Notes under the pieces: model-generated
Seen by the model: the letters and a program-made list of their open reading frames with translations, nothing else
What the model was told of the DNA's origin: nothing
Databases searched by the model: none
Assembly: GCF_014204865.1 (NCBI RefSeq)
Contig: NZ_JACHMG010000001.1
Span: 5,730,501-5,794,500, forward strand
Source of the DNA: Amycolatopsis jiangsuensis
Lineage (GTDB): Bacteria; Actinomycetota; Actinomycetes; Mycobacteriales; Pseudonocardiaceae
Length of the DNA: 64,000 nucleotides
Reading direction: 5' to 3'
Made by a program: the position numbers and the translations under genes
Shown: positions 1 through 64,000 of the stretch, piece after piece
Layout of the letters: each line of letters opens with the position of its first letter
Position numbering within the stretch: position 1 is the first letter of the stretch

Positions 1-794
1 GACGGCACGCCGCTCACCGTGATCAGGATGTTCGTTCCGATGTAGTGGCTGGGCAGCTGCGCGAGGGGGCGGACCGGGTCCATGGTCCGGTAGCGGGAGT
101 CGAGGCGGGAGATCATGAACGGCAGGTACTCGCCCATGTGCCCGAGGATCAACCGGGCGCCCGGATGACGGTCGAAGACCCCTCCGTAAAGCATCCGCAG
201 GGCGTGACCGCCGGTCTGGACACCCCAGGTCCAGGTCGGACCGACCAGCTCGGGGGAGCCTTCGAGAACGTCCCAGTGGTCCAGCGGGGGCGCACCGGGA
301 TGCAGGTACAGCGGCACATCCAGCTCCTCGAGAGCGCTCCAGAACACGTCGAAGCGGGGCTCGTCGAGGTAGTGGCCGTCGGTGTGGTCGTTGACCAGCG
401 CGCCCCGCAGGCCGAGCTCGGTCACTGCCCGCCGCAGCTCGACCGCCGCAGCTTCCGGGTCCTGCAGCGGCACCGCGGCGAACCCGGCGAACCGGTCGGG
501 CCGCGCGGCGACGGCCTTGGCCAGGTAGTCGTTGGCGAACCGCGCGTCCGCGACGGCTTCGGCGGAGGACAGGCCGGCGATCTGCAGCCCGGGTGCGCCC
601 AGTGACAGGACCTGCACGTCGACCCCGTTCCGGTCCATGTCTTCCAGACGCAGTTCGGTGAGGTCGGGCAGCCGCTCGGCCACGTGCCGGGCGATCCCAC
701 GGCCGATCGGGACCGCCCCGAGGTCGCCGGCCGCGGGATGGCGCCGGTCGAGTTCCGGAATCGAGAATGCCTCTTCCACCGCGATCAGTCGCAT
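1..794 (-). CDS. Amidohydrolase-2 family protein (gamma-resorcylate decarboxylase/ACMSD-like), C-terminus cut by the window edge
   Basis: The reading frame is open from an ATG at 794 to the window edge, so about 264 N-terminal residues are visible and the stop lies outside. The N-terminus (MRLIAVEEAFSIPEL) and the inner motifs VLSLGAPGLQ, LHPG and LILGHMGEYLPF are typical of metal-dependent TIM-barrel amidohydrolases of the ACMSD/dihydroxybenzoate decarboxylase group. These usually act on the carboxyl group of aromatic or amino-muconate acids. The gene is divergent from a LysR regulator across a 142-bp gap holding a palindrome, the usual layout for a substrate-induced catabolic gene. The exact substrate cannot be read from the sequence. 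Confidence 0.8.
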   Translation of the reverse strand, partial: MRLIAVEEAFSIPELDRRHPAAGDLGAVPIGRGIARHVAERLPDLTELRLEDMDRNGVDVQVLSLGAPGLQIAGLSSAEAVADARFANDYLAKAVAARPDRFAGFAAVPLQDPEAAAVELRRAVTELGLRGALVNDHTDGHYLDEPRFDVFWSALEELDVPLYLHPGAPPLDHWDVLEGSPELVGPTWTWGVQTGGHALRMLYGGVFDRHPGARLILGHMGEYLPFMISRLDSRYRTMDPVRPLAQLPSHYIGTNILITVSGVP

Positions 795-886
795 GATCCT
801 GTCCTCTTTGGTCCGGTCCCGCGAGGTCCCGCGGTTCCACGACCGACGCTCCTCCCGGGCACCGACCCACGTCCAACGAACGATTC

Positions 887-909
887 CGATGCCGCCATCG
901 ACGGCATCG
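887..909. promoter_or_regulatory. Inverted repeat, candidate LysR operator
   Basis: CGATGCCG and CGGCATCG form a perfect 8-bp inverted repeat around a 7-bp spacer. It lies between the divergent amidohydrolase and LysR genes, 27 bp before the LysR GTG. Position and symmetry fit a LysR-type binding site controlling both genes. Assignment to this regulator is inference. Confidence 0.45.
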
Positions 910-936
910 ATCCGCCGATGGGGCGATACTCCACGA

Positions 937-1809
937 GTGGATCTGCAGCAGCTGTCCTACTTCGTCGCGGTCGCCGAGGAGGGCAGCTTCACTCGTGGGG
1001 CGCAGCGCGAGCACGTCGTGCAATCGACGATGTCGGCGGCCGTCGGGCGGCTCGAGCACGAGCTCGCCCAACCTCTGTTCCGCCGTGCCGGTCACCGCAT
1101 CTTGTTGACCGCGGCTGGTGATCTGCTGCTCGACCGCGCGCGCACTTTGCTGGCGTCGGCTCGGGAAATCCGTGAAGAACTCGGTGCGCTCGACGGCGTC
1201 GTGCAGGGCACCGTGACCCTGGGCACCGTCCTGTCCACGGGAACCTTCGACCTGGCCTCCGCCCTCGTCGCGTTGCGCCGGGAGCACCCTGCTCTCCAGG
1301 TGCGTGTGTGGTTCTCGGCGTTGGACCACGATCGTCACCTCGAGCGGGTCGCGGACGGCACCTACGACCTGGCGTTGATCCACGAACCCGACCTGCCGCC
1401 GCCGGGGATTCGCCTCCACCCCGTCGGCCGGCTCGATCTGGTCCTCACTGCGGCGCTGTCCGCGGAACTGCCGGCGCCGTCGCTGCGTGCGGCGGCGGCG
1501 ATGCCGTTCATCGATTTCCCCGTGGGTTGGGCGAACCGGATACGCACCGACCGGCTGTTCGCGGCGGCGGGGCTCGAACGCGACGTCGCCATCGAGGTCG
1601 CGGACGTCGCGACCGGACTGGAACTCGTCCGCGGAGGTCTCGGTCTCGCGTTCCTGCCCCGGCGGCTCGTCGAGGGCCGCACCGACGTGCGGATCGTGCC
1701 GATCGAGCACCCGGCACTCTCCCGGGTGCTCGTCCTTGCCCGTCCGGACGGTCCGCAGCGGCCGACCGTCGAGACCGTCTACCGAGCGTTGACTGACCGT
1801 TCAGCGTGA
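937..1809 (+). CDS. LysR family transcriptional regulator
   Basis: The product is about 290 residues, normal for the family. Residues 1-60 (starting VDLQQLSYFVAVAEEGSF) form the LysR winged helix-turn-helix, with the typical SxxxxLE core seen as STMSAAVGRLEHEL. The rest is the periplasmic-binding-like effector domain. The GTG start was chosen because the HTH begins right there; in-frame codons further upstream run into the divergent gene. It very likely controls the neighbouring amidohydrolase and itself. The ligand is unknown. Confidence 0.9.
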   Translation: MDLQQLSYFVAVAEEGSFTRGAQREHVVQSTMSAAVGRLEHELAQPLFRRAGHRILLTAAGDLLLDRARTLLASAREIREELGALDGVVQGTVTLGTVLSTGTFDLASALVALRREHPALQVRVWFSALDHDRHLERVADGTYDLALIHEPDLPPPGIRLHPVGRLDLVLTAALSAELPAPSLRAAAAMPFIDFPVGWANRIRTDRLFAAAGLERDVAIEVADVATGLELVRGGLGLAFLPRRLVEGRTDVRIVPIEHPALSRVLVLARPDGPQRPTVETVYRALTDRSA

Positions 1810-1828
1810 GAAGCGGCCGGCGCCCGCG

Positions 1829-2932
1829 TCAGGTCAGCGCGCCGCGCATCTCGTTGCTGTAGTTCGTGAACAGGGTGCACGCCGCGAGTACGACTCCGAC
1901 GATTGCTTCGATTGCTTGTGCCACTTCGAGCAGCTTTTCCATGACCTCCTTGATGCGCTCGAGTAGCAATGTGGCCAGCCGTTGTATGCCGGCCAGTGCG
2001 GCGAGTAGCTCGGGGGACGGAGTCGGCACCGAATCGGCGTCCGCGCGGTCCAGCAGATCGAACAGGGCGATCATGTCGTTCGGTATTCCGGTGAGCATGC
2101 CGTTGATCTCGCTGAACAGCAGGTAGCAGCCGTGGGCGTGCATCTTGTAGTCCACTCCGCACTGGGCGACGGCTTCGCCGGCGTCCTCGTACACGGCGCA
2201 GATCTTCGCCACGAATCGTTCGGCGAATTCGGATCCTTCGCCGTCCCAGTGCCGGAAGAGCGTTCCGGCGGCGCGGCGGGAAAGCGTGCTGAGGCTTTGC
2301 CAGTAGGCACCCGCGTTGCTCATCGCGTCGCCTGCCCGGTAGACGCCTTCCCAATCGCCGGTCAGCGCTTCGGTCACGTGTCCACATAATTCGAGCCAGG
2401 TGCCGAACACCACGTCCCAGATGCTCTGCAGTGTGGGATTCTTCAGCGAAAGTTCCGGCATGACGACCGATTTCGGGAAGCCCAGGATGGTGTTCACCAG
2501 ATCCTGGATGCCGAAGTCGCCCGAACCCGGGTACTCGCTCGGGGGAAAACCGGAGCCGAAGTCGTAGGCGACGCCGCCGAATCGCTCGAGATCGGGATCG
2601 CCGGTCGAGGGCAGGTCGTAGCCCATCCGGTCCCACGTGGCGCTGATGTCCTCGGCCGCCGCGTTGTCCGATCCGGTGTACTGCCTTCCTGCGGCAGACA
2701 GGTTGTCGTTGATCTTGCGCAGCATCGCCGGCGTGCAACCGGCCGAAACCGCGACCTCCTTCGCCAACGACTTGTGGTGGATGACCAGCAGGTCCAGCAG
2801 GCCGCCTGCCCGCCAGCCGACCACGTGCTCGGCCACCATCGGGTACAGGTAGCCCTCGCCCTGGTCGGCGAGTTCGCCGTACCGGGCCTGGGCGAGCGTG
2901 AAAGCCCGCGGGTCCCAATGGAATCCCCCCAT
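1829..2932 (-). CDS. Large helical WXG-containing protein, putative T7SS-type substrate
   Basis: The 367-residue product matches no enzyme I recognise. It is predicted mostly helical. Around residues 185-205 it carries a W-E-G motif (TGDWEGVYRAGDAMSNAG) like the WXG turn of ESX/T7SS substrates, and the last 60 residues are hydrophobic and helical (LLERIKEVMEKLLEVAQ, then an Ala/Val-rich stretch). The ATG is preceded by a clear ribosome site AGAAAGGA. A YbaB-like gene lies 25 bp upstream on the same strand; pairs of a YbaB-like gene and a WXG-like gene are common in Pseudonocardiaceae. Secretion is inference from the motif and context. Confidence 0.6.
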   Translation of the reverse strand: MGGFHWDPRAFTLAQARYGELADQGEGYLYPMVAEHVVGWRAGGLLDLLVIHHKSLAKEVAVSAGCTPAMLRKINDNLSAAGRQYTGSDNAAAEDISATWDRMGYDLPSTGDPDLERFGGVAYDFGSGFPPSEYPGSGDFGIQDLVNTILGFPKSVVMPELSLKNPTLQSIWDVVFGTWLELCGHVTEALTGDWEGVYRAGDAMSNAGAYWQSLSTLSRRAAGTLFRHWDGEGSEFAERFVAKICAVYEDAGEAVAQCGVDYKMHAHGCYLLFSEINGMLTGIPNDMIALFDLLDRADADSVPTPSPELLAALAGIQRLATLLLERIKEVMEKLLEVAQAIEAIVGVVLAACTLFTNYSNEMRGALT

Positions 2933-2957
2933 GTCCGGGTTCCTTTCTGTGCCGCCG

Positions 2958-3407
2958 TCAGTCGTCCTGGTCCCAGGCGGTCAGCTTGACGACGACGTCG
3001 TTGCCGGTCCGATCTCCAGTGGTGCTTACGGTTTCGCCCTCCGGCGGCGGGAACCCGGCGCGCAGACGGTCGGCGGCCAGCGCGGCGAACGGCAGATCCG
3101 GGGCCACCGCGTCCACGGCGGCCTGGGCCAACCGGGACTGGGCGTGCTGAACACAGCGGACGACCTGGTGCGCGATTTCCTCGGGTGCCCAATGCCGGAC
3201 CCGCTCGTCGAGCGTCAGTTCGTGCAGCCGGCCGCTGCCGGTCACGGTCGCGTGCACGGCGCCGTCGGCCGTCTCCGCTTCGGCGGTGATCACCGAGGTG
3301 GTGTGCTCGTCCTCCGCCAGAACGCGGACGCGCTGCCCGGCCCGTTCGATCGACTCCGCGAGCCGCCGCTTGAGGTCGTGCGGATCGGGTGTCGCTGCTG
3401 ATCCCAC
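2958..3407 (-). CDS. YbaB/EbfC family DNA-binding-like protein
   Basis: A small protein with an N-terminal helix rich in Arg/Glu (LKRRLAESIERAGQRVRVLAE), a central beta hairpin (VHATVTGSGRLHELTLDERV) and a C-terminal helix. This is the layout of YbaB/EbfC nucleoid-associated proteins. The GTG at 3407 was chosen because AGGGGG lies six bases upstream; in-frame GTG codons at 3425 and 3461 would lengthen it but have no good ribosome site. It heads a two-gene unit with the WXG-like gene downstream. In such pairs the protein may be a chaperone or regulator rather than a true nucleoid protein. Confidence 0.65.
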   Translation of the reverse strand: MGSAATPDPHDLKRRLAESIERAGQRVRVLAEDEHTTSVITAEAETADGAVHATVTGSGRLHELTLDERVRHWAPEEIAHQVVRCVQHAQSRLAQAAVDAVAPDLPFAALAADRLRAGFPPPEGETVSTTGDRTGNDVVVKLTAWDQDD

Positions 3408-3596
3408 GTCGTTCCCCCTGCTCACCGGTGTGTCCGGACGCTCGGCAGCCGAGCTGGACACGCTGGATGTTACACAACGGTCCGATCTGTCGCAGGCGAT
3501 TCGGACACCTCACGGATTTCGGCCGAACGGCCAGGTGGCCGGGCCGTAAGGCTGATGGCGTCGTGGCCGCGCCCGGCTTTGCTGGAGGTCATGAAG

Positions 3597-4034
3597 ATGA
3601 GCAGGGTGGCTGCCGGGGTGCTGACGATGGCGGCGGTGGCCGCGGTGTCCGCGTGTGGGGTCGAGGATGCCGTCGTCGAGCACGGGAACGGGCACGTGAA
3701 GGCGGTGTCCCACCAGAGCGGGATCGACGGCAAGAACGACGCGGAAGCGAAGCTGCCGGACTGGGTACCCGACGGCGCACAGCAGGTCGAGGAGCTCATT
3801 CGCACCACGGGGGCGGAACGGTTGCTGAAGTACTCGCCCGCCGGCACCACGTTGCCTGCCGTCTGCAAGCCCGGGACCGCTGAGCCGAAACCGCCGACGC
3901 TCACCGCGGACTGGTGGCCGGCCGGCGAGCACCTGCGCACCGACCAGCTCTGCGACGGCTGGCACGTGGCGGTCGAGCGCGACGCCGTCTACGCCTACCG
4001 GGTCGAGACCGTCTCCGGCACCGGCGCGAACTGA
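3597..4034 (+). CDS. Small secreted lipoprotein of unknown function
   Basis: The N-terminus (MSRVAAGVLTMAAVAAVSAC) is a lipoprotein signal peptide with the lipobox V-S-A-C, so Cys20 would be lipidated. The mature part is about 125 residues with two further cysteines (PAVCKPG and TDQLCDGW) that could form a disulfide. The ATG at 3597 sits eight bases after GGAGG; the ATG two codons earlier is too close to that site. No known family is recognised. A perfect terminator hairpin begins within its last codons. Confidence 0.7.
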   Translation: MSRVAAGVLTMAAVAAVSACGVEDAVVEHGNGHVKAVSHQSGIDGKNDAEAKLPDWVPDGAQQVEELIRTTGAERLLKYSPAGTTLPAVCKPGTAEPKPPTLTADWWPAGEHLRTDQLCDGWHVAVERDAVYAYRVETVSGTGAN

Positions 4035-4074
4035 CCGAAGGCCGCCCCGGGAGAACGGGGCGGCCTTCGGTCAG
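4031..4074. terminator. Bidirectional intrinsic terminator, 19-bp perfect stem
   Basis: Arms of 19 bp (outer bases CTGACCGAAGGCC) with a GGAGAA loop pair perfectly. The hairpin lies between two convergent genes and overlaps the lipoprotein stop codon. It has no long U tract, as is usual in actinomycetes. Confidence 0.85.
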
Positions 4075-4084
4075 TCCTTTGTGG

Positions 4085-4552
4085 TCAGTCCTTCGGCGGG
4101 GTCAGCTCCAGGACGGTCACGGTCGCTTCCCCGCGCGGCGTGCGGTAGGTGACCTCGTCGCCTGCCTTGGCGCCGGCCAAGGCCAGACCCAGCGGGCTGT
4201 CCGAGGTCACCGAATCGGCATCTTCCCCCGGCAGGGTGACCACAGTGAACGCTTCCTCGTCGCCGTCGGCGAAACGCAGGGAAACGCGCGTGCCGTCGGG
4301 AAGCAGCGAGCTGTCGTACGCACCGTGCTCGAGCTTTGCGGACACGTCGGCGATCTGCCGTTCCAGCCGGGCGGCGGCCTCCGCGCGGTCGATCACGTCC
4401 GCCTGGTCCGCCGCGTCCCCGGTGCGTTCCTGCTCGCCCGGCTGCGGCGCGAGCGCCGCCCGTTGCGCGCGCAGATCGGCTATTTCCTTCTCCAGCTGAC
4501 GGCGCGCCGCCTCGCTGAGCCCCTTGTCCCCTGAGATCACCATGCCGGGCAT
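4085..4552 (-). CDS. GreA/GreB family transcription elongation factor
   Basis: The 155-residue size is that of Gre factors. The N-terminal half is a charged coiled coil (LEKEIADLRAQRAAL, then AARLERQIADVSAKLE) that in Gre proteins enters the RNA polymerase secondary channel. The C-terminal half is the FKBP-like domain with the signature SDSPLGLALAGAKAGDEVTY. It should rescue backtracked polymerase by stimulating transcript cleavage. The paired acidic residues at the coiled-coil tip are less obvious than in GreA, so a specialised Gre-like regulator is possible. An ATG at 4543 is an alternative start. Confidence 0.85.
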   Translation of the reverse strand: MPGMVISGDKGLSEAARRQLEKEIADLRAQRAALAPQPGEQERTGDAADQADVIDRAEAAARLERQIADVSAKLEHGAYDSSLLPDGTRVSLRFADGDEEAFTVVTLPGEDADSVTSDSPLGLALAGAKAGDEVTYRTPRGEATVTVLELTPPKD

Positions 4553-4604
4553 TGTCCGCTGCGTGGAGCGGGGTGGCCAATCCGGTTTTTCACCCTACGG
4601 GGGC

Positions 4605-4627
4605 GGGCAGGACATCTGCCCTAGACT
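4605..4627 (+). promoter_or_regulatory. Promoter -10 with overlapping inverted repeat before the TetR gene
   Basis: GGGCAG and CTGCCC form a 6-bp inverted repeat with a five-base spacer, ending one base before the -10-like hexamer TAGACT. The TetR-family GTG follows about 40 bp later. A repressor bound there would block its own promoter, so autoregulation is likely but unproven. Confidence 0.45.
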
Positions 4628-4665
4628 TCGGGCCCACCGTCCTGGAAACCGTAACGAGGATCACC

Positions 4666-5253
4666 GTGACTGCCGTCCCCGGCCGCAGTGCCCAGCTGTC
4701 GCCCAACCAGCTGCAGAAGCAGGAACAGATCGTGGAGGCCGCCAGGGTGGTGCTGGCCAGGGACGGGCTCGCCGGGTGCACGGTACGCGCGATCGCGGAT
4801 GCCGGGCCACTGACCAAAAGCGCGATCCACTACTACTTCGCCGACACCGACGTCCTGATCGACCGGGCGATGGCCGCGCACATCAACACTTTCGCGGCCG
4901 GGCTGCGTGCCGTCGGGCAGGAGCACGAAGACCCGCGCGAGCGGCTGTTCGCGGTCACCGAGGCCTACCTCGCGGAATTCGCCGAACGGCCGGCCGGTGC
5001 GTTCCTCTGGTTCGAGTACTGGATCGCGGCGGGCCGCGCGCAGCATCCGCAGGCGATCGAGGCGATGCTCACGTCCATCACCGAACTGCTCGTGGAACTG
5101 CTCTCCCCGCTCGACGTGGACGATCCCCGCGCCCGTGCCCGTGCCCTGCTCAGCTACCTGCTCGGTGCCGTGGTGCAGCAGCGGGTCCGGCCGCGTCCGT
5201 TCCGCGGCCTGCGCGGGGACATCGAAGCGCTCTGCTTCGCCGGATATCGCTGA
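4666..5253 (+). CDS. TetR/AcrR family transcriptional regulator
   Basis: Residues about 12-60 form a TetR N-terminal HTH (IVEAARVVLARDGLAGCTVRAIAD, then KSAIHYYFADTDVL), followed by an all-helical ligand-binding domain, about 195 residues in all. The GTG is preceded by GAGGA five bases upstream. It is followed 19 bp later by a gamma-carbonic anhydrase gene and is divergent from the Gre gene. Target genes and ligand are unknown. Confidence 0.9.
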   Translation: MTAVPGRSAQLSPNQLQKQEQIVEAARVVLARDGLAGCTVRAIADAGPLTKSAIHYYFADTDVLIDRAMAAHINTFAAGLRAVGQEHEDPRERLFAVTEAYLAEFAERPAGAFLWFEYWIAAGRAQHPQAIEAMLTSITELLVELLSPLDVDDPRARARALLSYLLGAVVQQRVRPRPFRGLRGDIEALCFAGYR

Positions 5254-5272
5254 CGCCGCTTAGGGTGCGCAC

Positions 5273-5791
5273 ATGCCTCTGTTCTCCTTCGAGGGCGCCA
5301 GCCCGAACGTCCACCCGGACGCCTGGATCGCCCCCACTGCCACCCTGATCGGCGATGTGACCGTCGAGAAGGGCGCCTCCGTCTGGTACGGCGCGGTGAT
5401 CCGGGCCGACTTCGGTCCGATCGTGATCCGCGAGGGCGCCAACATCCAGGACAACTCGGTGGTGCACACGAACACCGAGCTGTGTGAGATCGGCCGCAAC
5501 GTCACCGTGGGGCACCAGTGCCTCGTGCACGACTGCACGGTCGGGGAACAGGCGTTGATCGGGAACGGCTCCACGGTGCTCGATCGCGCGGTGATCGGCC
5601 CGCGGGCGCTGGTGGCCGCCGGTGCCACGGTGACACCCGGCACCGAGGTGCCCGGCGAGGTGATCGCGATGGGCAGCCCGGCGAAGAAGTTCGTGCCGCT
5701 CACCGATTCCGCGCGCATGTGGGTGGAGCACAACGCGGCCGTCTACCAGGAGCTCGCGCGCCGGCACCGCGACGGCGCGCAGCCGGCGTAA
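5273..5791 (+). CDS. Gamma-carbonic anhydrase family (left-handed beta-helix) protein
   Basis: The 172-residue protein shows hexapeptide-repeat periodicity throughout ([42 protein letters not shown]) and a C-terminal helix. The metal-ligand histidines of the gamma-CA/PaaY/YrdA group are visible in VVHTN, VGHQC and LVHDC. The proteins are trimeric and bind zinc or iron between subunits; many are hydratases, others acyl-CoA related. It may be cotranscribed with the TetR gene just upstream. Confidence 0.88.
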
Positions 5792-5844
5792 CCGCCGTTC
5801 CCACGGGCCGGGCGCGGCGCGGGCGGTGCACTAAACTTCCTCCC

Positions 5845-5922
5845 GCAGCCGCGACTGGCGCCATTCAAGAGGTGGAGCACCACCGGGGAGCGACGACGAG
5901 GCCGGCACCGCGCGCCTGGGTG
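5845..5922 (+). ncRNA. ZTP (pfl) riboswitch upstream of glyA
   Basis: The stretch holds the conserved pieces of the pfl/ZTP riboswitch in order: GCGACUGGCG, a GGUGG/CCACC hairpin, the strongly conserved ACCGGGGAGCG, a variable linker and the terminal CGCCUGGG. A -10-like TAAACT at 5832-5837 sits just upstream and would start transcription near its 5' end. ZTP riboswitches sense the purine intermediate ZMP/ZTP, which rises when 10-formyl-THF is short, and commonly control glyA, folD and purH. Gene context is therefore exactly right. Recognised by eye, not by a covariance search. Confidence 0.88.
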
Positions 5923-5949
5923 ATGGCCACTGCACAACCGGAGTACGCG

Positions 5950-7218
5950 ATGACACACCAGCCCGCCCTGTCCGCTCTCGCCGCGGCCGACCCGCAGCTC
6001 GCCGGCCTCGTCGAGGACGAGGCGAAGCGCCAGCACGACAAGATCCGCCTGATCGCTTCGGAGAACTACGTTTCGCAGGCGGTGCTGGAAGCGACCGGCA
6101 CCGTGCTCACGAACAAGTACTCCGAGGGGTACGCCGGCAAGCGTTACTACGAGGGTCAGCAGCTCGTCGACCAGATCGAGACGCTGGCCATCGAGCGCGC
6201 CAAGGCCGTGTTCGGCGTGGACCACGCCAACGTGCAGCCGTACTCCGGCTCACCCGCGAACCTCGCGGTGTACCTGGCCTTCGCCAAGCCCGGTGACACG
6301 GTGCTCGGCATGGCGCTGCCGGACGGCGGCCACCTCACGCACGGCTGGAGCGTGTCCGCCACCGGGAAGTGGTTCACGCCGGTCCGCTACGGCGTGCGCA
6401 AGGAGACCGGCCGGGTCGACCTCGACCAGGTCCGCGACCTCGCCCGGCAGCACCGGCCGAAGCTGATCTTCGCGGGTGGCACGGCGATCCCGCGCACCAT
6501 CGACTTCCCGGCGTTCGCCGAGATCGCCCGTGAAGTCGACGCCGTGCTGGTCGCCGACATCGCGCACATCGCCGGTCTCGTCGCCGGCGGCGCGCATCCG
6601 TCGCCGGTCGGCCACGCGCAAGTGATCACCACGACCACGCACAAGACGCTGCGTGGTCCGCGCGGTGCGATGATCCTGTCCGACGCCGAACACGCGAAGG
6701 CTGTGGACAAGGCCGTCTTCCCTGGGCTGCAGGGCGGTCCGCACAATCACACGACGGCCGCCATCGCGGTCGCGCTCGGGGAGGCGCGGCAGCCGTCGTT
6801 CTCCGAGTACGCGCACACGGTCGTCGCGAACGCCAAGGCGCTTGCCGAGGCCCTCGTGGACCGGGGTTACGACCTCGTCTCCGGCGGGACGGACAACCAC
6901 CTGCTGCTGATCGACCTGACCGGCAAGGCGGTGCCCGGCAAGCCGGCCGCACAGGCGCTGGACCGCGCCGGGATCGAGCTGAACTACAACACCGTCCCGT
7001 TCGACCCGCGCAAGCCGTTCGACCCCTCGGGCATCCGGCTGGGCACGTCGGCGATCACCACGCGCGGTCTCCGGCCGGAGCACCAGACGCAGGTCGCGGA
7101 GTGGATCGACCGCACGGTGACCGCCGCGGCCGCACAGGAGGAACCGGCGCTGGACGCCATCGCCGCCGAGATCCGCGAGTTCCTCGCGCCGTTCCCCGTC
7201 CCGGGCTACACCGCCTGA
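5950..7218 (+). CDS. glyA: Serine hydroxymethyltransferase
   Basis: The protein makes glycine and 5,10-methylene-THF from serine and THF, the main one-carbon input, using pyridoxal phosphate. Family hallmarks are the N-terminal LIASENYVS and [17 protein letters not shown], the PLP-lysine region [13 protein letters not shown] and the C-terminal [10 protein letters not shown]. The length of 422 residues is usual. The ATG at 5950 is preceded by CGGAG with proper spacing and follows the riboswitch; in-frame GTG/ATG at 5920/5923 overlap the riboswitch 3' end and are less likely. Expression should rise when ZTP signals folate shortage. Confidence 0.97.
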
Positions 7219-7231
7219 CCCTGCTCTGACG

Positions 7232-7262
7232 AAGGGCCGTCTGCTGACGCGGGCGGCCCTTT
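7232..7262 (+). terminator. Terminator after glyA
   Basis: AAGGGCCG and CGGCCCTT pair across a 14-base loop, followed by TTGT. It starts 13 bp after the glyA stop codon. Confidence 0.65.
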
Positions 7263-7330
7263 GTGCTGTTCAGGGGCCTGCGACGAGGGTCACAAAGAAG
7301 TTGGTTGTGCGATGCAAGCTTTTCGGGAAT

Positions 7331-7370
7331 ACTTGTGCAAGGCAAGTAGTTGACAGGTACAAGCAACTAC
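7331..7370 (+). promoter_or_regulatory. Operator region with two inverted repeats and a TTGACA box before the MFS exporter
   Basis: GTAGTTG and CAACTAC form a perfect 7-bp inverted repeat with an 11-bp spacer. Just upstream ACTTG/CAAGT forms a second one, containing CTTGTGCAAG. A perfect -35 hexamer TTGACA (7350-7355) lies inside the first repeat; no good -10 is visible at the normal distance. Such sites commonly bind TetR or MarR repressors of drug exporters. No regulator gene is adjacent, so the cognate protein is probably encoded elsewhere. Confidence 0.5.
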
Positions 7371-7403
7371 CCGGCCACTCAGACCACCAGCAAGGGAGAC
7401 CCG

Positions 7404-9050
7404 ATGAGCGACACCGGCACGGAAGGGGGCACCACCACGAACGGACGGCTATCGCACCGGCAGATCCTCACTGTTCTGTCCGGACTGATGCTCGGCATGT
7501 TCCTGGCGGCCCTCGACCAGACCATCGTGTCGTCGGCGATGAAGACGATCGCCGACGAACTGCACGGCCAGAGCCTCCAGGCGTGGGCCACCACGGCCTA
7601 CCTGATCACCGCGACGCTTTCCACGCCGCTGTACGGCAAGCTGTCCGACCTCTTCGGCCGCAAGCCGATGTACCTGACCGCGATCTCGCTGTTCCTCGCC
7701 GGTTCACTGGCCAGCGGGATGGCGAGTTCGATGTACGAACTGGCCGCATTCCGCGCGTTCCAGGGTCTCGGCGCCGGTGGCCTGATGTCGCTCGCGCTGG
7801 CGATCATCAGCGACATCACCTCGCCCCGTGAGCGCAGCCGCTACCAGGGCTACTTCATGGCCGTGTTCGGTGTCTCGAGCGTGGCCGGACCGGTCGTCGG
7901 CGGTTTCTTCGCCGGGATCGACTCGTTCGCCGGCATCACCGGCTGGCGCTGGGTGTTCCTGGTGAACGTGCCGGTCGCGCTCGCCGCGCTGGTCGTGGTG
8001 AGCAAGGTGCTGAACCTGCCGCACACCCGGGTGCAGCAGCGGATCGACTTCCTCGGCGCCGGTGCGCTGACCATGGGCCTGGTGCCGCTGCTGCTGGTGG
8101 CCGAGCAGGGCCGGGAATGGGGCTGGGGCTCGCCCGCGTCGCTGGCGATGTACCTGATCGGCGGACTGGGCGTGACCCTGTTCATCCTGCAGGAACGCCG
8201 GATGGGTGACGCCGCGCTGTTGCCGCTGCGGCTGTTCCGCCGCCCGGTGTTCCGGGTGGCCACGCTGGTCACCGTGATCCAGGGCATCGGGATGTTCGGC
8301 GCGATGATGTCGCTTCCGCTGTACCTGCAGATCGTGAAGGGTGCGACGCCGACGCAGGCCGGGTTGCAAATGCTGCCGCTCACCCTCGGGATCATGGTGG
8401 CGAGCCTGACCAGCGGTCGCGTGATCACCCGGACGGGCCGGTACAAGCCGTTCGCGGTGGCCGGTCTGGGCCTGATGGCCGCGTCCCTGTTCGCGCTGTC
8501 GACGATCGGCGTGGACACCCCGCTGGGCGTGGTGATGGTGATCGCGTTCGTGATCGGGCTCGGCCTCGGTTCGTCGATGCAGACGCTGACGCTGGCCGCC
8601 ACCAACGACGTGTCGCCCAAGGACATCGGCGTCGCGACCTCCACGGCCACGTTCTTCCGGCAGATCGGCGGCACGGCGGGTACCGCGGTGTTCCTGTCGA
8701 TCCTGTTCAGCACGGTCGGTGACCGGATCGCCGCGGCGGTCCGCTCGGCGATGGGCTCGCCCGCCTACGTCGCCGCGCTGGCCCAGCACCCGGAGTTCGC
8801 GCAGCGGATGGCCTCGGGCGGGGTCGACGTGAACGACACGTCGTTCCTCTCCTCGCTCGACCCGGTGCTCGCCCGGCCGATCCTCGACGGCTTCGCCGGC
8901 TCGATGAGCACGGTGTTCCTGATCGGCGGGATCGTGCTGAGCGCAGGCTTCGCGCTGGTGTGGTTCCTGCGGGAGAAGCCGCTGTCGGACAAGTCGGCGA
9001 TGGAGGCTCGCTCCGAGGAGCAGGCCGCGGAACTCGCCCTCGCCGGCTGA
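7404..9050 (+). CDS. MFS drug exporter, DHA2 family (EmrB/QacA-like)
   Basis: A 548-residue membrane protein with about 14 hydrophobic segments, as in the DHA2 drug:H+ antiporters. Family motifs are visible: LDQTIVSSAMKTIADEL in helix 1 (the D-x-T-I-V-x-x-A motif), GKLSDLFGRKPMYL (motif A) and the Gly-rich segment GVSSVAGPVVGG (antiporter motif C). The ATG at 7404 follows AGGGAG; an earlier in-frame codon lies inside the operator. It probably exports a toxic or self-made compound, unspecified. The operators upstream suggest inducible expression. Confidence 0.93.
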   Translation: MSDTGTEGGTTTNGRLSHRQILTVLSGLMLGMFLAALDQTIVSSAMKTIADELHGQSLQAWATTAYLITATLSTPLYGKLSDLFGRKPMYLTAISLFLAGSLASGMASSMYELAAFRAFQGLGAGGLMSLALAIISDITSPRERSRYQGYFMAVFGVSSVAGPVVGGFFAGIDSFAGITGWRWVFLVNVPVALAALVVVSKVLNLPHTRVQQRIDFLGAGALTMGLVPLLLVAEQGREWGWGSPASLAMYLIGGLGVTLFILQERRMGDAALLPLRLFRRPVFRVATLVTVIQGIGMFGAMMSLPLYLQIVKGATPTQAGLQMLPLTLGIMVASLTSGRVITRTGRYKPFAVAGLGLMAASLFALSTIGVDTPLGVVMVIAFVIGLGLGSSMQTLTLAATNDVSPKDIGVATSTATFFRQIGGTAGTAVFLSILFSTVGDRIAAAVRSAMGSPAYVAALAQHPEFAQRMASGGVDVNDTSFLSSLDPVLARPILDGFAGSMSTVFLIGGIVLSAGFALVWFLREKPLSDKSAMEARSEEQAAELALAG

Positions 9051-9059
9051 CCGCGGAAC

Positions 9060-9100
9060 CGAAAAAGCGCCGTTCACCTCGGGTGAACGGCGCTTTTTCG
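9060..9100. terminator. Bidirectional terminator, 19-bp perfect stem
   Basis: Perfect 19-bp arms around a TCG loop, rich in A on one outer flank and T on the other (GAAAAAGCGCC, GGCGCTTTTTC), so it resembles a classical terminator in both directions. It separates the convergent exporter and pyrophosphatase genes. Confidence 0.9.
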
Positions 9101-9108
9101 CGTACGGC

Positions 9109-9627
9109 TCAGTGCTCGGCTTCGCCTTCGAGCGCGACCTTGGCGAGCCGGTCGGTCTCCCGTTCCAGCGAACGGGAGATCTCCGCTTCCGCCTCGGTGC
9201 GTCCCACCCAGCTTGAGCCCTCGACGCTCTTGCCCGGCTCCAGGTCCTTGTAGACCTCGAAGAAGTGCTGGATCTCGAGCCGGTGGAACTCGTTGAGGTG
9301 GTGGATGTCGCGCAGGTGCTCCAGCCGCGGGTCGTTCGTCGGGATGGCGAGCACCTTGTCGTCCGGACCCTTCTCGTCGGTCATCCGGAACATGCCGATC
9401 GCCCGGCAGCGGATCAGGCAGCCGGGGAACGTCGGCTCCTGCACCAGCACGAGCACGTCCAGCGGATCGCCGTCCTGGCCCAGGGTGTCGTCGATGAAGC
9501 CGTAGTCGGCCGGGTACTGCGTTGCCGTGAACAGGGTCCGGTCGAGCTTGATCCGACCGGTCTTGTGGTCGACCTCGTACTTGTTGCGCTCCCCCTTGGG
9601 GATTTCGATCGTGACGTCGAATTCCAC
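9109..9627 (-). CDS. ppa: Inorganic pyrophosphatase
   Basis: A soluble family I pyrophosphatase of about 172 residues that hydrolyses PPi to drive biosynthesis. It starts [20 protein letters not shown], matching the mycobacterial enzyme, and holds the catalytic acidic signature [10 protein letters not shown] and the motif YKDLEPGK. The GTG at 9627 matches family N-termini and has GAGGA upstream; the longer open frame to 9690 would add 21 unlikely residues. It is divergent from dacB. In actinobacteria ppa and dacB are often neighbours. Confidence 0.95.
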
Positions 9628-9800
9628 GGCCGTCCTCGCTGCTTCTCGAATCTGGGTGTGCCACGCGTCGTGGGCGGCAACCGCAATCACCTCGTTGACG
9701 TCACTAGTGTGGACTACACCCCGCCGGCCGGTCGCGCCGATGTCGGCCAGGCGGCATGTGAGCTTGGCCCCTTCGCGGGGCAGGTGAGAAGGAGTGGTGG

Positions 9801-12785
9801 GTGCCGGACAACGACCAGCCGAGGTGGCCCACGGGTGACGAGGACGCCTCGTCCCGTGGCGAAGAGGCGACCGCCGGGTTGCCGCTGCCGAAGCGGAACT
9901 CGGGCACCACCGACCGGCTCGCCGTGCCGAACGTCACACCCGGTGACGGGCCCGGTTCGTGGTTCCGGCCGAACGTTCCGCCGGAACCGGTGCCCGGGGT
10001 CAACGCGCCGGCCGAACCCGCCGGGTCGGCGCCGTCCTGGCCGCCGCAGGGTGGGCAGCAGGCCGAGCAGTCGCGGGAAGAACCGGGTGGCGAGCGGACC
10101 CAGCAGGTCCAGTGGCGGCCGGAGTCGTCCGGTGAGCAGGGGTCTCAGCGGCGGGAGCAGGCGGGGGCGCGTGCGGAACAGCAGCCGCGTCCCGAATCGC
10201 GTGGCGAGCAGGCTTCGCAGGTCCAGTGGCGGCCCGAATCGCCGGCCGCGCAGGCTCAGCGGCCGGAAGCGCGGGAACGGCCGGAGGCACGTCAGGACGA
10301 GCCCCGTCAGGACCAGCCCCGTCAGGACGAGCCGCGGCGGCCCGAATCGCGCGGGGAACAGCAGTCGCGCGGCGAGCAGGTCCAGCAGGTCCCGTGGGTG
10401 CCGGTGGAACGTCCGGGGCAGCCTTCGCGCGGTACGTCCGAACGATCCGGCCCGGCATTCCAGCCTGCGCGTCGTCCTGCCCCGCCGGCTGGGCAGGAAA
10501 GCCGGCCCGGCCAGCAACGGCCCCCCGCGCAGTCACCGCAGTCGCAGCCGTCGCAGCCGTCGCAGGGGGAGCAGTTCTCCGCGTTCCGGGACGAATCGCC
10601 CGCGGCCGGTCCGGCGCCGGACAGCGGACAGGGTGGACAGAGTGGACAGGGCTGGGCGGCCTTCCGCCCGGTGACGCCCCGTGAAGCACAGTCCTCCCCG
10701 CCTGCCGGGGAGGGCTGGACGGCGTTCCGCGCCGAGTCCGGTTCGACGCCGCCGGAGAACCAGTCCCGCAGCCCCGAGGCCCGGTCCGAGGAAAGCCAGT
10801 CCCGCGGCCGCGAGGATGCCCAGCTCCGCAATCCCGGGGCCCGGCCAGGTGACAACCAGTCCCGCAGTCCCGAGGCCCGGTCCGAGGAAAGCCGGCTTCG
10901 CAATCCCGGAGACCGGTCAGAGGACAACTACTCCCGCCACCCCGAGGCCGCCGGATCGCGTAACCCCGGCGAGCAGCGCCGGGACGTGCCCCAGGGGCGG
11001 GGCGGGGCGTGGTCGCAGCAGCTCGAGGTACCGGTCCTGCCGGAGCCGCCGCGGGGCAGCGTGCCGCCGGCGTCCGGTGGACCTGCGCGGCCGATGCGGA
11101 TCGAGCCGTCCGGGGGGCAGTTCCCGGCCGAGGCGACGGTCGGTATCCCGCGTCCGCCGTCGGCACAGCAGCCGCCGCCCAAACCCGGGAGCCGGCCGGA
11201 ACAGCAGCCCGCGAACCGGCCGGAACAGCAGCCGGCCGGGTGGCCGGAACAGCAGCCCGGACACCAGGAGGCGGCGTTCGCCGGGCAGCGTCCGGCCGAG
11301 AGCGAGCCGGAGCAGTTCGCCAGTGAGGCGACCGTCGGTATCCCGCGGCCGCCGGACGGGTTCCCGCCCGCCGCGCCTGCCGACGGGGGCCGCCCGAAGC
11401 GGCGACGCAAGCTGTTGGTCGTCGGGATCGTCGCGGTGCTGGTGCTCGCCGCGGCGGGCGTCGCTTCGGCAATGCCGAAGGTGGCCAACCAGCTGGGCCT
11501 CCCTTGGGCGCCCAACGCGCCCAAGGGATCCGAGCCCGATCCGGCGGACGTGAGCCTCGCGCTGCACGGTCCGGACACCTCGGGTCCGGGTGCGTCGCCG
11601 GCCGGCGTCGCGTCCGCGCTGGCCGGCCCCGCCGGCGCCCCGGCGCTGTCGCAGCTGACCGGCAGCGTGATCGACCCGTCGAGCGGCAGTGTGCTGTGGG
11701 ACCACGCGTCGAACACAGCCCTGACGCCCGCGTCGACGACGAAGATCCTTACCGTCGCGGCCGCGTTGCTCTCGATGGATCCGACGAAGCGGCTGACCAC
11801 GAAGGTCGTGCAGGGTGACCAGCCCGGCACGGTCGTTCTCGTCGGCGGTGGCGATCCCACGCTGACCGCGTTGCCGCAGGGCACCGACTCCCCGCTGTAC
11901 CCGGGTGCGGCACACGTGGACGACCTCGTCACGCAGGTGAAGAAGGCTGCCGGCAACGTCAGCAGCGTGCAGGTCGACGTCAGCGCGTACAGCGGCCCGG
12001 TCACCGCGAAGGGCTGGGAGGCCGGTGACGCGCCGTCGACGTACGGCGCGCCGATCGTGCCGGTGATGACCGACGGCGGCCGCGGCAACCCGAAGGTCGA
12101 CGAGACGCCGCGCTCGGGCAACCCGGCCACCTCGATCACCCAGCTCCTGGCGCAGAAGCTCGGCGGGAACGCGGGCGGGGTGACCAAGGCGCCCGCCGGT
12201 GCGAAGGTGCTCGGCCAGGTCCAGTCGGCGCCGCTGCCGGAGCTCGCGTACGCGCTGCTGCAGATTTCCGACAACGTGCTCGCCGACGCGCTCGGCCGGC
12301 AGGTCGCGATCGCCACCGGCGGCGAAGCTTCGTTCGACGGCGCGGCTGCCGCGGTGAAGAAGGTGCTCGGCGACCACGGGTTCGACGTCAGCGGATTGCA
12401 GCTGTTCGATACCAGCGGGCTGTCCAACATGAACAAGGTGCCCGCACGGCTGCTCACCCAGGTGCTCGCCGCCGCCGCGGGGCCGGACGGCAAGAACGAG
12501 AACACGCCCAAGCTGCGTCCGCTGCTCGCCGGTCTCCCGGTGGCGGGCAGCCCGGCTGGCACGCTCGCCGGCCGGTACGGCTCGGGCCAGTCGGCCGCGG
12601 GCAAGGGCTGGGTGCGGGCCAAGACCGGCACGCTCACCGGCGTCAACACCCTCGCCGGCTACGTGCTGGACAAGGACAACCGCGTGCTCGCGTTCGCGTT
12701 CATGTCCAACGGGTCGGACAAGGATCCCGGACAGGCCGCGCTCGACGTGCTCGCCACGACATTGCGCAACTGCGGCTGTCAGTGA
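9801..12785 (+). CDS. dacB: D-alanyl-D-alanine carboxypeptidase/endopeptidase (PBP4, peptidase S13) with a very long N-terminal disordered region
   Basis: The catalytic part (about residues 595-994) is an S13 penicillin-binding protein with S645-T-T-K648, the S823-D-N motif and K941-T-G. It trims or cleaves cell-wall peptide cross-links outside the membrane. A transmembrane segment at about 536-557 follows KRRRK, so the first 530 residues should be cytoplasmic. They are disordered, rich in Pro, Gln, Glu, Arg and Ser, with near repeats ([31 protein letters not shown]). AAGGAG lies six bases before the GTG. Usual DacB proteins are 450-530 residues, so the size is exceptional. It overlaps the next gene by 4 bp. 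Confidence 0.92.
10758..10893 (+). repeat. Coding direct repeat of 96-bp period inside dacB
   Basis: A 40-base block (10758-10797) recurs at 10854-10893 with one mismatch. It encodes [13 protein letters not shown]. Shorter relatives ([16 protein letters not shown]) fill the space, showing expansion of the disordered region by tandem duplication. Confidence 0.75.
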
Positions 12786-13861
12786 CCGCAACGGCAGGTA
12801 GCGTCGGGAAGGTGAGCCAGGAAACCGAGACCCGGTACCGTCCGATGGTCGACTGGGACCGCGCGGCCGGCACCGGCGCGGCGCTCGTGCGCGGCGGTCC
12901 GCGGATCGCGCGCGACGAGGCCGAGCGCGCGGTCACCGACCTGCGGGAGCTGACCGCCGAGGCCGAGGGCCACGTCCGCGAACTGACTGGGCTGGGCCAG
13001 GACCTGCCGCTGCTTCCCGGCACGGTGGTGGACCGACCGGGCTGGGTGCGTTCCGCCGCGTCCGGGCTCGGCGCGCTGACCGGCCGCGCGCTGCCCGCAG
13101 CTCAGGGTGGGCCGCTCGGCCCGATCCTGGCCTCCGGCGCCGGCGTGCAGACCGGCGTGGTGCTGTCCTTCCTCGCCTCCCGCGTGCTCGGCCAGTACGA
13201 CCCGTTCGGCGGTCCGGAAAACCGGGGTGAGCTGCTGCTCGTCGCACCGAACGTGGTCGCCGCGGAGCGCGCGATGAAGGTGCCGGACAAGGATTTCCGG
13301 CTCTGGGTCTGCCTGCACGAATGCACGCACCGGCTGCAGTTCACCGCCGTGCCGTGGCTGCGGGACTACTTCGCCGACGAGGTCGAGCGGCTGGTCTCCG
13401 GCATCGCCGGGCAGTCCGACGAGGGCCTGACCGAGCTGTTCGGCCGGCTCACCGACGCGGTCAAGCAGCGTGGCAAGGGCGCCGGGATCGCCGAGCTGCT
13501 GCAGTCGCCGAAGGAACGTGCGGTGTTCGACCGGCTGCTGGCGTTGTCCACGCTGTTGGAAGGGCACGCCGACTACGTGATGGACGCGGTGGGCCCGCAG
13601 GTGGTGCCCAGCGTCGAGCAGATCCGCGCGAAGTTCAGCGCCCGCCGCCGCGGTGGCGGCCTGTTCGACCGGCTGCTGCGTGCCCTGCTCGGGCTCGACG
13701 CGAAGATCCGCCAGTACGAGGAAGGCGCGAAATTCACCCGGCATGTGGTGGACGCAGTCGGCATGGCCGGGTTCAACGCGGTCTGGCGGTCGCCGAACAC
13801 GCTGCCGACCCGGGCGGAGATCGCGGACCCCGCGACCTGGGTACGGCGTCTGCACGGGTGA
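12782..13861 (+). CDS. Zinc-dependent metalloprotease-like protein (DUF2342, zincin-like)
   Basis: The 359-residue protein contains the zinc motif HECTH inside LWVCLHECTHRLQF, with a likely third ligand in LLEGHADYVMD. This is the layout of DUF2342 proteins, found in actinobacteria beside tilS and hpt and once named F420-biosynthesis associated. The substrate is not known. The GTG at 12782 overlaps the dacB stop (GTGA), implying translational coupling; a GTG at 12812 is an alternative. It overlaps tilS by 4 bp. Confidence 0.85.
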   Translation: MTATAGSVGKVSQETETRYRPMVDWDRAAGTGAALVRGGPRIARDEAERAVTDLRELTAEAEGHVRELTGLGQDLPLLPGTVVDRPGWVRSAASGLGALTGRALPAAQGGPLGPILASGAGVQTGVVLSFLASRVLGQYDPFGGPENRGELLLVAPNVVAAERAMKVPDKDFRLWVCLHECTHRLQFTAVPWLRDYFADEVERLVSGIAGQSDEGLTELFGRLTDAVKQRGKGAGIAELLQSPKERAVFDRLLALSTLLEGHADYVMDAVGPQVVPSVEQIRAKFSARRRGGGLFDRLLRALLGLDAKIRQYEEGAKFTRHVVDAVGMAGFNAVWRSPNTLPTRAEIADPATWVRRLHG

Positions 13862-14835
13862 GCGCGCTCGCCGCGGTCCGCACAGCGGTCCGTGACTACC
13901 TCACCGCCGTCGACTTGCCCGGCGAAGTGTGCGTCGCAGTGTCCGGTGGCGCGGATTCGGTGGCGTTGGCCGAAGCTGCCGCGTACGTCGCTCGTCGCCA
14001 TGGCTTTCACACGCGCGCGCTCGTGGTCGACCACGGTCTCCAGGAAGGCTCCGCAGACGTCGCGGCCGAAGCTGCTGCTGTGGTGCGGAAGCTGGGCGTA
14101 GAGCGGGCTGAGGTGCACGCTGTCGATGTCACGGGCAAAGGTGGTCCTGAAGCAGCCGCGCGCACGGCGAGGTACCGCGCGCTCCGCGAAGCACTCTCCG
14201 GCGGCGAAGGGCTCGTACTGCTCGGCCACACCCTCGACGATCAGGCGGAGACGGTGCTGCTCGGTCTCGGGCGCGGTTCCGGGCCACGGTCGCTCGCCGG
14301 GATGCGTCCGCACGATCCGCCGTGGGGAAGGCCGCTGCTGGGCATCACGCGCGCGCAGACCCGGGAGGCCTGCGCCGAACTCGGCGTACAGCCGTGGCAG
14401 GACCCGCACAACGAGGATCCGCGTTTCACGCGCGTCCGGTTACGCAGCGAAGTGCTTCCGTTGCTGGAAGAAGTGCTGGCCGGCGGAGTCGCGCCCGCGC
14501 TCGCCCGCACCGCCGCCCAATTGCGCGACGACACCGAGGCGTTGGACACACTGGCCGCGCTGGTGCACGAGCGCGCGAAGGAGGCCGGAGAGCTGGACAC
14601 GGCCGTCCTCGCGACCGAGCCTGCGGCACTGCGCAGGCGGGTTCTCCGCAGGTGGCTGCTGGAGTCCGGCGTCCGGGAGCTGACCGACGCGCACCTGCGT
14701 TCGGTCGACGCGCTGGTGGCCCGCTGGCGCGGCCAGGGCGGCGTGTGGCTGCCGGGCAACTTGGAGGCACGCCGGTGCCGTGGCAGGCTCTCGCTTGCCG
14801 GACCCGAACCCGAACCCACCACCCGAGGGGAATGA
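13858..14835 (+). CDS. tilS: tRNA(Ile)-lysidine synthetase
   Basis: TilS converts the wobble C34 of tRNA-Ile(CAU) to lysidine with ATP and lysine, so AUA is read as Ile. The PP-loop motif SGGADS is at about residues 26-31 and LVVDHGLQEGS follows, then a GHTLDDQAET motif typical of TilS. Length 325 is usual for actinobacteria. The GTG start overlaps the preceding stop by four bases. It is followed at once by hpt, a conserved pairing (tilS-hpt-ftsH). Confidence 0.95.
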   Translation: MSALAAVRTAVRDYLTAVDLPGEVCVAVSGGADSVALAEAAAYVARRHGFHTRALVVDHGLQEGSADVAAEAAAVVRKLGVERAEVHAVDVTGKGGPEAAARTARYRALREALSGGEGLVLLGHTLDDQAETVLLGLGRGSGPRSLAGMRPHDPPWGRPLLGITRAQTREACAELGVQPWQDPHNEDPRFTRVRLRSEVLPLLEEVLAGGVAPALARTAAQLRDDTEALDTLAALVHERAKEAGELDTAVLATEPAALRRRVLRRWLLESGVRELTDAHLRSVDALVARWRGQGGVWLPGNLEARRCRGRLSLAGPEPEPTTRGE

Positions 14836-14838
14836 CTC

Positions 14839-15390
14839 GTGTACGAGGGCGAGATCGCCTCCGTGCTCATCACCGAGCAGCAGATCAAGGACAAGATCGC
14901 GGAGCTGGCGGCCAAGATCGCCGCCGATCATCCGGACCACGGCCAGGGCGACCTCATCCTGGTCGGGGTCCTCAAGGGCGCGGTCATGTTCATGACCGAC
15001 TTCGCACGGGCACTCGAACTGCCCTCGCAGCTGGAGTTCATGGCCGTGTCGTCGTACGGGTCCTCGACCTCGTCCTCGGGCGTGGTGCGCATCCTCAAGG
15101 ACCTCGACCGCGACATCGCGGGCCGCGACGTGCTGATCGTCGAGGACATCGTCGATTCCGGGCTCACACTCTCGTGGCTGCTGAAGAACCTGGCGAGTCG
15201 GAACCCGGCCTCGCTCGAGGTGGTGTCACTGCTGCGCAAGCCGGAGGCGGTCAAGGTCGACGTGCCGGTCCGCTACATCGGCTTCGACATCCCGAACGAG
15301 TTCGTGGTCGGCTACGGCCTCGACTACGCCGAGCGCTACCGGGACCTGCCCTACATCGGCACGCTGGACCCGCACGTCTACACGTCCTGA
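14839..15390 (+). CDS. hpt: Hypoxanthine phosphoribosyltransferase
   Basis: A 183-residue purine salvage enzyme that makes IMP/GMP from hypoxanthine/guanine and PRPP. The PRPP loop is [14 protein letters not shown] and the early flexible-loop motif is VSSYGSST. The GTG follows GAGGGG. It sits three bases after tilS and is separated from ftsH here by a T7SS accessory cassette, whereas in many actinobacteria hpt and ftsH are direct neighbours. Confidence 0.96.
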
Positions 15391-15445
15391 AGAAAGTGTT
15401 GCGGCGATCACGCCGGATGCGGAACTCTGATCTCGTCGATCGCGT

Positions 15446-15476
15446 CATAGGTCGCGACCAGGTGCGTTAACCTATG
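15446..15476 (+). promoter_or_regulatory. Candidate promoter/operator of the first T7SS accessory cassette
   Basis: CATAGGT and ACCTATG form a 7-bp inverted repeat. The right arm overlaps a -10-like TAACCT (15468-15473). A second palindrome GGTCGCGACC lies inside. The first gene of the cassette starts 62 bp later. Confidence 0.4.
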
Positions 15477-15537
15477 CGAAGACCTATTGCCATGCGGGCG
15501 GGTTGCCGACTCGCGCGGGGGAACGGAGAGAGGGCAG

Positions 15538-15888
15538 ATGGGCGACGCCAACGCGTTCAGGAGCGCGGCTGCGAACGGCCAGGTCGGGATCGATCCCGAC
15601 GCGGCGCACACCGTGCTGAACAAGATCCGCACCGGCAAGGACGCGGTCGAGGCCCTGCTGAACAGCTCGGGCGTCCTCGCCCAGCCGCCGAAGCTCGGCA
15701 ACAACCCGGTCGGCAACGCGATGGCGGCGAAGTTCGTGCAGCGCGCCGACGGCGGTGGCGACTCCTACTCCTCCGCGCTGCAGAACCTGCTCGGCCAGTA
15801 CCAGGCCGCCGAAGAGGGCATCGTCCAGGCGATGGCCCGATACCACGAGATCGACCAGTCCTCGGCCGACCCGTTCCGTAACGCCTGA
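15538..15888 (+). CDS. Small helical protein of a T7SS accessory cassette
   Basis: A 116-residue, mostly helical protein without a signal peptide (DAAHTVLNKIRTGKDAVEALL, then NLLGQYQAAEEGIVQAMARYHE). The ATG follows AGAGGG. It resembles the small ESX-like proteins encoded before PPE-like genes in Pseudonocardiaceae, 23 bp ahead of the PPE-like gene. A partner role, like a PE protein for PPE, is inference; it lacks a clear WXG or PE motif. Confidence 0.65.
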   Translation: MGDANAFRSAAANGQVGIDPDAAHTVLNKIRTGKDAVEALLNSSGVLAQPPKLGNNPVGNAMAAKFVQRADGGGDSYSSALQNLLGQYQAAEEGIVQAMARYHEIDQSSADPFRNA

Positions 15889-15911
15889 CGTCCTAGGGGG
15901 ATCAGCAAGTC

Positions 15912-17297
15912 ATGGCACCCAATCAAGGCACCACCGGGATGGACGGTTCCGGCTACGGGCAGCAGGGCGGCTACGCGCCCCCGGCGTCCGGGTCGGCCGT
16001 CCCGCTGGGCAGCAACTCGTCGCAGGGCATCGTGGACGCCGCGCGCAGCGGCTCCGGCGGCTTCGAGATGGGCGGTGACCGCGCGATCGGCAACCCGCCG
16101 AACTGGAACTCCCAGGCCAGCCAGCAGCTCTACAACGGCGCGGTGAACGACAACGATCCGGGCACCGCCGAGGCGACCGGGCAGCACTGGACCAAGCACG
16201 GCGGCGAGCTGAAGCGCACGTCCGACGACCTGTACAACGCGATCGCCGAACTCGGCAACGCGTGGGTCGGCGAGGGCGCGGCGAGTGCGCAGGGCGCGCT
16301 CGTCTCGATCGCCAACTCCGGCACCCAGGCCTCGGACGCCGCGCACACCATGGCCGACCGGATGGCAAGGCAGGCCACCGCGGCCGCCGAGGTCAAGAAG
16401 ATGCCGGCACCGCGTGACTTCGATCCGAAGCAGGCGATGTCCGCCGCTCTCGCGGGCGGGCCCGCCGCACTGGCCGCGGACCAGAAGGCGCAGGCCGACG
16501 CGGCCGACGACGTCAAGGCCCAGCAGGTCGCGTTCTTCAACGCCTACACCGAGGCGATGAGCGACGTCGACGGCTCCACACCGAGCTTCGGCCCCGATTC
16601 GCTCGGCATGAAGCCGACCGCGACGCACACCAACGGCAACTCGTTCAACTCCGTCAACGCGGTTTCGCACCCGGGTGCCGGACACGGCCTCGCCGGTGCG
16701 GCGGCGCTCGGCGGCGCGGCGGTCGGCGGAGCCGGCGCGCCGGGCGCGCACAGCGCGCCCGTGCACGTGGCGCCGGATTCGGGCACCTACGGCACTTCCG
16801 GCTTCGACGGCGGTCTCGCGCCCGGGGCAGGAGCGGGTGCGGGCGGTCCCGCGCCGGCTCCGGCCGCGCCGGCCCCCGCGGCCTCGTCCGGTGGTGGCGG
16901 CGGTGGCGGTGCCGCGCTCGGTCTCGGTGTGGCCGGTGGAGCCGGGCTCGCCGGCGGCAAGCTCGGGCAGGGCAGCCGCAGCGGGTCGTCGCGCAAGGAC
17001 GACAGCACCGCGGCCTCCTCGGAGCAGCAGAGCGGGCAGAGCGCCGCTTCGGCGATGCCGCAGCAGCAGGGCGTCGTTCCCGCCGGTGGCACCATCGGCC
17101 AGGGCCAGCAGGGCATGAGCCCGGCGATGGGCGGCATGGGTGGCGGCATGGGCGCGCACGGTGGCCAGGGTTCCGAGGACGAGGAGCACACGCATGCCTC
17201 GTTCCTCATCGAACCGGACCCGGACGACGCGTTCGGTGCCAGCGAGGCCACCCCGCCCCCGGTCATCGGGGCGTGGTCGGAGGACGAGGAAGACTGA
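15912..17297 (+). CDS. PPE-like WXG protein, putative T7SS substrate with acidic C-terminal signature
   Basis: The 461-residue protein has a helical N-terminal domain (residues about 50-220) with N-A-W-V-G-E-G-A, a WXG-type turn. A Gly/Ala/Pro-rich linker (about 250-400) follows. The last 40 residues hold EDEEHTHASFLIEPDPDDAFG and end in PPPVIGAWSEDEED. It has no N-terminal signal peptide. Two EspG chaperone genes follow, and EspG proteins bind PPE proteins before ESX secretion. No ESX core genes (EccB-E, MycP) are in the window. A related C-terminal signature occurs in the WXG protein encoded at 52-53 kb. Confidence 0.75.
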   Translation: MAPNQGTTGMDGSGYGQQGGYAPPASGSAVPLGSNSSQGIVDAARSGSGGFEMGGDRAIGNPPNWNSQASQQLYNGAVNDNDPGTAEATGQHWTKHGGELKRTSDDLYNAIAELGNAWVGEGAASAQGALVSIANSGTQASDAAHTMADRMARQATAAAEVKKMPAPRDFDPKQAMSAALAGGPAALAADQKAQADAADDVKAQQVAFFNAYTEAMSDVDGSTPSFGPDSLGMKPTATHTNGNSFNSVNAVSHPGAGHGLAGAAALGGAAVGGAGAPGAHSAPVHVAPDSGTYGTSGFDGGLAPGAGAGAGGPAPAPAAPAPAASSGGGGGGGAALGLGVAGGAGLAGGKLGQGSRSGSSRKDDSTAASSEQQSGQSAASAMPQQQGVVPAGGTIGQGQQGMSPAMGGMGGGMGAHGGQGSEDEEHTHASFLIEPDPDDAFGASEATPPPVIGAWSEDEED

Positions 17298-17306
17298 TGC
17301 TTCACC

Positions 17307-17342
17307 CCGCGGGCGCGTGGCCGATCGGCCACGCGCCCGCGG
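17307..17342 (+). terminator. 36-bp perfect palindrome between PPE-like and espG genes
   Basis: Two 18-base arms are fully self-complementary with no spacer (starting CCGCGGGCGCGTGGCC). As RNA it would fold with a small loop and could end or attenuate transcription after the PPE-like gene. Confidence 0.6.
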
Positions 17343-17376
17343 TTGTCCGTGAACACTCGGGGTAGGGGGTTGGCCG

Positions 17377-18180
17377 ATGCCGAACGCGGAGCTGCTCACG
17401 CCGCTGGAGGTGGACTTCCTGTGGGAGTCGGCCGCGGTGGGTGAGCTGCCCTATCCGCTGCGCATCCCTTCGCACGGCGCGACGATGGACGAGCGCGCCG
17501 GGTTGCGCGCCCGCGTGCTCGCCGGGCTGGCCGAGCGTGGTCTGGCCGATCATCGCGGCCGGCCGGAGCCGCACGTCGAGGACTACTTCGGCATTCTCGC
17601 CTCGCCCGACACGAGCCTGGACACCGTGCAGTTGCTCGACCCGAACGGCGAGCCGCTGCTCGCGGTCGCCGCGCGGCTCGGGGACCAGGGCCTGTTCGCG
17701 GTGCAGGACCAGCGCGGGCTGCATCTGAACCCGTGCCCGCCGGACGGGCTGGCCACCGCCGTCATTTCCCTGCTGCCCGGTGCGCCGCGCGGCAGCGAGA
17801 AGTCGATCACCGTGCCGCTGGAGCAGCTGGTGAGCGCCTCCGGGGTGGACTTCATGCAGCGTCGCGGCAACCAGGTCGACGCGGCTGGCCGGGCGAGCGT
17901 GGACGAGGACCGCAAGGCACTCGCCCGGCTGCACGCCCAGCAGCGGCTGCGGGGCGGGCAGATCGGCGCGAACGCGCGCAACCGGCTCGGCGGGCGCAGC
18001 CGTTCGCCGGTGCTCAGCTGGTTCGACACCGAGACCGGCCGGTACTTCACACAGGCCAGCCGCGGCCGGGACGGCCGGGACTGGATCACCATCGCCCCGG
18101 CCGACGCGCCGACGCTGCGGCACCGGCTCGGTGAGATGCTGGCCGGAGCCGCCGACCAGTCGAGCGCCGCCGCGTTCTGA
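17377..18180 (+). CDS. ESX secretion-associated protein EspG-like, copy 1
   Basis: The 267-residue protein starts with LTPLEVDFLWESAAVGELPYPL and shows the EspG-type sequence LSWFDTETGRYFTQ near the C-terminus. EspG proteins are cytosolic chaperones that hold PPE proteins soluble and target them to their ESX system. The ATG follows AGGGGG. It directly follows the PPE-like gene, so that protein is the probable client. It is paralogous to the next gene. Confidence 0.85.
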   Translation: MPNAELLTPLEVDFLWESAAVGELPYPLRIPSHGATMDERAGLRARVLAGLAERGLADHRGRPEPHVEDYFGILASPDTSLDTVQLLDPNGEPLLAVAARLGDQGLFAVQDQRGLHLNPCPPDGLATAVISLLPGAPRGSEKSITVPLEQLVSASGVDFMQRRGNQVDAAGRASVDEDRKALARLHAQQRLRGGQIGANARNRLGGRSRSPVLSWFDTETGRYFTQASRGRDGRDWITIAPADAPTLRHRLGEMLAGAADQSSAAAF

Positions 18181-18243
18181 CCGCGGCGCGGCGGCCCGCG
18201 CTACGCTGGCCGCGGACCGATTCTGGAGGGTGAGCAGCACCGG

Positions 18244-19065
18244 ATGCACCAGGAGTTCTTCTCGCCGATGGCGTTCGACTTCCTGTGGGAGTCGATGGAG
18301 CTGGGCGAGCTGCCGTACCCGCTGCGGGTCCGTTCGCACGGGGACACCCAGGACGAGCGGGTGTCGCTGCGGCACCGGATCGACGCCGAGCTGAAGGCAC
18401 GCGACCTGCGCGACGCGCGCGGTCGCGTGGAACCGCGGCTGGACGACTGGCTCGGCCTGCTCGCGCGGGCCCCGGTCACGATCGACGGGCTGCACATCCC
18501 GGAGTTCGAGGCCCATCCGGTCGGCCTGCTCGCGGCGGGTGACGAGCGCACCGGCGTGCTCGCGATCCAGGACGCGGACGGCATCTGGCTGCGCGAGACC
18601 CCGGCCGACGGGCTGGTCTCCGCGGTCGTGAACCTGCTGCCGGCAGGCAGGCGCGGCACCGAGGCGTCGGTCACCCTGCCGCTGGACGAGGCACTGCACA
18701 CCCGGCCGATCCGGGTGCCGGTGGCCGCGGGCGGTGCGGGCGAGGCCGAGGAGAAGGGCCGCCGGGCGAGACGGCAGTCACTCAGCGAGCGCGCCACGGT
18801 CGACCCGCGGGAGACCTACGGGCTGATCGCCGGCCAGCCGCGGCTGCGCGGCGGTCAGCTCGCAGCGAACAGCCGCACCCAGCTCGGCTCCCGGCAGCGG
18901 TCCCGGGTACTGGGCTGGTTCGACACCGCCACCGGACGGTATTTGAGCTTGTCACGGGCCGGAACGGACGGCAGGGAGTGGGTGACCGTGGCCCCCGCGG
19001 ACCCGAAGACACTGCGGACGCGGCTGGGTGAGATGGTCTCGTCCGTGGCGGACAGCACCCGCTGA
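18244..19065 (+). CDS. ESX secretion-associated protein EspG-like, copy 2
   Basis: A 273-residue paralogue of the preceding gene: [19 protein letters not shown] aligns with its N-terminus and [12 protein letters not shown] with its C-terminal motif. The middle is more charged ([12 protein letters not shown]). The two copies are in tandem, 63 bp apart. They may serve two clients or work as a pair. Role inferred from family and context. Confidence 0.85.
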
Positions 19066-19255
19066 CTGCCCGGGTCCGGGAACCCTCACGCGGGATCGGC
19101 CGTTGACCTGCGAGAGGCTCACCAGGGCCCATCGCCCGGCCGGACGGTACCCTGGTGGGAAGGGTGCCTGGCGGCACCCCGGGTCAAGATCGCGATGGCG
19201 GGTATCACAGGAGCCGCCCAACCAGGGAGGGTCGAGGCCGCAAAGGCCGAGTCGT

Positions 19256-21652
19256 ATGAACCGGAAGAGCGTGCTCAGGAACCCACTGCTGTGGATCGTC
19301 GCGGGGTTGCTGGCGTTGTTCGCCTACAACACGATCTTCGACAGCGATCGTGGCTACACGCAGGCTCCCATCTCGGTGGCGAACCAGCAGATCGCCCAGG
19401 GGCACATCAAGGAAGCCAGCCTCGAGGACAAGGAGCAGCAGCTCAAGCTGCAGCTCACCCAGAAGGTCGATGTCGACGGCACCCAGACCGACCAGATCAT
19501 CGCGCAGTACCCGGCGGACGCCACGAGCTCCATCTACACCGCGCTGACCAACGCGAAGGTCGACGGCCAGCCGATCAAGCTCACCACCAAGGTGACCCAG
19601 CAGTCGCTGTTCACCCAGATCCTGATCTTCGCCATCCCGCTGGCGCTGGTGCTGGGTCTGCTGATGTGGATGATGAACAACGCGCAGGGTGGCGGGAACC
19701 GCGTCCTCAACTTCGGCAAGTCCAAGGCCAAGCAGCTGAACAAGGACATGCCGAAGACCACCTTCGGGGACGTCGCGGGTGCCGACGAGGCAGTCGAAGA
19801 GCTGTACGAGATCAAGGACTTCCTGCAGAACCCGGCGCGCTACCAGGCGCTCGGCGCGAAGATCCCGAAGGGCGTGCTGCTCTACGGCCCACCGGGTACC
19901 GGTAAGACGCTGCTCGCGCGTGCCGTCGCCGGCGAGGCGGGAGTGCCGTTCTACACGATCTCCGGCTCCGACTTCGTCGAGATGTTCGTCGGTGTGGGTG
20001 CCTCCCGGGTGCGTGACCTGTTCGAGCAGGCCAAGCAGAACGCACCGTGCATCATCTTCGTCGACGAGATCGACGCGGTCGGCCGCCAGCGCGGCGCCGG
20101 CCTCGGCGGTGGCCACGACGAGCGTGAGCAGACGCTGAACCAGCTGCTCGTCGAGATGGACGGCTTCGACGCCCGCGGCGGCATCATCCTGATCGCGGCC
20201 ACCAACCGGCCGGACATCCTGGACCCGGCGCTGCTGCGTCCCGGCCGGTTCGACCGGCAGATCCCGGTGTCCGCACCGGACCTGCGTGGCCGCAAGGCGA
20301 TCCTCGAGGTGCACGCGAAGGGCAAGCCGATCGCGCAGGGCACCGACCTGAGCGGGCTCGCCAAGCGCACCGTCGGCATGTCCGGTGCCGACCTGGCCAA
20401 CGTGCTCAACGAGGCCGCGTTGCTCACCGCCCGGCAGAACGGGCACGTGATCTCCGACGCCGCGCTGGAGGAGTCGGTCGACCGGGTGGTCGGCGGTCCG
20501 GCGCGCAAGAGCCGGATCATCTCCGAGAAGGAGAAGAAGATCACCGCCTACCACGAGGGCGGGCACGCGCTCGCCGCGTGGGCGATGCCGGACATCGAAC
20601 CGGTGTACAAGCTGACCATCCTGCCGCGCGGCCGTACCGGCGGGCACGCCCTGCTGGTGCCCGAGGACGACAAGCAGCTGATGACCCGGTCGGAGATGAT
20701 CGGCAGGCTGGTCTTCGCGATGGGTGGCCGCACGGCCGAGGAACTGGTGTTCCACGAGCCGACCACCGGCGCGTCCTCGGACATCGAGCAGGCCACCAAG
20801 ATCGCCCGCGCGATGGTCACCGAGTACGGCATGAGCGCGCGGCTGGGTGCGGTCAAGTACGGCCAAGAGCAGGGCGACCCGTTCCTCGGCCGGTCCGCGG
20901 GACGGCAGGCCGACTACTCGCTCGAGGTGGCGCACGAAATCGACGAGGAGGTGCGCAAGCTCATCGAGACCGCGCACACCGAGGCGTGGCACGTGCTCAA
21001 CACCTACCGCGACGTGCTGGACAACCTGGTCCTGGAAGTGCTGGACAAGGAGACGCTGCAGCGCAAGGACCTCGAGCGGATCTTCGCGACCGTCGAGAAG
21101 CGCCCGCACATCACCGTCTTCAACGAGTTCGGGGAGCGCACCCCGTCGGACAAGCCACCGGTGAAGACCCCGGGTGAGCTGGCGATGGAGCGTGGCGAGC
21201 CCTGGCCGCCGCCGGAGAAGGAGAAGCCGGTGCTGCAGCCGGCGCCGACCCCGGTCGCCACCGCGCCCGGCGGCGGCGAGCTGCCCGGCGGTCCGCCGTA
21301 CCCGGCTCCCGACCCCAACGCCAACCCGTACGCCCCGCCGCAGAACGGCGGTCGCCCGAACGGTGGGTCGAACGGCAGCGGCCGCTGGCCGCAGTCGTAT
21401 GGTGGGCAGCAGCCGGGCGGTCCGGCGGGCGGCTACCAGCAGGGTGGTCCGGGTGGTGCGCAGAGCGGTCCGCCGAACTACGGGGCTCCTCCCGGCTGGA
21501 CTCCGGCGACGTCCCCGGGTGGTCAGCAGCCGTGGCGTCCCGCCGAGGACCGTCCGCGTGAGCAGGGCTGGTTCGCCGACGGCGCGAACGGCCAGCAGCC
21601 GGACGAGGGGCAGCAGCGGCGTGACGTGGACGGACCGGACAACAGGCAGTAA
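19256..21652 (+). CDS. ftsH: ATP-dependent zinc metalloprotease FtsH
   Basis: The membrane-bound AAA+ protease of quality control. Two membrane segments (about residues 9-27 and 115-136) flank an outer domain. The AAA module has GPPGTGKT and the Walker B region [13 protein letters not shown]. The protease zinc site is HEGGH. After about residue 660 a 140-residue tail rich in Gly, Pro and Gln is actinobacteria-specific and probably disordered. The ATG at 19256 starts the first membrane segment at the normal place. The tail coding region overlaps the folE start by 32 bp, which couples the two genes. Confidence 0.97.
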
Positions 21653-22733
21653 CGACGGCGTCCGCCCGGTCTTCGACCAGGACCGGGCGGAGCACGCCAT
21701 CCGCGAGCTACTGCTCGCCTGCGGTGAGGACCCGGGTCGGGACGGTCTCCAGGACACCCCGGCCCGGGTCGCTCGCGCTTACCGGGAAATGTTCGCCGGC
21801 CTCTACACCGATCCGGACGAGGTGCTGGCGCGGACGTTCGACGAATCGCACGAGGAACTCGTGCTCGTCACCGACATCCCGATGTACTCGACGTGCGTGC
21901 CCGGCGGGCAGACCGTCAACGCGGTCGGCGGCGATGTCCCGGCCGGCAGCATCGAGGTGGGGGATCGGCTGTGGACGCTGGCCGGCGGACAGGTCGAGGA
22001 GACCACGGTCACCCGGATCAGCTCCCATCGGACTCCTGCGCTGGTCGAAGTCACCACTTCGGCCGGCAGTTTCCGGGTGACACCGGATCACCCGCTCGCC
22101 ACGCCGAAGGGCTGGCAGGAAGCCGCGGACGTAACGGGCTCGCTCATCGAGTGGACTCCGCTGCGGCAGCTGAGCAGGCGCCCGGCCGCCGTCGGTGCGC
22201 GCGGTGGCGACGTGTCCGGCGGCTGGTACCGCAAACACGGCTTCCCGCAGGCGCTTGCGACTGGCTTGGCCGAATCCGAGTACGTCGAGGTGCGTTCGGT
22301 CGTGCTGATCGCCGAGCCGTCCACTGTGTACAGCTTCAAGTGCGAGCCGCATCCGACCTTCCTGATCGGCGGGCACCTGACGCACAACTGCGAACACCAC
22401 CTGCTGTCCTTCCACGGCGCGGCGCACATCGGCTACATCCCCAATTCCGACGGCAAGGTCACCGGGTTGTCGAAGCTCGCCCGGCTCGTCGACCTCTACG
22501 CCAAGCGGCCGCAGGTGCAGGAGCGGCTGACGTCGCAGGTCGCGGACGCGCTGGTGCGCAGGCTGGAGCCGCGCGGGGTGATCGTGGTCATCGAGGCCGA
22601 GCATCTGTGCATGTCGATGCGCGGAATCCGCAAGCCGGGGTCGCGCACCACCACCTCGGCCGTTCGCGGGCTGTTGCGCACGTCGGCTTCGTCGCGGGCG
22701 GAGGCGCTGAACCTGATCCGGAGCAGCCGGTGA
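21621..22733 (+). CDS. folE: GTP cyclohydrolase I precursor interrupted by an in-frame mini-intein
   Basis: FolE converts GTP to dihydroneopterin triphosphate, the first step of folate synthesis. The 370-residue precursor has a FolE N-part (residues 1-91, ending DIPMYST), a 165-residue insertion, and a FolE C-part (from C257-E-H-H-L-L-S-F-H-G). Removing the insertion restores the family signature YSTCEHHLL and gives a 205-residue enzyme of normal size. C257 and H260 in the CEHH motif plus C330 in HLCM are the zinc ligands, so an unspliced precursor cannot form the metal site. The GTG start lies inside the ftsH 3' end; folP follows with a GTGA overlap. Confidence 0.95.
21894..22388 (+). other. 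Mini-intein inside FolE (165 residues, no homing endonuclease)
   Basis: Starts with Cys1 ([10 protein letters not shown], block A) and ends His-Asn (GGHLTHN, blocks F/G) before Cys+1 of the extein. Block B is [12 protein letters not shown] with T63-x-x-H66. Block F is VYSFKC; the position that is usually Asp (18 residues before the last Asn) is Ser here. Blocks C, D, E and H of LAGLIDADG endonucleases are absent, and the segment between blocks B and F is only about 75 residues. All residues for class 1 splicing are present. Base composition matches the host gene, suggesting long residence. Confidence 0.93.
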
Positions 22734-23566
22734 TCCCGCGTCCGGACCGGTGCGCGGTGGTGGGCGTGCTCAACGTGACGCCGGATTCGTTCTCCGACGG
22801 CGGTCGTTACGTCGACCTCGACCAGGCGCTGGAGCATGCGCGCGAGATGTGGCGGCGCGGGGCGGACCTGATCGACGTCGGCGGTGAGTCGACGCGGCCC
22901 GGCGCGGCGCGGGTGGAGGCGGACATCGAGGCCGCGCGGGTGCTCCCGGTGATCCGGCAGCTGGCGTCCGAAGGCATGGCGCTGTCAGTGGACACCACCC
23001 GTGCCACCGTCGCGGAGTCCGCGCTCGAGGCCGGGGCGCGGGTGATCAACGACGTTTCGGGCGGGCTCGCCGATCCGGACATGGCGCGGGTGGCCGCCGC
23101 GTCGAAGGCACCGTGGGTGCTCATGCACTGGCGGGGGCACAGCAAGGACATGAACGCACTCGCCGGCTACACCGATGTGGTCGCCGAGGTGCGGGACGAG
23201 CTGTTGTCCCGGGTGGACGCCGCGCTCGCCGCGGGCGTCGAGGAGAGTGCGCTGGTGCTCGATCCCGGGCTGGGCTTCGCCAAGCGCGCGGAGCACGACT
23301 GGGCCCTGCTGCAGGGACTCGGTTCCCTGCTTTCTCTGGGTTTTCCGGTGCTCGTGGGTGCTTCGCGCAAACGCTTCCTCGGCCGTCTGCTGTCCGGAAA
23401 GGACGACGAGCCGCGACCGCCGGACGGCCGGGAGGTGGCGACCGCGGCAGTGTCCACGCTGGCCGCCGCGGCCGGCGCGTGGGGAGTGCGGGTGCACGAG
23501 GTGGGCGCATCACTCGACGCCGTGGCGGTCGCCGCGGCCTGGCAGCGCGGGAGGGCCGATGGCTGA
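22730..23566 (+). CDS. folP: Dihydropteroate synthase
   Basis: Condenses dihydropterin pyrophosphate with p-aminobenzoate; the sulfonamide target. Family signatures are [13 protein letters not shown] near residue 13, [20 protein letters not shown] and the C-terminal [10 protein letters not shown]. Length 278. The GTG overlaps the folE stop (GTGA), so translation is coupled to the intein-bearing gene. It overlaps folB by 8 bp. Confidence 0.97.
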
Positions 23567-23918
23567 CCGGATCACGCTCACCGGACTGCGGGTGTTCGGC
23601 CGGCACGGTGTGTTCGAGCACGAGAAGCGTGACGGGCAGGAATTCGTCGTGGACGTCACGGTGTGGCTCGATCTGGGCCCGGCTGCGGCGTCGGACGATC
23701 TCGGCGAAACCCTGCACTACGGCGAACTGGCCGAGCTGGCCGCCGGGATCGTCGCAGGAGAGCCCCGTGATCTGATCGAGAGCGTCGCGGGCCGGATCGC
23801 CGACGAGGTGCTCGGCGACCAGCGGCTGAGCGCCGTGGAGGTCACCGTGCACAAGCCGTCCGCCCCGATCCCGCTGACGTTCGACGACGTCGCGGTCACC
23901 GTCCGGCGCGAACGGTGA
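23559..23918 (+). CDS. folB: Dihydroneopterin aldolase
   Basis: A 119-residue enzyme that cleaves 7,8-dihydroneopterin to 6-hydroxymethyl-dihydropterin. Typical features are [15 protein letters not shown] at the start, the Tyr/Glu region LHYGELAE, and [13 protein letters not shown] near the end. GGGAGGG precedes the ATG. It overlaps folP upstream and folK downstream by 8 and 4 bp. Confidence 0.96.
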
Positions 23919-24409
23919 GCCGCGCGGTCCTTTCGCTGGGCTCGAACCTCGGCGACCGGCTCGGCCACCTGCGTACCGCGATCGACGCGGTGCGTCCGGC
24001 CCTGGTCGCGGTGTCCGGGGTCTACGAGACGAAGCCGTGGGGTGTGGAGGACCAGCCGGACTTCCTGAACGCGGTCTGCGTCGTCGACGACCCGTCCCGC
24101 GACCACTGGGCCTGGCTGCGTACCGCCCAGTCCGCCGAACATGCCGCCGGCCGGGTCCGCGAACTGCGCTGGGGACCACGCACGTTGGATGTCGACATAG
24201 TGACAGTGCCCGGCGTGACGTCGGACGATCCGGAGCTGCTGCTGCCGCATCCGGGTACCCCCGACCGCGCGAGCGTGCTGATCCCCTGGCTGGACATCGA
24301 ACCGGACGCCGACCTCCCCGGCCACGGCCGGATCGCCGACCTGCTGGCCAGGCTCCCGGAAGCGGACCGGGCAGGCGTCGTCCTGCGCCCGGAGTGGGCA
24401 CTGACCTGA
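23915..24409 (+). CDS. folK: 2-amino-4-hydroxy-6-hydroxymethyldihydropteridine pyrophosphokinase
   Basis: HPPK, 164 residues, transfers pyrophosphate from ATP to the pterin. It begins with the family signature [16 protein letters not shown] and holds the HPPK motif [12 protein letters not shown], whose two aspartates bind magnesium, followed by LLLPHPG. Last gene of the folate operon; a strong terminator follows. Confidence 0.97.
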
Positions 24410-24473
24410 CTGCGGCGGTACGGAAGCAGCCCGCCACCTCCGCCGTCGAGACGTGGTGCGGCGGTCGCGGGAA

Positions 24474-24509
24474 GTTCCCCCGGGAGCTCGTGGCAGCTCC
24501 CGGGGGAAC
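24474..24509. terminator. Bidirectional terminator, 15-bp perfect stem
   Basis: GTTCCCCCGGGAGCT pairs perfectly with AGCTCCCGGGGGAAC across a CGTGGC loop, between the convergent folK and MerR genes. Confidence 0.88.
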
Positions 24510-24512
24510 CGG

Positions 24513-25457
24513 TCACGAGCGCAGAGCGGCCAGCACGAACCGCAGCTCTTCCTGGTTGGTCGGAATCGGCGGCCAGCCGTTGATGGTCGCCAGCAGCTGC
24601 CAGTACCGCTCGGCGCGGGGGTCGTTGCCGGAGTCGATCGTGGCGGCCAGCGTGCCGCGGAACGACGGGTCCTGCGGATCCTGGCCCGGTCCGGCCGATC
24701 CGGCCGCGATCTGCGCCGCCAGTGCGCGGCCGGATGCGGAGTCCGGGGCTTCGCCGGCGTCCAGTGCCGTGCGGGCCTGGGCGATCCAGCCGGACCAGTC
24801 CTGTTGCCCGGCTTCGCTCGGCTGCTCGTACTCGCCGGTCGCGCGGGCGGCCGCCTGGCGTTCGCTCATCTCGCGGATCAGTCCGCGGAAGTCCGGGTCC
24901 TGCACGAGTTCGGCGAACTCGATCCAGGCCGCCAGCTGCTCCGGCGCCGGATCGTCCGGCAGCTCCGGTTTGGCCGCGCGCATCCAGGCGTAGAACTCGG
25001 GGTCCACGTCGAGCCCCGCTTCCATCTCCGTCCAGAACTCGTCGACCAGCCGGCGACGTTGTTCGTCCGGCATCCGGGCGAGCCGATTCATCAGATTCAC
25101 TTCCTCCAGCTCGGAATCACGTTTCACCACCGCGCGCAGTACCGCGCGGCGCAGCCGCAACCGCCGGATCTGCTCGTCCAGTGCCTCGACGTGGTGGACG
25201 GCGAGGTCACGCACCCGCGTCTCCCGAGCCAGGGCACGGGCGATGTCGGGCAGGCCGACGCCGAGCTCCCGCAGCGTCCGCACCAGCTCCAGCCGGGCGA
25301 GCGCGTGCGCGTCGTACAGCCGGTAGCCGGAGCCGGACCGCCGGGTGGGCGGGCACAGGCCTTCGTCGGAGTAGAACCGGATGGTCTTCACCGGCAGCCC
25401 CGTCCGCCGGGACAGCTCGCCGATCGTGAAGACCGTGGTGGCAGGCATGGCAGGCAT
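24513..25457 (-). CDS. MerR family transcriptional regulator
   Basis: Residues about 8-75 are a MerR winged helix (FTIGELSRRTGLPVKTIRFYSDEGL, then GYRLYD). A dimerisation coiled coil follows, then an unusually long C-terminal domain of about 190 residues with several Trp residues, probably a ligand pocket. The upstream promoter has a palindrome in a long spacer, typical of MerR control. It stands between folK and the DUF3180 gene, which are normally adjacent, so it looks like a later insertion. Confidence 0.9.
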   Translation of the reverse strand: MPAMPATTVFTIGELSRRTGLPVKTIRFYSDEGLCPPTRRSGSGYRLYDAHALARLELVRTLRELGVGLPDIARALARETRVRDLAVHHVEALDEQIRRLRLRRAVLRAVVKRDSELEEVNLMNRLARMPDEQRRRLVDEFWTEMEAGLDVDPEFYAWMRAAKPELPDDPAPEQLAAWIEFAELVQDPDFRGLIREMSERQAAARATGEYEQPSEAGQQDWSGWIAQARTALDAGEAPDSASGRALAAQIAAGSAGPGQDPQDPSFRGTLAATIDSGNDPRAERYWQLLATINGWPPIPTNQEELRFVLAALRS

Positions 25458-25461
25458 CGTG

Positions 25462-25491
25462 AAGTCTCCAGTCGCTGGAGAGTCAAGACTT
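25462..25491 (-). promoter_or_regulatory. MerR-type promoter with dyad operator
   Basis: TCTCCAG and CTGGAGA form a perfect dyad with a TCG spacer (25465-25481), nested in a wider AAGTCT/AGACTT repeat. Read on the minus strand, a -35-like TTGACT directly precedes the dyad, which would sit in an over-long spacer. This is the known layout of promoters activated by MerR proteins through DNA untwisting. The -10 (CACGAT) is poor and almost touches the start codon. It could also serve the divergent DUF3180 gene. Confidence 0.65.
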
Positions 25492-25518
25492 GCAGATCAC
25501 GCTCGGTACGGTGGGGGC

Positions 25519-25968
25519 ATGCACTTCACCCGGCCCCGGGACCTGGTGGTGGCCGCGGTCGCCGGTTTCGCCGTGGTCTATCTGCTCTTCCTGCTGGCTT
25601 ACGGCGATCTACCGCGGCTTCCGCTGTTCGCGGGCGTCACCTTCGCGGTGCTCGCGGTGGCCGAGGGGATACTGGCGTTCTCGATCCGGGCGCGGATCAA
25701 GTCGGGCCGGGTGAGCGGAGCGGTCGGCATCGCGCGGTCGGTCGCGCTCGCGAAGGCCTCGTCGCTCGCCGGTGCGTTCCTGGGTGCCGGCTGGCTGGCC
25801 GCATTCGGTTACGTCTTCCCCCGACGTGACGAACTCATCGCCGCGGTCTTCGACAGCCGCGCGGCAGTGGTCGGCGTCGTGTCATCAGCCCTGCTCGTAG
25901 CTGCTGGTTTGTGGTTGGAGCACTGTTGCCGCACCCCGCCGGAGAAGCCAGGGCAACAGACCGGTTAA
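25519..25968 (+). CDS. DUF3180 family membrane protein
   Basis: A 149-residue protein with four hydrophobic segments (about 10-28, 36-54, 76-97, 113-131). It matches the DUF3180 layout: short tail, helix pairs, and the charged middle FSIRARIKSGRVSG. In actinobacteria this gene normally follows folK directly and may be linked to folate or membrane function, but no role is established. Start ATG after GGGGG. Confidence 0.8.
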   Translation: MHFTRPRDLVVAAVAGFAVVYLLFLLAYGDLPRLPLFAGVTFAVLAVAEGILAFSIRARIKSGRVSGAVGIARSVALAKASSLAGAFLGAGWLAAFGYVFPRRDELIAAVFDSRAAVVGVVSSALLVAAGLWLEHCCRTPPEKPGQQTG

Positions 25969-26028
25969 CGATTCGATCCGCCCACTCGAAGTACCGACTG
26001 GGTCTCATTCGGGTCACTGGAAGGTACG

Positions 26029-28641
26029 GTGTTCGGCATGACTGGCGTGGGTGACGACTCGCGCGGCCGCCTACTCGGCAGGCCGTGGCTGATCGTCGGA
26101 GTGGTCCTCGCCATCGGCGCCACCCTCGCGCTGGTGCTCAGCGACGACCTCCGGTTTCTCCGGCTCGGCATCGTCGCCGCGTTGTGGGCCGCGCTGATCG
26201 GCGCGTTCCTCGCCGTGCGCTACCGCAAGAACGCGGCACACAGCGAGGACGCGGTCGCCGAGGCGCAGGCGGTGTACGAACTCGAGCTGGAACGCGAGAT
26301 CGCGGCCCGGCGTGAGTACGAGCTGGAGATCGAAGCCGAGACGCGCGAGGCCGCGCAGGCCCAGTCCCGCGAGGAACTGGACGCGCTGCGGTCCGAGGTG
26401 GCCGCGTTGCGCGAAAGCCTGCAGTCGCTGCTCGGCGGCGAAGTGCTGCTCGAACGCGTGGCGCTCACCGCGCAGGCCACCCGGATGCGCGCGCTGAACG
26501 ACGAGCAGCGGCTGGTCACCGCGAGTGCGGAAGGCAAGAACGGCAACGGCAAGAAGCCGGCCCAGCTGCTCGCGCCGAAGAAGCCGTCGGCAGGGACCAC
26601 TGAACGGCCGACCGAGCTGATGGACCGGGTGCTGGACTCCGCGCCCGACGAACGCCGTCGTAAGCCGGCCGCCACGGGCGCGCGTCCCACCGGCAAGCAC
26701 CCGGTCGCGCACCGTACACAGCAGCTCGCCCGCCCTCATCAGGATCCGGCGGAACCTTCCTACGGTCGTGAGAACGGTGCGCCACACGTCCGCGCCGGGG
26801 AACCGGACTCCGGTCCGGAGTCGCCCGCCGCCCGCGCCGTGAAGGAAGCCGAGCTCCGGGCCGAGGCGGGACGCCGCCAGACCGCGGACTCCCAGCCGAC
26901 GCGCACGGTCACCCCTGTCGGTTCGGTCGCCGAGCCCGAGGCAGGCTCGGAGAACCCCGGTGCCGAACCGACTCGCCAGGTCCCTCGCCTCGGCGCCCGG
27001 CCGGCCCCGCGCCGCCGCCCGGACGCGGCCGAGGCCCCACGGCCCGCCCCGGAGGAACGGACCGAGGTCTCCCCCCTGGCGGCGCCCTCACCAGCCGAGT
27101 CGAACGGCCACCGTTCCTCCGGACGAGGAGGCTGGACGGAAGCCGAACTCGAGCAGCCGAACGGTCGTTCCGCTGGCCGTGGCGGCTGGGCCGACAGCGG
27201 TCAGGAACCGGTTGAGTCGAACGGCCGCCGTTCCGCAGGGCGTGGTGGCTGGGAGGACGCCGAACACGAGCAGCCGGAGCCGCACCGCCGTTCCGCCCCG
27301 GGTGGGCGGGCCGAGGGTGAAGCCGGATCGAATCGCCGTCGTCCCGCTCCCGGCCGGTGGGCCGAGGCGGGCGCGGAGTCCGCTGAGCCGAACGGTCGCC
27401 GCCCCGCGCCGGGCCGGTGGACGGGCAACGGACCCGGCCGGCCGGAGCCGAACGGCCAAGCCGCACCGGGCCAGTGGACCGCCGGGACCGGACCGGAGCA
27501 GGCTGAGCCGAACGGTCGTACTGCTCCGGGACAGTGGGCCGGACAGGCGCCGGGCGAAGCGAATGGCCGCCGTTCCGCGCCGGGTCGATCGGCTGACTCG
27601 GGCGGTCGCCGGGCCGCGGGCGGAGCATGGGGCGCACCGGACGCCACGTCGGTCTCCCGGCCGGAAGCTGAGCCGGAGGCATCCGTGGGTGCCCCTGCCG
27701 CGCCAGCGGCCGAGGAGTCCGCTGCCGGACGGCGTGCCGCGGGCCACCGGGCTGCGGACGAGGTGGACGACACCACCGTCGCGAACCAGAACGGCGAAGC
27801 CACCTCGGCGTGGAAACCTGTCTGGGACAACGGATTCACCCCCGGACCGTCCGGCGCGAACTCGTCAGCCGGCTCGCATTCTTCGGCCGCGAATCCGCCG
27901 GCTGCCGCGGGCCGGTCGGCCGCCGCGAATCAGCCGGCTGGCTCGAACCCGTCAGCCTCCGAGAACTCGGCGGCCGCTGCGGACTTGTCGGGTGGCTCGC
28001 ATTCGTCGGCTGCCGCCAATACTTCGGCCGCCGCGAATCCGCCGGCTGCCGCGAACCCATCGGCTGCCGCGAACCCATCGTCCGGCGCGAACTCGTCACC
28101 CGGCTCGAATCCGTCCAATGCGGCGAATCCGTCGGCCACCGGTTCGTTCCGTCCGCCCTCGCGGCTGGAGCAGTTCTCGCGGTCTGATCTGTCCCCACTG
28201 GCCGTCGACACTCCCACCGGACGGCACGGCACGCCCGCGGACGATGAACCGGCCAATCCGACGTTGCCCGAATCCGTGCGCGACAACGCTGTCGATGGCA
28301 CAGGTGGCCGTCGTCGGCGGGCGGACGACGAGCCGTCGTCCGCCGCGGGGGGACGCCGCCGCCGTCCGGACGGCGAACCGCCGGCCTGGGAGAACCAGCG
28401 GCACGCCGCCGCGGAGCCGGAGGCCCCGGCACGGGGCCGTCGAGCCGCACCCGAGCCCGCGGAGTCCGGGCACAGTCAGCACCCCGGCCCGGAAACCGGC
28501 GAACCGGCATCCGGTGGCCGCCGCTCGGCCGAGCGCGCCGAAACGGGCTCACACGCGTCCGGCCGATCGGTCACCGAACTGCTCGCAGCCAACGGCAAGG
28601 CAGAGTCCTCACCTCGCCGACGCCGTCGCGCGGAGGACTGA
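26029..28641 (+). CDS. Membrane-anchored coiled-coil protein with long repetitive disordered tail (DUF6779-like)
   Basis: Residues about 18-37 and 43-62 are two membrane helices. A charged coiled coil follows (about 72-150, AVYELELEREIAARREYELEIE). The remaining 700 residues are disordered: Asn-Gly-Arg-Arg repeats with Gly-Trp or Arg-Trp (around residues 360-530), then Ala/Asn/Pro/Ser repeats (about 600-710), then Arg-rich clusters to the end (RRRRRAED). GGAAGG lies five bases before the GTG. The N-terminal part resembles actinobacterial DUF6779 proteins found after DUF3180. Function unknown. Confidence 0.75.
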   Translation: MFGMTGVGDDSRGRLLGRPWLIVGVVLAIGATLALVLSDDLRFLRLGIVAALWAALIGAFLAVRYRKNAAHSEDAVAEAQAVYELELEREIAARREYELEIEAETREAAQAQSREELDALRSEVAALRESLQSLLGGEVLLERVALTAQATRMRALNDEQRLVTASAEGKNGNGKKPAQLLAPKKPSAGTTERPTELMDRVLDSAPDERRRKPAATGARPTGKHPVAHRTQQLARPHQDPAEPSYGRENGAPHVRAGEPDSGPESPAARAVKEAELRAEAGRRQTADSQPTRTVTPVGSVAEPEAGSENPGAEPTRQVPRLGARPAPRRRPDAAEAPRPAPEERTEVSPLAAPSPAESNGHRSSGRGGWTEAELEQPNGRSAGRGGWADSGQEPVESNGRRSAGRGGWEDAEHEQPEPHRRSAPGGRAEGEAGSNRRRPAPGRWAEAGAESAEPNGRRPAPGRWTGNGPGRPEPNGQAAPGQWTAGTGPEQAEPNGRTAPGQWAGQAPGEANGRRSAPGRSADSGGRRAAGGAWGAPDATSVSRPEAEPEASVGAPAAPAAEESAAGRRAAGHRAADEVDDTTVANQNGEATSAWKPVWDNGFTPGPSGANSSAGSHSSAANPPAAAGRSAAANQPAGSNPSASENSAAAADLSGGSHSSAAANTSAAANPPAAANPSAAANPSSGANSSPGSNPSNAANPSATGSFRPPSRLEQFSRSDLSPLAVDTPTGRHGTPADDEPANPTLPESVRDNAVDGTGGRRRRADDEPSSAAGGRRRRPDGEPPAWENQRHAAAEPEAPARGRRAAPEPAESGHSQHPGPETGEPASGGRRSAERAETGSHASGRSVTELLAANGKAESSPRRRRRAED
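27860..28140 (+). repeat. Coding repeats, Ala/Asn/Pro/Ser array
   Basis: About fifteen short units of 18-24 bp built on GCGAATCC/GCTGCCGCGAACCCATCG encode A-N-P-S-A, A-N-P-P-A and related peptides. An exact unit is repeated side by side near 28050-28080, showing recent slippage or duplication. Confidence 0.7.
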
Positions 28642-28982
28642 ACGCCGTTCACGCGGCGGCGTCGTGCGTCGAGGATTGATCGCCGTCCGTCTACCGGCGT
28701 CGTGCTGAGGACCGGTCGCGGTCCGTCTACCGGCGTTGTCGCGCGGGGGTGAGTGCCATCCCGTGGGCCCCGAAGACCTGTCGCGTTCCGCCCGCTGGCT
28801 CCGAGGACCCGGTCGCTGTCCACCCATGGACGCAGTCGCGCCGAGGATTGATCGCGTCCACCCGCCGCCGTGGCGCCGAGGATCGATCGCCGTCCACCGA
28901 CCGACGCGGTCGCCCTGAGGACCGATCCCCGCCCGCCCAGTGGCACAGTCGCGCGGAGGGCTGAACGGCGTCTGCCCACCCG
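28621..28982 (+). repeat. Degenerate tandem repeat array starting at the stop codon of the preceding gene
   Basis: About ten imperfect units of roughly 37 bp fill the whole gap before the PrsW gene. Each has the core GTCGCGCCGAGGATTGATCG or a variant, followed by a C-rich half (CCGTCCACCCGCC). Cores occur near 28631, 28670, 28706, 28744, 28770, 28802, 28842, 28877, 28916 and 28954. The first unit is the last codons plus TGA of the preceding gene, so the array seems to have grown from that end. No gene is seen in this gap. Confidence 0.75.
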
Positions 28983-29017
28983 GCATTCGCTAACCCGTCT
29001 GCGTAGGGTGACCGCTC

Positions 29018-30199
29018 GTGAATGGAACCCTTCTCGCGAAGGCTCCCCGATCCCGGCGTGTCACTGTGCTGCTGCCCGTGTTCGGGCTCATCGTGGTGGC
29101 GCTCTGCGCCCTGTTCCTGTTCGGCCTGGCCACTGCGCGGGTCGGCTGGCTCGCGGTGGCCATCGGGGTGCTCGCCGCGCTGGTGCCGGTCGGGCTGGTC
29201 GTCGCCGGATTCCTGTGGGTCGACCGCTGGGAGCCCGAACCGGCGAAACTGCTGCTGCTCGGGTTCGCCTGGGGCGCCTGCATCGCCACGATCGTCGCGC
29301 TGCTCATCAACAGCGGGGCGGAAGCCGTCGGTGATCTGCTGCTCGGCGGCGGCAGCGGGAGCAAGCTCAGCGCGCTGGTGTCCGCGCCGTTGGTCGAAGA
29401 AGCCGCGAAGGGTGCCTTCGTCCTGCTGATCTTCTGGCGCCGCCGCGAGGAATTCGACGGCGTGGTCGACGGCGTGGTCTACGCGGGCTTCTCCGCGGCC
29501 GGATTCGCGTTCACCGAGAACATCTACTACTTCGGCCGGGCGTTCGCCGACTACGGTTTCGGCAACGGCGGAAACGCCGGGGTGCTCGCCGCGTTCTTCC
29601 TGCGCGGCGTGCTTTCCCCGTTCACCCATCCGCTCTTCACCGTGATGACCGGCATCGGTTTCGGGGTGGCCGCGCGCACCGCGCAACGGTCGGTGCGGAT
29701 CTGTGCCCCGATCGCCGGGTACCTCGTCGGCGTGTGCCTGCACGCGCTGTGGAACAGCGCCGCCACGCTCGGTGGCTCCGACGCTTTCCTCACCGTGTAC
29801 TTCCTGGTGATGGTGCCGCTGTTCATCGGAGTCATCTACGTGGTCGTGCTGCAACGGCGCCGGGAACAGAAGATCGTGGCCGCCGCGTTGCCCCGGATGG
29901 CCGCCGCCCGCTGGATCGCGCCCTCGGAAATCGAGCTGCTGGCAAGCCTTTCCGGTCGACGGGCGTGGCGAAGGCAGGCTCGGCGGGAGTCCGGCCGGGC
30001 CGCGGCGAGGGCGGTCGGCCAGTACCAGGCGAGCGTGTCCGAGCTGGCTTTCCTCCGGCGCACCCGGCTGCGCACCGAAGAGGACCGGCGCCGCCAGGAC
30101 GAACTGCTGCACGCATTGCGGACGGCCCGGGCGGACGCGATGCGCCTGGCCACCGACGGCGATCGCGCCGACCGCGCCACCAATGGCGACAACCGGTGA
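29018..30199 (+). CDS. PrsW family intramembrane metalloprotease
   Basis: A 393-residue protein with about eight to nine membrane helices. PrsW motifs are present: APLVEEAAKG (zinc/catalytic Glu pair), FAFTENIYYFG, SPFTHPLFT and VCLHALWNS. PrsW proteases cut membrane substrates such as anti-sigma factors; the substrate here is unknown. The last 110 residues form a soluble Arg-rich tail (RRRQDELLHALRTARADAMR). The GTG start is followed directly by the soluble tip of the first helix. Confidence 0.9.
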   Translation: MNGTLLAKAPRSRRVTVLLPVFGLIVVALCALFLFGLATARVGWLAVAIGVLAALVPVGLVVAGFLWVDRWEPEPAKLLLLGFAWGACIATIVALLINSGAEAVGDLLLGGGSGSKLSALVSAPLVEEAAKGAFVLLIFWRRREEFDGVVDGVVYAGFSAAGFAFTENIYYFGRAFADYGFGNGGNAGVLAAFFLRGVLSPFTHPLFTVMTGIGFGVAARTAQRSVRICAPIAGYLVGVCLHALWNSAATLGGSDAFLTVYFLVMVPLFIGVIYVVVLQRRREQKIVAAALPRMAAARWIAPSEIELLASLSGRRAWRRQARRESGRAAARAVGQYQASVSELAFLRRTRLRTEEDRRRQDELLHALRTARADAMRLATDGDRADRATNGDNR

Positions 30200-30425
30200 T
30201 CAACCCCCTGCCAGGGGTAACTCGACCGTGCCAAAAACCCGTGCCGACCGGGGGATGGCTGTCCGGGAACCGGTAGGTCCGGCTAGGGTTCGCCCGCGCC
30301 GGCGGTCCGGGTGAAGCTGGTCACCCGGGCGCCGCGAACCGGCCCGGCCGGGGCTACTCTCGCGCCGTCGTCTGGTACCCGCGCCCCCAGAGCGGGACTG
30401 GAACGAGCACTAGGAGTATCAAGTC

Positions 30426-30452
30426 ATGAGCGTCCACAGGCGCACGCTGTGA
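30426..30452 (+). CDS. Candidate 8-residue leader peptide (MSVHRRTL)
   Basis: An ATG with a strong ribosome site AGGAG, nine bases upstream, opens an eight-codon frame encoding M-S-V-H-R-R-T-L. Its TGA overlaps the GTG of the DUF2520 gene (GTGA). The downstream GTG has no ribosome site of its own, so translation of the leader probably delivers ribosomes to it. Whether it also senses an amino acid or is just a coupling device is unknown. Confidence 0.5.
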   Translation: MSVHRRTL

Positions 30453-31351
30453 GCCGGCCCGCTCGCCTCGCGGTGGGTGTGGTCTCCGCCGGCCGCGTGG
30501 GCACCGTCCTCGGCGCCGCGCTGGCCCGGGCGGGACACACCGTCGTCGCCGCTTCCGGACTGTCCGCCGCGTCGCTGTCCCGCGCCGAGCAGCTGCTGCC
30601 CGACGTGCCGCTGCTGCCTCCCGACGAGGTCGTGCGGCGGGCCGATCTGGTCCTGCTGGCGTTGCCGGACGACGCGCTGCCCGGGATGCTGCGCGGCCTG
30701 GTCGCCACCGAGTCCGTGCGACCCGGCCAGATCGTCGTCCACACCTCCGGCGCGCACGGCATCGACGTGCTCGCGCCGGCCGCCGACGCGGGTGCGCTCC
30801 CGCTCGCGCTGCACCCCGTCCTCACCTTCACCGGCCGTGCGGAAGACCTGGAACGGCTGGCCACGGCCAGTATCGGCGTCACCGCCGCGGCCGAGGACGA
30901 GGCAGCGTGGAACGTGGGTGAGGCGCTCGCGGTGGAGATGGGTGCCGAGCCGGTGCGGATCCCCGAATCCGCTCGCGCGCTGTACCACGCTGCGCTGGCG
31001 CACGGCGCGAACCACTTGATGACGCTCGTCGCCGACTGCACGGAGGTCCTGCGCACCGCCGGGATCGCCCAGGCAGAGCGGCTGGTCGCACCGCTGCTTT
31101 CGGCCGCGCTGGACAATGTCCTGCGCCACGGCGACCGGGCGCTCACCGGACCGGTCGCGCGTGGCGATCTCGGGACCGTGGGCAAGCACCTCGACGTGCT
31201 GTCCACGCAGGCCCCGCGGGTCGCCACGGCGTACCGGGCGCTGGCCCGTCGCACCGCCGAGCGGTCCCACTCCGCCGGGCTGCTCGACGCGGCATCCGCC
31301 GACGCACTGACCGACCTCCTCGCCGACCCCGCCGAAGGACAGACCCCGTGA
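30449..31351 (+). CDS. Rossmann-fold protein with DUF2520 domain
   Basis: Residues 1-130 are an NAD(P)-binding Rossmann domain (VGVVSAGRVGTVLGAALARAGHTV). The rest is the helical DUF2520 domain, with the family sequence LYHAALAHGANHLMTLVADC. It resembles ketopantoate reductase-type dehydrogenases and sits directly before panC with a GTGA overlap. In actinobacteria this gene commonly precedes panC, so a role in pantothenate supply is plausible but unproven. Confidence 0.88.
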   Translation: MSRPARLAVGVVSAGRVGTVLGAALARAGHTVVAASGLSAASLSRAEQLLPDVPLLPPDEVVRRADLVLLALPDDALPGMLRGLVATESVRPGQIVVHTSGAHGIDVLAPAADAGALPLALHPVLTFTGRAEDLERLATASIGVTAAAEDEAAWNVGEALAVEMGAEPVRIPESARALYHAALAHGANHLMTLVADCTEVLRTAGIAQAERLVAPLLSAALDNVLRHGDRALTGPVARGDLGTVGKHLDVLSTQAPRVATAYRALARRTAERSHSAGLLDAASADALTDLLADPAEGQTP

Positions 31352-32256
31352 TCACTCCGAAGTTCCAGCGCGGCACGCTCAACACGTTCCAGCCGCCCGA
31401 GCACATCAGCAAGGTGAGCGGGGCGCTGCGCGCGGTCGGCCGCAAGGTGGCGCTGGTGCCCACCATGGGCGCGTTGCACGACGGGCACCGCGAGCTGCTG
31501 CGTCGCGCGAAGCGGCTGCCGAACACGGTGGTGGCCGCGTCGATTTTCGTGAACCCGCTGCAGTTCGGTGCCGGCGAGGACTTCGAGGCGTACCCGAGGC
31601 CGCTGGAGCACGATCTCGAAGCGCTGTCCGCGGCGGGCGTCGAGCTGGCGTTCACCCCGAAAGCCTCGGACCTGTACGCGGAGAACGCGATGGTCACGCT
31701 GAACCCGGGGCCGCTCGGGGACGAGCTCGAAGGGACCGTGCGGCCCGGGCACTTCAGCGGGATGCTGACCGTCGTCGCGAAGCTGTTCAACCTGCTTCGC
31801 CCGGACTACGCGTTCTTCGGGGAGAAGGACTACCAGCAGCTGGTGCTGGTGAAGCGGATGGTGGCCGACCTGAACATCGACACCCGCGTGATCGGGGTGC
31901 CGACCGTGCGGGAACGCGACGGGCTCGCGCTCTCCTCGCGCAACGTCTACCTGACGCCGCAGCAGCGGGAGGACGCCGTCGTCCTCTCGGCCGCGCTGTC
32001 CGCCGGAGCACACGTCGGTCGCGAGGGGGCCGACGCGGTGCTCGAGGTGGCGCGGAGGACACTTGCCGCCCGGCCTCGGGTGGAAGTGGACTACTTGGAG
32101 TTGAGGGGAACCGATCTCGGGCCCGCGCCCGTCGACGGTGAGGCACGGCTGTTGATCGCCGCCCGGGTGGGCAGCACCCGGCTGATCGACAACGTGGGAG
32201 TGCTGCTCGGAAGCGCTGTGGAACATCCGGGCGTGGAGCTGGACGCAGGGGAATAG
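31348..32256 (+). CDS. panC: Pantoate-beta-alanine ligase (pantothenate synthetase)
   Basis: Joins pantoate and beta-alanine using ATP to make pantothenate. Signatures: PTMGALHDGHRELL with the HxGH nucleotide motif, the pantoate-site segment SIFVNPLQFGAGEDF, GEKDYQQLVLV, and the KMSKS-like loop LALSSRNVYL. Length 302. Starts with GTG overlapping the DUF2520 stop; panD follows after 12 bp. Confidence 0.97.
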   Translation: MITPKFQRGTLNTFQPPEHISKVSGALRAVGRKVALVPTMGALHDGHRELLRRAKRLPNTVVAASIFVNPLQFGAGEDFEAYPRPLEHDLEALSAAGVELAFTPKASDLYAENAMVTLNPGPLGDELEGTVRPGHFSGMLTVVAKLFNLLRPDYAFFGEKDYQQLVLVKRMVADLNIDTRVIGVPTVRERDGLALSSRNVYLTPQQREDAVVLSAALSAGAHVGREGADAVLEVARRTLAARPRVEVDYLELRGTDLGPAPVDGEARLLIAARVGSTRLIDNVGVLLGSAVEHPGVELDAGE

Positions 32257-32268
32257 GGAGAGTCCACG

Positions 32269-32763
32269 ATGTACCGCACGATGTTGAAGTCGAAGATCCA
32301 CCGGGCCACGGTGACCCAGGCGGACCTGCACTACGTGGGTTCGGTGACCGTCGACGAGGACCTGATGGACGCCGCCGACCTGCTGCCGGGCGAGCAGGTG
32401 TCCATTGTGGACGTCACGAACGGTGCCCGGCTGGAGACCTACGTGATCAAGGGTGAGCGCGGCAGTGGCGTGCTCGGCATCAACGGCGCCGCGGCGCATC
32501 TGGTGCACCCCGGCGATCTGGTGATCCTGATTTCCTACGGGCAGATGGACAACGCGGAGGCGCTCACCTACGAGCCGCGCGTGGTGTTCGTCGACGAGGA
32601 GAACCGGATCGTCGAGCGCGGAGTGGATCCCGCGTACGCGCCGGAGGGCTCGGGGCTGCTCAGCGGCACCGTCACGCTGCCCGAGGAGGACACCATCGCC
32701 TTCCCGGTAGCCGAGACCGCCGACGCGCGCCGGCTCGACGCGCTGCTGCACGCCGACCACTGA
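32269..32763 (+). CDS. panD: Aspartate 1-decarboxylase proenzyme
   Basis: Supplies beta-alanine from aspartate. It is made as a proenzyme that cleaves itself between Gly24 and Ser25 (HYVGSVTVD), turning Ser25 into the pyruvoyl cofactor. Lys9 and Tyr58-type residues of the family are in place ([12 protein letters not shown]). At 164 residues it is longer than the usual 126-140, with a C-terminal extension after about residue 125. GGGAGA precedes the ATG. Confidence 0.97.
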
Positions 32764-32813
32764 ATTCCCCTTCGCCGGCGTGGACGCCTGCGCCGCAGTA
32801 AAGGAAGATCCGT

Positions 32814-33587
32814 TTGCTGCTCACAGTCGACGTCGGCAACACCAACATCGTGCTCGGTCTCCACGACGGGCCGGACCTCGTCGGTGACTGGCGGATGCGC
32901 ACCGACGCGCGGATGACCGCGGACGAGCTCGCGCTGACCATGCGCGGGCTGCTGGGTTCGCACGCGGACGCGATCACCGGCATCAGCGCACTGTCCACAG
33001 TGCCCGCGGTGCTGCGGGAGCTGCGCGTGATGCTCGGCCGCTACTACCCACGGCTGCCCAAGATCGTGGTGGAACCGGGCGTGCGGACCGGGGTGCCGCT
33101 GCTGGTGGACAACCCGAAAGAGGTGGGCGCGGACCGGCTGGTGAACACGCTGGCCGCGCACCACCTGCACGCCACCGCGTGCGTGGTGGTCGACTTCGGC
33201 ACCTCCACCAACGTCGACGCGATCTCGGCCCGGGGCGAGTTCCTCGGTGGGGCGTTCGCCCCGGGTATCGAGATCTCGGTGGACGCGCTGGCCGCCCGCG
33301 CCGCCGCCCTGCGCAAGGTGGAACTCGTGCCGCCGCGGTCGGTGATCGGCAAGAACACCGTGGAATGCCTGCAGTCCGGCATTCTCTTCGGCTTCGCCGG
33401 GCAGGTCGACGGCCTGGTCCGGCGGATCGTGCGCGAGCTCACCCACGACGGCTCGGAGCCGGTGTCGGTGATCGCCACCGGCGGGCTGGCCCCGCTCGTG
33501 CTCGCCGAATCCGAGACGATCACCGAGCACGTACCGGACCTGACGCTGCTCGGGCTGCGGCTGGTGTACGAGCGCAACACGCGTTGA
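32814..33587 (+). CDS. coaX: Type III pantothenate kinase
   Basis: Phosphorylates pantothenate, the first step to CoA; type III enzymes are not inhibited by CoA. ASKHA-fold motifs are visible: [14 protein letters not shown] at the N-terminus, [10 protein letters not shown], and [13 protein letters not shown]. The TTG start follows AAAGGAAG with proper spacing. The panC-panD-coaX order places three steps of one pathway together. Confidence 0.95.
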
Positions 33588-33655
33588 TGCCGAGGCGGTG
33601 AGCGCTGTACCTGGTGAGCGCGCCGTTGCTGCCACGTCACGGTCGAACTCCGCGC

Positions 33656-33778
33656 TCAGCCGCGGCGGCCACCGCTGGTGGCGCTCGACCACCAGTACAA
33701 CGTCGGTGGGATTCCGATCAGGAAACCGCCGCCCGCGATGCAGAGCCCGGTCAGGAAAAAGGGACGAGCCTTTTCCAT
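33656..33778 (-). CDS. Very small putative membrane protein (40 residues)
   Basis: Short frame MEKARPFFLTGLCIAGGGFLIG with one hydrophobic helix and a positive tail. It overlaps the end of the 81-residue frame by 28 bp in another frame. Its hydrophobic stretch resembles that of the upstream frame (FFLLGLYATGAGLLVG), suggesting a duplicated segment. No clear ribosome site. It may be a remnant or a frameshifted end of the neighbouring frame. Confidence 0.35.
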   Translation of the reverse strand: MEKARPFFLTGLCIAGGGFLIGIPPTLYWWSSATSGGRRG

Positions 33779-33996
33779 GCCGAGCGCCGCAGCCGGACCA
33801 CCGCTGCCGCCACGCCGACGAGCAGACCGGCGCCGGTGGCGTACAGACCGAGGAGGAAGAAGCCGGCGGCTCCGATATTGGCACCGCTGTTCGGTGGCGT
33901 GGTGATCTCGGCGAGGAATCCCATGCCCAGCAATACGGCCCCGGCGGCGATCAGCCAGACCGCGGCGATCGCCGGGCGTCCGGGAATGGTCCTCAC
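33751..33996 (-). CDS. Small putative membrane protein (81 residues)
   Basis: Two hydrophobic segments (AAVWLIAAGAVLLGMGFLAE and FFLLGLYATGAGLLVGVAAA) and a basic C-terminus. GTG start, with GGGAA six bases upstream. No family recognised. It lies in an otherwise gene-poor stretch between coaX and sugE. Confidence 0.5.
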   Translation of the reverse strand: MRTIPGRPAIAAVWLIAAGAVLLGMGFLAEITTPPNSGANIGAAGFFLLGLYATGAGLLVGVAAAVVRLRRSAWKRLVPFS

Positions 33997-34134
33997 GCTT
34001 TTTCCCGCTGACTGGCTTGTGCGCGCCGCGGCGCTGCGACCTCATTCACGGTTCCCGCCTCCCTCATAGTGGCTTCCCTGCGTTGCGGACGGCCAGCCGT
34101 GGTGCGTGGCCCGTAGCTGACCCTGGATGAGGCG

Positions 34135-34449
34135 TCAGTGGAGCAGCTTCAGGCCCACGACGCCGGCGACGATCAGCACCAGACAGGCGATCCGACCGAA
34201 GGACGCCGGATCGTGCAGCGCGAAGATGCCGTAGAGGGCCGTCCCCACCGCGCCGATGCCGACCCACACCGCATAACCGGTGCCGATCGGGATGGCGCGC
34301 AGGGAGTAAGCGAGCCCGGACATGCTCAGCAGCAGGGCCACGCCGAACAGCAGGCTCGGCCACAGTTTGCTGAAACCCTTGGACGCGGCGAGCGCGGAGG
34401 CCCACACGGTTTCGAGAACGCCGGAGAAAACCAGAACGAGCCAGGCCAT
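34135..34449 (-). CDS. sugE: SMR family exporter, SugE/Gdx guanidinium exporter-like
   Basis: A 104-residue protein with four membrane helices; the SMR Glu is in the first (VFSGVLETVWA). SLRAIPIGTGYAVWVGIGAVG closely follows SugE/Gdx sequences rather than EmrE. Gdx proteins exchange guanidinium for protons as dual-topology dimers. The ATG follows AAAGGA by six bases. A guanidine-III riboswitch lies just upstream in the same direction, which strongly supports guanidinium as substrate. Confidence 0.9.
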   Translation of the reverse strand: MAWLVLVFSGVLETVWASALAASKGFSKLWPSLLFGVALLLSMSGLAYSLRAIPIGTGYAVWVGIGAVGTALYGIFALHDPASFGRIACLVLIVAGVVGLKLLH

Positions 34450-34477
34450 GATCAATCCTTTCGCAGTGGCTGGTCAG

Positions 34478-34530
34478 TCACTGCACCGTCTTGTCCTGAC
34501 CGGGTACGTAGTGTCTGCCTCGGCTCCGCC
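34478..34530 (-). ncRNA. Guanidine-III (ykkC-III) riboswitch upstream of sugE
   Basis: On the minus strand the sequence CGTACCCGGTCAGGACAAGA followed by CGGTGC matches the conserved core of the guanidine-III class as I remember it (ACCCGGUCAGGACAAGACGG). CAC..CGT upstream pairs with ACGGTG downstream to form the helix. A CCTCGGC/GCCGAGG hairpin (34518-34534) stands at its 5' side. It ends about 30 bp before the sugE ATG, close enough to control translation. Recognised by eye; a covariance search would settle it. Confidence 0.85.
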
Positions 34531-34538
34531 GAGGCGGC

Positions 34539-34625
34539 GAGATCGCCCTGAGCCTATTTCTTCCTTCCCGGTCTGTCCGGCCGGGGGCCGGACAGACCGC
34601 TCAGTCCAGAAATAGGCGCGATCTC
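34539..34625. repeat. 87-bp nested palindrome (three concentric inverted repeats)
   Basis: Three pairs of arms are nested around one centre: GAGATCGC/GCGATCTC outside, CCTATTTCT/AGAAATAGG in the middle, and a 14-bp perfect inner stem (CGGTCTGTCCGGCC) with a GGG loop. It lies between the methyltransferase 3' end and the sugE riboswitch, both on the minus strand. It can act as terminator of the methyltransferase transcript. Its size and the AT-rich middle arms, unlike the surrounding DNA, also fit a small mobile or REP-like element. Confidence 0.75.
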
Positions 34626-34634
34626 GCGATGTGG

Positions 34635-35396
34635 TCAGCTTCGGCGGGCGCGGAGCACCGTGGTGAGCAGTGGGTAATCGAATTCCCCGCCCGCGGTTTC
34701 CGGCGCCGCTTCCAGGTGGGCGCGGGCCTTGGCCAGCATGCGGTCGCGGTCGGCAGGCTCGGCGACCAGGAAAGCCGAATGCGTGGCGAGCGTCTCCACC
34801 AGCGATTCGGTGGTGCGCCGGTGGCTGTGCCGGAACACCTCCCGTTCGAACGGCTCGAAACCCTCGGCGGTCAGCGGCTCACCTCGTACCGCGCTGTGAC
34901 TCACCTTGGTGAAGATCAACCGGGAGAATGCGCCGACCCACGGCACCGAATCGTCGTCGTAGTTCCACAGCGCGGCCACCACACCGCCCGGCCGCAGCAC
35001 CCGGCGGATCTCGGCGAACGCGGCGACCTGGTCGAACCAGTGCAGCGCCTGACCGATGAACACCGCGTCCACCGAGGCGTCCGGCAACGGGATGTCCTCC
35101 GCCGTGCCTGACCGGGCGGGCACGTCCGGCAGCAGCCGGGTCAGTTCGGCGAGCATGTCCGGGTCGGGCTCCATTGCGGTCACCGAACGACCGGTCGTGA
35201 CCAGCCCGGCGGTGAGCTTCCCGGTGCCCGCGGCGAGGTCGAGCACCGCACGGACCGGATGGCCCGCACCGGCCATCGCCCACTCGAGTGCCGCATCGGG
35301 GTAATCGGGACGGTGCTCGGCGTAAGCGGCCGCCTGGCCGCCGAAGGACGAGGCGCGCCGGGCGTGCAGTTGCGCATCGGCAGTGGTATCGCTCAC
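34635..35396 (-). CDS. Class I SAM-dependent methyltransferase
   Basis: About 253 residues. The SAM-binding motif I is AVLDLAAGTGKLTAGL (about residues 45-60); later motifs are TAMEPDPDMLAEL, FIGQALHWFD and LRPGGVVAALWNYD. It resembles UbiE/type 11 methyltransferases; the substrate is unknown. The GTG at 35396 gives the family-typical N-terminus (SFGGQAAAYAEHRPDYP) while the longer open frame runs into the lysS promoter. Confidence 0.9.
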   Translation of the reverse strand: MSDTTADAQLHARRASSFGGQAAAYAEHRPDYPDAALEWAMAGAGHPVRAVLDLAAGTGKLTAGLVTTGRSVTAMEPDPDMLAELTRLLPDVPARSGTAEDIPLPDASVDAVFIGQALHWFDQVAAFAEIRRVLRPGGVVAALWNYDDDSVPWVGAFSRLIFTKVSHSAVRGEPLTAEGFEPFEREVFRHSHRRTTESLVETLATHSAFLVAEPADRDRMLAKARAHLEAAPETAGGEFDYPLLTTVLRARRS

Positions 35397-35441
35397 CGCG
35401 CCCACTCTAATACCGGCGTGTATGCGGTAAGGGTAATCCGG

Positions 35442-35472
35442 TTGACGTCCGCCACCAGCGGCTTCGTACGCT
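35442..35472 (+). promoter_or_regulatory. Promoter of lysS, probably leaderless
   Basis: TTGACG (35442-35447) and TACGCT (35467-35472) are separated by 19 bp. The first ATG of lysS lies at the expected transcription start, six bases after the -10, and no ribosome site precedes it. A leaderless mRNA is therefore likely. Confidence 0.6.
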
Positions 35473-35478
35473 GTGGCC

Positions 35479-36987
35479 ATGACCGAATTCCCCGCGTCCG
35501 ACGCGTTGCCCGATGACGACCTGCCCGAACAGATGCGGGTGCGCCGGGACAAGCGCGACCGGATAATCGCGGAGGGTGCCGATCCTTACCCGGTCGAGGT
35601 TCCCCGGACGCACACGCTGGCCGAGATCCGCGCCGCGCACTCCGGCCTGGAACCGGACACCGCGACCGGTGCGATCGCCGGTGTCACCGGGCGGGTCATG
35701 TTTCTGCGCAATACCGGCAAACTCTGTTTCGCCACTCTTCGTGAGGGTGACGGTACCGAACTGCAGGCGATGCTGAGTCTCGCCAGGGTCGGCGAGGAGG
35801 CACTCTCCGCGTGGAAGTCCGATGTCGATCTCGGTGACCACGTATTCGTGCACGGCGAGGTGATCACCTCCAAGCGCGGTGAGCTTTCCGTGCTGGCCGA
35901 GACGTGGCAGCTCACCTCGAAGTCACTGCGGCCGTTGCCGGTGGCGTTCAAGGAGCTGGCCGAGGAAACGCGAATCCGGCAGCGTTACGTCGATCTGATC
36001 ATGCGGCCGCGGGCCCGTGACGTGGTGCGCACTCGCGCCGGGGTCGTGCGTTCCCTGCGTGACTCGTTCCACCGCCGTGGATTCACCGAGGTGGAGACGC
36101 CGATGCTGCAGACGCTGCACGGCGGTGCCTCGGCCCGGCCCTTCGCGACCCATTCGAATGCCTTCGACCTCGATCTCTACCTGCGTATCGCGCCGGAGCT
36201 CTACCTCAAGCGCTGTGTGGTCGGCGGGATCGAGAAGGTCTTCGAGATCAACCGCAACTTCCGTAACGAGGGCAGCGACTCCTCGCACTCGCCGGAGTTC
36301 GCGATGCTCGAGTACTACGAGGCTTACGCCACTTACGACACGAATGCCGTGATGACTCGCGAACTCGTCCAGGAGGCCGCGGAGAACGTACTCGGGTCGC
36401 AGGTCGTCACGCTCGCCGACGGAACGGACTACGACCTGTCCGGCGAATGGACCACACTGGGCATGTACGAGTCGCTGTCGGAAGCACTGGGTGAGGAAGT
36501 GACCCCGGAGACGCCGGCCGCGCATCTGCACGAGATCGCGCAGAGCCGGCAGATCGAGGTGGATCCGGCACTCGCCCACGGCAAACTGGTCGAAGAACTC
36601 TGGGAACACCTCGTCGGAGACGATCTGCGGGCGCCCACATTCGTCCGTGATTTTCCCCTCGAGACCTCACCGCTCACCCGGCAGCACCGCACCAGGGCCG
36701 GGGTTGCCGAGAAGTGGGATCTCTACGTGCGCGGTTTCGAACTCGCCACCGGATACTCCGAGCTGGTGGATCCCGTGGTGGAACGGCAGCGCCTCACCGA
36801 ACAGTCGCGGCTGGCCGCGTCCGGGGATAGCGAGGCCATGCGGCTGGATGAGGATTTCCTCCGTGCGCTCGAGTACGGAATGCCGCCGAGCGGCGGCGTG
36901 GGAATGGGTATCGACCGGCTGCTCATGGCACTGACCGGGCTCGGTATCCGGGAGACGATCCTCTTCCCGCTCGTCCGGCCCGAATAA
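35479..36987 (+). CDS. lysS: Lysyl-tRNA synthetase, class II
   Basis: Charges tRNA-Lys. The N-terminal OB-fold anticodon domain (about 55-160, [21 protein letters not shown]) precedes the class II catalytic core: motif 1 region FTEVETPML, motif 2 [12 protein letters not shown] and motif 3 [13 protein letters not shown]. Length 502. The ATG at 35479 is chosen over a GTG two codons earlier because it fits the leaderless promoter. Followed by lsr2, a conserved actinobacterial order. Confidence 0.96.
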
Positions 36988-37032
36988 CCGCCTCGCCGGG
37001 TGCGCCGCGACGGGATTATCCGCATTGCGGAT

Positions 37033-37061
37033 TTGCACTCGGGGGATCGAGCGGGTATTAA
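37033..37061 (+). promoter_or_regulatory. Promoter of lsr2
   Basis: TTGCAC and TATTAA are spaced by exactly 17 bp, the best sigma-70-type promoter in the window. It gives a 5' leader of about 70 bases with a small GGGGC/GCCCC hairpin and ends in a strong AGGAGG ribosome site. Confidence 0.75.
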
Positions 37062-37138
37062 TACAGGAGACAAAGACTTCTGTCCCCCGGGGCTTGCCCC
37101 GTACCCAGATCATTCGTAAGCCCCGCAGGAGGAAACAG

Positions 37139-37492
37139 ATGGCGCAGAAGGTGCTGGTCTCCCTGGTCGACGACCTCGACGGCAGTGAGGCGGAGGAGAC
37201 CGTCGAGTTCGGTTTGGACGGGGTGAGCTACCAGATCGATCTGTCTTCGGAAAACGCCGAAGAGTTGCGTGACGCGCTCGCCCAGTACGTCGAACACGCG
37301 CGCCGCGCCGGTGGCCGCAAGCGCGCGCCGCTGCGTCCGGTCGCCGGTGGCAAGGCTCCGGCCCGCCCGGCCGCGGTCGACCGCGAGCAGAACCAGGCCA
37401 TTCGCGCCTGGGCCCGCAAGAACGGTTTCCAGGTTTCCGACCGCGGGCGCATCCCGTCCGAGGTCGTGGAGGCTTACCACAAGAAGAACTGA
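37139..37492 (+). CDS. lsr2: Nucleoid-associated protein Lsr2
   Basis: A 117-residue H-NS-like silencer that bridges AT-rich DNA. The N-terminal dimerisation domain starts [19 protein letters not shown] basic linker ([20 protein letters not shown]) joins the DNA-binding domain, whose AT-hook-like R-G-R lies in [11 protein letters not shown], and it ends HKKN. The strong ribosome site and promoter fit an abundant protein. It is the standard neighbour of lysS and clpC. Confidence 0.97.
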
Positions 37493-37612
37493 CCTCGGAA
37501 CCCGTCGCGGCGCCACATCCCGGTGCCGGGCGAATTCCGCGGACCCGCCTGCGCTCGAGAAACCCGCGAGAACGCCGCGAGAACGCGGAGCGGGCAACCG
37601 GACAGTGTGGTC

Positions 37613-37643
37613 ACGGCCGCCGGGGTTCATTCCCGGCGGCCGT
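37613..37643. terminator. Bidirectional terminator between lsr2 and the AraC gene
   Basis: ACGGCCGCCGGG pairs perfectly with CCCGGCGGCCGT around a seven-base loop. The stem overlaps the stop codon of the convergent AraC-type gene. Confidence 0.8.
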
Positions 37644-38448
37644 TTCCGTTGTCCGGCATCGGGTCGTGTGCGGATCGGCTGAACGCGCCAGGCGACCGTC
37701 CGGTCACTGCCCGGAAATCACGGATGAAGTGTGGTTGGTCGCTGTAACCGAGCCGCGTGGCCAGTCCGGCGTAATCCGGGGCCGGTTCGGCGGCGAGTAC
37801 CCGCGCGGCTTCGTCGAGCCGGTAAATCCGGATGGCCTGCTTGGGGGTGCTGCCGACGTGTTCGGCGAACAACCGTTGCAGTGCCCGTACGGATACTCCG
37901 GTAGCCGCCGCAAGGTGTGTCACCCGGGTGATTCCGGCGTCGGCCGCGATTGTTTCCACTGCCTCGGCCGCCGCTCGCCCCGCGGTGGTGACGGGACGCC
38001 GGCATGCCATCAGCAAGTTGTCGATTGCAGTGATCATTTCTTCGTCGGTCCGTGCATTCCTGATCCGGGTGGCGACGTCGGCCGCGTTCGCACCGAAGAT
38101 CTCGGTCACGTCGACGGATCGGCCCGCCACCGTGCGCACCGGAGCATTGAGGAAGGGGCGGAAGCACCCGGGCCGCCACCGCGCCGCGATCCCGTGCACC
38201 CGGCCTTCCAACCGGTAGGTGAACACGTCGCGCATGGGCCCGTGCACCGCGGTGGTGCCAGGGAAGAAGGTGACGTGCACGGACAGGTTGGGCAGCACCC
38301 GTTGCACGTGGGGTTCGGTGAGGTCCCAGCGGAGCAGCCAGTAGTACTCGACGAGCTCACGCAGCTCGGCCGCGGGCGGATGCCGGACGAGCGTGAACTT
38401 GGTCCTGGCGACCTGCTCGTCCACGATGCCGCGAGGGATCCGGTGCAT
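37627..38448 (-). CDS. AraC family transcriptional regulator
   Basis: About 273 residues. The C-terminal hundred form the double HTH of AraC/XylS proteins (VTHLAAATGVSVRALQRLFAEH, GLATRLGYSDQPHFIRDFRAV). The N-terminal half (LREYYWLLRWD-like, HVTFFPGTTAVHG) resembles the DUF6597 sensor domain. The ATG at 38448 has no ribosome site; GTG at 38457 is possible. Divergent from a DinB-like gene 66 bp away, which it may control. Confidence 0.88.
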   Translation of the reverse strand: MHRIPRGIVDEQVARTKFTLVRHPPAAELRELVEYYWLLRWDLTEPHVQRVLPNLSVHVTFFPGTTAVHGPMRDVFTYRLEGRVHGIAARWRPGCFRPFLNAPVRTVAGRSVDVTEIFGANAADVATRIRNARTDEEMITAIDNLLMACRRPVTTAGRAAAEAVETIAADAGITRVTHLAAATGVSVRALQRLFAEHVGSTPKQAIRIYRLDEAARVLAAEPAPDYAGLATRLGYSDQPHFIRDFRAVTGRSPGAFSRSAHDPMPDNGNGRRE

Positions 38449-38514
38449 GCCAAGCACGGTAATGCGTCGCGTTAATTCAAGACGTCGCTTCCGGGCTGTG
38501 CTTGGCTGCTCGCC

Positions 38515-39075
38515 ATGTCCGACCACTCCGCTCTGCTCGCCCCGGCCGCGACCGAACTGCTGCGGGTCGCGGCCGCGGTGCCTTCGCTGGATGCGCACAC
38601 CGGTTGCGCCGACTACGACGTACGCGGCTTGCTCGACCACCTTCTGTACTGGGGTCCGCGACTGGCGGCAGCCGGACGGCGGGAGTCGTCTGCGGCACCG
38701 GAGTCCGACGTCGCACTGGTCGAGGACGACTGGCCGGCGCTTCTCGAGAAGCAGACCGAAGAGCTGGTCGCTGCGTTCGCTTCGGCTTCGGCCTGGACCG
38801 GCACTGTGACGTTCGGTCCGGCGGAGCTGCCGGCCGCGGTCGTCGGGGACATGGTCCTCGGTGAGTTCGTATTGCACGGCTGGGACCTCGCGCGAGCCAG
38901 CGGCACCACGCTGTCGTGCTCCGACGACGCCGCGGCCGCGGTTCTCGCTTCAGCGGTCGCGATGGGCGAGCGAGCACGTTCGACAGGTGTCTACGGCGCG
39001 GAAGTCCCGGTGCCCGTCACCGCGCCCTTGCTGGACCGCGCGCTCGGCGCGTCCGGGCGAGACCCGTACGCCTGA
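38515..39075 (+). CDS. TIGR03086 family metal-binding protein (DinB/mycothiol-dependent isomerase-like)
   Basis: A 186-residue helical protein. LLDHLLYW and GEFVLHGWDLARASG carry the metal-ligand histidines of the DinB-like four-helix bundle; the latter is the hallmark of TIGR03086. Related enzymes use mycothiol, the thiol of actinomycetes. Exact reaction unknown. Convergent with the FhuF-like gene. Confidence 0.85.
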   Translation: MSDHSALLAPAATELLRVAAAVPSLDAHTGCADYDVRGLLDHLLYWGPRLAAAGRRESSAAPESDVALVEDDWPALLEKQTEELVAAFASASAWTGTVTFGPAELPAAVVGDMVLGEFVLHGWDLARASGTTLSCSDDAAAAVLASAVAMGERARSTGVYGAEVPVPVTAPLLDRALGASGRDPYA

Positions 39076-39092
39076 ACTTCACTCGATGTGGT

Positions 39093-39923
39093 TCAACGCT
39101 GGCAGGTGCGTGGACACTCTTCGCACTCTGCCTCGCCAGGCAGAAGGTAGGAGAAGCAGCAACTCTCGCGACGCCGTTCCCATACGCGGTGGCCTTCGTC
39201 GTCGACTGTGGTCCGCAGCTTGGACGCTGAGGTGAGTGGGCGGTAGCGCGCGTCGAGCACGAGGGCCGCGTCCGCGACACCGGCACCTTCCGCCTCCGGC
39301 GTGCCACCTTGCCGCCCCGCCCACCAGAGAGAGTTGTCGAGCGCGTCGGTGGCAGCAGCCCACAGCATTCGACGGCCAAGCCGCGTACCCGGCGCGTACG
39401 CACGCACGAAGCGGGCTGCGTGCGCAATGAACTGCGCGCGCAACACCGCGGCCAGCGCCCGCTCGTCTCGGACGACTGTGGCCTCCGGTCGTGCGGAGCC
39501 AGGGTCGGTAGGCAGGCAGTAGAAGGCCTCACCGAGCACGGCGATGCCTGCCGGATGCGGACGGTCTTCGCCGAGGCCGAAGGCCAGGTGTTCGGGCTTC
39601 AACGACGGCACCCGCCGTTCGTGGTGCAGCAAAAGCGCGCCGGCGTACGCGGGAACGTGGAGGTACCACGACATCACGTAACCGGCCGCAGTGCGCTCGG
39701 GAGCCGCACCATGGTTCTCGGTGAGCCAGGCGGACAGCCGGGCTCGCCAGCCGGCGAAAAGCGTCGGCTGCTCCAGGAGTTCCGCACAGCGAAACCAGCC
39801 GCCAGGGACGTCCGCACGCAGCTCGCCGCGCTGCTGGCGGCTGCCGGCCCGCCGCAGCGACGACGCGAGGTCGTCGCCGATCGCGTGGGCGTCACCGCTC
39901 GTGCGGGACCGCTGCGGGTTCAC
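39093..39923 (-). CDS. FhuF-like (2Fe-2S) ferric-siderophore reductase
   Basis: About 276 residues. The C-terminus holds S-C-C-F-S-Y-L-L-P-G-E-A-E-C-E-E-C, the C-C-x10-C-x2-C pattern that binds a [2Fe-2S] cluster in FhuF proteins. FhuF reductases release iron from imported siderophores in the cytosol. An iron box lies 29 bp upstream of the GTG, so repression by IdeR/DmdR under high iron is expected. No siderophore genes are adjacent. Confidence 0.88.
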   Translation of the reverse strand: MNPQRSRTSGDAHAIGDDLASSLRRAGSRQQRGELRADVPGGWFRCAELLEQPTLFAGWRARLSAWLTENHGAAPERTAAGYVMSWYLHVPAYAGALLLHHERRVPSLKPEHLAFGLGEDRPHPAGIAVLGEAFYCLPTDPGSARPEATVVRDERALAAVLRAQFIAHAARFVRAYAPGTRLGRRMLWAAATDALDNSLWWAGRQGGTPEAEGAGVADAALVLDARYRPLTSASKLRTTVDDEGHRVWERRRESCCFSYLLPGEAECEECPRTCQR

Positions 39924-39951
39924 CGGGCCACTCGTCCTCTCGGCAACTGTA

Positions 39952-39970
39952 TTAGGTCTGCCTAACCTAA
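39952..39970 (-). promoter_or_regulatory. IdeR/DmdR iron box
   Basis: Read on the minus strand, TTAGGTTAGGCAGACCTAA differs from the actinobacterial iron-box consensus TTAGGTTAGGCTAACCTAA at two central positions. It stands upstream of the FhuF-like gene, the expected type of target. Confidence 0.88.
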
Positions 39971-40292
39971 CCGAGTGGGGAGGATTGCGCCAATCGGGTG
40001 CCCGCCAGGTGGACGGTACGCGAAAGCGGCCGTGTTCGCGCTCAGCGGACAGGGGTGGCCGACCGGAATCGGAGCGCGGTCCCGTACGTTCCAGTGGGGG
40101 TAAAGGTGCAGCGCAACCGGCTGACCAGAAGTGCCCGTACGGGGCACCGGCCGGTCGCGAAGGGGCCACCGGAAGCCGTAGTGGTACGCATCCGCGACTG
40201 CTTGGCTACTAGAGTGGTCTCACGGTGCTGTCCGCCGTGGGTGCGTTCCACGGGGGTTACGGGCCGCCGACGCAGCAGTCGAGGGAGTGCGC
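39971..40292. other. Intergenic region upstream of clpC
   Basis: I see no gene here. It should hold the clpC promoter: a -10-like TAGAGT at 40210-40215 without a good -35, and the candidate ClgR site annotated separately. Short open frames on both strands lack ribosome sites and coding character. Confidence 0.6.
40034..40050 (+). promoter_or_regulatory. Candidate ClgR binding site
   Basis: GTTCGC, five bases, then GCG (GTTCGCGCTCAGCGGAC) matches the ClgR motif described for Streptomyces clp genes. It is a near-palindrome lying about 240 bp before the clpC ATG. ClgR activates clp genes under stress, so context fits, but the distance from the likely -10 is large. Confidence 0.4.
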
Positions 40293-42842
40293 ATGTTTGA
40301 AAGGTTCACCGACCGCGCGAGGCGGGTGGTCGTCCTGGCCCAGGAAGAGGCCCGGATGCTCAACCACAACTACATCGGCACCGAGCACATCCTCCTGGGT
40401 CTGATCCACGAGGGTGAGGGTGTCGCCGCCAAGGCGCTCGAATCGCTGGGCATCGCCCTCGAGGGGGTGCGCCAGCAGGTCGAGGAAATCATCGGCCAGG
40501 GCCAGCAGGCGCCGAGCGGGCACATCCCGTTCACGCCGCGGGCGAAGAAGGTGCTGGAGCTGTCGCTGCGCGAAGCGCTGCAGCTCGGCCACAACTATAT
40601 CGGTACCGAGCACATTCTGCTCGGCCTGATCCGCGAGGGCGAGGGCGTCGCCGCCCAGGTCCTCGTGAAGCTCGGTGCGGACCTCAACCGGGTGCGCCAG
40701 CAGGTGCTGCAGCTGCTGTCCGGCTACCAGACCGGGGAGAAGTCCACCGAGAGCGGCTCCGGCCGTGGCGAGGGCACCCCGTCCTCGTCGCTGGTGCTCG
40801 ACCAGTTCGGCCGCAACATGACCGTGCTCGCCCGCGAGGGCAAGCTCGACCCGGTCATCGGGCGCGGCAAGGAGATCGAGCGGGTCATGCAGGTGCTGTC
40901 CCGCCGGACCAAGAACAACCCGGTGCTCATCGGCGAGCCGGGCGTCGGCAAGACCGCCGTCGTCGAGGGGCTCGCGCAGAGCATCGTCAAGGGCGAGGTG
41001 CCCGAGACGCTCAAGGACAAGCAGCTCTACACGCTGGACCTGGGCTCCCTGGTCGCCGGCTCGCGCTACCGCGGTGACTTCGAAGAGCGCCTGAAGAAGG
41101 TGCTCAAGGAGATCAAGACCCGCGGCGACATCATCCTGTTCATCGACGAGCTGCACACGCTCGTCGGCGCGGGTGCCGCCGAGGGGGCCATCGACGCGGC
41201 CTCGATCCTGAAGCCGATGCTGGCCCGCGGTGAGCTGCAGACGATCGGTGCGACCACGCTCGAGGAGTACCGCAAGTACATCGAGAAGGACGCCGCGCTG
41301 GAGCGCCGCTTCCAGCCGATCCAGGTGGGCGAGCCGTCGCTCGAGCACACCATCGAGATCCTCAAGGGCCTGCGCGACCGGTACGAGGCGCACCACCGCG
41401 TGTCGATCACCGACTCGGCGCTGGTCGCGGCCGCCACGTTGGCCGACCGCTACATCAACGACCGGTTCCTGCCGGACAAGGCGATCGACCTGATCGACGA
41501 GGCCGGTGCCCGGATGCGCATCCGCCGGATGACCGCGCCGCCGGACCTGCGTGAGTTCGACGAGAAGATCGCCGACGTCCGCCGGGACAAGGAGTCCGCG
41601 ATCGACGCGCAGGACTTCGAGCGGGCCGCCCGGCTGCGGGACGAGGAGAAGACCCTCCTCGGGCAGAAGGGCGAGCGCGAGAAGCAGTGGAAGGACGGCG
41701 ACCTCGACGTCGTCGCCGAGGTGGACGACGAGCAGATCGCGGAGGTGCTGGCCAACTGGACCGGTATCCCGGTGTTCAAGCTCACCGAGGAGGAGACCAC
41801 CCGGCTGCTGCGCATGGAGGAAGAGCTCCACAAGCGCATCATCGGCCAGGAGGACGCGGTCAAGGCCGTCTCCCAGGCGATCCGCCGTACCCGGGCCGGT
41901 CTGAAGGACCCGAAGCGCCCGTCCGGTTCGTTCATCTTCGCCGGCCCGTCCGGGGTCGGGAAGACCGAGCTGTCCAAGGCGCTGGCGTCGTTCCTGTTCG
42001 GTGAGGACGATGCGCTCATCCAGATCGACATGGGTGAGTTCCACGACCGCTACACCGCTTCCCGGCTGTTCGGTGCCCCTCCGGGCTACGTCGGCTACGA
42101 AGAGGGCGGCCAGCTGACCGAGAAGGTGCGGCGCAAGCCGTTCTCGGTGGTGCTGTTCGACGAGATCGAGAAGGCGCACCAGGAGATCTACAACACTCTC
42201 CTGCAGGTGCTGGAAGACGGTCGCCTCACCGACGGCCAGGGTCGCACGGTCGACTTCAAGAACACGGTCCTGATCTTCACCTCGAACCTGGGTACCGCGG
42301 ACATCTCGAAGTCCGTGAGCCTCGGCTTCTCCTCCGGAGCGGACACGACCAACCGCTACGAGAAGATGAAGCAAAAGGTCAACGAGGAAATGAAGAAGCA
42401 TTTCCGGCCGGAGTTCCTGAACCGGATCGACGACATCATCGTCTTCCACCAGCTCACCCAGGACCAGATCATCGAGATGGTCGACCTGATGATCGGCCGG
42501 GTGGAAACGCAGCTCAAGGCCAAGGACATGGAGATCGAGCTGACCGCGAAGGCCAAGGCACTGCTGGCCAAGCGCGGCTTCGACCCCGTGCTCGGTGCCC
42601 GTCCGCTGCGCCGCACCATCCAGCGCGAGGTCGAGGACCAGCTGTCGGAGAAGATCCTCTTCGGCGAGGTCGAGGCCGGCCAGATCATCCTGGTCGACGT
42701 CGAAGGCTGGAGCGGCAACTCCGAGGACCGCGACGACGAGGCCCACTTCACCTTCCGCGGTGAGAAGCGCCCCGCCTCGGTTCCGGACGCCCCGCCGGTC
42801 AGCATCGGAGCGGCGGAAAACGGCGAGTCCGAGAACGACTGA
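40293..42842 (+). CDS. clpC: ATP-dependent Clp protease ATPase subunit ClpC1
   Basis: AAA+ unfoldase that feeds substrates to ClpP. Two N-terminal repeats share [13 protein letters not shown] (about residues 24 and 99). The first AAA module has GEPGVGKT, the second [12 protein letters not shown]-type middle helix pair lies between them ([15 protein letters not shown]). The ClpP-contact loop and the C-terminal domain follow, and the tail ends [11 protein letters not shown]. Length 849. GAGGGAG precedes the ATG at 40293. Its last codons are repeated in the downstream spacer. Confidence 0.97.
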
Positions 42843-42908
42843 GGACGGCACGGGTCCTGGGCCGACTGAGCACAGCACGGTCCGAGAACGACTGATACAG
42901 CACGATCT
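42831..42908 (+). repeat. Degenerate tandem repeat overlapping the clpC stop codon
   Basis: Three units of about 25 bp with the core GACTGAG/T-rich-ACGGCACGG. The 16-base block GTCCGAGAACGACTGA at the clpC end (42827-42842) recurs exactly at 42880-42895; a middle unit reads GCCGACTGAGCACAGCACGG. Each contains the TGA. The array runs into the terminator stem. Confidence 0.7.
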
Positions 42909-42944
42909 GAGAAGGGCGGTTCCCCACGGGGAGCCGCCCTTCTC
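42909..42944 (+). terminator. Terminator after clpC
   Basis: GAGAAGGGCGG pairs with CCGCCCTTCTC, extended inward by TCCCC/GGGGA with one G-U pair, and a CACG-type loop at the top. Confidence 0.8.
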
Positions 42945-42960
42945 CGTATCGTCGGGTCGC

Positions 42961-43950
42961 ATGGAGGATTCCCGGCTCACCCGCCACCTCCGCGTGGCCA
43001 CGGCGCTCGCGCTGCTCAGCGACCGGCAGCTGCTCGACCGGCTCGGTGCCGCCGAGGTGGTCGCCGAGGGCATCGGCGGCACTGGCGTGCGGCTCGACGT
43101 CGACGGCGTGCCGGTGTTCGCGAAGCGCGTGCCCCTGACCGACCTCGAACGGCGGCATCCGCACTCCACCGCGAACCTCTACGGCCTGCCGGTCTTCTGT
43201 CACTACGGCCTCGGGTCGCCGGAGGGCTCGGCGTGGCGCGAACTGGCCGCGCACGTCATGGCCACCGGCTGGGTGCTCGCCGGCGAGTGCGAGCACTTCC
43301 CGCTGCTGCACCACTGGCGCGTGCTGCCGGTGGCCGCGGGCAGGGTCCCCGACCGCGGCTTCGAGGAGGACCTCGCGTACTGGGGTGGTTCGGATGCCGT
43401 GCGCCGCCGCCTCACCGAGCTGGACGAGACGACGTCGAGCGTCGTGCTGTTCTGCGAGTACGTGCCGACGACCTTGCACAGCTGGCTTCCCACGCACCTC
43501 GACCAGGTCGAGCGCGTGGAGCAGCAGCTGTTCACCACCGTCGCGTTTCTGCGGCAACGCGACCTGCTGCATTTCGACGCCCATTTCGGCAACTTCCTCA
43601 CCGACGGCGACCGCCTCCACCTCGCCGACTTCGGCCTCGCGCTCTCGCGGCGCTTCGACCTGAACGCCGAGGAGCGCGAGTTCGCCGAACTGCACGTCGG
43701 GTACGACGAGGCTTACGTGTCGATGCACCTGGTGAACTGGCTGGTCACGGAGCTGTGCGGCACGGGGGACCGCCCTGCGCGGGTGGCGGCCGTCCGGCGG
43801 GCCGCGGCGGGCGAGCTGACGCTGCCGGAGCCCGTCGCGTCGGTCGTCGCCCGGCACGCGGCCACGGCTGTGGTGCTCAACGACTTCTTCGACCGGGTGG
43901 CCGAACGCCGGGAGACCCCCTTCCCGGCGGGTTCTGTCCCCTGTTCGTGA
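42961..43950 (+). CDS. Protein kinase-like/phosphotransferase-fold protein
   Basis: The 329-residue protein carries the catalytic loop D-L-L-H-F-D-A-H-F-G-N-F-L and the metal-binding L-A-D-F-G-L-A of kinase-fold enzymes, as in RIO/aminoglycoside phosphotransferase relatives. The N-lobe has GGTGVRLDVDGVPVFAKRVPL, where the Lys may bind ATP. It lacks membrane or sensor domains. It lies 33 bp before an Hsp70-like gene and could modify it. Substrate unknown. Confidence 0.75.
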   Translation: MEDSRLTRHLRVATALALLSDRQLLDRLGAAEVVAEGIGGTGVRLDVDGVPVFAKRVPLTDLERRHPHSTANLYGLPVFCHYGLGSPEGSAWRELAAHVMATGWVLAGECEHFPLLHHWRVLPVAAGRVPDRGFEEDLAYWGGSDAVRRRLTELDETTSSVVLFCEYVPTTLHSWLPTHLDQVERVEQQLFTTVAFLRQRDLLHFDAHFGNFLTDGDRLHLADFGLALSRRFDLNAEEREFAELHVGYDEAYVSMHLVNWLVTELCGTGDRPARVAAVRRAAAGELTLPEPVASVVARHAATAVVLNDFFDRVAERRETPFPAGSVPCS

Positions 43951-43983
43951 GACGATGGGCCGGGGAGCTCAGAGGGGGAGAAA

Positions 43984-45972
43984 GTGGACGTCCTGTCGAT
44001 CGATTTCGGCACTTCGAGCACGGTCGGTGTGCTCTCGGCGTTCGGGCGTGGTCCTCGGGCCATCGAGATCGACGGTTCGGTCACCATGTCCTCGGCGGTC
44101 TACGCCACCGAGAATGGCGTGCTCGTCGTCGGGCAGGACGCCGAACGGCAGGCCAGGATCGACCCGAGCCGGTTCGAGCCGAGCCCGAAGCGGCGGATCG
44201 GCGACGGCGAACTGCTGCTCGGTGACCGGGTGGTTCCGGTCGTCGACGTGTTCGCCGCGGTGCTGCGCCGGATGGGCGAGGAGGTCGAGCGCCAGCTTTC
44301 CCGGCGCCCGGACGAGGTGCGCCTTTCGCATCCGGCGGGCTGGGGCACCTCGCGACAGGAGACGCTGCGGGCCGCTGCCGCCCAGGCCGGCTTCAGCGGT
44401 GTCCGGCTGGTGCCCGAGCCCGTCGCCGCGGCCGCGCACTACGCGTCGCTGGGTACCCGGATCGACGGTCCGCTCGCGGTCTACGACCTCGGTGCCGGAA
44501 CGTTCGACTGCGCGGTGGTCGGTCTCGGTGCCGGCGGATTCTCCGTCCTCGCCGAGGACGGACTTCCGGACCTGGGCAGTCTCGACATCGACCAGGCCCT
44601 GCTCGTCCACATCGGACGGTCGGTTTCGCACGCCGATCCCGCGCAGTGGCAACGATTGCTGCGTCCGCAGACCACCGCCGACCGGCGGCAGCGGCGGGCC
44701 CTGCTGCAGGACGTCCGTGATGCCAAGGAAAGCTTGTCCCGGCATTCGCAGACCGACGTGCCCATGCCAGATCCGTTCGGGGACGTGCTGGTCACCAGGG
44801 CGGAGCTGGAAGCACTCGTGCGGCCGAGCCTGTTGCGCAGCGCCGAACTGCTCGCCGCCATGATCCACCGCGCCGGTCTGACCCCGGCCCGGCTCGGCGG
44901 CGTCTACCTCGTCGGTGGCCCGAGCCGGATGCCACTGCTGGCCGACCTGGTCGGCCGGACCCTCGGCGTGGTCCCGACCACCCAGGACCAGCCCGAAACG
45001 GCGGTCGCTTTCGGTCTCCACCACGTCCCGCTGAGCGGAGCTGCGGCGGAAAGCCCTTACGCAGCCACCGCTCTGCCAGCTTCGCACCAGACGTCGCAGC
45101 AAGCTCCGGCGCAACCTCGACCCACGGCTTCCCAGCAGACCTCGCGGCAAACAACGGCGCAGCTCCAACCCATGGCGAAGCCGCAACCCTTGTCCCCACA
45201 GCACTTCTCCGGCATCGGACAGCCCTCGTCGCAAACCCAGCCCCAGCCCCAAACTCCGGCCCAAGTCCCGCAACCGTGGTCGCAGTCCGGCGGGTCGGGA
45301 GTTCCCTCCGCCGGGCCGGTCCGTAAGCCTGCGTCGAAGCCGAACCGCAAGCCGCTCCTGATCCTGGCCGTCGTTCTGCCGGTCGTGGTCGTCGCGGCGC
45401 TGGTCACCGTCTTCGCCACGCGCGGCGGAGGCCAGGACAACACGGCCGGCGCGAACACCGCCGCCGAAACCCCAGCTGCCGCGGGCACCCGGCTTTCGTC
45501 AGCCCAGAGTCCGGCGGGGCAGTCCGTGGCCGGATGCGATGATTCCGGGTCTTCGAAGCCGCGAGACGGACTGACGTCGTGCATGCGCCGGCTGGCCGGC
45601 ACCGTGGCGACCCGGGCGAGCTGTTCCGACGAGCCGGAGATCGCCGACAGCATCGGTGCCGGGCGGGCGGCGTTCTGCCGGTTCCCGCAGGGCAGTTACT
45701 CCGTCACCTATTACGAGGGCATCGAACTCGGCAAGATCGAACGGGGCGTGCGCAAGCAGCTGGACGGCCGGATCCTCGACCGCAGGTGGCACGTCGGCGA
45801 CCTGCGTGGCCGCTACATCGCCGGCATCGGCAAGAAAGCCGGCATGCTGTTCTTCCAGCCCGACGGTCTGGCGGTGACCGGAATGCTGTTCGACAACAGC
45901 GCGAACCACACCGAGCGGAAGCCCGAGGATCTCGTCCGCTATTTCGACAAGACCGTGTTGCCAGGTCAGTGA
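43984..45972 (+). CDS. Membrane-anchored Hsp70-family protein with extracytoplasmic domain
   Basis: Residues 1-360 form an Hsp70 nucleotide-binding domain: phosphate-1 DFGTSSTVGVL, phosphate-2 YDLGAGTFDCAVVG and adenosine motif YLVGGPSRMPLL. The substrate-binding domain of DnaK is absent. Instead come a Gln/Pro/Ser-rich linker (about 365-455), a membrane helix (about 457-478) and a roughly 180-residue outer domain with four cysteines (AGCDD, TSCMR, ASCSD, AFCRF). The GTG follows GAGGGGGAG. The layout suggests ATP-driven signalling or assembly across the membrane, but no role is known. Confidence 0.82.
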   Translation: MDVLSIDFGTSSTVGVLSAFGRGPRAIEIDGSVTMSSAVYATENGVLVVGQDAERQARIDPSRFEPSPKRRIGDGELLLGDRVVPVVDVFAAVLRRMGEEVERQLSRRPDEVRLSHPAGWGTSRQETLRAAAAQAGFSGVRLVPEPVAAAAHYASLGTRIDGPLAVYDLGAGTFDCAVVGLGAGGFSVLAEDGLPDLGSLDIDQALLVHIGRSVSHADPAQWQRLLRPQTTADRRQRRALLQDVRDAKESLSRHSQTDVPMPDPFGDVLVTRAELEALVRPSLLRSAELLAAMIHRAGLTPARLGGVYLVGGPSRMPLLADLVGRTLGVVPTTQDQPETAVAFGLHHVPLSGAAAESPYAATALPASHQTSQQAPAQPRPTASQQTSRQTTAQLQPMAKPQPLSPQHFSGIGQPSSQTQPQPQTPAQVPQPWSQSGGSGVPSAGPVRKPASKPNRKPLLILAVVLPVVVVAALVTVFATRGGGQDNTAGANTAAETPAAAGTRLSSAQSPAGQSVAGCDDSGSSKPRDGLTSCMRRLAGTVATRASCSDEPEIADSIGAGRAAFCRFPQGSYSVTYYEGIELGKIERGVRKQLDGRILDRRWHVGDLRGRYIAGIGKKAGMLFFQPDGLAVTGMLFDNSANHTERKPEDLVRYFDKTVLPGQ

Positions 45973-45978
45973 ACGCGG

Positions 45979-46587
45979 TCAGTGCAGTGTTCCGGACGGC
46001 ACGGTCACGTCCGTGGTGACCGTGCGCGCGGTGTCGACCAGAGCCTCGAGAGCTTTGGCCGATTCGGCGACCGCCAGGTCCTCGTCCGCGGGCACGTGCA
46101 CGAATCCGCCGCGCAGCCCGGTGAATTCCGTGGCCAGCAGGTGCATCAACCCGTAGAAGACCTGGTTGCACACATAGGTTCCGGCGGTGAACGACACCGC
46201 GGCCGGTACCCCGGCCGCTTCGATGGCCGCCACCGCCGCCTTCACCGGCAACGTCGTGAAATACGCCGCCGGGCCGTCCTCGATCACCGGGACATCGATC
46301 GGCTGCGCCCTGGCGTTGTCCGGAATCCGGGCGTCGACGAGGTTGATCGCCACCCGCTCCGGGGTCACCGCGTGACGGCCGTTCGCCAGCCCGCTGCAGA
46401 CGACCAGCGACGGCCGGTGCTGTTCGATCGCGGCACGCAGCGCCGGCAGCGCCGCGCCGAACTCACAGGGCAGTTCCACTGCCACCGTGTCGTTCCGGCG
46501 CGACGCCACCAGCGAAGCTGCCTGCCAGGAGGGGTTCGCGACCGCTCCGTCGAACGGCGCGAATCCCGTCAGCAGCACTGTCTTCAT
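45979..46587 (-). CDS. pcp: Pyroglutamyl-peptidase I (pyrrolidone-carboxylate peptidase)
   Basis: Cysteine peptidase (C15) that removes N-terminal pyroglutamate. The start VLLTGFAPFDGAVANPSW is the family signature; catalytic Cys lies in GTYVCNQVFYGLMH, His in GFVHVP, and Glu in the VTPERVAINL region. 202 residues. Its ATG overlaps the stop of the upstream M1 peptidase by four bases, giving a small peptide-processing operon. Confidence 0.94.
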   Translation of the reverse strand: MKTVLLTGFAPFDGAVANPSWQAASLVASRRNDTVAVELPCEFGAALPALRAAIEQHRPSLVVCSGLANGRHAVTPERVAINLVDARIPDNARAQPIDVPVIEDGPAAYFTTLPVKAAVAAIEAAGVPAAVSFTAGTYVCNQVFYGLMHLLATEFTGLRGGFVHVPADEDLAVAESAKALEALVDTARTVTTDVTVPSGTLH

Positions 46588-48029
46588 GCGGCCGGCTTCA
46601 GATCACCCGGGTAGAGGTACTGATCCGCGGGCTTGCCCGCACCGTAGACCCAGGCGTCGAAGAAGCCCTGCACGTCCTTGTGCGACACCGACTCCACGTA
46701 CTGCTGGAACTGCTGCATGTTCGCGTTTCCGTTGCGGTGCAACGCCGGCCACGTCTTGAGCACCCGGTCGAAGGCGTCCTGGCCGACGTACTTGCTCAGC
46801 GCGTGGAGCATCATCGGGCCCTTCGAGTACACGGACGTGAACTCGTTGCCTGCTCCCATGTCGTACAGCTTGCCGCTCCAGAACCTGTCGCTCTCGGAGG
46901 CAACCTGTTCGCGGTACTGGTCGTCGAGGTTCACGCCGTTCTTGGCCTCGTCCCACAGCCAGGTCGCGTAGGAGGCGAAGCACTCGTTCAGGCAGACGTC
47001 CTTCCAGTGGTCCACGGCCACCGTGTCGCCGTACCATTGGTGGGCGTTCTCGTGGACGATCGTGTCCACGTTCCCGGCGCGGCCCGAATAGATCGGCCGG
47101 CTCAGCGTTTCCAGGGAAAAGCCGATCGGTTCGGCGAGGAAGATGCCACCGGCGGCGTCCACCGGGTACTTGCCGAACTTCGTCTCCAGGAAGTCGAGGA
47201 TCTCCGGCAGCTTCGCCTCGGCCTGTTTGGTGGAGTCCGGAGTGCCCGGCGCGAACGCACTCACGATCGGCGTGCCGTCCTTGCGCTGCTGGCGGTCGAA
47301 AGTCCACTTGTCGATCGCGACAGTGGTCATGTACGGCGCCGTCGGCGTGTTCTCCGCCCATACGTGCGTGGTCCCACCGTCGGTGCGGTACGAACCCTTC
47401 TCCCGGCCGTTGGCGATCACGCCCCATTCGTCCGGCACCGTGATGGCGAGGTGGAACGTGGCCTTGTCGCGTGGGGTGTCGTTGACCGGGTACCAGGTGG
47501 TCGCCGACTTCGGTTCGCCCGCCGCGAACGCCCCGCCCGACTGGGCGAACTGCCAGCCGTTCTCGCCGAGCGCCGGATCGTCGATCGGCGCGGGCACGCC
47601 GTGGTAGGCGACCTCAGTGCGGAACGGCAGGCCCTTCAGCAGCGGCAGCCGGGGCGTGATCACCAGCTCGTGGTCGCCGGTGCGGGTGAACTTCGCGGGC
47701 AGGCCGTTCACGCGCACCGAGTCGACGGTGAGGCCCTTGAGGTCCAGGTCGAACGAGCTGAGCGACTGGGTCGCCCTGGCGGAGATGGTCTGCCGGCCGG
47801 TCAGCTGGTGGCTGTCCGGCGCGTAGGTGACCTTCAGGTCGTAGTCGGCCACGTCGTAGCCGCCGTTGCCGTCCTGCGGGTAGTAGCTGTCGCCGGCGCC
47901 GTCCGCGCCCGGTGTCGGCCGTCCCCAGCCGTCCTGCCCGGCGGAGGCGACTCCGGTGGCCAGGCTCAGCGTGGCGAGCGTGGCGGCGGCGGTCACCGTC
48001 GGGCGGCGCCAGCGGTTCGGGGCTCTCAT
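46584..48029 (-). CDS. Secreted M1 family metallopeptidase
   Basis: 481 residues with a Sec signal peptide (MRAPNRWRRP, hydrophobic core, ASA-GQ). The gluzincin motif is HENAHQWYGD with the third zinc ligand in NECFASYATW. It resembles other small secreted actinobacterial M1 peptidases (aminopeptidase-N type). It shares SGAGDSYYP-like and DGNGGYD motifs with the M1 lipoprotein at 58.7-60.1 kb. Translationally coupled to pcp. Confidence 0.93.
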   Translation of the reverse strand: MRAPNRWRRPTVTAAATLATLSLATGVASAGQDGWGRPTPGADGAGDSYYPQDGNGGYDVADYDLKVTYAPDSHQLTGRQTISARATQSLSSFDLDLKGLTVDSVRVNGLPAKFTRTGDHELVITPRLPLLKGLPFRTEVAYHGVPAPIDDPALGENGWQFAQSGGAFAAGEPKSATTWYPVNDTPRDKATFHLAITVPDEWGVIANGREKGSYRTDGGTTHVWAENTPTAPYMTTVAIDKWTFDRQQRKDGTPIVSAFAPGTPDSTKQAEAKLPEILDFLETKFGKYPVDAAGGIFLAEPIGFSLETLSRPIYSGRAGNVDTIVHENAHQWYGDTVAVDHWKDVCLNECFASYATWLWDEAKNGVNLDDQYREQVASESDRFWSGKLYDMGAGNEFTSVYSKGPMMLHALSKYVGQDAFDRVLKTWPALHRNGNANMQQFQQYVESVSHKDVQGFFDAWVYGAGKPADQYLYPGDLKPAA

Positions 48030-48173
48030 GGGCGCTCCTGTTCTGTCTGCGGTTCCCCGCAACGTATCGTTCCGGCCCGCCCGCCGGGCTCGGTCAGCGC
48101 GGATATGTCCGTAAAGTCCACACTTCCGTCGGGTGCTGCTCGTTCCCGGCCGTGTTCTGGAAAGCTGGACGGT

Positions 48174-51100
48174 GTGTACGTGGCGTTGCTGGGACCGTTG
48201 CGGGTGGCTGGGGCCGACGGCACACCGATCGACATCGGTGGTGCCCGGCTCCGCATGCTCCTGGCCCGGCTCGCGCTGGACGCTGGCCGTTCGGTGCCGG
48301 TCGACGTGCTGATCGACGGTCTCTGGGGCGACCAACCGCCTGCCGAGGCGGGCAACGCACTGCAGTCGCTGGTCTCGCGGCTGCGCCGGGTGCTGCGGCC
48401 GGCCGGTGCGGAGCTGGAATCCGGCCCGGGTGGATACCGGCTCGCCGTACCCGCCGACGCGGTCGACGTGCACCGCTTCGAGCAGTTGGCCACCGAGGGG
48501 CGTACGGAACTGATCGCCGGGCGGGACTCGCGGGCTGCCGAGGCGCTGCGCGAGGCCGTGGACCTGTGGCGTGGTGCCGCGCTCGCGGACGTGCTCGACG
48601 CGCCGTTCGCCGCCGGGCCCGCGCGGCGTCTGGACGACCGGCACGCGGAGGTTTCCGAGGATCGGTTCGAAGCCGAGTTGCGGCTGGGCCGGCATGCCGA
48701 GGTGCTCGCCGACCTGACCGCCGCCGTTTTCCGGCACCCGTTGCGGGAGCGGCTGGTCGGCCTGCGGATCCGCGCGTTGTGCGCCTCGGGCCGGCAGGCG
48801 GACGCGCTCCTCGCCTACGAGGCCACGCGCGTCGTGCTGGCCGACGAGCTGGGCGTGGATCCGTCCGCGGAGCTGCAGGACGTGCACCTGCGGGCCTTGC
48901 GCGGTGAGTTCGCGCCGGTACCCACTGTGGTGGATCGGCTGCCGCAGCGGCTGACCAGCTTCATCGGCCGGACGGACGAGCTGAAGCTGCTGGCCGAGCT
49001 GCTCGATGACGCCCGGCTGGTGACGCTCGTCGGCCCCGGAGGGGCCGGCAAGACGCGGCTCGCCACCGAGGCGGCGTCTCGGCATCCCGCGCACGCGCGG
49101 GGCCGGGTGTGGTTCGTACCGCTCGCCGGGGTGCGTGACGGCGCGGACGTGCTCGGAGCGCTGCTGACCGCACTGGAGGTCCGCGAGGCGCGGGTGGGCG
49201 AAACCGAGGTGCTGCGCCGTCCGACGGACCTGGTGGAGCACGCCGTGGAGGCGTTGTCCGGCGCGGAATCGTTGCTGGTGCTGGACAACTGCGAGCACGT
49301 GATCGACACCGCTGCCCGGTTGCTGGACGACCTGCTGCTGCGGGTGCCGGGGCTGCGGGTGCTCGCCACCAGCCGGGAGCCGCTCGCGATCACCGGGGAA
49401 GCGCTGTGCCCGCTCGGCCCGCTGCCGGTGCCCGAAGAATCGGCCCTGCCCGGTGAGGTGGGCGCGCTCGATTCCGCGCGGCTCTTCCTCGACCGCGCGG
49501 TGGCGGTGCGGCCGGGATTCCGCCTTGACGAGTCCACAGTGGAGAAAGTGACGCAGATCTGCCGGCGGCTCGACGGGATGCCACTCGCCTTGGAGCTGGC
49601 CGCCGCGCGGTTGCGTTCGATGACCGCCGGCCAGATCGCCGAACGGCTCGACGACCGGTTCCGCCTGCTGAGCACCGGCAGCCGCACCGCGTTGCCACGG
49701 CAGCGCACGTTGCGTGCCGTGGTCGAGTGGAGCTGGGATCTGCTCACCGATACCGAACTGCTGCTGGCCAGGCGGCTGGCTGTGTTCGCGTCGAGTTTCG
49801 ACGAAGCGGCAGTGGACGCCGTGTGCGCGGACGAGCAGTTGCCCGCGTCGGAAGTGGTCTATGTCCTCGGCTCACTGATCGAGAAGTCTATTGTAGACAC
49901 TGTCGGCACGCGGTACCGGATGTTGGAAACCCTGCGTGCCTACGCGGCCGACCGGCTCTCCGCCTCCGGTGAAGGCGATCGGTTCCGTGCGGCGATGGTG
50001 GCCTACTACCTGGAGCTGGCCGAGCGTACCGAGCCTTTGCTGCGCGCCAGGGAACAGATCACCGCAATCGCGGTGTTCGAAACCGAGAACGACAACCTGA
50101 ACACAGCCTTGCGCGCGGCAGTCGAGAAGGGCGACGGGGATTCCGCGGGGCGGTTGCTGTTCGCGATGTTCTGGTACCTCACCGTGCTCGGTCAGAGTGA
50201 GCGCGCGGAGTCCTTCGTGGCGGATGTGCTCGGGCTGGGTGATCGGTTGCCGCCGTACGTCGCCGCGAGCCTGAAGCTGAGCCAGGTCATGTTGTGGTCC
50301 AACGGTGACCCACAGCAGATGGGCGATGTCGGCGACCTGGTGGAGGAGTGCGTGCGCACGGGCGCGGTGTCCCGGAGCCGGTGGCTCGCGGTGGCCCTGC
50401 CGGTGGTGGCCTACGTCGGCGGGCACCCGGACCTGGCGCGCCGGGAGATCCGCCGGTCGATCTCCGGTGCGGACGCCTGGGGCCGTGCCGCCGGGCACTG
50501 GGCGGAAAGCTTCCTGCTGGCCGATGCGGGAGACCTGGCCGCTTCCGCCGAGGCAAGGGAGCGCGCGCACGCGGGTTTCGCCGAGGTCGGCGACCGCTGG
50601 GGTCTCGCCATGACATACAGCTTCCGCGCGTCGGACCTTTCCCAGCACGGTGACCACGACGGTGCGGTCGCCGCCTACACCGAGGGGCTGCGGCTGGCGT
50701 TGGAGCTGCGTTCGCATGACGACGTCGTCCAGCAGTGGTGGCGGCTGGCGCTGGAGCGTTCCCGCGCCGGCGACCACGCGGGCGCGCGGCGGGAACTCGA
50801 CGCCGCGCACCACTACGCCGAGAGAGCGGGAAGCCGTCAGCTGCAGGTGATCCTGTTGCTGGGCTACGAAGCAGTGGCGGTGCGCGAGGGCGAGGTCGCG
50901 CGGGCCCGTGAGCTGCATCGAGAAATCCTGGACGCGCAGGAGAAGTGGCCGTTCCCGGGTCCCGGCTTCGAAAAGGAGTGGCTGGGCTCCTATGAGGCGG
51001 CCCTTCTGATCGCCGAAGAAAAGCCGGACGAAGCCGAAACCTTCGCGGTCGGCGCACTGCGCGCGGCCGCCCGCCGCACAGACATGCCCCAACTGGCCGA

Positions 51101-51356
51101 GGCGGTCGAAGTGCTGGCGAGGATCCGTTACCTGCAAGGGAAACTGGGTGAAGCGGCGGAGAACCTGTCCTTGGCCGCCGTGGTGTGCGGCCGGCTTGAC
51201 CTGGGCAGTCCAGAAATCCGCGAGCTGATCGAAAACCTGCGACGCGACCTCGACCCTGCCCGATTCGAAGAACTCTCGACCTCCGCGCTCCGCATACCGC
51301 GTGCGGAGGCCATCGAGCAACTGTTGTCCGAATTGGACGGTGGGTCAGGACCGTAG
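48174..51356 (+). CDS. AfsR/SARP-type regulator with NB-ARC and TPR domains
   Basis: About 1060 residues. An OmpR-type winged helix (1-90, VALLGPLRVAGADG) and a BTAD domain (about 97-245) form the SARP part. A P-loop NTPase with LVGPGGAGKTRLA (about 285) and LLVLDNCEHVID (Walker B) follows, then a long TPR-like helical part. Such proteins activate secondary-metabolite or stress genes in response to ATP and partner signals. The GTG at 48174 begins the DNA-binding domain directly. Its 3' end overlaps the convergent espG-like gene by 12 bp. Confidence 0.9.
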   Translation: MYVALLGPLRVAGADGTPIDIGGARLRMLLARLALDAGRSVPVDVLIDGLWGDQPPAEAGNALQSLVSRLRRVLRPAGAELESGPGGYRLAVPADAVDVHRFEQLATEGRTELIAGRDSRAAEALREAVDLWRGAALADVLDAPFAAGPARRLDDRHAEVSEDRFEAELRLGRHAEVLADLTAAVFRHPLRERLVGLRIRALCASGRQADALLAYEATRVVLADELGVDPSAELQDVHLRALRGEFAPVPTVVDRLPQRLTSFIGRTDELKLLAELLDDARLVTLVGPGGAGKTRLATEAASRHPAHARGRVWFVPLAGVRDGADVLGALLTALEVREARVGETEVLRRPTDLVEHAVEALSGAESLLVLDNCEHVIDTAARLLDDLLLRVPGLRVLATSREPLAITGEALCPLGPLPVPEESALPGEVGALDSARLFLDRAVAVRPGFRLDESTVEKVTQICRRLDGMPLALELAAARLRSMTAGQIAERLDDRFRLLSTGSRTALPRQRTLRAVVEWSWDLLTDTELLLARRLAVFASSFDEAAVDAVCADEQLPASEVVYVLGSLIEKSIVDTVGTRYRMLETLRAYAADRLSASGEGDRFRAAMVAYYLELAERTEPLLRAREQITAIAVFETENDNLNTALRAAVEKGDGDSAGRLLFAMFWYLTVLGQSERAESFVADVLGLGDRLPPYVAASLKLSQVMLWSNGDPQQMGDVGDLVEECVRTGAVSRSRWLAVALPVVAYVGGHPDLARREIRRSISGADAWGRAAGHWAESFLLADAGDLAASAEARERAHAGFAEVGDRWGLAMTYSFRASDLSQHGDHDGAVAAYTEGLRLALELRSHDDVVQQWWRLALERSRAGDHAGARRELDAAHHYAERAGSRQLQVILLLGYEAVAVREGEVARARELHREILDAQEKWPFPGPGFEKEWLGSYEAALLIAEEKPDEAETFAVGALRAAARRTDMPQLAEAVEVLARIRYLQGKLGEAAENLSLAAVVCGRLDLGSPEIRELIENLRRDLDPARFEELSTSALRIPRAEAIEQLLSELDGGSGP

Positions 51357-52067
51357 TGCTGCTTCGATGGTACGCAGTATCCGGGTCAGATCGTCCGCAC
51401 TCGCCGGGCTGATGCTGAGCCAGCCGTTCGTGACTGTGGCACTGATACGCCCTTGCTCGGTGTCGATCCAGTAAGGCGGATGTTCGTTGCGGACCCGGTC
51501 ACTGCCGCGGCGGATGGCCACGTACAACCGTCCTACGTGGACACGTGGAGCCTGCATCCACTCGACTGCTCGCCGCGCGTCACGGGCGCTGCCGGTACGC
51601 GTGGGTGGTGCTTCACCATTCACCACCGCGGTGTAGTCCTGTTTCGAACACGACAGAGAGTGCAGCCTCGGCACCGGTGGGGTGTCCGGCAGGGCGGAAA
51701 CCAGATCCCGGGGAGCGGTCTCGGCCGAACTGGGGTGAAGCGTGACGGTCTCGTCGTCGGCGATGGCGAGGACCGCGTCGCGGCCGCGGGAAGCGACCTG
51801 GACGGTGAAGTCGCGATCACGGATCCGCGCCCAGCAGTAGTGGTCGACGGCGGGTCGCTGCAGGAGCGCGATCACGTCGGCGAAATCGCGGGACTGCCAT
51901 CCGGTGCCGGCGAGTTCCCGCTCGGCCTGCTCGTCGAGCCGGCGTTCCTCATCCGGCGGATACCACTTTTCGCCACCGATCAGGGTCGGGTGGAGTTCGT
52001 TGCCGTCGAGGCGCCGGACGAGGTTCTGGTAGGTCGCCCGGCGCAGTCGCAGGGGTGCACGCAGCAC
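51345..52067 (-). CDS. EspG-like ESX secretion-associated protein, second cassette
   Basis: 240 residues. The N-terminus (APLRLRRATYQNLVRRLDG) and the C-terminal part (PYWIDTEQGRISATV, then SISPASADDLTRILRTIE) follow the EspG layout, more divergent than the two at 17-19 kb. It starts with GTG two bases after the WXG/PPE-like gene's stop, so it is the likely chaperone for that protein. Confidence 0.78.
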   Translation of the reverse strand: MLRAPLRLRRATYQNLVRRLDGNELHPTLIGGEKWYPPDEERRLDEQAERELAGTGWQSRDFADVIALLQRPAVDHYCWARIRDRDFTVQVASRGRDAVLAIADDETVTLHPSSAETAPRDLVSALPDTPPVPRLHSLSCSKQDYTAVVNGEAPPTRTGSARDARRAVEWMQAPRVHVGRLYVAIRRGSDRVRNEHPPYWIDTEQGRISATVTNGWLSISPASADDLTRILRTIEAALRS

Positions 52068-52069
52068 GG

Positions 52070-53377
52070 TCAGGCTCCGATGGTGGGCGGAGTCGGGCGC
52101 ATGCCGTCGGGGTATCCGCCGAACAGCTCGTCGGCGTCCTGGTCGGGGAGGGTGACTTTCCGCTGGTGTTCCTCGTCCTCGGTGCCCTTGCCCTTGCCGG
52201 CACCGGTGCCCATGCCGGCCATCCCCGAGCTGCCCTTCGCGCCCGCCGAACCGGCGCCGCCTGGCCGCGCGACGCTCTGCCCACCGGGCAAGCCGTTGCC
52301 GGTGCGGCCGCCTTCCCCGAGCTGCTGGCCGCCGCCGAACCGAGAACCGGCGCCGCTCCCGCCGGCGCCGCTCCCGCGGGCACCCCCGCTACCTCCGTTG
52401 CCGAGTCCGCCGACGGAGCCGCGTCCGCCGCTGCCGATTCCGCCGCCAAGCCCGCCCCCGCCGACGGAGCCGGGTCCGCCGAGCCCGCCGGTCGGGGTGA
52501 AGCCGGAATCCGATCCGCCGCCTGCGGGCCCGAACGTCGGCAACAGACCGGTACCGAACCCGGGCGCGTTGCTGATCGGCGGCTTCGTTGGCGATGGCGG
52601 GTACCCCGCGATGGACGTGCCGTCTTCCGGCCCCCGACCGGACACCGGCAGGTCACCGCTGCCGGTTGTGCCGGGCGCGACACCATGCGGAGCCGGGCTG
52701 GTGACCGTGCCATGGTTGTCCGCACCAGGTGACCCGGAGTCGGCCGGGCTGTTTCCGCTGTGGTCACCGGGCATTGCACCGTGACGGCCGTGGGATCCGC
52801 TGCCTCCGGCGGTGATCCCGCCTGCTCCGCCCGGCCCGTTCGACGCGGCCCCCACGGCGAGTCCGGCCGGTGCCGCGTTCAGTACCGGGTAGTCCTTGGC
52901 GGCGGCGTTGCGATTGCCGTCGGTGGTGGCGTAGTAGGAGCCGTAGGCTGCCTTGTTGTTCTTGTCGTCGGTGTCCCACTGCGCGGCGGCCTTCTCCGAA
53001 TCACTCGCGCCGAACGGCAGATAACTGGCCAGATCGTCGGTACTGGGCCGATTCGCGGCGATTTTCACGAGTTTGTTCAGGGTCCCGTGAAACCCGGAAT
53101 TCTGTGCCGTGATGGACTGCGCACTACGCTCGAGATCCTGCGAAGCCTGCTGGGACGTCTGAATCAACGGCGTCAGCCCGGCCTGCGCCTTGCCGGACGC
53201 GTCGCCTTCCCACGCACTGTCGAGCTTCCCCTGCAGCTTCGCGATCCGGGTGACCAGATCCTCGTGCGCCCCCTTGAGCGCCTCGGCCGCCAACTGCCCG
53301 CTGTCCAGCGGCCCGGTGTTGCCGCCGTAACGGTGCATTCTCTCGTAGACCTCGGCCCCGGTATACCCGTCCGGCAT
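52070..53377 (-). CDS. WXG/PPE-like putative T7SS substrate with Gly-rich linker and acidic C-terminal signature
   Basis: 435 residues. The N-terminal helical domain (1-165) has the WXG turn S-A-W-E-G-D-A-S. A long Gly/Pro/Ser-rich stretch (about 190-390) follows. The C-terminus holds GTEDEEHQRKV and D-Q-D-A-D-E-L-F-G, ending P-T-P-P-T-I-G-A. This matches the tail of the PPE-like protein at 15.9-17.3 kb (EDEEH, DDAFG, PPPVIG). The ATG overlaps the lipoprotein stop (TGATG). No signal peptide. Secretion is inferred. Confidence 0.75.
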   Translation of the reverse strand: MPDGYTGAEVYERMHRYGGNTGPLDSGQLAAEALKGAHEDLVTRIAKLQGKLDSAWEGDASGKAQAGLTPLIQTSQQASQDLERSAQSITAQNSGFHGTLNKLVKIAANRPSTDDLASYLPFGASDSEKAAAQWDTDDKNNKAAYGSYYATTDGNRNAAAKDYPVLNAAPAGLAVGAASNGPGGAGGITAGGSGSHGRHGAMPGDHSGNSPADSGSPGADNHGTVTSPAPHGVAPGTTGSGDLPVSGRGPEDGTSIAGYPPSPTKPPISNAPGFGTGLLPTFGPAGGGSDSGFTPTGGLGGPGSVGGGGLGGGIGSGGRGSVGGLGNGGSGGARGSGAGGSGAGSRFGGGQQLGEGGRTGNGLPGGQSVARPGGAGSAGAKGSSGMAGMGTGAGKGKGTEDEEHQRKVTLPDQDADELFGGYPDGMRPTPPTIGA

Positions 53378-53997
53378 CAGTGGCCCCCCTTTTGCAGGTA
53401 GCTGACTACGAAACCAGCGACCTTTTTTCCCACTTCGCAGCTGTCGGCAAAAGGACTCTTTAGGCCGTCGAGCGAGACTGTCATGGTGTACGAAAGATCG
53501 TCGCGCAGGCCGACGGCCAACGCGCAGAGACCAGGCGGTGGGTTGTCCGCATTGTCGTAGAAGACGCCCGGGTAACCGTCGACCGTGAAGGGTTGGAACT
53601 TTGTCAACCCACCGCTTTGCTGCCTGCCGTAGAGGCCACTGATACCGCCGTGACTGGGATCCTTGGTGAAAACGGTGGCGGTGACACCCGTGGGCGACTC
53701 CTGTGTATCGAAACGCCATGTGCAGGTCGGCCCCGTTGGGCCGTCCGGCTTCGGATCTGTGCTTTTGAATGGGGCACCGAGGCTGGTGACCTGGTCCGCC
53801 GTCATGGCGGCGCAGGGGGTCGTCTCCAATGGCGTGGGGTCCAGTGGTGCCGGAACCGGCGGCGCCCCGAATCGGAGACCGGCGGACGACGTTGCCGGCG
53901 GTGCTGTGGGGGTGGCGTTCCCGGTCGAGCCGGAGCAACCGCCGAGCGCAGCGGTGACGGCGAGCAGGCTCAGTGCGATGGGGCGGAAGTTAGGCAT
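53377..53997 (-). CDS. DUF3558 family lipoprotein
   Basis: 206 residues with lipoprotein signal MPNFRPIALSLLAVTAALGGC (lipobox L-G-G-C). The mature part has the DUF3558 hallmarks: CAAMTADQVTSLG near the start, CTWRFDT, and a C-terminal pair LCALAV and DSCEVGKKVA. These lipoproteins are common in Pseudonocardiaceae, often beside T7SS accessory genes; function unknown. Overlaps the genes on both sides. Confidence 0.88.
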   Translation of the reverse strand: MPNFRPIALSLLAVTAALGGCSGSTGNATPTAPPATSSAGLRFGAPPVPAPLDPTPLETTPCAAMTADQVTSLGAPFKSTDPKPDGPTGPTCTWRFDTQESPTGVTATVFTKDPSHGGISGLYGRQQSGGLTKFQPFTVDGYPGVFYDNADNPPPGLCALAVGLRDDLSYTMTVSLDGLKSPFADSCEVGKKVAGFVVSYLQKGGH

Positions 53998-54469
53998 TGC
54001 GGTTGGTGACGCCCTTCATGTGGTCGGCGGCCTGGTGCTCCTGCTTCTGGTAAGTATCCAGGGCCTGCTGAAAAGCGTCCCGTTGCCGTTGAATCTCGTT
54101 CACCACGCTGTCGAGGAAGCTGTTGTACGAGTGACCGGCGGCGTTGAGGTCCCGCACGTAGTTCGTACTGGCTATCTCGTCACCCATTGGGGTGAACGAA
54201 GTGAGTGTCCTGGCGTGCTGTCGGGGTTCGAACTTGACCCAGTCCAGGATGTCGTCCAGTTCGGTGACGATCTCCTTGATCAGTTCCGGAGTCAGTCGGT
54301 ACCCGCCACCACCGCCGGACATCGCCTCGTTGGCCTTGGCCTGGGCGCCGGCCGCTTCCTGGGCGAGCTGTTCCGGGGTCTTGTCCCGGACGTAGGTGTA
54401 GCCGGGGACCAGTGGTCCCTGCATGTTCGCCGGAATGTGCCGAACGCGCTCGACGCCGTCGTCCGTCAT
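53990..54469 (-). CDS. Helical protein opening the second T7SS accessory operon
   Basis: 159 residues, soluble, mostly helical (PELIKEIVTELDDILDWVKF, then SVVNEIQRQRDAFQQALDTY), with the central segment MGDEIASTNYVRDLNAAGHS. This fits ESX-like helical hairpin proteins encoded with DUF3558 lipoproteins. GGAGG precedes the ATG. A -10-like TACTCT lies about 40 bp upstream. First gene of a four-gene unit ending with the espG-like gene. Confidence 0.72.
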   Translation of the reverse strand: MTDDGVERVRHIPANMQGPLVPGYTYVRDKTPEQLAQEAAGAQAKANEAMSGGGGGYRLTPELIKEIVTELDDILDWVKFEPRQHARTLTSFTPMGDEIASTNYVRDLNAAGHSYNSFLDSVVNEIQRQRDAFQQALDTYQKQEHQAADHMKGVTNRNA

Positions 54470-54561
54470 CGAAGGCCTCCCCAACCTGTCAACTCGAACA
54501 GACGGAGAGTAGCACGTTGTCTGCAGTTGGTGACGAAATCGAACGACGGCGGCCCCGGTTC

Positions 54562-55362
54562 TCAGACCCGGCGCCGGTAGGCTCGGGTGGCCAGCGGGAA
54601 GAAGACCGCCACCATGCCCGCCATCCAGATCAGTGCGCCGGCCAGTGGGGCGGCTACCGGGCCTCCGTTGAGGAGGCCGCGCAGGGCGTTGGTCAGGAAG
54701 CTCACCGGGCTGATGTCCGCCCACGCGCGCAGCCAGCCGGGCATGGTCGACGTGGACACGAAAACGTTGCTGCCGAACGTGAGTGGCATGACGAACACGA
54801 ACATCAAGCCCTGCGCGGCACCCGGCGACTTCATCAGCATGCCGACGTACACCGAGGCCCAGCAGAAGCACAGGCCGAACGCGATCACCAGCAGGATCGC
54901 GATCACGAACTGCGCCGGTCCGGTCTGCACCCGGTAGCCCATCACCGTCGCCACGACCATCAACACCGCCAGGCACACCAGATACCGCACGATGTCCGCC
55001 AGCACCGCGCCGACCAGTGGTGCCGAGCGGGCGATCGGCATGGCGCGGAAGCGGTCGAACACACCCTTCGTCACGTCGGTGTTCAGCTGGGTACCAACGG
55101 TGAGGCAGGCCTGCAGGATGTTCATCACGATCACCCCGGGCACGAGGCTCTGCAGATAGTTCGCAGTCGACCCGCCGAGTGCGTTGCCGAACAGGTAGGT
55201 GAACATCAGCAGGAACACGATCGGCGCGATGGTCACGTCGGCCAGCTGCTCGGGATTCTTGCGGATCTTCAGAATTCCCCGCCATGCCAGGGAAAACGCG
55301 TGCTGGGTGGCTTGGCCGAAGCCGATTCGGCGGGGCGGGTCCATGGTCAGTGCGGCGGTCAT
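54562..55362 (-). CDS. ABC-2 type transporter permease (DrrB-like)
   Basis: 266 residues with six membrane helices and the ABC-2 motif region near NVFVSTSTMPGWLRAWADISPVS typical of DrrB/daunorubicin-type exporters (only part quoted). The start overlaps the ATPase stop by four bases. With the ATPase it forms a full exporter, probably of a lipophilic compound. Confidence 0.92.
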   Translation of the reverse strand: MTAALTMDPPRRIGFGQATQHAFSLAWRGILKIRKNPEQLADVTIAPIVFLLMFTYLFGNALGGSTANYLQSLVPGVIVMNILQACLTVGTQLNTDVTKGVFDRFRAMPIARSAPLVGAVLADIVRYLVCLAVLMVVATVMGYRVQTGPAQFVIAILLVIAFGLCFCWASVYVGMLMKSPGAAQGLMFVFVMPLTFGSNVFVSTSTMPGWLRAWADISPVSFLTNALRGLLNGGPVAAPLAGALIWMAGMVAVFFPLATRAYRRRV

Positions 55363-56336
55363 CGGATGCTCCCCTCGAGCGGACGGTCCGGAGTGGACTC
55401 TTCGGCGGTGTGTCCGGTCAACGCCAGGAACACCTCGTCCAGGCTGGGCAGCCGCAGTGCCAGTTCGTCGGCGGCGATGCCCGCCTCGTCGAGCTTGCGG
55501 ACCAAAGTGGACAGCAGAATCGGATCCGCCACCGGCGTGGTCAGCAACCCGCTGCCGCTGACGCGGGCGGGCGGCACGCCGGTGATTTCGGCCAGGATGC
55601 GGGCGACCGCGTCGAGATCGTTCGTGGACGTCGGGCGGACCTGCACGGTCTGGCCGCCGACCCGGCGCTTCAGCTCGTCCGCCCGGCCGTCGGCGACCAC
55701 GTGCCCGTGGTCGAACACGGTGATCCGGTCGGCCAGCTGATCGGCCTCCTCCAGGTACTGGGTGGTGAGCAGCACCGTCGCGCCGTCCGCGACCAGGCCG
55801 CGGACGACGGCCCACACCTCGTTGCGGGCATGCGGGTCGAGCCCGGTGGTCGGCTCGTCAAGGTAGAGCACCGCGGGGCGGCCGACGAGGCTCGCGGCCA
55901 GGTCGAGCCGGCGCCGCATGCCGCCGGAGTAGGTGCGGATCGGCCGCTTCGCCGCGTCCGACAGCTCGAACCGCTCCAGCAGTTCCTTCGCGCGGGCGCG
56001 GGCGTCCGGCCGCGTCAGACCGAGCAACCGCCCGAGCAGCATCAGATTCTCGGTGCCGTTGAGGTCTTCGTCCACCGACGCGTACTGCCCGGTGAGCCCG
56101 ATCAGGCTGCGCACCCGCACCGGATCCCGCACCACGTCGTAGCCGCCGACGGTGGCGTACCCGGCGTCGGGTTTCAGCAGGGTGGCCAGGATGCGGACCG
56201 CGGTCGTCTTGCCCGCGCCGTTCGGCCCGAGCACCCCCACGACGTGGCCGAACGGTACCTCCAGATCCACCCCGTCCAGCGCCTTGGTCTCCCCGAACCG
56301 CTTTGCCAGGCCTTCGGCCCGGATCGCGTGCGACAT
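55359..56336 (-). CDS. ABC transporter ATPase (DrrA-like)
   Basis: 325 residues. Walker A is GPNGAGKT, the signature motif YSGGMRRRL, Walker B LYLDEPTTGLD and the H-loop region LLTTQYLEEA. The C-terminal extension with LPSLDEVFLALTGH is typical of DrrA-type drug exporters. GGAGGAG precedes the ATG. Divergent from the EEP-family gene. Confidence 0.94.
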   Translation of the reverse strand: MSHAIRAEGLAKRFGETKALDGVDLEVPFGHVVGVLGPNGAGKTTAVRILATLLKPDAGYATVGGYDVVRDPVRVRSLIGLTGQYASVDEDLNGTENLMLLGRLLGLTRPDARARAKELLERFELSDAAKRPIRTYSGGMRRRLDLAASLVGRPAVLYLDEPTTGLDPHARNEVWAVVRGLVADGATVLLTTQYLEEADQLADRITVFDHGHVVADGRADELKRRVGGQTVQVRPTSTNDLDAVARILAEITGVPPARVSGSGLLTTPVADPILLSTLVRKLDEAGIAADELALRLPSLDEVFLALTGHTAEESTPDRPLEGSIR

Positions 56337-56459
56337 CTCTCCTCCTCCGAGACCGGTTCTGCCGCTACTGTGCCCGGCGCCGCTGACAGCGCGCGCACAA
56401 CCGGCTGACACCGCCCGGCGAAAGCCGCGGTCGCAGTCCGTGACGGCATACTCGGGCGC

Positions 56460-57413
56460 ATGGTGATGGAGGCCAAGCCGCGCAACCAGGTCGTCACGGC
56501 TCTGCTGCTGTTCGCCGGGTTGCCCCTGCTGGCCGTCGCCCTGCTGCGCACGATCGGCTACGACGGCGGCGGCTGGTACCTGACCGCGTTGCTCTCGCTT
56601 GCGCCGTACGTGGCGGTCTACGGTGCGCTGCTCGGCGCGCTGGCGTTGCTGCTCCGCCGCTGGTGGATCGGCGGGTTCGCGTTGGCGATGGTGGCGTTGC
56701 TCGCGGTCTTCGTGCTGCCCAGGGTGCTGGCCGACGACCAGCCCGAAGCGCACGGCGCGACGGTGCGGGTGATGTCGGCCAACCTCTACCTCGGCGAGGC
56801 CGACCCGGTGACGGTGGTGCGGCTCGTCCGGGAAAACCGGGTGGACGTGCTGAACCTGCTGGAGATGACCCCGGCCGCGGTGTCCGGACTGGAGAAGGCC
56901 GGGCTGTTCCAGGAGCTGCGCTACCGCGTGCTGCATCCGGCGAGCGGGGCGTCCGGCTCCGGTATCGTGTCCCGGTTCCCGCTCACCGAGGAGGACTACG
57001 CCGGGGATTCCGCGGCGAAACAGCCCGGCGCCGAGGCCGACCTCGGCGGCGGCCTCAAGCTGGAGGTCGTCGCGGTGCATCCGCGTTCGCCGGACGTCGG
57101 ATTCGAGGGGTGGGAGCAGGAGCTGCGGGACCTGTCTCGGGCCATCGGGGAACACGGGCTGCGTGTGCTGGCCGGCGACTTCAACGCCACCCTCGACCAC
57201 GCCGCGTTGCGCACGGTGCTGTCCCGTGGCTACGTCGACGCGGCGGCAACCCGTGGCGACGGCCTCGACCCCACCTGGCCGGCCACGATGGTCCCCTTCG
57301 CTCCGCTCGACCACGTGCTGGTCGACCGCCGCGTCGCCGTCCGTGACTACCGGGTGCTGGACGTGCCGGGTACCGACCACCACGCGGTCTACGCCGAGGT
57401 CCAACTGCCCTGA
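56460..57413 (+). CDS. Membrane-anchored endonuclease/exonuclease/phosphatase family protein
   Basis: 317 residues: three membrane helices in the first 95, then an EEP domain outside or inside the membrane. Catalytic motifs are MSANLYLG (Asn), LLEMTP (Glu, metal), LAGDFNATLDH, PLDHVLVD and GTDHHAVYAEV. Substrate could be nucleic acid, a phospholipid or a phosphorylated small molecule. Confidence 0.85.
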   Translation: MVMEAKPRNQVVTALLLFAGLPLLAVALLRTIGYDGGGWYLTALLSLAPYVAVYGALLGALALLLRRWWIGGFALAMVALLAVFVLPRVLADDQPEAHGATVRVMSANLYLGEADPVTVVRLVRENRVDVLNLLEMTPAAVSGLEKAGLFQELRYRVLHPASGASGSGIVSRFPLTEEDYAGDSAAKQPGAEADLGGGLKLEVVAVHPRSPDVGFEGWEQELRDLSRAIGEHGLRVLAGDFNATLDHAALRTVLSRGYVDAAATRGDGLDPTWPATMVPFAPLDHVLVDRRVAVRDYRVLDVPGTDHHAVYAEVQLP

Positions 57414-57549
57414 CGGCCCAGCCGTGCGGCAGGTCCCTCGGACGGAGAGTGCACATCGCCGTCGACGGCGGGGCGATCCGACCACCGCGGCGGCGTACGT
57501 GCAGGCCCGCCAGGCTCAGGACGATCCTGAGACAGCCCGGCCGGACGGC

Positions 57550-58353
57550 TCAGGCCAGCTTCGTCAACGTCTCCAGCGCGCCGGCCGGGATCGAGATGCC
57601 GCGGCCGTGGCGGACGTGGGGTTCGCGGGGGTTGATCCGGATCAGCGCGCCGTTCGCGGCGCTGGCCAGCTCGGCGTAGCGGCGCACGGTCGGCACCGCC
57701 TGTCCGGCACCCAGCTCGACCACCACCAGGTCACGGTGCGCGCGGCGCCACGCGGTCAGCTCGTCCAGCTGTGCCTGGCTCCGGTCCGGGACCCAATCGC
57801 CGTCGCCGAACATCAGGATGTTCGGCCGGGCAAGGCCACCGCAGCGTGGACACGCAGGAAGCGGCGGGCGTGCCCGCATCGTCGTCTCGTCCAGGTCCAC
57901 CACGACGTCGTCGGCGGGCCAGATCTCGCGGGTGCAGCCTGCGAGACACTGCAGGTGGTGGATCGATCCGTGTGCTTCGGCCACCTCGCCGAATCCGGCC
58001 ACCTGGAACTGGCCGTCCACATTGGACGTGAAAACCCGTACGCCGCCCGGCTTCGCGCGGCCCCATTCGAGCAGCAGGCCGAACCCGCGGTGCGGCACGG
58101 TGGCGCGGTACAGGGCGAGCCGGTGCCCGTAGAAGCCCCAGGCCAGCTCCGGATCCTCGGCGAAGTGCCGGGGATCGGCCACCTCCTCGAACCGCAGCCC
58201 GAGCCCGGCGTAGGGCGGGTAGGCCCGCCAGAATCCTTCGCTGCCACGGAAATCGGGCAGCCCCGAGTCCACGCCCATCCCGGCGCCGGCGCACACCAGC
58301 AGCGCGCCGGCCCCGTGGATCAGCTCGGCGGCACCGGCGAGCTCGTCACTCAC
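57550..58353 (-). CDS. Sir2 family NAD-dependent deacetylase-like protein
   Basis: 267 residues. Sirtuin motifs: CAGAGMGVDSGLPDFRG, TSNVDGQF and HGSIHHLQC with the catalytic His. The zinc cysteines are in LQCLAGC and CPRCGG. The adenine pocket is VVELGAGQAVPTVR. The GAGMGVDSG variant puts it in the bacterial Sir2 group with unusual substrates. Its start overlaps the mhuD stop by 8 bp, so both are made together. Confidence 0.9.
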   Translation of the reverse strand: MSDELAGAAELIHGAGALLVCAGAGMGVDSGLPDFRGSEGFWRAYPPYAGLGLRFEEVADPRHFAEDPELAWGFYGHRLALYRATVPHRGFGLLLEWGRAKPGGVRVFTSNVDGQFQVAGFGEVAEAHGSIHHLQCLAGCTREIWPADDVVVDLDETTMRARPPLPACPRCGGLARPNILMFGDGDWVPDRSQAQLDELTAWRRAHRDLVVVELGAGQAVPTVRRYAELASAANGALIRINPREPHVRHGRGISIPAGALETLTKLA

Positions 58354-58669
58354 CCGGCTTGGACGCCTGCACGACCTCGAACTCCAGCAGGCTCGCGCCC
58401 TTGGCGACCGGGGCCTTCTGCTCCCCGCCGTGGTTGCCGGACGCGTGCGCCTCGCGGGCCGGGCCCTTGGCCCACGCCTGGTAGTGCTCCTCGGTTTCCC
58501 ACTTCGTGTAGACGAAGTAGCGCTCGTCGCCGGACACCGGGCGGAGCAGCTCGAAGCCGAGGAAACCGGGCTGCGCGTCCACCGAGTGCAGCCGGGCGGC
58601 GAACCGCTTCTCCAGCTCCGGGCCCGCGCCCTCGGGAACCTCGATTGCGTTGATCTTCACCACTGCCAT
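58346..58669 (-). CDS. mhuD: Heme-degrading monooxygenase MhuD
   Basis: 107 residues, an ABM-fold dimer. It starts MAVVKINAIEVPEGAGPELE and closely follows mycobacterial MhuD. Residues shown to matter there are conserved: Asn7, Arg26, Trp66 and the heme ligand His75. MhuD cleaves heme to mycobilin and iron without CO release. Compared with MhuD it has a short Gly/His insertion after His75 (ASGNHGGEQKAP). Coupled to the sirtuin gene. Confidence 0.9.
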   Translation of the reverse strand: MAVVKINAIEVPEGAGPELEKRFAARLHSVDAQPGFLGFELLRPVSGDERYFVYTKWETEEHYQAWAKGPAREAHASGNHGGEQKAPVAKGASLLEFEVVQASKPGE

Positions 58670-58700
58670 GGCCCCAGTCTACCGACGAAGGACCATGCGG

Positions 58701-60113
58701 TCAGGGGCGCAGTGAGCCCGGGTAGAGGTCGGCGTCCGTGGGCAGTTTCGTGCCGTGGAACCAGTCGGTGAGGAACGCGTGCAGATCGCGCCCGGCCAGC
58801 CGGGACACGAGCTTTTCGAAATCCGCCCAGGTCGCGTTGCCGTGCCGGTGCTCGGCCGGCCAGGTGTGCAGCAGTTTCGAGAACGTCGCCTCGCCCAGCG
58901 TCCGGCGCAGCGCGTGCATCGCGAGGATGCCCTTGTCGTACACGCCCTCGAACTCGTGCCCGGCGCCCATCCCGACCAGCGTACGGCCCCAGAAGCCCGT
59001 GCTGGCCTCGGTGATCTCCACGGCCGTGCGGTACTGCTGGTCCAGGTCGATGCCCTCACGCTCTCGCCACAGCCACAGCGCGTACGAGGCGAAGCACTCG
59101 TTCAGGCAGATGTCGGACCACGAATCGAGGGACACCGAGTCGCCGAACCACTGGTGTGCGCTCTCGTGCACCACAGTGGCCAGGTCCGCCCACTTCGCGT
59201 AGGTCGGGCGGGTCTGTGTCTCCAGCGAGAAGTGCATGTCCTCATCGAGGAAGACCCCACCCGCGGCGCTCTGCGGATAGGGCCCGAATTTGCTCTCCAG
59301 GAAGGAAAGGATCTCGGGCAGCCGGCCGCCGGTGGCTTCGTGGACCTCGGCGCCCGGGGCGTAGGCGGACACCACCGGCGTGCCGCCCGGAAGCGTGGCG
59401 CGCCGCACGGTGAATCTGCCGATCGCGATCGTCGTCAGGTAGCTCGCCACCGGATTCGGCTCGCTCCAGGTGGTGGTGCTCTGACCGTCCTTCGTCGTGC
59501 TGCCCTGTTCGCGGCCGTTCGACACCACCGTCCAGCCCGCGGGTACGTGCGCGGTCACGGTGAAAGCGGCTTTGTCGCGTGGTGTTTCGTCGACCGGGTA
59601 CCAGAACGACGCCGAATGCGGCTCACCCACCTGGTACGCGCCGCCGTCCCCGGAACGGCCCCACCCGTGCTCGCTGCCACCCGAATGCGCGGTTTCGCCG
59701 GGATGGCCCGCGTACCGCACCCGGGTGCGGAAGGCCGAGCCGGACCGCACGGGTGCGGCCGGGGTGATCACCAGTTCGTGCTCCTTCTCCCGGCTGAACT
59801 TCGCCGGTTTCCCGTCGACCTCGACCGAGGCGACGTCGAGACCACGCAGGTCGAGGTCGAACCTGCTGAGGTCCTGGGTGGCTTTCGCGGTGACGGTGGT
59901 GTCTCCTTCGAGACGTCCGCTCGGCGGGTCGTAGCCGACGTCCACGTGGTAGTCGAGGGCGTCGTAGCCACCGTTCCCGTCGTCCGGATAGTAGGAATCG
60001 CCCGCGCCGCTCGCGCCCGGCGACGGGTGCATCGGCGGCGGTTCGTCCGTAGTGCAGGAGGACAGCGCGAGCACGCCGGCGAGGACGAGGACGACGGGGC
60101 GGCGGCTGCGCAT
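58701..60113 (-). CDS. M1 family metallopeptidase, lipoprotein
   Basis: 470 residues with lipobox L-S-S-C (Cys20) after MRSRRPVVLVLAGVLAL. The zinc site is HESAHQWFGD, third ligand NECFASYALW. It is a paralogue of the secreted enzyme at 46.6-48.0 kb. It corresponds in position and type to the mycobacterial lipoprotein LpqF/LpqM region near mhuD (inference). Probably an aminopeptidase fixed on the outer face of the membrane. The ATG at 60113 is preferred; a GTG three codons earlier is possible. Confidence 0.92.
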   Translation of the reverse strand: MRSRRPVVLVLAGVLALSSCTTDEPPPMHPSPGASGAGDSYYPDDGNGGYDALDYHVDVGYDPPSGRLEGDTTVTAKATQDLSRFDLDLRGLDVASVEVDGKPAKFSREKEHELVITPAAPVRSGSAFRTRVRYAGHPGETAHSGGSEHGWGRSGDGGAYQVGEPHSASFWYPVDETPRDKAAFTVTAHVPAGWTVVSNGREQGSTTKDGQSTTTWSEPNPVASYLTTIAIGRFTVRRATLPGGTPVVSAYAPGAEVHEATGGRLPEILSFLESKFGPYPQSAAGGVFLDEDMHFSLETQTRPTYAKWADLATVVHESAHQWFGDSVSLDSWSDICLNECFASYALWLWREREGIDLDQQYRTAVEITEASTGFWGRTLVGMGAGHEFEGVYDKGILAMHALRRTLGEATFSKLLHTWPAEHRHGNATWADFEKLVSRLAGRDLHAFLTDWFHGTKLPTDADLYPGSLRP

Positions 60114-60171
60114 GGCATTCACCCTAGGGTCTCGGGAAGGGAACCGAGCCTGATCGAACCCGGGAGGACCA

Positions 60172-60948
60172 GTGCGACCAGGGCTGATCGATTTCGGCGG
60201 CGACCGGGACACGGGCGTGTCGATTCTGTTGCTGCACGGGCTGATGGGCCGGGCCCGCACGTGGTGGCCGGTCGCGCAGTGGCTCAAGCGCTACGGCACC
60301 GTGCACGGCCTCGACGCACGCGGGCATGGCAGGGCCCCGCGCACCGGGCCCTGGACCACCGGGCAGTTCACCGAGGACGTCGCCGAGGTGCTGGCCGAGC
60401 TGGGGCCGTCGGTGCTGATCGGGCATTCGATGGGCGGGCTGCACGCGTGGTGCACCGCGGCGGAGTACCCGGACCTGGTGCGTGCGGTGGTGAGCGAGGA
60501 TTTCGCACCGGATCAGCGTGGCCGCACCGTGGAGACCTGGCGTGGGTACTTCGAGAGCTGGCCGGTGCCCTTCGAATCGCTCGCCCACGTGCGGCAGTTC
60601 TTCGGTACGGCGGGCGAGTACTTCACCGAATGCGTCGAGGAACGCGAGGACGGCTACCACCTGATCGCCGAGCTGGCCGACCTCTACGAGATCGCCGCGG
60701 AATGGGGCCGGACCGACTACTGGTCCATTGTGGAGCGAATCCGCTGCCCGTTGCTGCTGATCGAGGGCGAGCACACCGCCATGCCGCACGGTCAGCAGGC
60801 CGAGATGGCGGCGCGGGTGCCCGGCGCGCGGCATCTCGTCGTGCCCGGCTCGGCACACCTGCCGCACGGCGAGGCACCGGAAACCTACCGGGGCGCGGTC
60901 GAGGCCTTCCTGTCCTCCCCGCCCCTCGTGAGTGGACCGGCCGGTTAG
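60172..60948 (+). CDS. Alpha/beta hydrolase
   Basis: 258 residues. The oxyanion region is LLLHGLMGRARTWW, nucleophile elbow GHSMGG, and the catalytic His in GSAHLPHGE. Such hydrolases act on esters or similar bonds; substrate unknown. A homologous gene stands near mutY in mycobacteria. GTG start; divergent from the M1 lipoprotein gene. Its stop codon lies in the loop of a terminator. Confidence 0.88.
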   Translation: MRPGLIDFGGDRDTGVSILLLHGLMGRARTWWPVAQWLKRYGTVHGLDARGHGRAPRTGPWTTGQFTEDVAEVLAELGPSVLIGHSMGGLHAWCTAAEYPDLVRAVVSEDFAPDQRGRTVETWRGYFESWPVPFESLAHVRQFFGTAGEYFTECVEEREDGYHLIAELADLYEIAAEWGRTDYWSIVERIRCPLLLIEGEHTAMPHGQQAEMAARVPGARHLVVPGSAHLPHGEAPETYRGAVEAFLSSPPLVSGPAG

Positions 60949-60971
60949 CACCGGCCTCGCCACTCACGAGG
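60924..60971. terminator. Two-tier terminator hairpin overlapping the hydrolase stop codon
   Basis: Outer arms CCTCGTGAGTGG/CCACTCACGAGG are perfect; an inner stem GGCCGG/CCGGCC has the loop TTAGCA, which includes the TAG stop. It separates the convergent hydrolase and amidase genes. Confidence 0.85.
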
Positions 60972-61019
60972 GTGCCAGGTGTGCTGCCCTCGCTGGCACG
61001 CCTGGCGGCTGTGCGGGTC

Positions 61020-61976
61020 TCAGCGGGCCAGTTCGCTGCGCCACGCCGCCGTCGAGCGGCCCGCGGGCACGATCAGCGGCCAGACATCCGAACCGAGGAA
61101 ACCGGATTCGTCGACGGCCCGCGCCGCCGTGCAGCTGTCGCGGGACAGGCCGTGCTCGGCAGCCAGCTTGGTGACCGCCCGCGTGGTGGCCGCGGCGAAC
61201 ACCCCGTCCGTCGGCACCCCGAAACCGGCCGCGCGCAGGAAGCGCTGCGCCGTCGCCACCCGCGGCCCGGTGTCGCCTGGCTTGAGCAGCGGCCACTCGG
61301 GCACGTCGGCCCTCGCCGTGGACACCCCGAGCAGCCGGCCGACCTCCGTGCGCAGTTCCGGCAACCGGTCGTAGAGGACCTGCCCGCAGCATTCGGTGGA
61401 GTTGAAATCGCGGTGGCCCTTGATGAACTCGGGCGTGATGCCGTACTGGTCGGCGATGTGGGCGATCAGCTGGACCAGGGAGTTCCACAGCGCCACCGGC
61501 ACGTCCACGGTGCTGTAGAGACCCTCGTTCTCGATGCCGAGGCATTCGCTGTTGTGGTCGGCCACGTTCGCGCCCTGCACGTGCTGGGTGCCGCCACGCA
61601 GAACTTCGAGGCTGCGGTGGCGGCCCTCGGTGACGTGGCCGCCGCGGCTGTTCGTGAACTGCTGGCCGGTGTCGATCCAGCCACGGGTGTCCATGTGGAA
61701 GTTCTGGATGTCCCGGGAGATCTGCAGCGCGTGCGCGAGCGAGTAGTCGGTGTTGTTGCCGGGATCCACGGTGTGGTGCACGACGATGTACGTGGGTTTG
61801 TGGTTCTCCACCACGATCGCGCCACCTGCGGGCCGCGCGTCCCATTCGCTCGTCGGGTGGATGTCCGGGACCTCGACGGCCGCACCCGCGCGGCCGGCCG
61901 TGGCGAAGGCCAGCGCTCCGGCGGCGGTGACGGTGAGCCCGCCGAACAGGGCGGTACGACGCGTTGTTTCCCCCAT
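61020..61976 (-). CDS. Secreted peptidoglycan recognition/N-acetylmuramoyl-L-alanine amidase family protein
   Basis: 318 residues with a twin-arginine-like signal (TTRRTALFGG, then Ala-rich core). The amidase_2/PGRP domain (about 35-215) has YIVVHHTVDPGNN and GHRDFNSTECCG, giving zinc ligands His, His, Cys. A C-terminal peptidoglycan-binding domain follows (KPGDTGPRVATAQRFLRAAG, DGVFAAATTRAV). It should cleave or bind wall peptides. AAGGAG precedes the ATG. Conserved neighbour of mutY. Confidence 0.9.
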   Translation of the reverse strand: MGETTRRTALFGGLTVTAAGALAFATAGRAGAAVEVPDIHPTSEWDARPAGGAIVVENHKPTYIVVHHTVDPGNNTDYSLAHALQISRDIQNFHMDTRGWIDTGQQFTNSRGGHVTEGRHRSLEVLRGGTQHVQGANVADHNSECLGIENEGLYSTVDVPVALWNSLVQLIAHIADQYGITPEFIKGHRDFNSTECCGQVLYDRLPELRTEVGRLLGVSTARADVPEWPLLKPGDTGPRVATAQRFLRAAGFGVPTDGVFAAATTRAVTKLAAEHGLSRDSCTAARAVDESGFLGSDVWPLIVPAGRSTAAWRSELAR

Positions 61977-62064
61977 GCGAACTCCTTCGCCGGAACTGCG
62001 ACGGGGGAAAGCTAACCCGGCGGCAAGATCATGACAACTTCTTACCGACTTTCGTTGTAGCGCG

Positions 62065-62940
62065 TCAGTGTTCACCGGGCAGCGCGAACAGGCCGTCCTT
62101 GGTCTGCTCCAGCAGCCCATCGACCAGCAGCGAGTCGAGACAGCGGTCACGCTGGCCCGGTTCGTGCCACACCAGGTCCAGCCGGTCCTTCCCGACCGGT
62201 CCTTCGCTGCCGCGCAGCACATCGAGCAGCCGTCCGCGTACCTGGCGGTCCGTCCCGGCGAACTTCTGCACCGGTTTCGCCGGGCCGCTGTACTCGGGCC
62301 GGCCATTGTGCTGCCACGCGCATTCGGTGTGGATCGGGCAGTCCGCGCACCGCGGTGAACGTGCGGTGCAGACCAGCGCGCCCAGCTCCATCAACGCCGC
62401 GGACAGCTTCGCCGCGGGTGCGTCGTCCGCGGGCAGCAGCGCCTCGACGTCGGCCATGTCCCGGGTGTTCGACGCCGGGCCCGCGTCACCCGCGCCGTGT
62501 ACGGCCCGCGCGACGACTCGCCGGACGTTCGTGTCCACCACCGGTGCCCGCTGCCCGTAGGCGAACGCGGCGACCGCCCGCGCGGTGTAGGCGCCGATGC
62601 CCGGCAAGGCGAGCAAGGTGTCCACATCGGACGGTACGACGTCACCGTGCTCGGCCGCGATCACCGTGGCCGCCGCGTGCAGCCGAAGCGCGCGCCGCGG
62701 GTAGCCGAGCTTGCCCCAGGCCCGCACCACTTCTCCGGTGGTCTCCGCGGCGAGCGCCGAGGGCACCGGCCAGCGGGCCAGCCACTCCAGCCAGATCGGC
62801 TGCACCCGCGAAACCGGGGTCTGCTGCAGCATGATCTCGCTGACCAGCACGCCCCACGCCGAGCAGCCCGGCTCCCGCCACGGCAGGTCCCGGCCGGCCT
62901 CGGAAAACCAGTCGATCAGTACGTCGGTGTCCACAGCCAC
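62065..62940 (-). CDS. mutY: A/G-specific adenine glycosylase
   Basis: Removes adenine mispaired with 8-oxoguanine. The HhH-GPD core has EIMLQQTPVSRV with the catalytic Glu, and LPGIGAYTARAVAAFA. The [4Fe-4S] cluster is held by V-C-x6-C-x2-C-x5-C (CTARSPRCADCPIHTEC). Length 291. The C-terminal MutT-like domain of E. coli MutY is reduced, as usual in actinobacteria. GTG start. Confidence 0.95.
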   Translation of the reverse strand: MAVDTDVLIDWFSEAGRDLPWREPGCSAWGVLVSEIMLQQTPVSRVQPIWLEWLARWPVPSALAAETTGEVVRAWGKLGYPRRALRLHAAATVIAAEHGDVVPSDVDTLLALPGIGAYTARAVAAFAYGQRAPVVDTNVRRVVARAVHGAGDAGPASNTRDMADVEALLPADDAPAAKLSAALMELGALVCTARSPRCADCPIHTECAWQHNGRPEYSGPAKPVQKFAGTDRQVRGRLLDVLRGSEGPVGKDRLDLVWHEPGQRDRCLDSLLVDGLLEQTKDGLFALPGEH

Positions 62941-62963
62941 CAGGACATTGAAACCGATGCGCG

Positions 62964-63455
62964 TCAGGCGACCTCGGTCAGGCTCCCTGCCTTCACGTCG
63001 TAGACGAATCCCCGGACGTTCTCGGTGTGCGGGAGGAACGCGCTGCGCCGAACCCGTTCGACCGAGGTGCGTACGCTGTCCTCGACCTTCCGGAACGCCT
63101 CGACCGCCCAGGTCGGACGCAGTCCGGTGGCGGTCTCCAGCTCGTCCTTGAAGTCATCGTCGGTCACCATGGACAGGCCGCACTCGGTGTGCTGCACGAT
63201 CAGCACCTCGCGAGTGCCGAGTTTGCGCTGACTCAGCGCGAGCGAACGGATCATGTCGTCGGTCACCACGCCGCCGCCATTGCGCAGCACGTGTGCCTCG
63301 CCTTGCAGCAGGCCGAAGATCTCGAACACGCGGATCCGCGCGTCCATGCAGGTGAGAATCGCGATCTGCATGGACGGCTTGGGCGAGGACCGGTCACCGG
63401 GAACGATGTTGCCGATTTCCTGGTTGCGCTTGAGCAACACGTCAATGGAGGTCAT
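62964..63455 (-). CDS. Beta-carbonic anhydrase
   Basis: 163 residues. Zinc ligands are in LTCMDARIR (Cys, with Asp-Arg dyad) and QHTECGLS (His, Cys). It interconverts CO2 and bicarbonate. The ATG at 63455 has AAAGG five bases upstream; a GTG two codons earlier is possible. It corresponds in position to the canB gene next to mutY in mycobacteria. This is the second carbonic anhydrase type in the window. Confidence 0.93.
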   Translation of the reverse strand: MTSIDVLLKRNQEIGNIVPGDRSSPKPSMQIAILTCMDARIRVFEIFGLLQGEAHVLRNGGGVVTDDMIRSLALSQRKLGTREVLIVQHTECGLSMVTDDDFKDELETATGLRPTWAVEAFRKVEDSVRTSVERVRRSAFLPHTENVRGFVYDVKAGSLTEVA

Positions 63456-63557
63456 GGTCACCTTTCGGCCACGCTTCCCCGGCTACGCGGGCGGTTCGTT
63501 CCATGGAACCCGGCTCGGCCCGCTCGCACAATGCGGTGGGCGCGAAATCACCGGCGG

Positions 63558-64000
63558 TCAGCCGCCGAACCAGGGTTCCTCGACCGTGCGCGGCGGTGCC
63601 GAGGTGCGGCCCACCCGCAGGTCGGTGGGCAGCGTGATGATCTTCGGCCCGATCCGCTCGGCGGAGCCGAGCAGCAGCCGTCCGGCCACCTTGCCCTTCT
63701 CCAGTACCGGCTGGTGCACGGTGGTCAGGCCGGACCGCTCCGCCTCGGAAATCCCGTCGAAGCCGGTCACGGTCAGGTCGAGCGGGACCCGCAGGCCACG
63801 GCGTTCGGCCTCGGCCAGCGCGCCCAGCGCGAGGATGTCCGAGGTGCAGACGAGGGCGGTGACCTGCGGATAGGCGTCGAGCAGCTGCCGGGCCGCGGAG
63901 GCGCCGTCGTCCACCGTGTGGTCGAACCGCTCGACCACCGGCACGTTGGCCCAGTCGACGCCGGCGGTGGAGAACGCGGTGGCCAGCGACTCCAGCCGGG
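63558..64000 (-). CDS. LacI family transcriptional regulator, N-terminus cut by the window edge
   Basis: The last 147 residues are visible, a periplasmic-binding-like effector domain: TALVCTSDILALGALAEAERRG, LTVTGFDGISEAERSGLTTV, then VAGRLLLG, all typical of LacI/GalR C-terminal halves. The HTH lies outside the window, so the operator class cannot be judged. Confidence 0.9.
   Translation of the reverse strand, partial: RLESLATAFSTAGVDWANVPVVERFDHTVDDGASAARQLLDAYPQVTALVCTSDILALGALAEAERRGLRVPLDLTVTGFDGISEAERSGLTTVHQPVLEKGKVAGRLLLGSAERIGPKIITLPTDLRVGRTSAPPRTVEEPWFGG

Follow-up and report, generated by a model that had tools for sequence, protein, structure and literature searches.

The folE locus

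The window, i.e., the whole stretch of 64,000 nucleotides analysed here, belongs to a genome of 8.05 Mb in two contigs and carries on its plus strand the genes ftsH, folE, folP, folB, and folK in this order. The ftsH reading frame (19028..21652; the longest reading, the real start lying probably further in) precedes folE (21621..22733), which according to PF01227 and homologous proteins encodes a GTP cyclohydrolase I precursor of 370 amino acids including a putative intein. Downstream follow folP for a pterin-binding enzyme (22730..23566), folB (23559..23918), and folK (HPPK; 23915..24409). The start codon of folE, a GTG at 21621, was assigned by means of relatives, and the reading frame is uninterrupted from there to the stop at 22733.

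The precursor is composed of an N-extein of 91 amino acids ending with DIPMYST (21621..21893), the 165-residue mini-intein (codons 92-256; 21894..22388), and a C-extein (22389..22733) starting with CEHH, whose first codon (22389-22391) specifies Cys+1. The two exteins sum to 205 amino acids, and PF01227 matches both flanks of the insert (227.8 bits across two stretches). Both zinc-ligand motifs, CEHH and EHLC, are present, which marks the host protein as a GTP cyclohydrolase I. In the E. coli enzyme, the zinc ligands are Cys110, His113, and Cys181. We take the cysteine of CEHH, which is identical with Cys+1, to be the first zinc ligand of FolE and the cysteine of EHLC (codon 22608..22610), where the window gene carries no insert, to be the second zinc-ligand cysteine.

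Sequence and structure of the insert

The folE insert is very probably an in-frame intein of 165 residues located immediately before the zinc-ligand cysteine of CEHH. An earlier note on this DNA had placed an in-frame insert of this length, splitting CEHH, at 21894..22388, and its coordinates, frame, and motifs hold; Cys1, TxxH, the terminal His-Asn, and Cys+1, which it had also listed, are all there. Their conservation was assessed in 121 sequences, i.e., the best 120 of at least 8000 homologs from a FolE search with an intein-bearing query plus record P0001 (P0001 and P0003 are the two records of the window itself). As these sequences were ordered by similarity to a query that itself has the intein, they inform on conservation and not on prevalence. 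Among these listed matches, the insert occupies the identical bond in 121 of 121 cases (119 besides the window's own), always with Cys1, TxxH, and a terminal His-Asn followed by CEHH; since all share the bond and the junction residues, insertion at Cys-Glu-His-His is not a matter of chance.

On the plus strand of the window, the Cys1 codon (21894..21896) would by analogy provide the N-terminal nucleophile, and block B is represented by T63-P-D-H66 (22080..22091). At about residues 95-110 (22176..22223) lies the presumable scar of a lost homing endonuclease, as judged from relatives of 324 residues and the structure model. It is followed by the motif W111-YRK-H115-G-F117 (22224..22244), whose HGF is found in 118 of the 121 listed sequences, and by blocks F and G (22323..22388) with S147 (22332-22334), C150 (22341-22343), P154, H161, and H164-N165 (22383-22388), the last two residues before Cys-Glu-His-His of the extein.

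The structure model of the insert has a HINT fold, which supports its membership among the inteins, with pLDDT values below 50 at residues 98-104; in structure comparisons, the insert also resembles hedgehog and BIL domains. The precursor model has a mean pLDDT of 67, and much of its C-extein lies below 50. The PF14890 (Intein_splicing) profile scored 23.5 bits over the insert alone (E 5e-5), below its gathering cut-off of 35.8, and NCBIfam profiles gave no intein call above cut-off in the window FolE. Such scores may explain why proteins of this kind, wherever a source gives them a name, are called plain GTP cyclohydrolase I. With Pfam, no endonuclease domain was found in the window intein, which thus does not count as a homing intein, and it is shorter by about 157 residues than the 324-residue relatives; the earlier claim of an intein without endonuclease is supported.

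The FolE-a family and its distribution

Inteins at this bond, here called FolE-a, have lengths of 130-326 amino acids among the 121 listed sequences, 48 of them having at least 318 and 51 fewer than 200 residues. LAGLIDADG domains belong to the long inteins (PF14528 was detected in 29 of the 45 members of alignment A2). In relatives of 324 residues, about 157 extra residues are located at positions ~95-110, and the margins of the deleted segment remain in the window intein; the HGF motif is kept in 48 of the 51 listed inteins below 200 residues, i.e., after loss of the endonuclease.

A scan of named genomes yielded 43 loci, all of them (43/43) in FolE at the FolE-a site, one (L069) being out of frame beyond CEHHLLP. 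Actinobacterial hosts of these loci are Pseudonocardiaceae, Thermomonospora, and Actinomadura, and the metagenome-assembled genomes (MAGs) belong by title to Rokubacteria/Rokuibacteriota, Methylomirabilis, Nitrospiraceae, Planctomycetota, and Gemmatimonadetes. This amounts to six bacterial groups including the actinobacteria, with the reservations that Rokubacteria/Rokuibacteriota and Methylomirabilis may belong to the same phylum and that binning errors are possible for individual MAG contigs. Within the GTDB family of the window, the intein profile matches 45 of 390 genomes and leaves 345 without a match. Of the 45, 42 were counted as FolE inteins; set aside were a remnant (G073) and two weak matches (G032 and G137, E ~1e-11), which lie in ORFs of 1,370 and 1,358 amino acids in genomes with uninterrupted folE. 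In the same genus, 12 of 80 genomes carry the intein if the G073 remnant is included, and of 396 genomes drawn across the phylum, 9 match the profile, not all of these matches being FolE inteins.

FolE inteins are also present on the IMG/VR contigs L078-L080, the junctions of L078 and L079 being in agreement; a further contig, L081, was set aside due to another host protein. FolE inteins on viral contigs with queuosine-type neighbours are a possible route of spread; among plasmids and annotated phages, the window intein gave no tblastn match. As to the neighbourhood on L078 and L080, a QueC-like gene was noted on one contig and QueD-like and QueE-like genes on the other, and one of the two also has a transposase.

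Comparison with empty sites indicates clean insertion: the exteins have 201-203 amino acids in 71 of 74 sequences (counted as 88 residues of the N-extein plus the C-extein), the exceptions being G030 (C-extein only given), G073 (remnant), and P0122 (deletion in the C-extein). Intein-free alleles, a check for which was proposed in the earlier note, have exteins of the same length as alleles with the insert.

Block F and intein classification

A diverse set of 45 FolE-a inteins has Ser147, Cys150, Pro154, and His161 of block F (window numbering) without exception; among the 121 listed sequences, these residues are present in 119 (S147), 121 (C150), 120 (P154), and 121 (H161). All 25 other inteins of the same bacterial family that served as controls have VYD and no cysteine within their last 26 residues; only a small number of insertion sites is represented, with downstream sequences of three kinds, and 5 of the 30 control loci were omitted, the match stopping short of the C-terminus. 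In 38 of the 51 listed short FolE-a inteins, there are two cysteines in total, so that Cys1 and C150 stand alone in these.

With respect to class 1, FolE-a inteins have Cys1 and Asn165 followed by Cys+1 (each in 121 of the 121 listed sequences), the only residues named as omnipresent in this class being residue 1 and the C-terminal one (available part of PMC7664689). The customary TxxH of block B and the penultimate histidine are present as well (T63, H66, H164), and the customary Asp and His of block F are replaced by S147 and P154. The earlier note had assigned the intein to class 1 and pointed out that Ser takes the place of the usual Asp in block F; we prefer the term class-1-like, and S147 proved to be a trait of the whole FolE-a family. 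Compared with the Mtu RecA mini-intein (2in0) of class 1, FolE-a inteins have Ser for Asp and Pro for His in block F, the additional invariant Cys150 and His161, and a folate enzyme as host. The class 3 Trp position is presumably the second residue after the block B His, and the block F Cys of FolE-a is presumably displaced by three residues towards the C-terminus from the Cys position of class 3. Class 3 inteins (WCT, e.g., MchDnaB1; available part of PMC7664689) resemble FolE-a in having a block F Cys, and a further likeness is the Thr before the penultimate His, found in 99 of the 121 listed FolE-a sequences; FolE-a differs by its Cys1 and by Leu in place of Trp two residues after H66, and class 3 membership is ruled out on these grounds.

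As a separate observation, an intein in an ORF resembling ribonucleotide reductase by sequence (L224 in genome G568) has the block F NFHCEPF; with its Cys-Glu-Pro, it is possibly a distant relative of FolE-a.

Evolution and selective constraint

The extein tree was built from 74 FolE sequences, 29 of them intein-free; 30 of the 68 intein-free genomes of the genus were supplied, L008 was dropped, and G030 entered with its C-extein alone. In the best tree, the intein state has to change 9 times (9-11 in the bootstrap), well-supported branches alone forcing 3 changes, and intein-bearing sequences are interspersed with intein-free ones, e.g., G029 beside L031. In Crossiella, G187 and G188 carry inteins of 324 and G184 and G186 of 172 amino acids within near-identical exteins. 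For the endonuclease, 5 changes are suggested by the tree (bootstrap range 3-6), which may differ from the number of independent losses. The window extein groups with P0006 (intein of 186 amino acids), P0122, and G073 with moderate support, several forks being weak, and the window intein groups with P0122 in the intein tree (90/77). The window FolE-a mini-intein is very probably a descendant of a LAGLIDADG homing intein that has lost its endonuclease.

For the window extein, dN/dS values of 0.12-0.21 were obtained against five relatives, and for the window intein 0.20-0.29 against three relatives and 0.55 against the G073 remnant (53 codons). Intein pairs that include a mini-intein have values of 0.15-0.40 (G073 remnant omitted), compared with 0.04-0.11 for four full-length pairs. 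The window extein gave 0.19-0.21 against its nearest intein-free relatives, compared with 0.13-0.15 for intein-free pairs.

A second intein site and free-standing derivatives

The FolE of MAG L218 carries two inteins, the second one (L218:292-1287, minus strand) at the bond EHL|C. A protein search with L218 gave 79 matches; by a strict pattern, an intein at EHL|C of FolE was recognised in 49 of these, and 30 were left unclassified. All 49 of these FolE-b inteins end with Ser-Gly-Asn before Cys, and 42 of the 49 have 320-339 amino acids; named hosts are Ktedonobacterales and Rubrobacter. FolE-b inteins resemble FolE-a in their host enzyme and in a +1 residue that is also a zinc ligand, and differ by the Ser-Gly-Asn end, in which the penultimate His is absent. 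With the FolE-a and FolE-b sites taken together, both zinc cysteines of FolE are intein sites.

In another actinobacterial genus (g53), the full-length intein profile matches 19 of 246 genomes, and here the matches are free-standing derivatives of FolE inteins downstream of folE (L219, L220, L222, and L226-L241). The match begins 32-360 nt 3' of an intein-free folE in 19 of 19 cases; judged by their motifs, 17 of these 19 folE genes are intact, and Pfam shows an eighteenth to be uninterrupted. Nine derivatives are near-full-length open ORFs, which have retained the endonuclease part but lack C150, Cys1, the histidine of block B, and the His-Asn end; among the remaining ten are fragments and ORFs with frameshifts or stops. 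Median dN/dS values of the nine forms were 0.157 in the endonuclease (36 pairs), 0.32 in one HINT part (36 pairs), and 0.27 in the other (35 pairs), and a comparison among four inteins gave 0.19 for the endonuclease and 0.26 and 0.10 for the HINT parts.

The residue at position -3 of the adjacent folE is non-aromatic in 19 of 19 cases, and it is Tyr or Phe in 121 of the 121 listed FolE-a sequences, whose junction pattern required Y, F, H, or W at this position, no sequence failing it. In g53 folE genes without a downstream HEN motif, Tyr or Phe was found at -3 in 18 of 29 (Fisher p 7e-6, kinship ignored; 30 loci were sampled out of 60, and one was set apart for its HEN motif). An exception among the FolE inteins is L080 from a viral contig, with Thr at -3. 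These features suggest that the free-standing forms are escaped, splicing-dead FolE inteins and predicted endonucleases. In yeast, the WHO elements are intein-derived endonucleases beside a cut-resistant FBA1 (available part of PMC7282806). The g53 forms resemble these as splicing-dead, intein-derived, endonuclease-like ORFs beside an altered, intein-free target gene; they differ in being bacterial, and their endonuclease activity is putative.

The nine near-full-length free forms were compared with 163 splicing-type sequences (P0122 and P0003 excluded; some sequences of alignment A2 duplicate proteins of the 121), in which 47 columns are conserved to at least 97.5%. Twelve of the 47 (C1, G32, G58, T63, H66, E76, E86, H115, G116, C150, H164, and N165) are changed or absent in all nine free forms, and 22 are kept in all nine; S147 is kept in 5 of 9, and P152, P154, and H161 are retained. 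By this comparison, C150 behaves like the classical catalytic residues (C1, T63, H66, H164, and N165), unlike H161 and P154, although the nine forms probably stem from one lineage or event, so that the support for a role of C150 is suggestive only. That FolE-a constitutes a distinct mechanistic type, with C150 participating in splicing or in redox or metal sensing and both zinc cysteines serving as intein sites, is a tentative reading and somewhat doubtful at present.

Other folE genes and the need for splicing

The genome of the window contains two more PF01227 genes, encoding proteins of 197 and 225 amino acids, which are open, full-length by Pfam, and without insert. One of them (L184:3586-5327, corresponding to C1, ~2171585-2173326) lies beside a QueE-like radical SAM gene that scores below the NCBIfam cut-off; in view of this neighbour, the paralog may act in a pathway to 7-deazapurines. 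Genes for a methyltransferase and a 2OG oxygenase were also noted near it, and a 7-deazapurine cluster is possible. In the other paralog (197 amino acids), the motifs read CEHH and EHTC. Of the 80 genomes of the genus, 79 have two or more PF01227 matches; in 11 of them, the split gene itself yields two, and these have at least three.

The earlier note had proposed that folate synthesis in this bacterium depends on splicing. This finds no support, in view of the two open, intein-free folE genes of the same genome and of G073 of the same genus, which keeps only the intein-free paralog intact. In its intein-bearing folE (L151, ~2153-2956), Cys1 is replaced and nearly all of the C-extein and much of the intein are deleted; the sole intact FolE is the open, full-length paralog, and no FolE2 was found. 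G060 has a frameshift within the intein and G030 one in the N-extein, either of which could be a sequencing error. Damage to the main folE was thus observed in 3 of the 12 genomes of the genus with intein or remnant vs. 0 of 68 intein-free ones (Fisher p 0.003, kinship ignored). A second intact folE combined with lost activity of the window copy had been named as one outcome that would speak against the original proposal; the former exists, and the window exteins look constrained. With two other folE genes in the genome, splicing in this bacterium is probably not essential.

The situation is different in 17 of the 42 intein-bearing genomes of the family, which contain no PF01227 match beyond the two halves. 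FolE2 was likewise not found in 16 of these 17 (one of the 16 being only 86% complete), and 10 of the 16 carry mini-inteins of 163-181 amino acids. In these ten genomes, which have neither another FolE nor FolE2, the mini-inteins must splice if folate is made through FolE. Mini-inteins of the FolE-a kind very probably splice, as judged from this distribution of genes, which is also the strongest indirect argument for splicing of the window copy.

Proposed mechanism and alternative explanations

Most likely, the window insert is a class-1-like FolE-a mini-intein which has lost its endonuclease and would splice itself out of the 370-residue precursor. The reaction would begin with an N-S acyl shift at Cys1 and a transfer to the +1 Cys, i.e., the zinc-ligand Cys, followed by cyclisation of Asn165 with assistance of His164 and by an S-N shift. 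The products would be an active FolE of 205 amino acids and a free intein of 165 amino acids, and the zinc site of FolE could presumably not form before splicing. Several features would count against splicing, i.e., a block F without the usual Asp and His, the low PF14890 score, the damaged copies in three of the 12 genomes together with the grouping of the window with the damaged P0122 and G073, the weaker constraint on mini-inteins than on full-length ones, and the slightly weaker constraint on the window extein than on intein-free ones.

An alternative would be an intein in decay, which splices poorly in a gene heading for loss while folate is made via the paralogous FolE. The two other open folE genes, the broken intein-bearing copy of G073 beside its open, full-length paralog, the excess of damaged main folE copies in intein-bearing genomes of the genus (kinship ignored), and the relaxed mini-inteins agree with this; yet the splice residues and FolE motifs of the window are intact, and the dN/dS values of extein (0.12-0.21) and intein (0.20-0.29) are far below 1, which makes decay unlikely. 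A special case of the self-splicing intein would be a domesticated regulatory element, in which zinc- or redox-conditional splicing sets the level of active FolE. The +1 residue is a zinc ligand, thiols are present at Cys1, C150, and +1, C150 is invariant among the listed sequences, and zinc blocks the splicing of another intein via a catalytic Cys (available part of PMC7360933). We regard such regulation as rather unlikely, since intein-free paralogs would blunt the switch in this bacterium and the sporadic distribution fits a mobile element.

The scores below the Pfam and NCBIfam intein cut-offs and the structural likeness to hedgehog and BIL domains might also indicate a permanent additional domain of FolE or a HINT domain of the BIL type. 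This is very unlikely, as the insert splits the conserved CEHH, the junction residues are invariant among the listed sequences, 345 of the 390 family genomes have no intein-profile match, and endonuclease-bearing forms exist. That the insert arose as an assembly artefact is extremely improbable: the same insert occurs in 41 other genomes of the family and at 43 named loci (partly the same genomes), and the comparisons made gave no evidence in favour of an artefact. The self-splicing mini-intein remains the preferred reading.

Relation to known inteins

No report of a FolE intein was found in the literature searched, InBase and most subscription journals lying outside it, and the available parts of PMC3322345, PMC10343443, PMC5107563, PMC3087415, and PMC517821 do not mention one. 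FolE inteins may have been overlooked because the window copy scores below the profile cut-offs and the proteins are named plain GTP cyclohydrolase. The preference of inteins for conserved sites is already known (available part of PMC2814812). The window intein belongs to an allele family that is new and whose block F is unusual, inteins themselves being known.

Inteins appear to have a recurrent host in this enzyme of the folate pathway, in several bacterial groups and at each of its two zinc-binding cysteines, and the non-canonical block F could extend the classification of inteins. Activity of FolE offers a growth selection for splicing, namely rescue of an E. coli folE deletion. A single gene provides a natural series of homing intein, many mini-inteins, damaged copies backed up by a paralog, and a free form that is splicing-dead, which makes questions about the loss of the endonuclease, about dependence, and about the escape of inteins accessible to testing. 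Outside the window, the same genome contains another intein-like element (G000:C1:3778083-3779375) in an ORF of 1711 amino acids.
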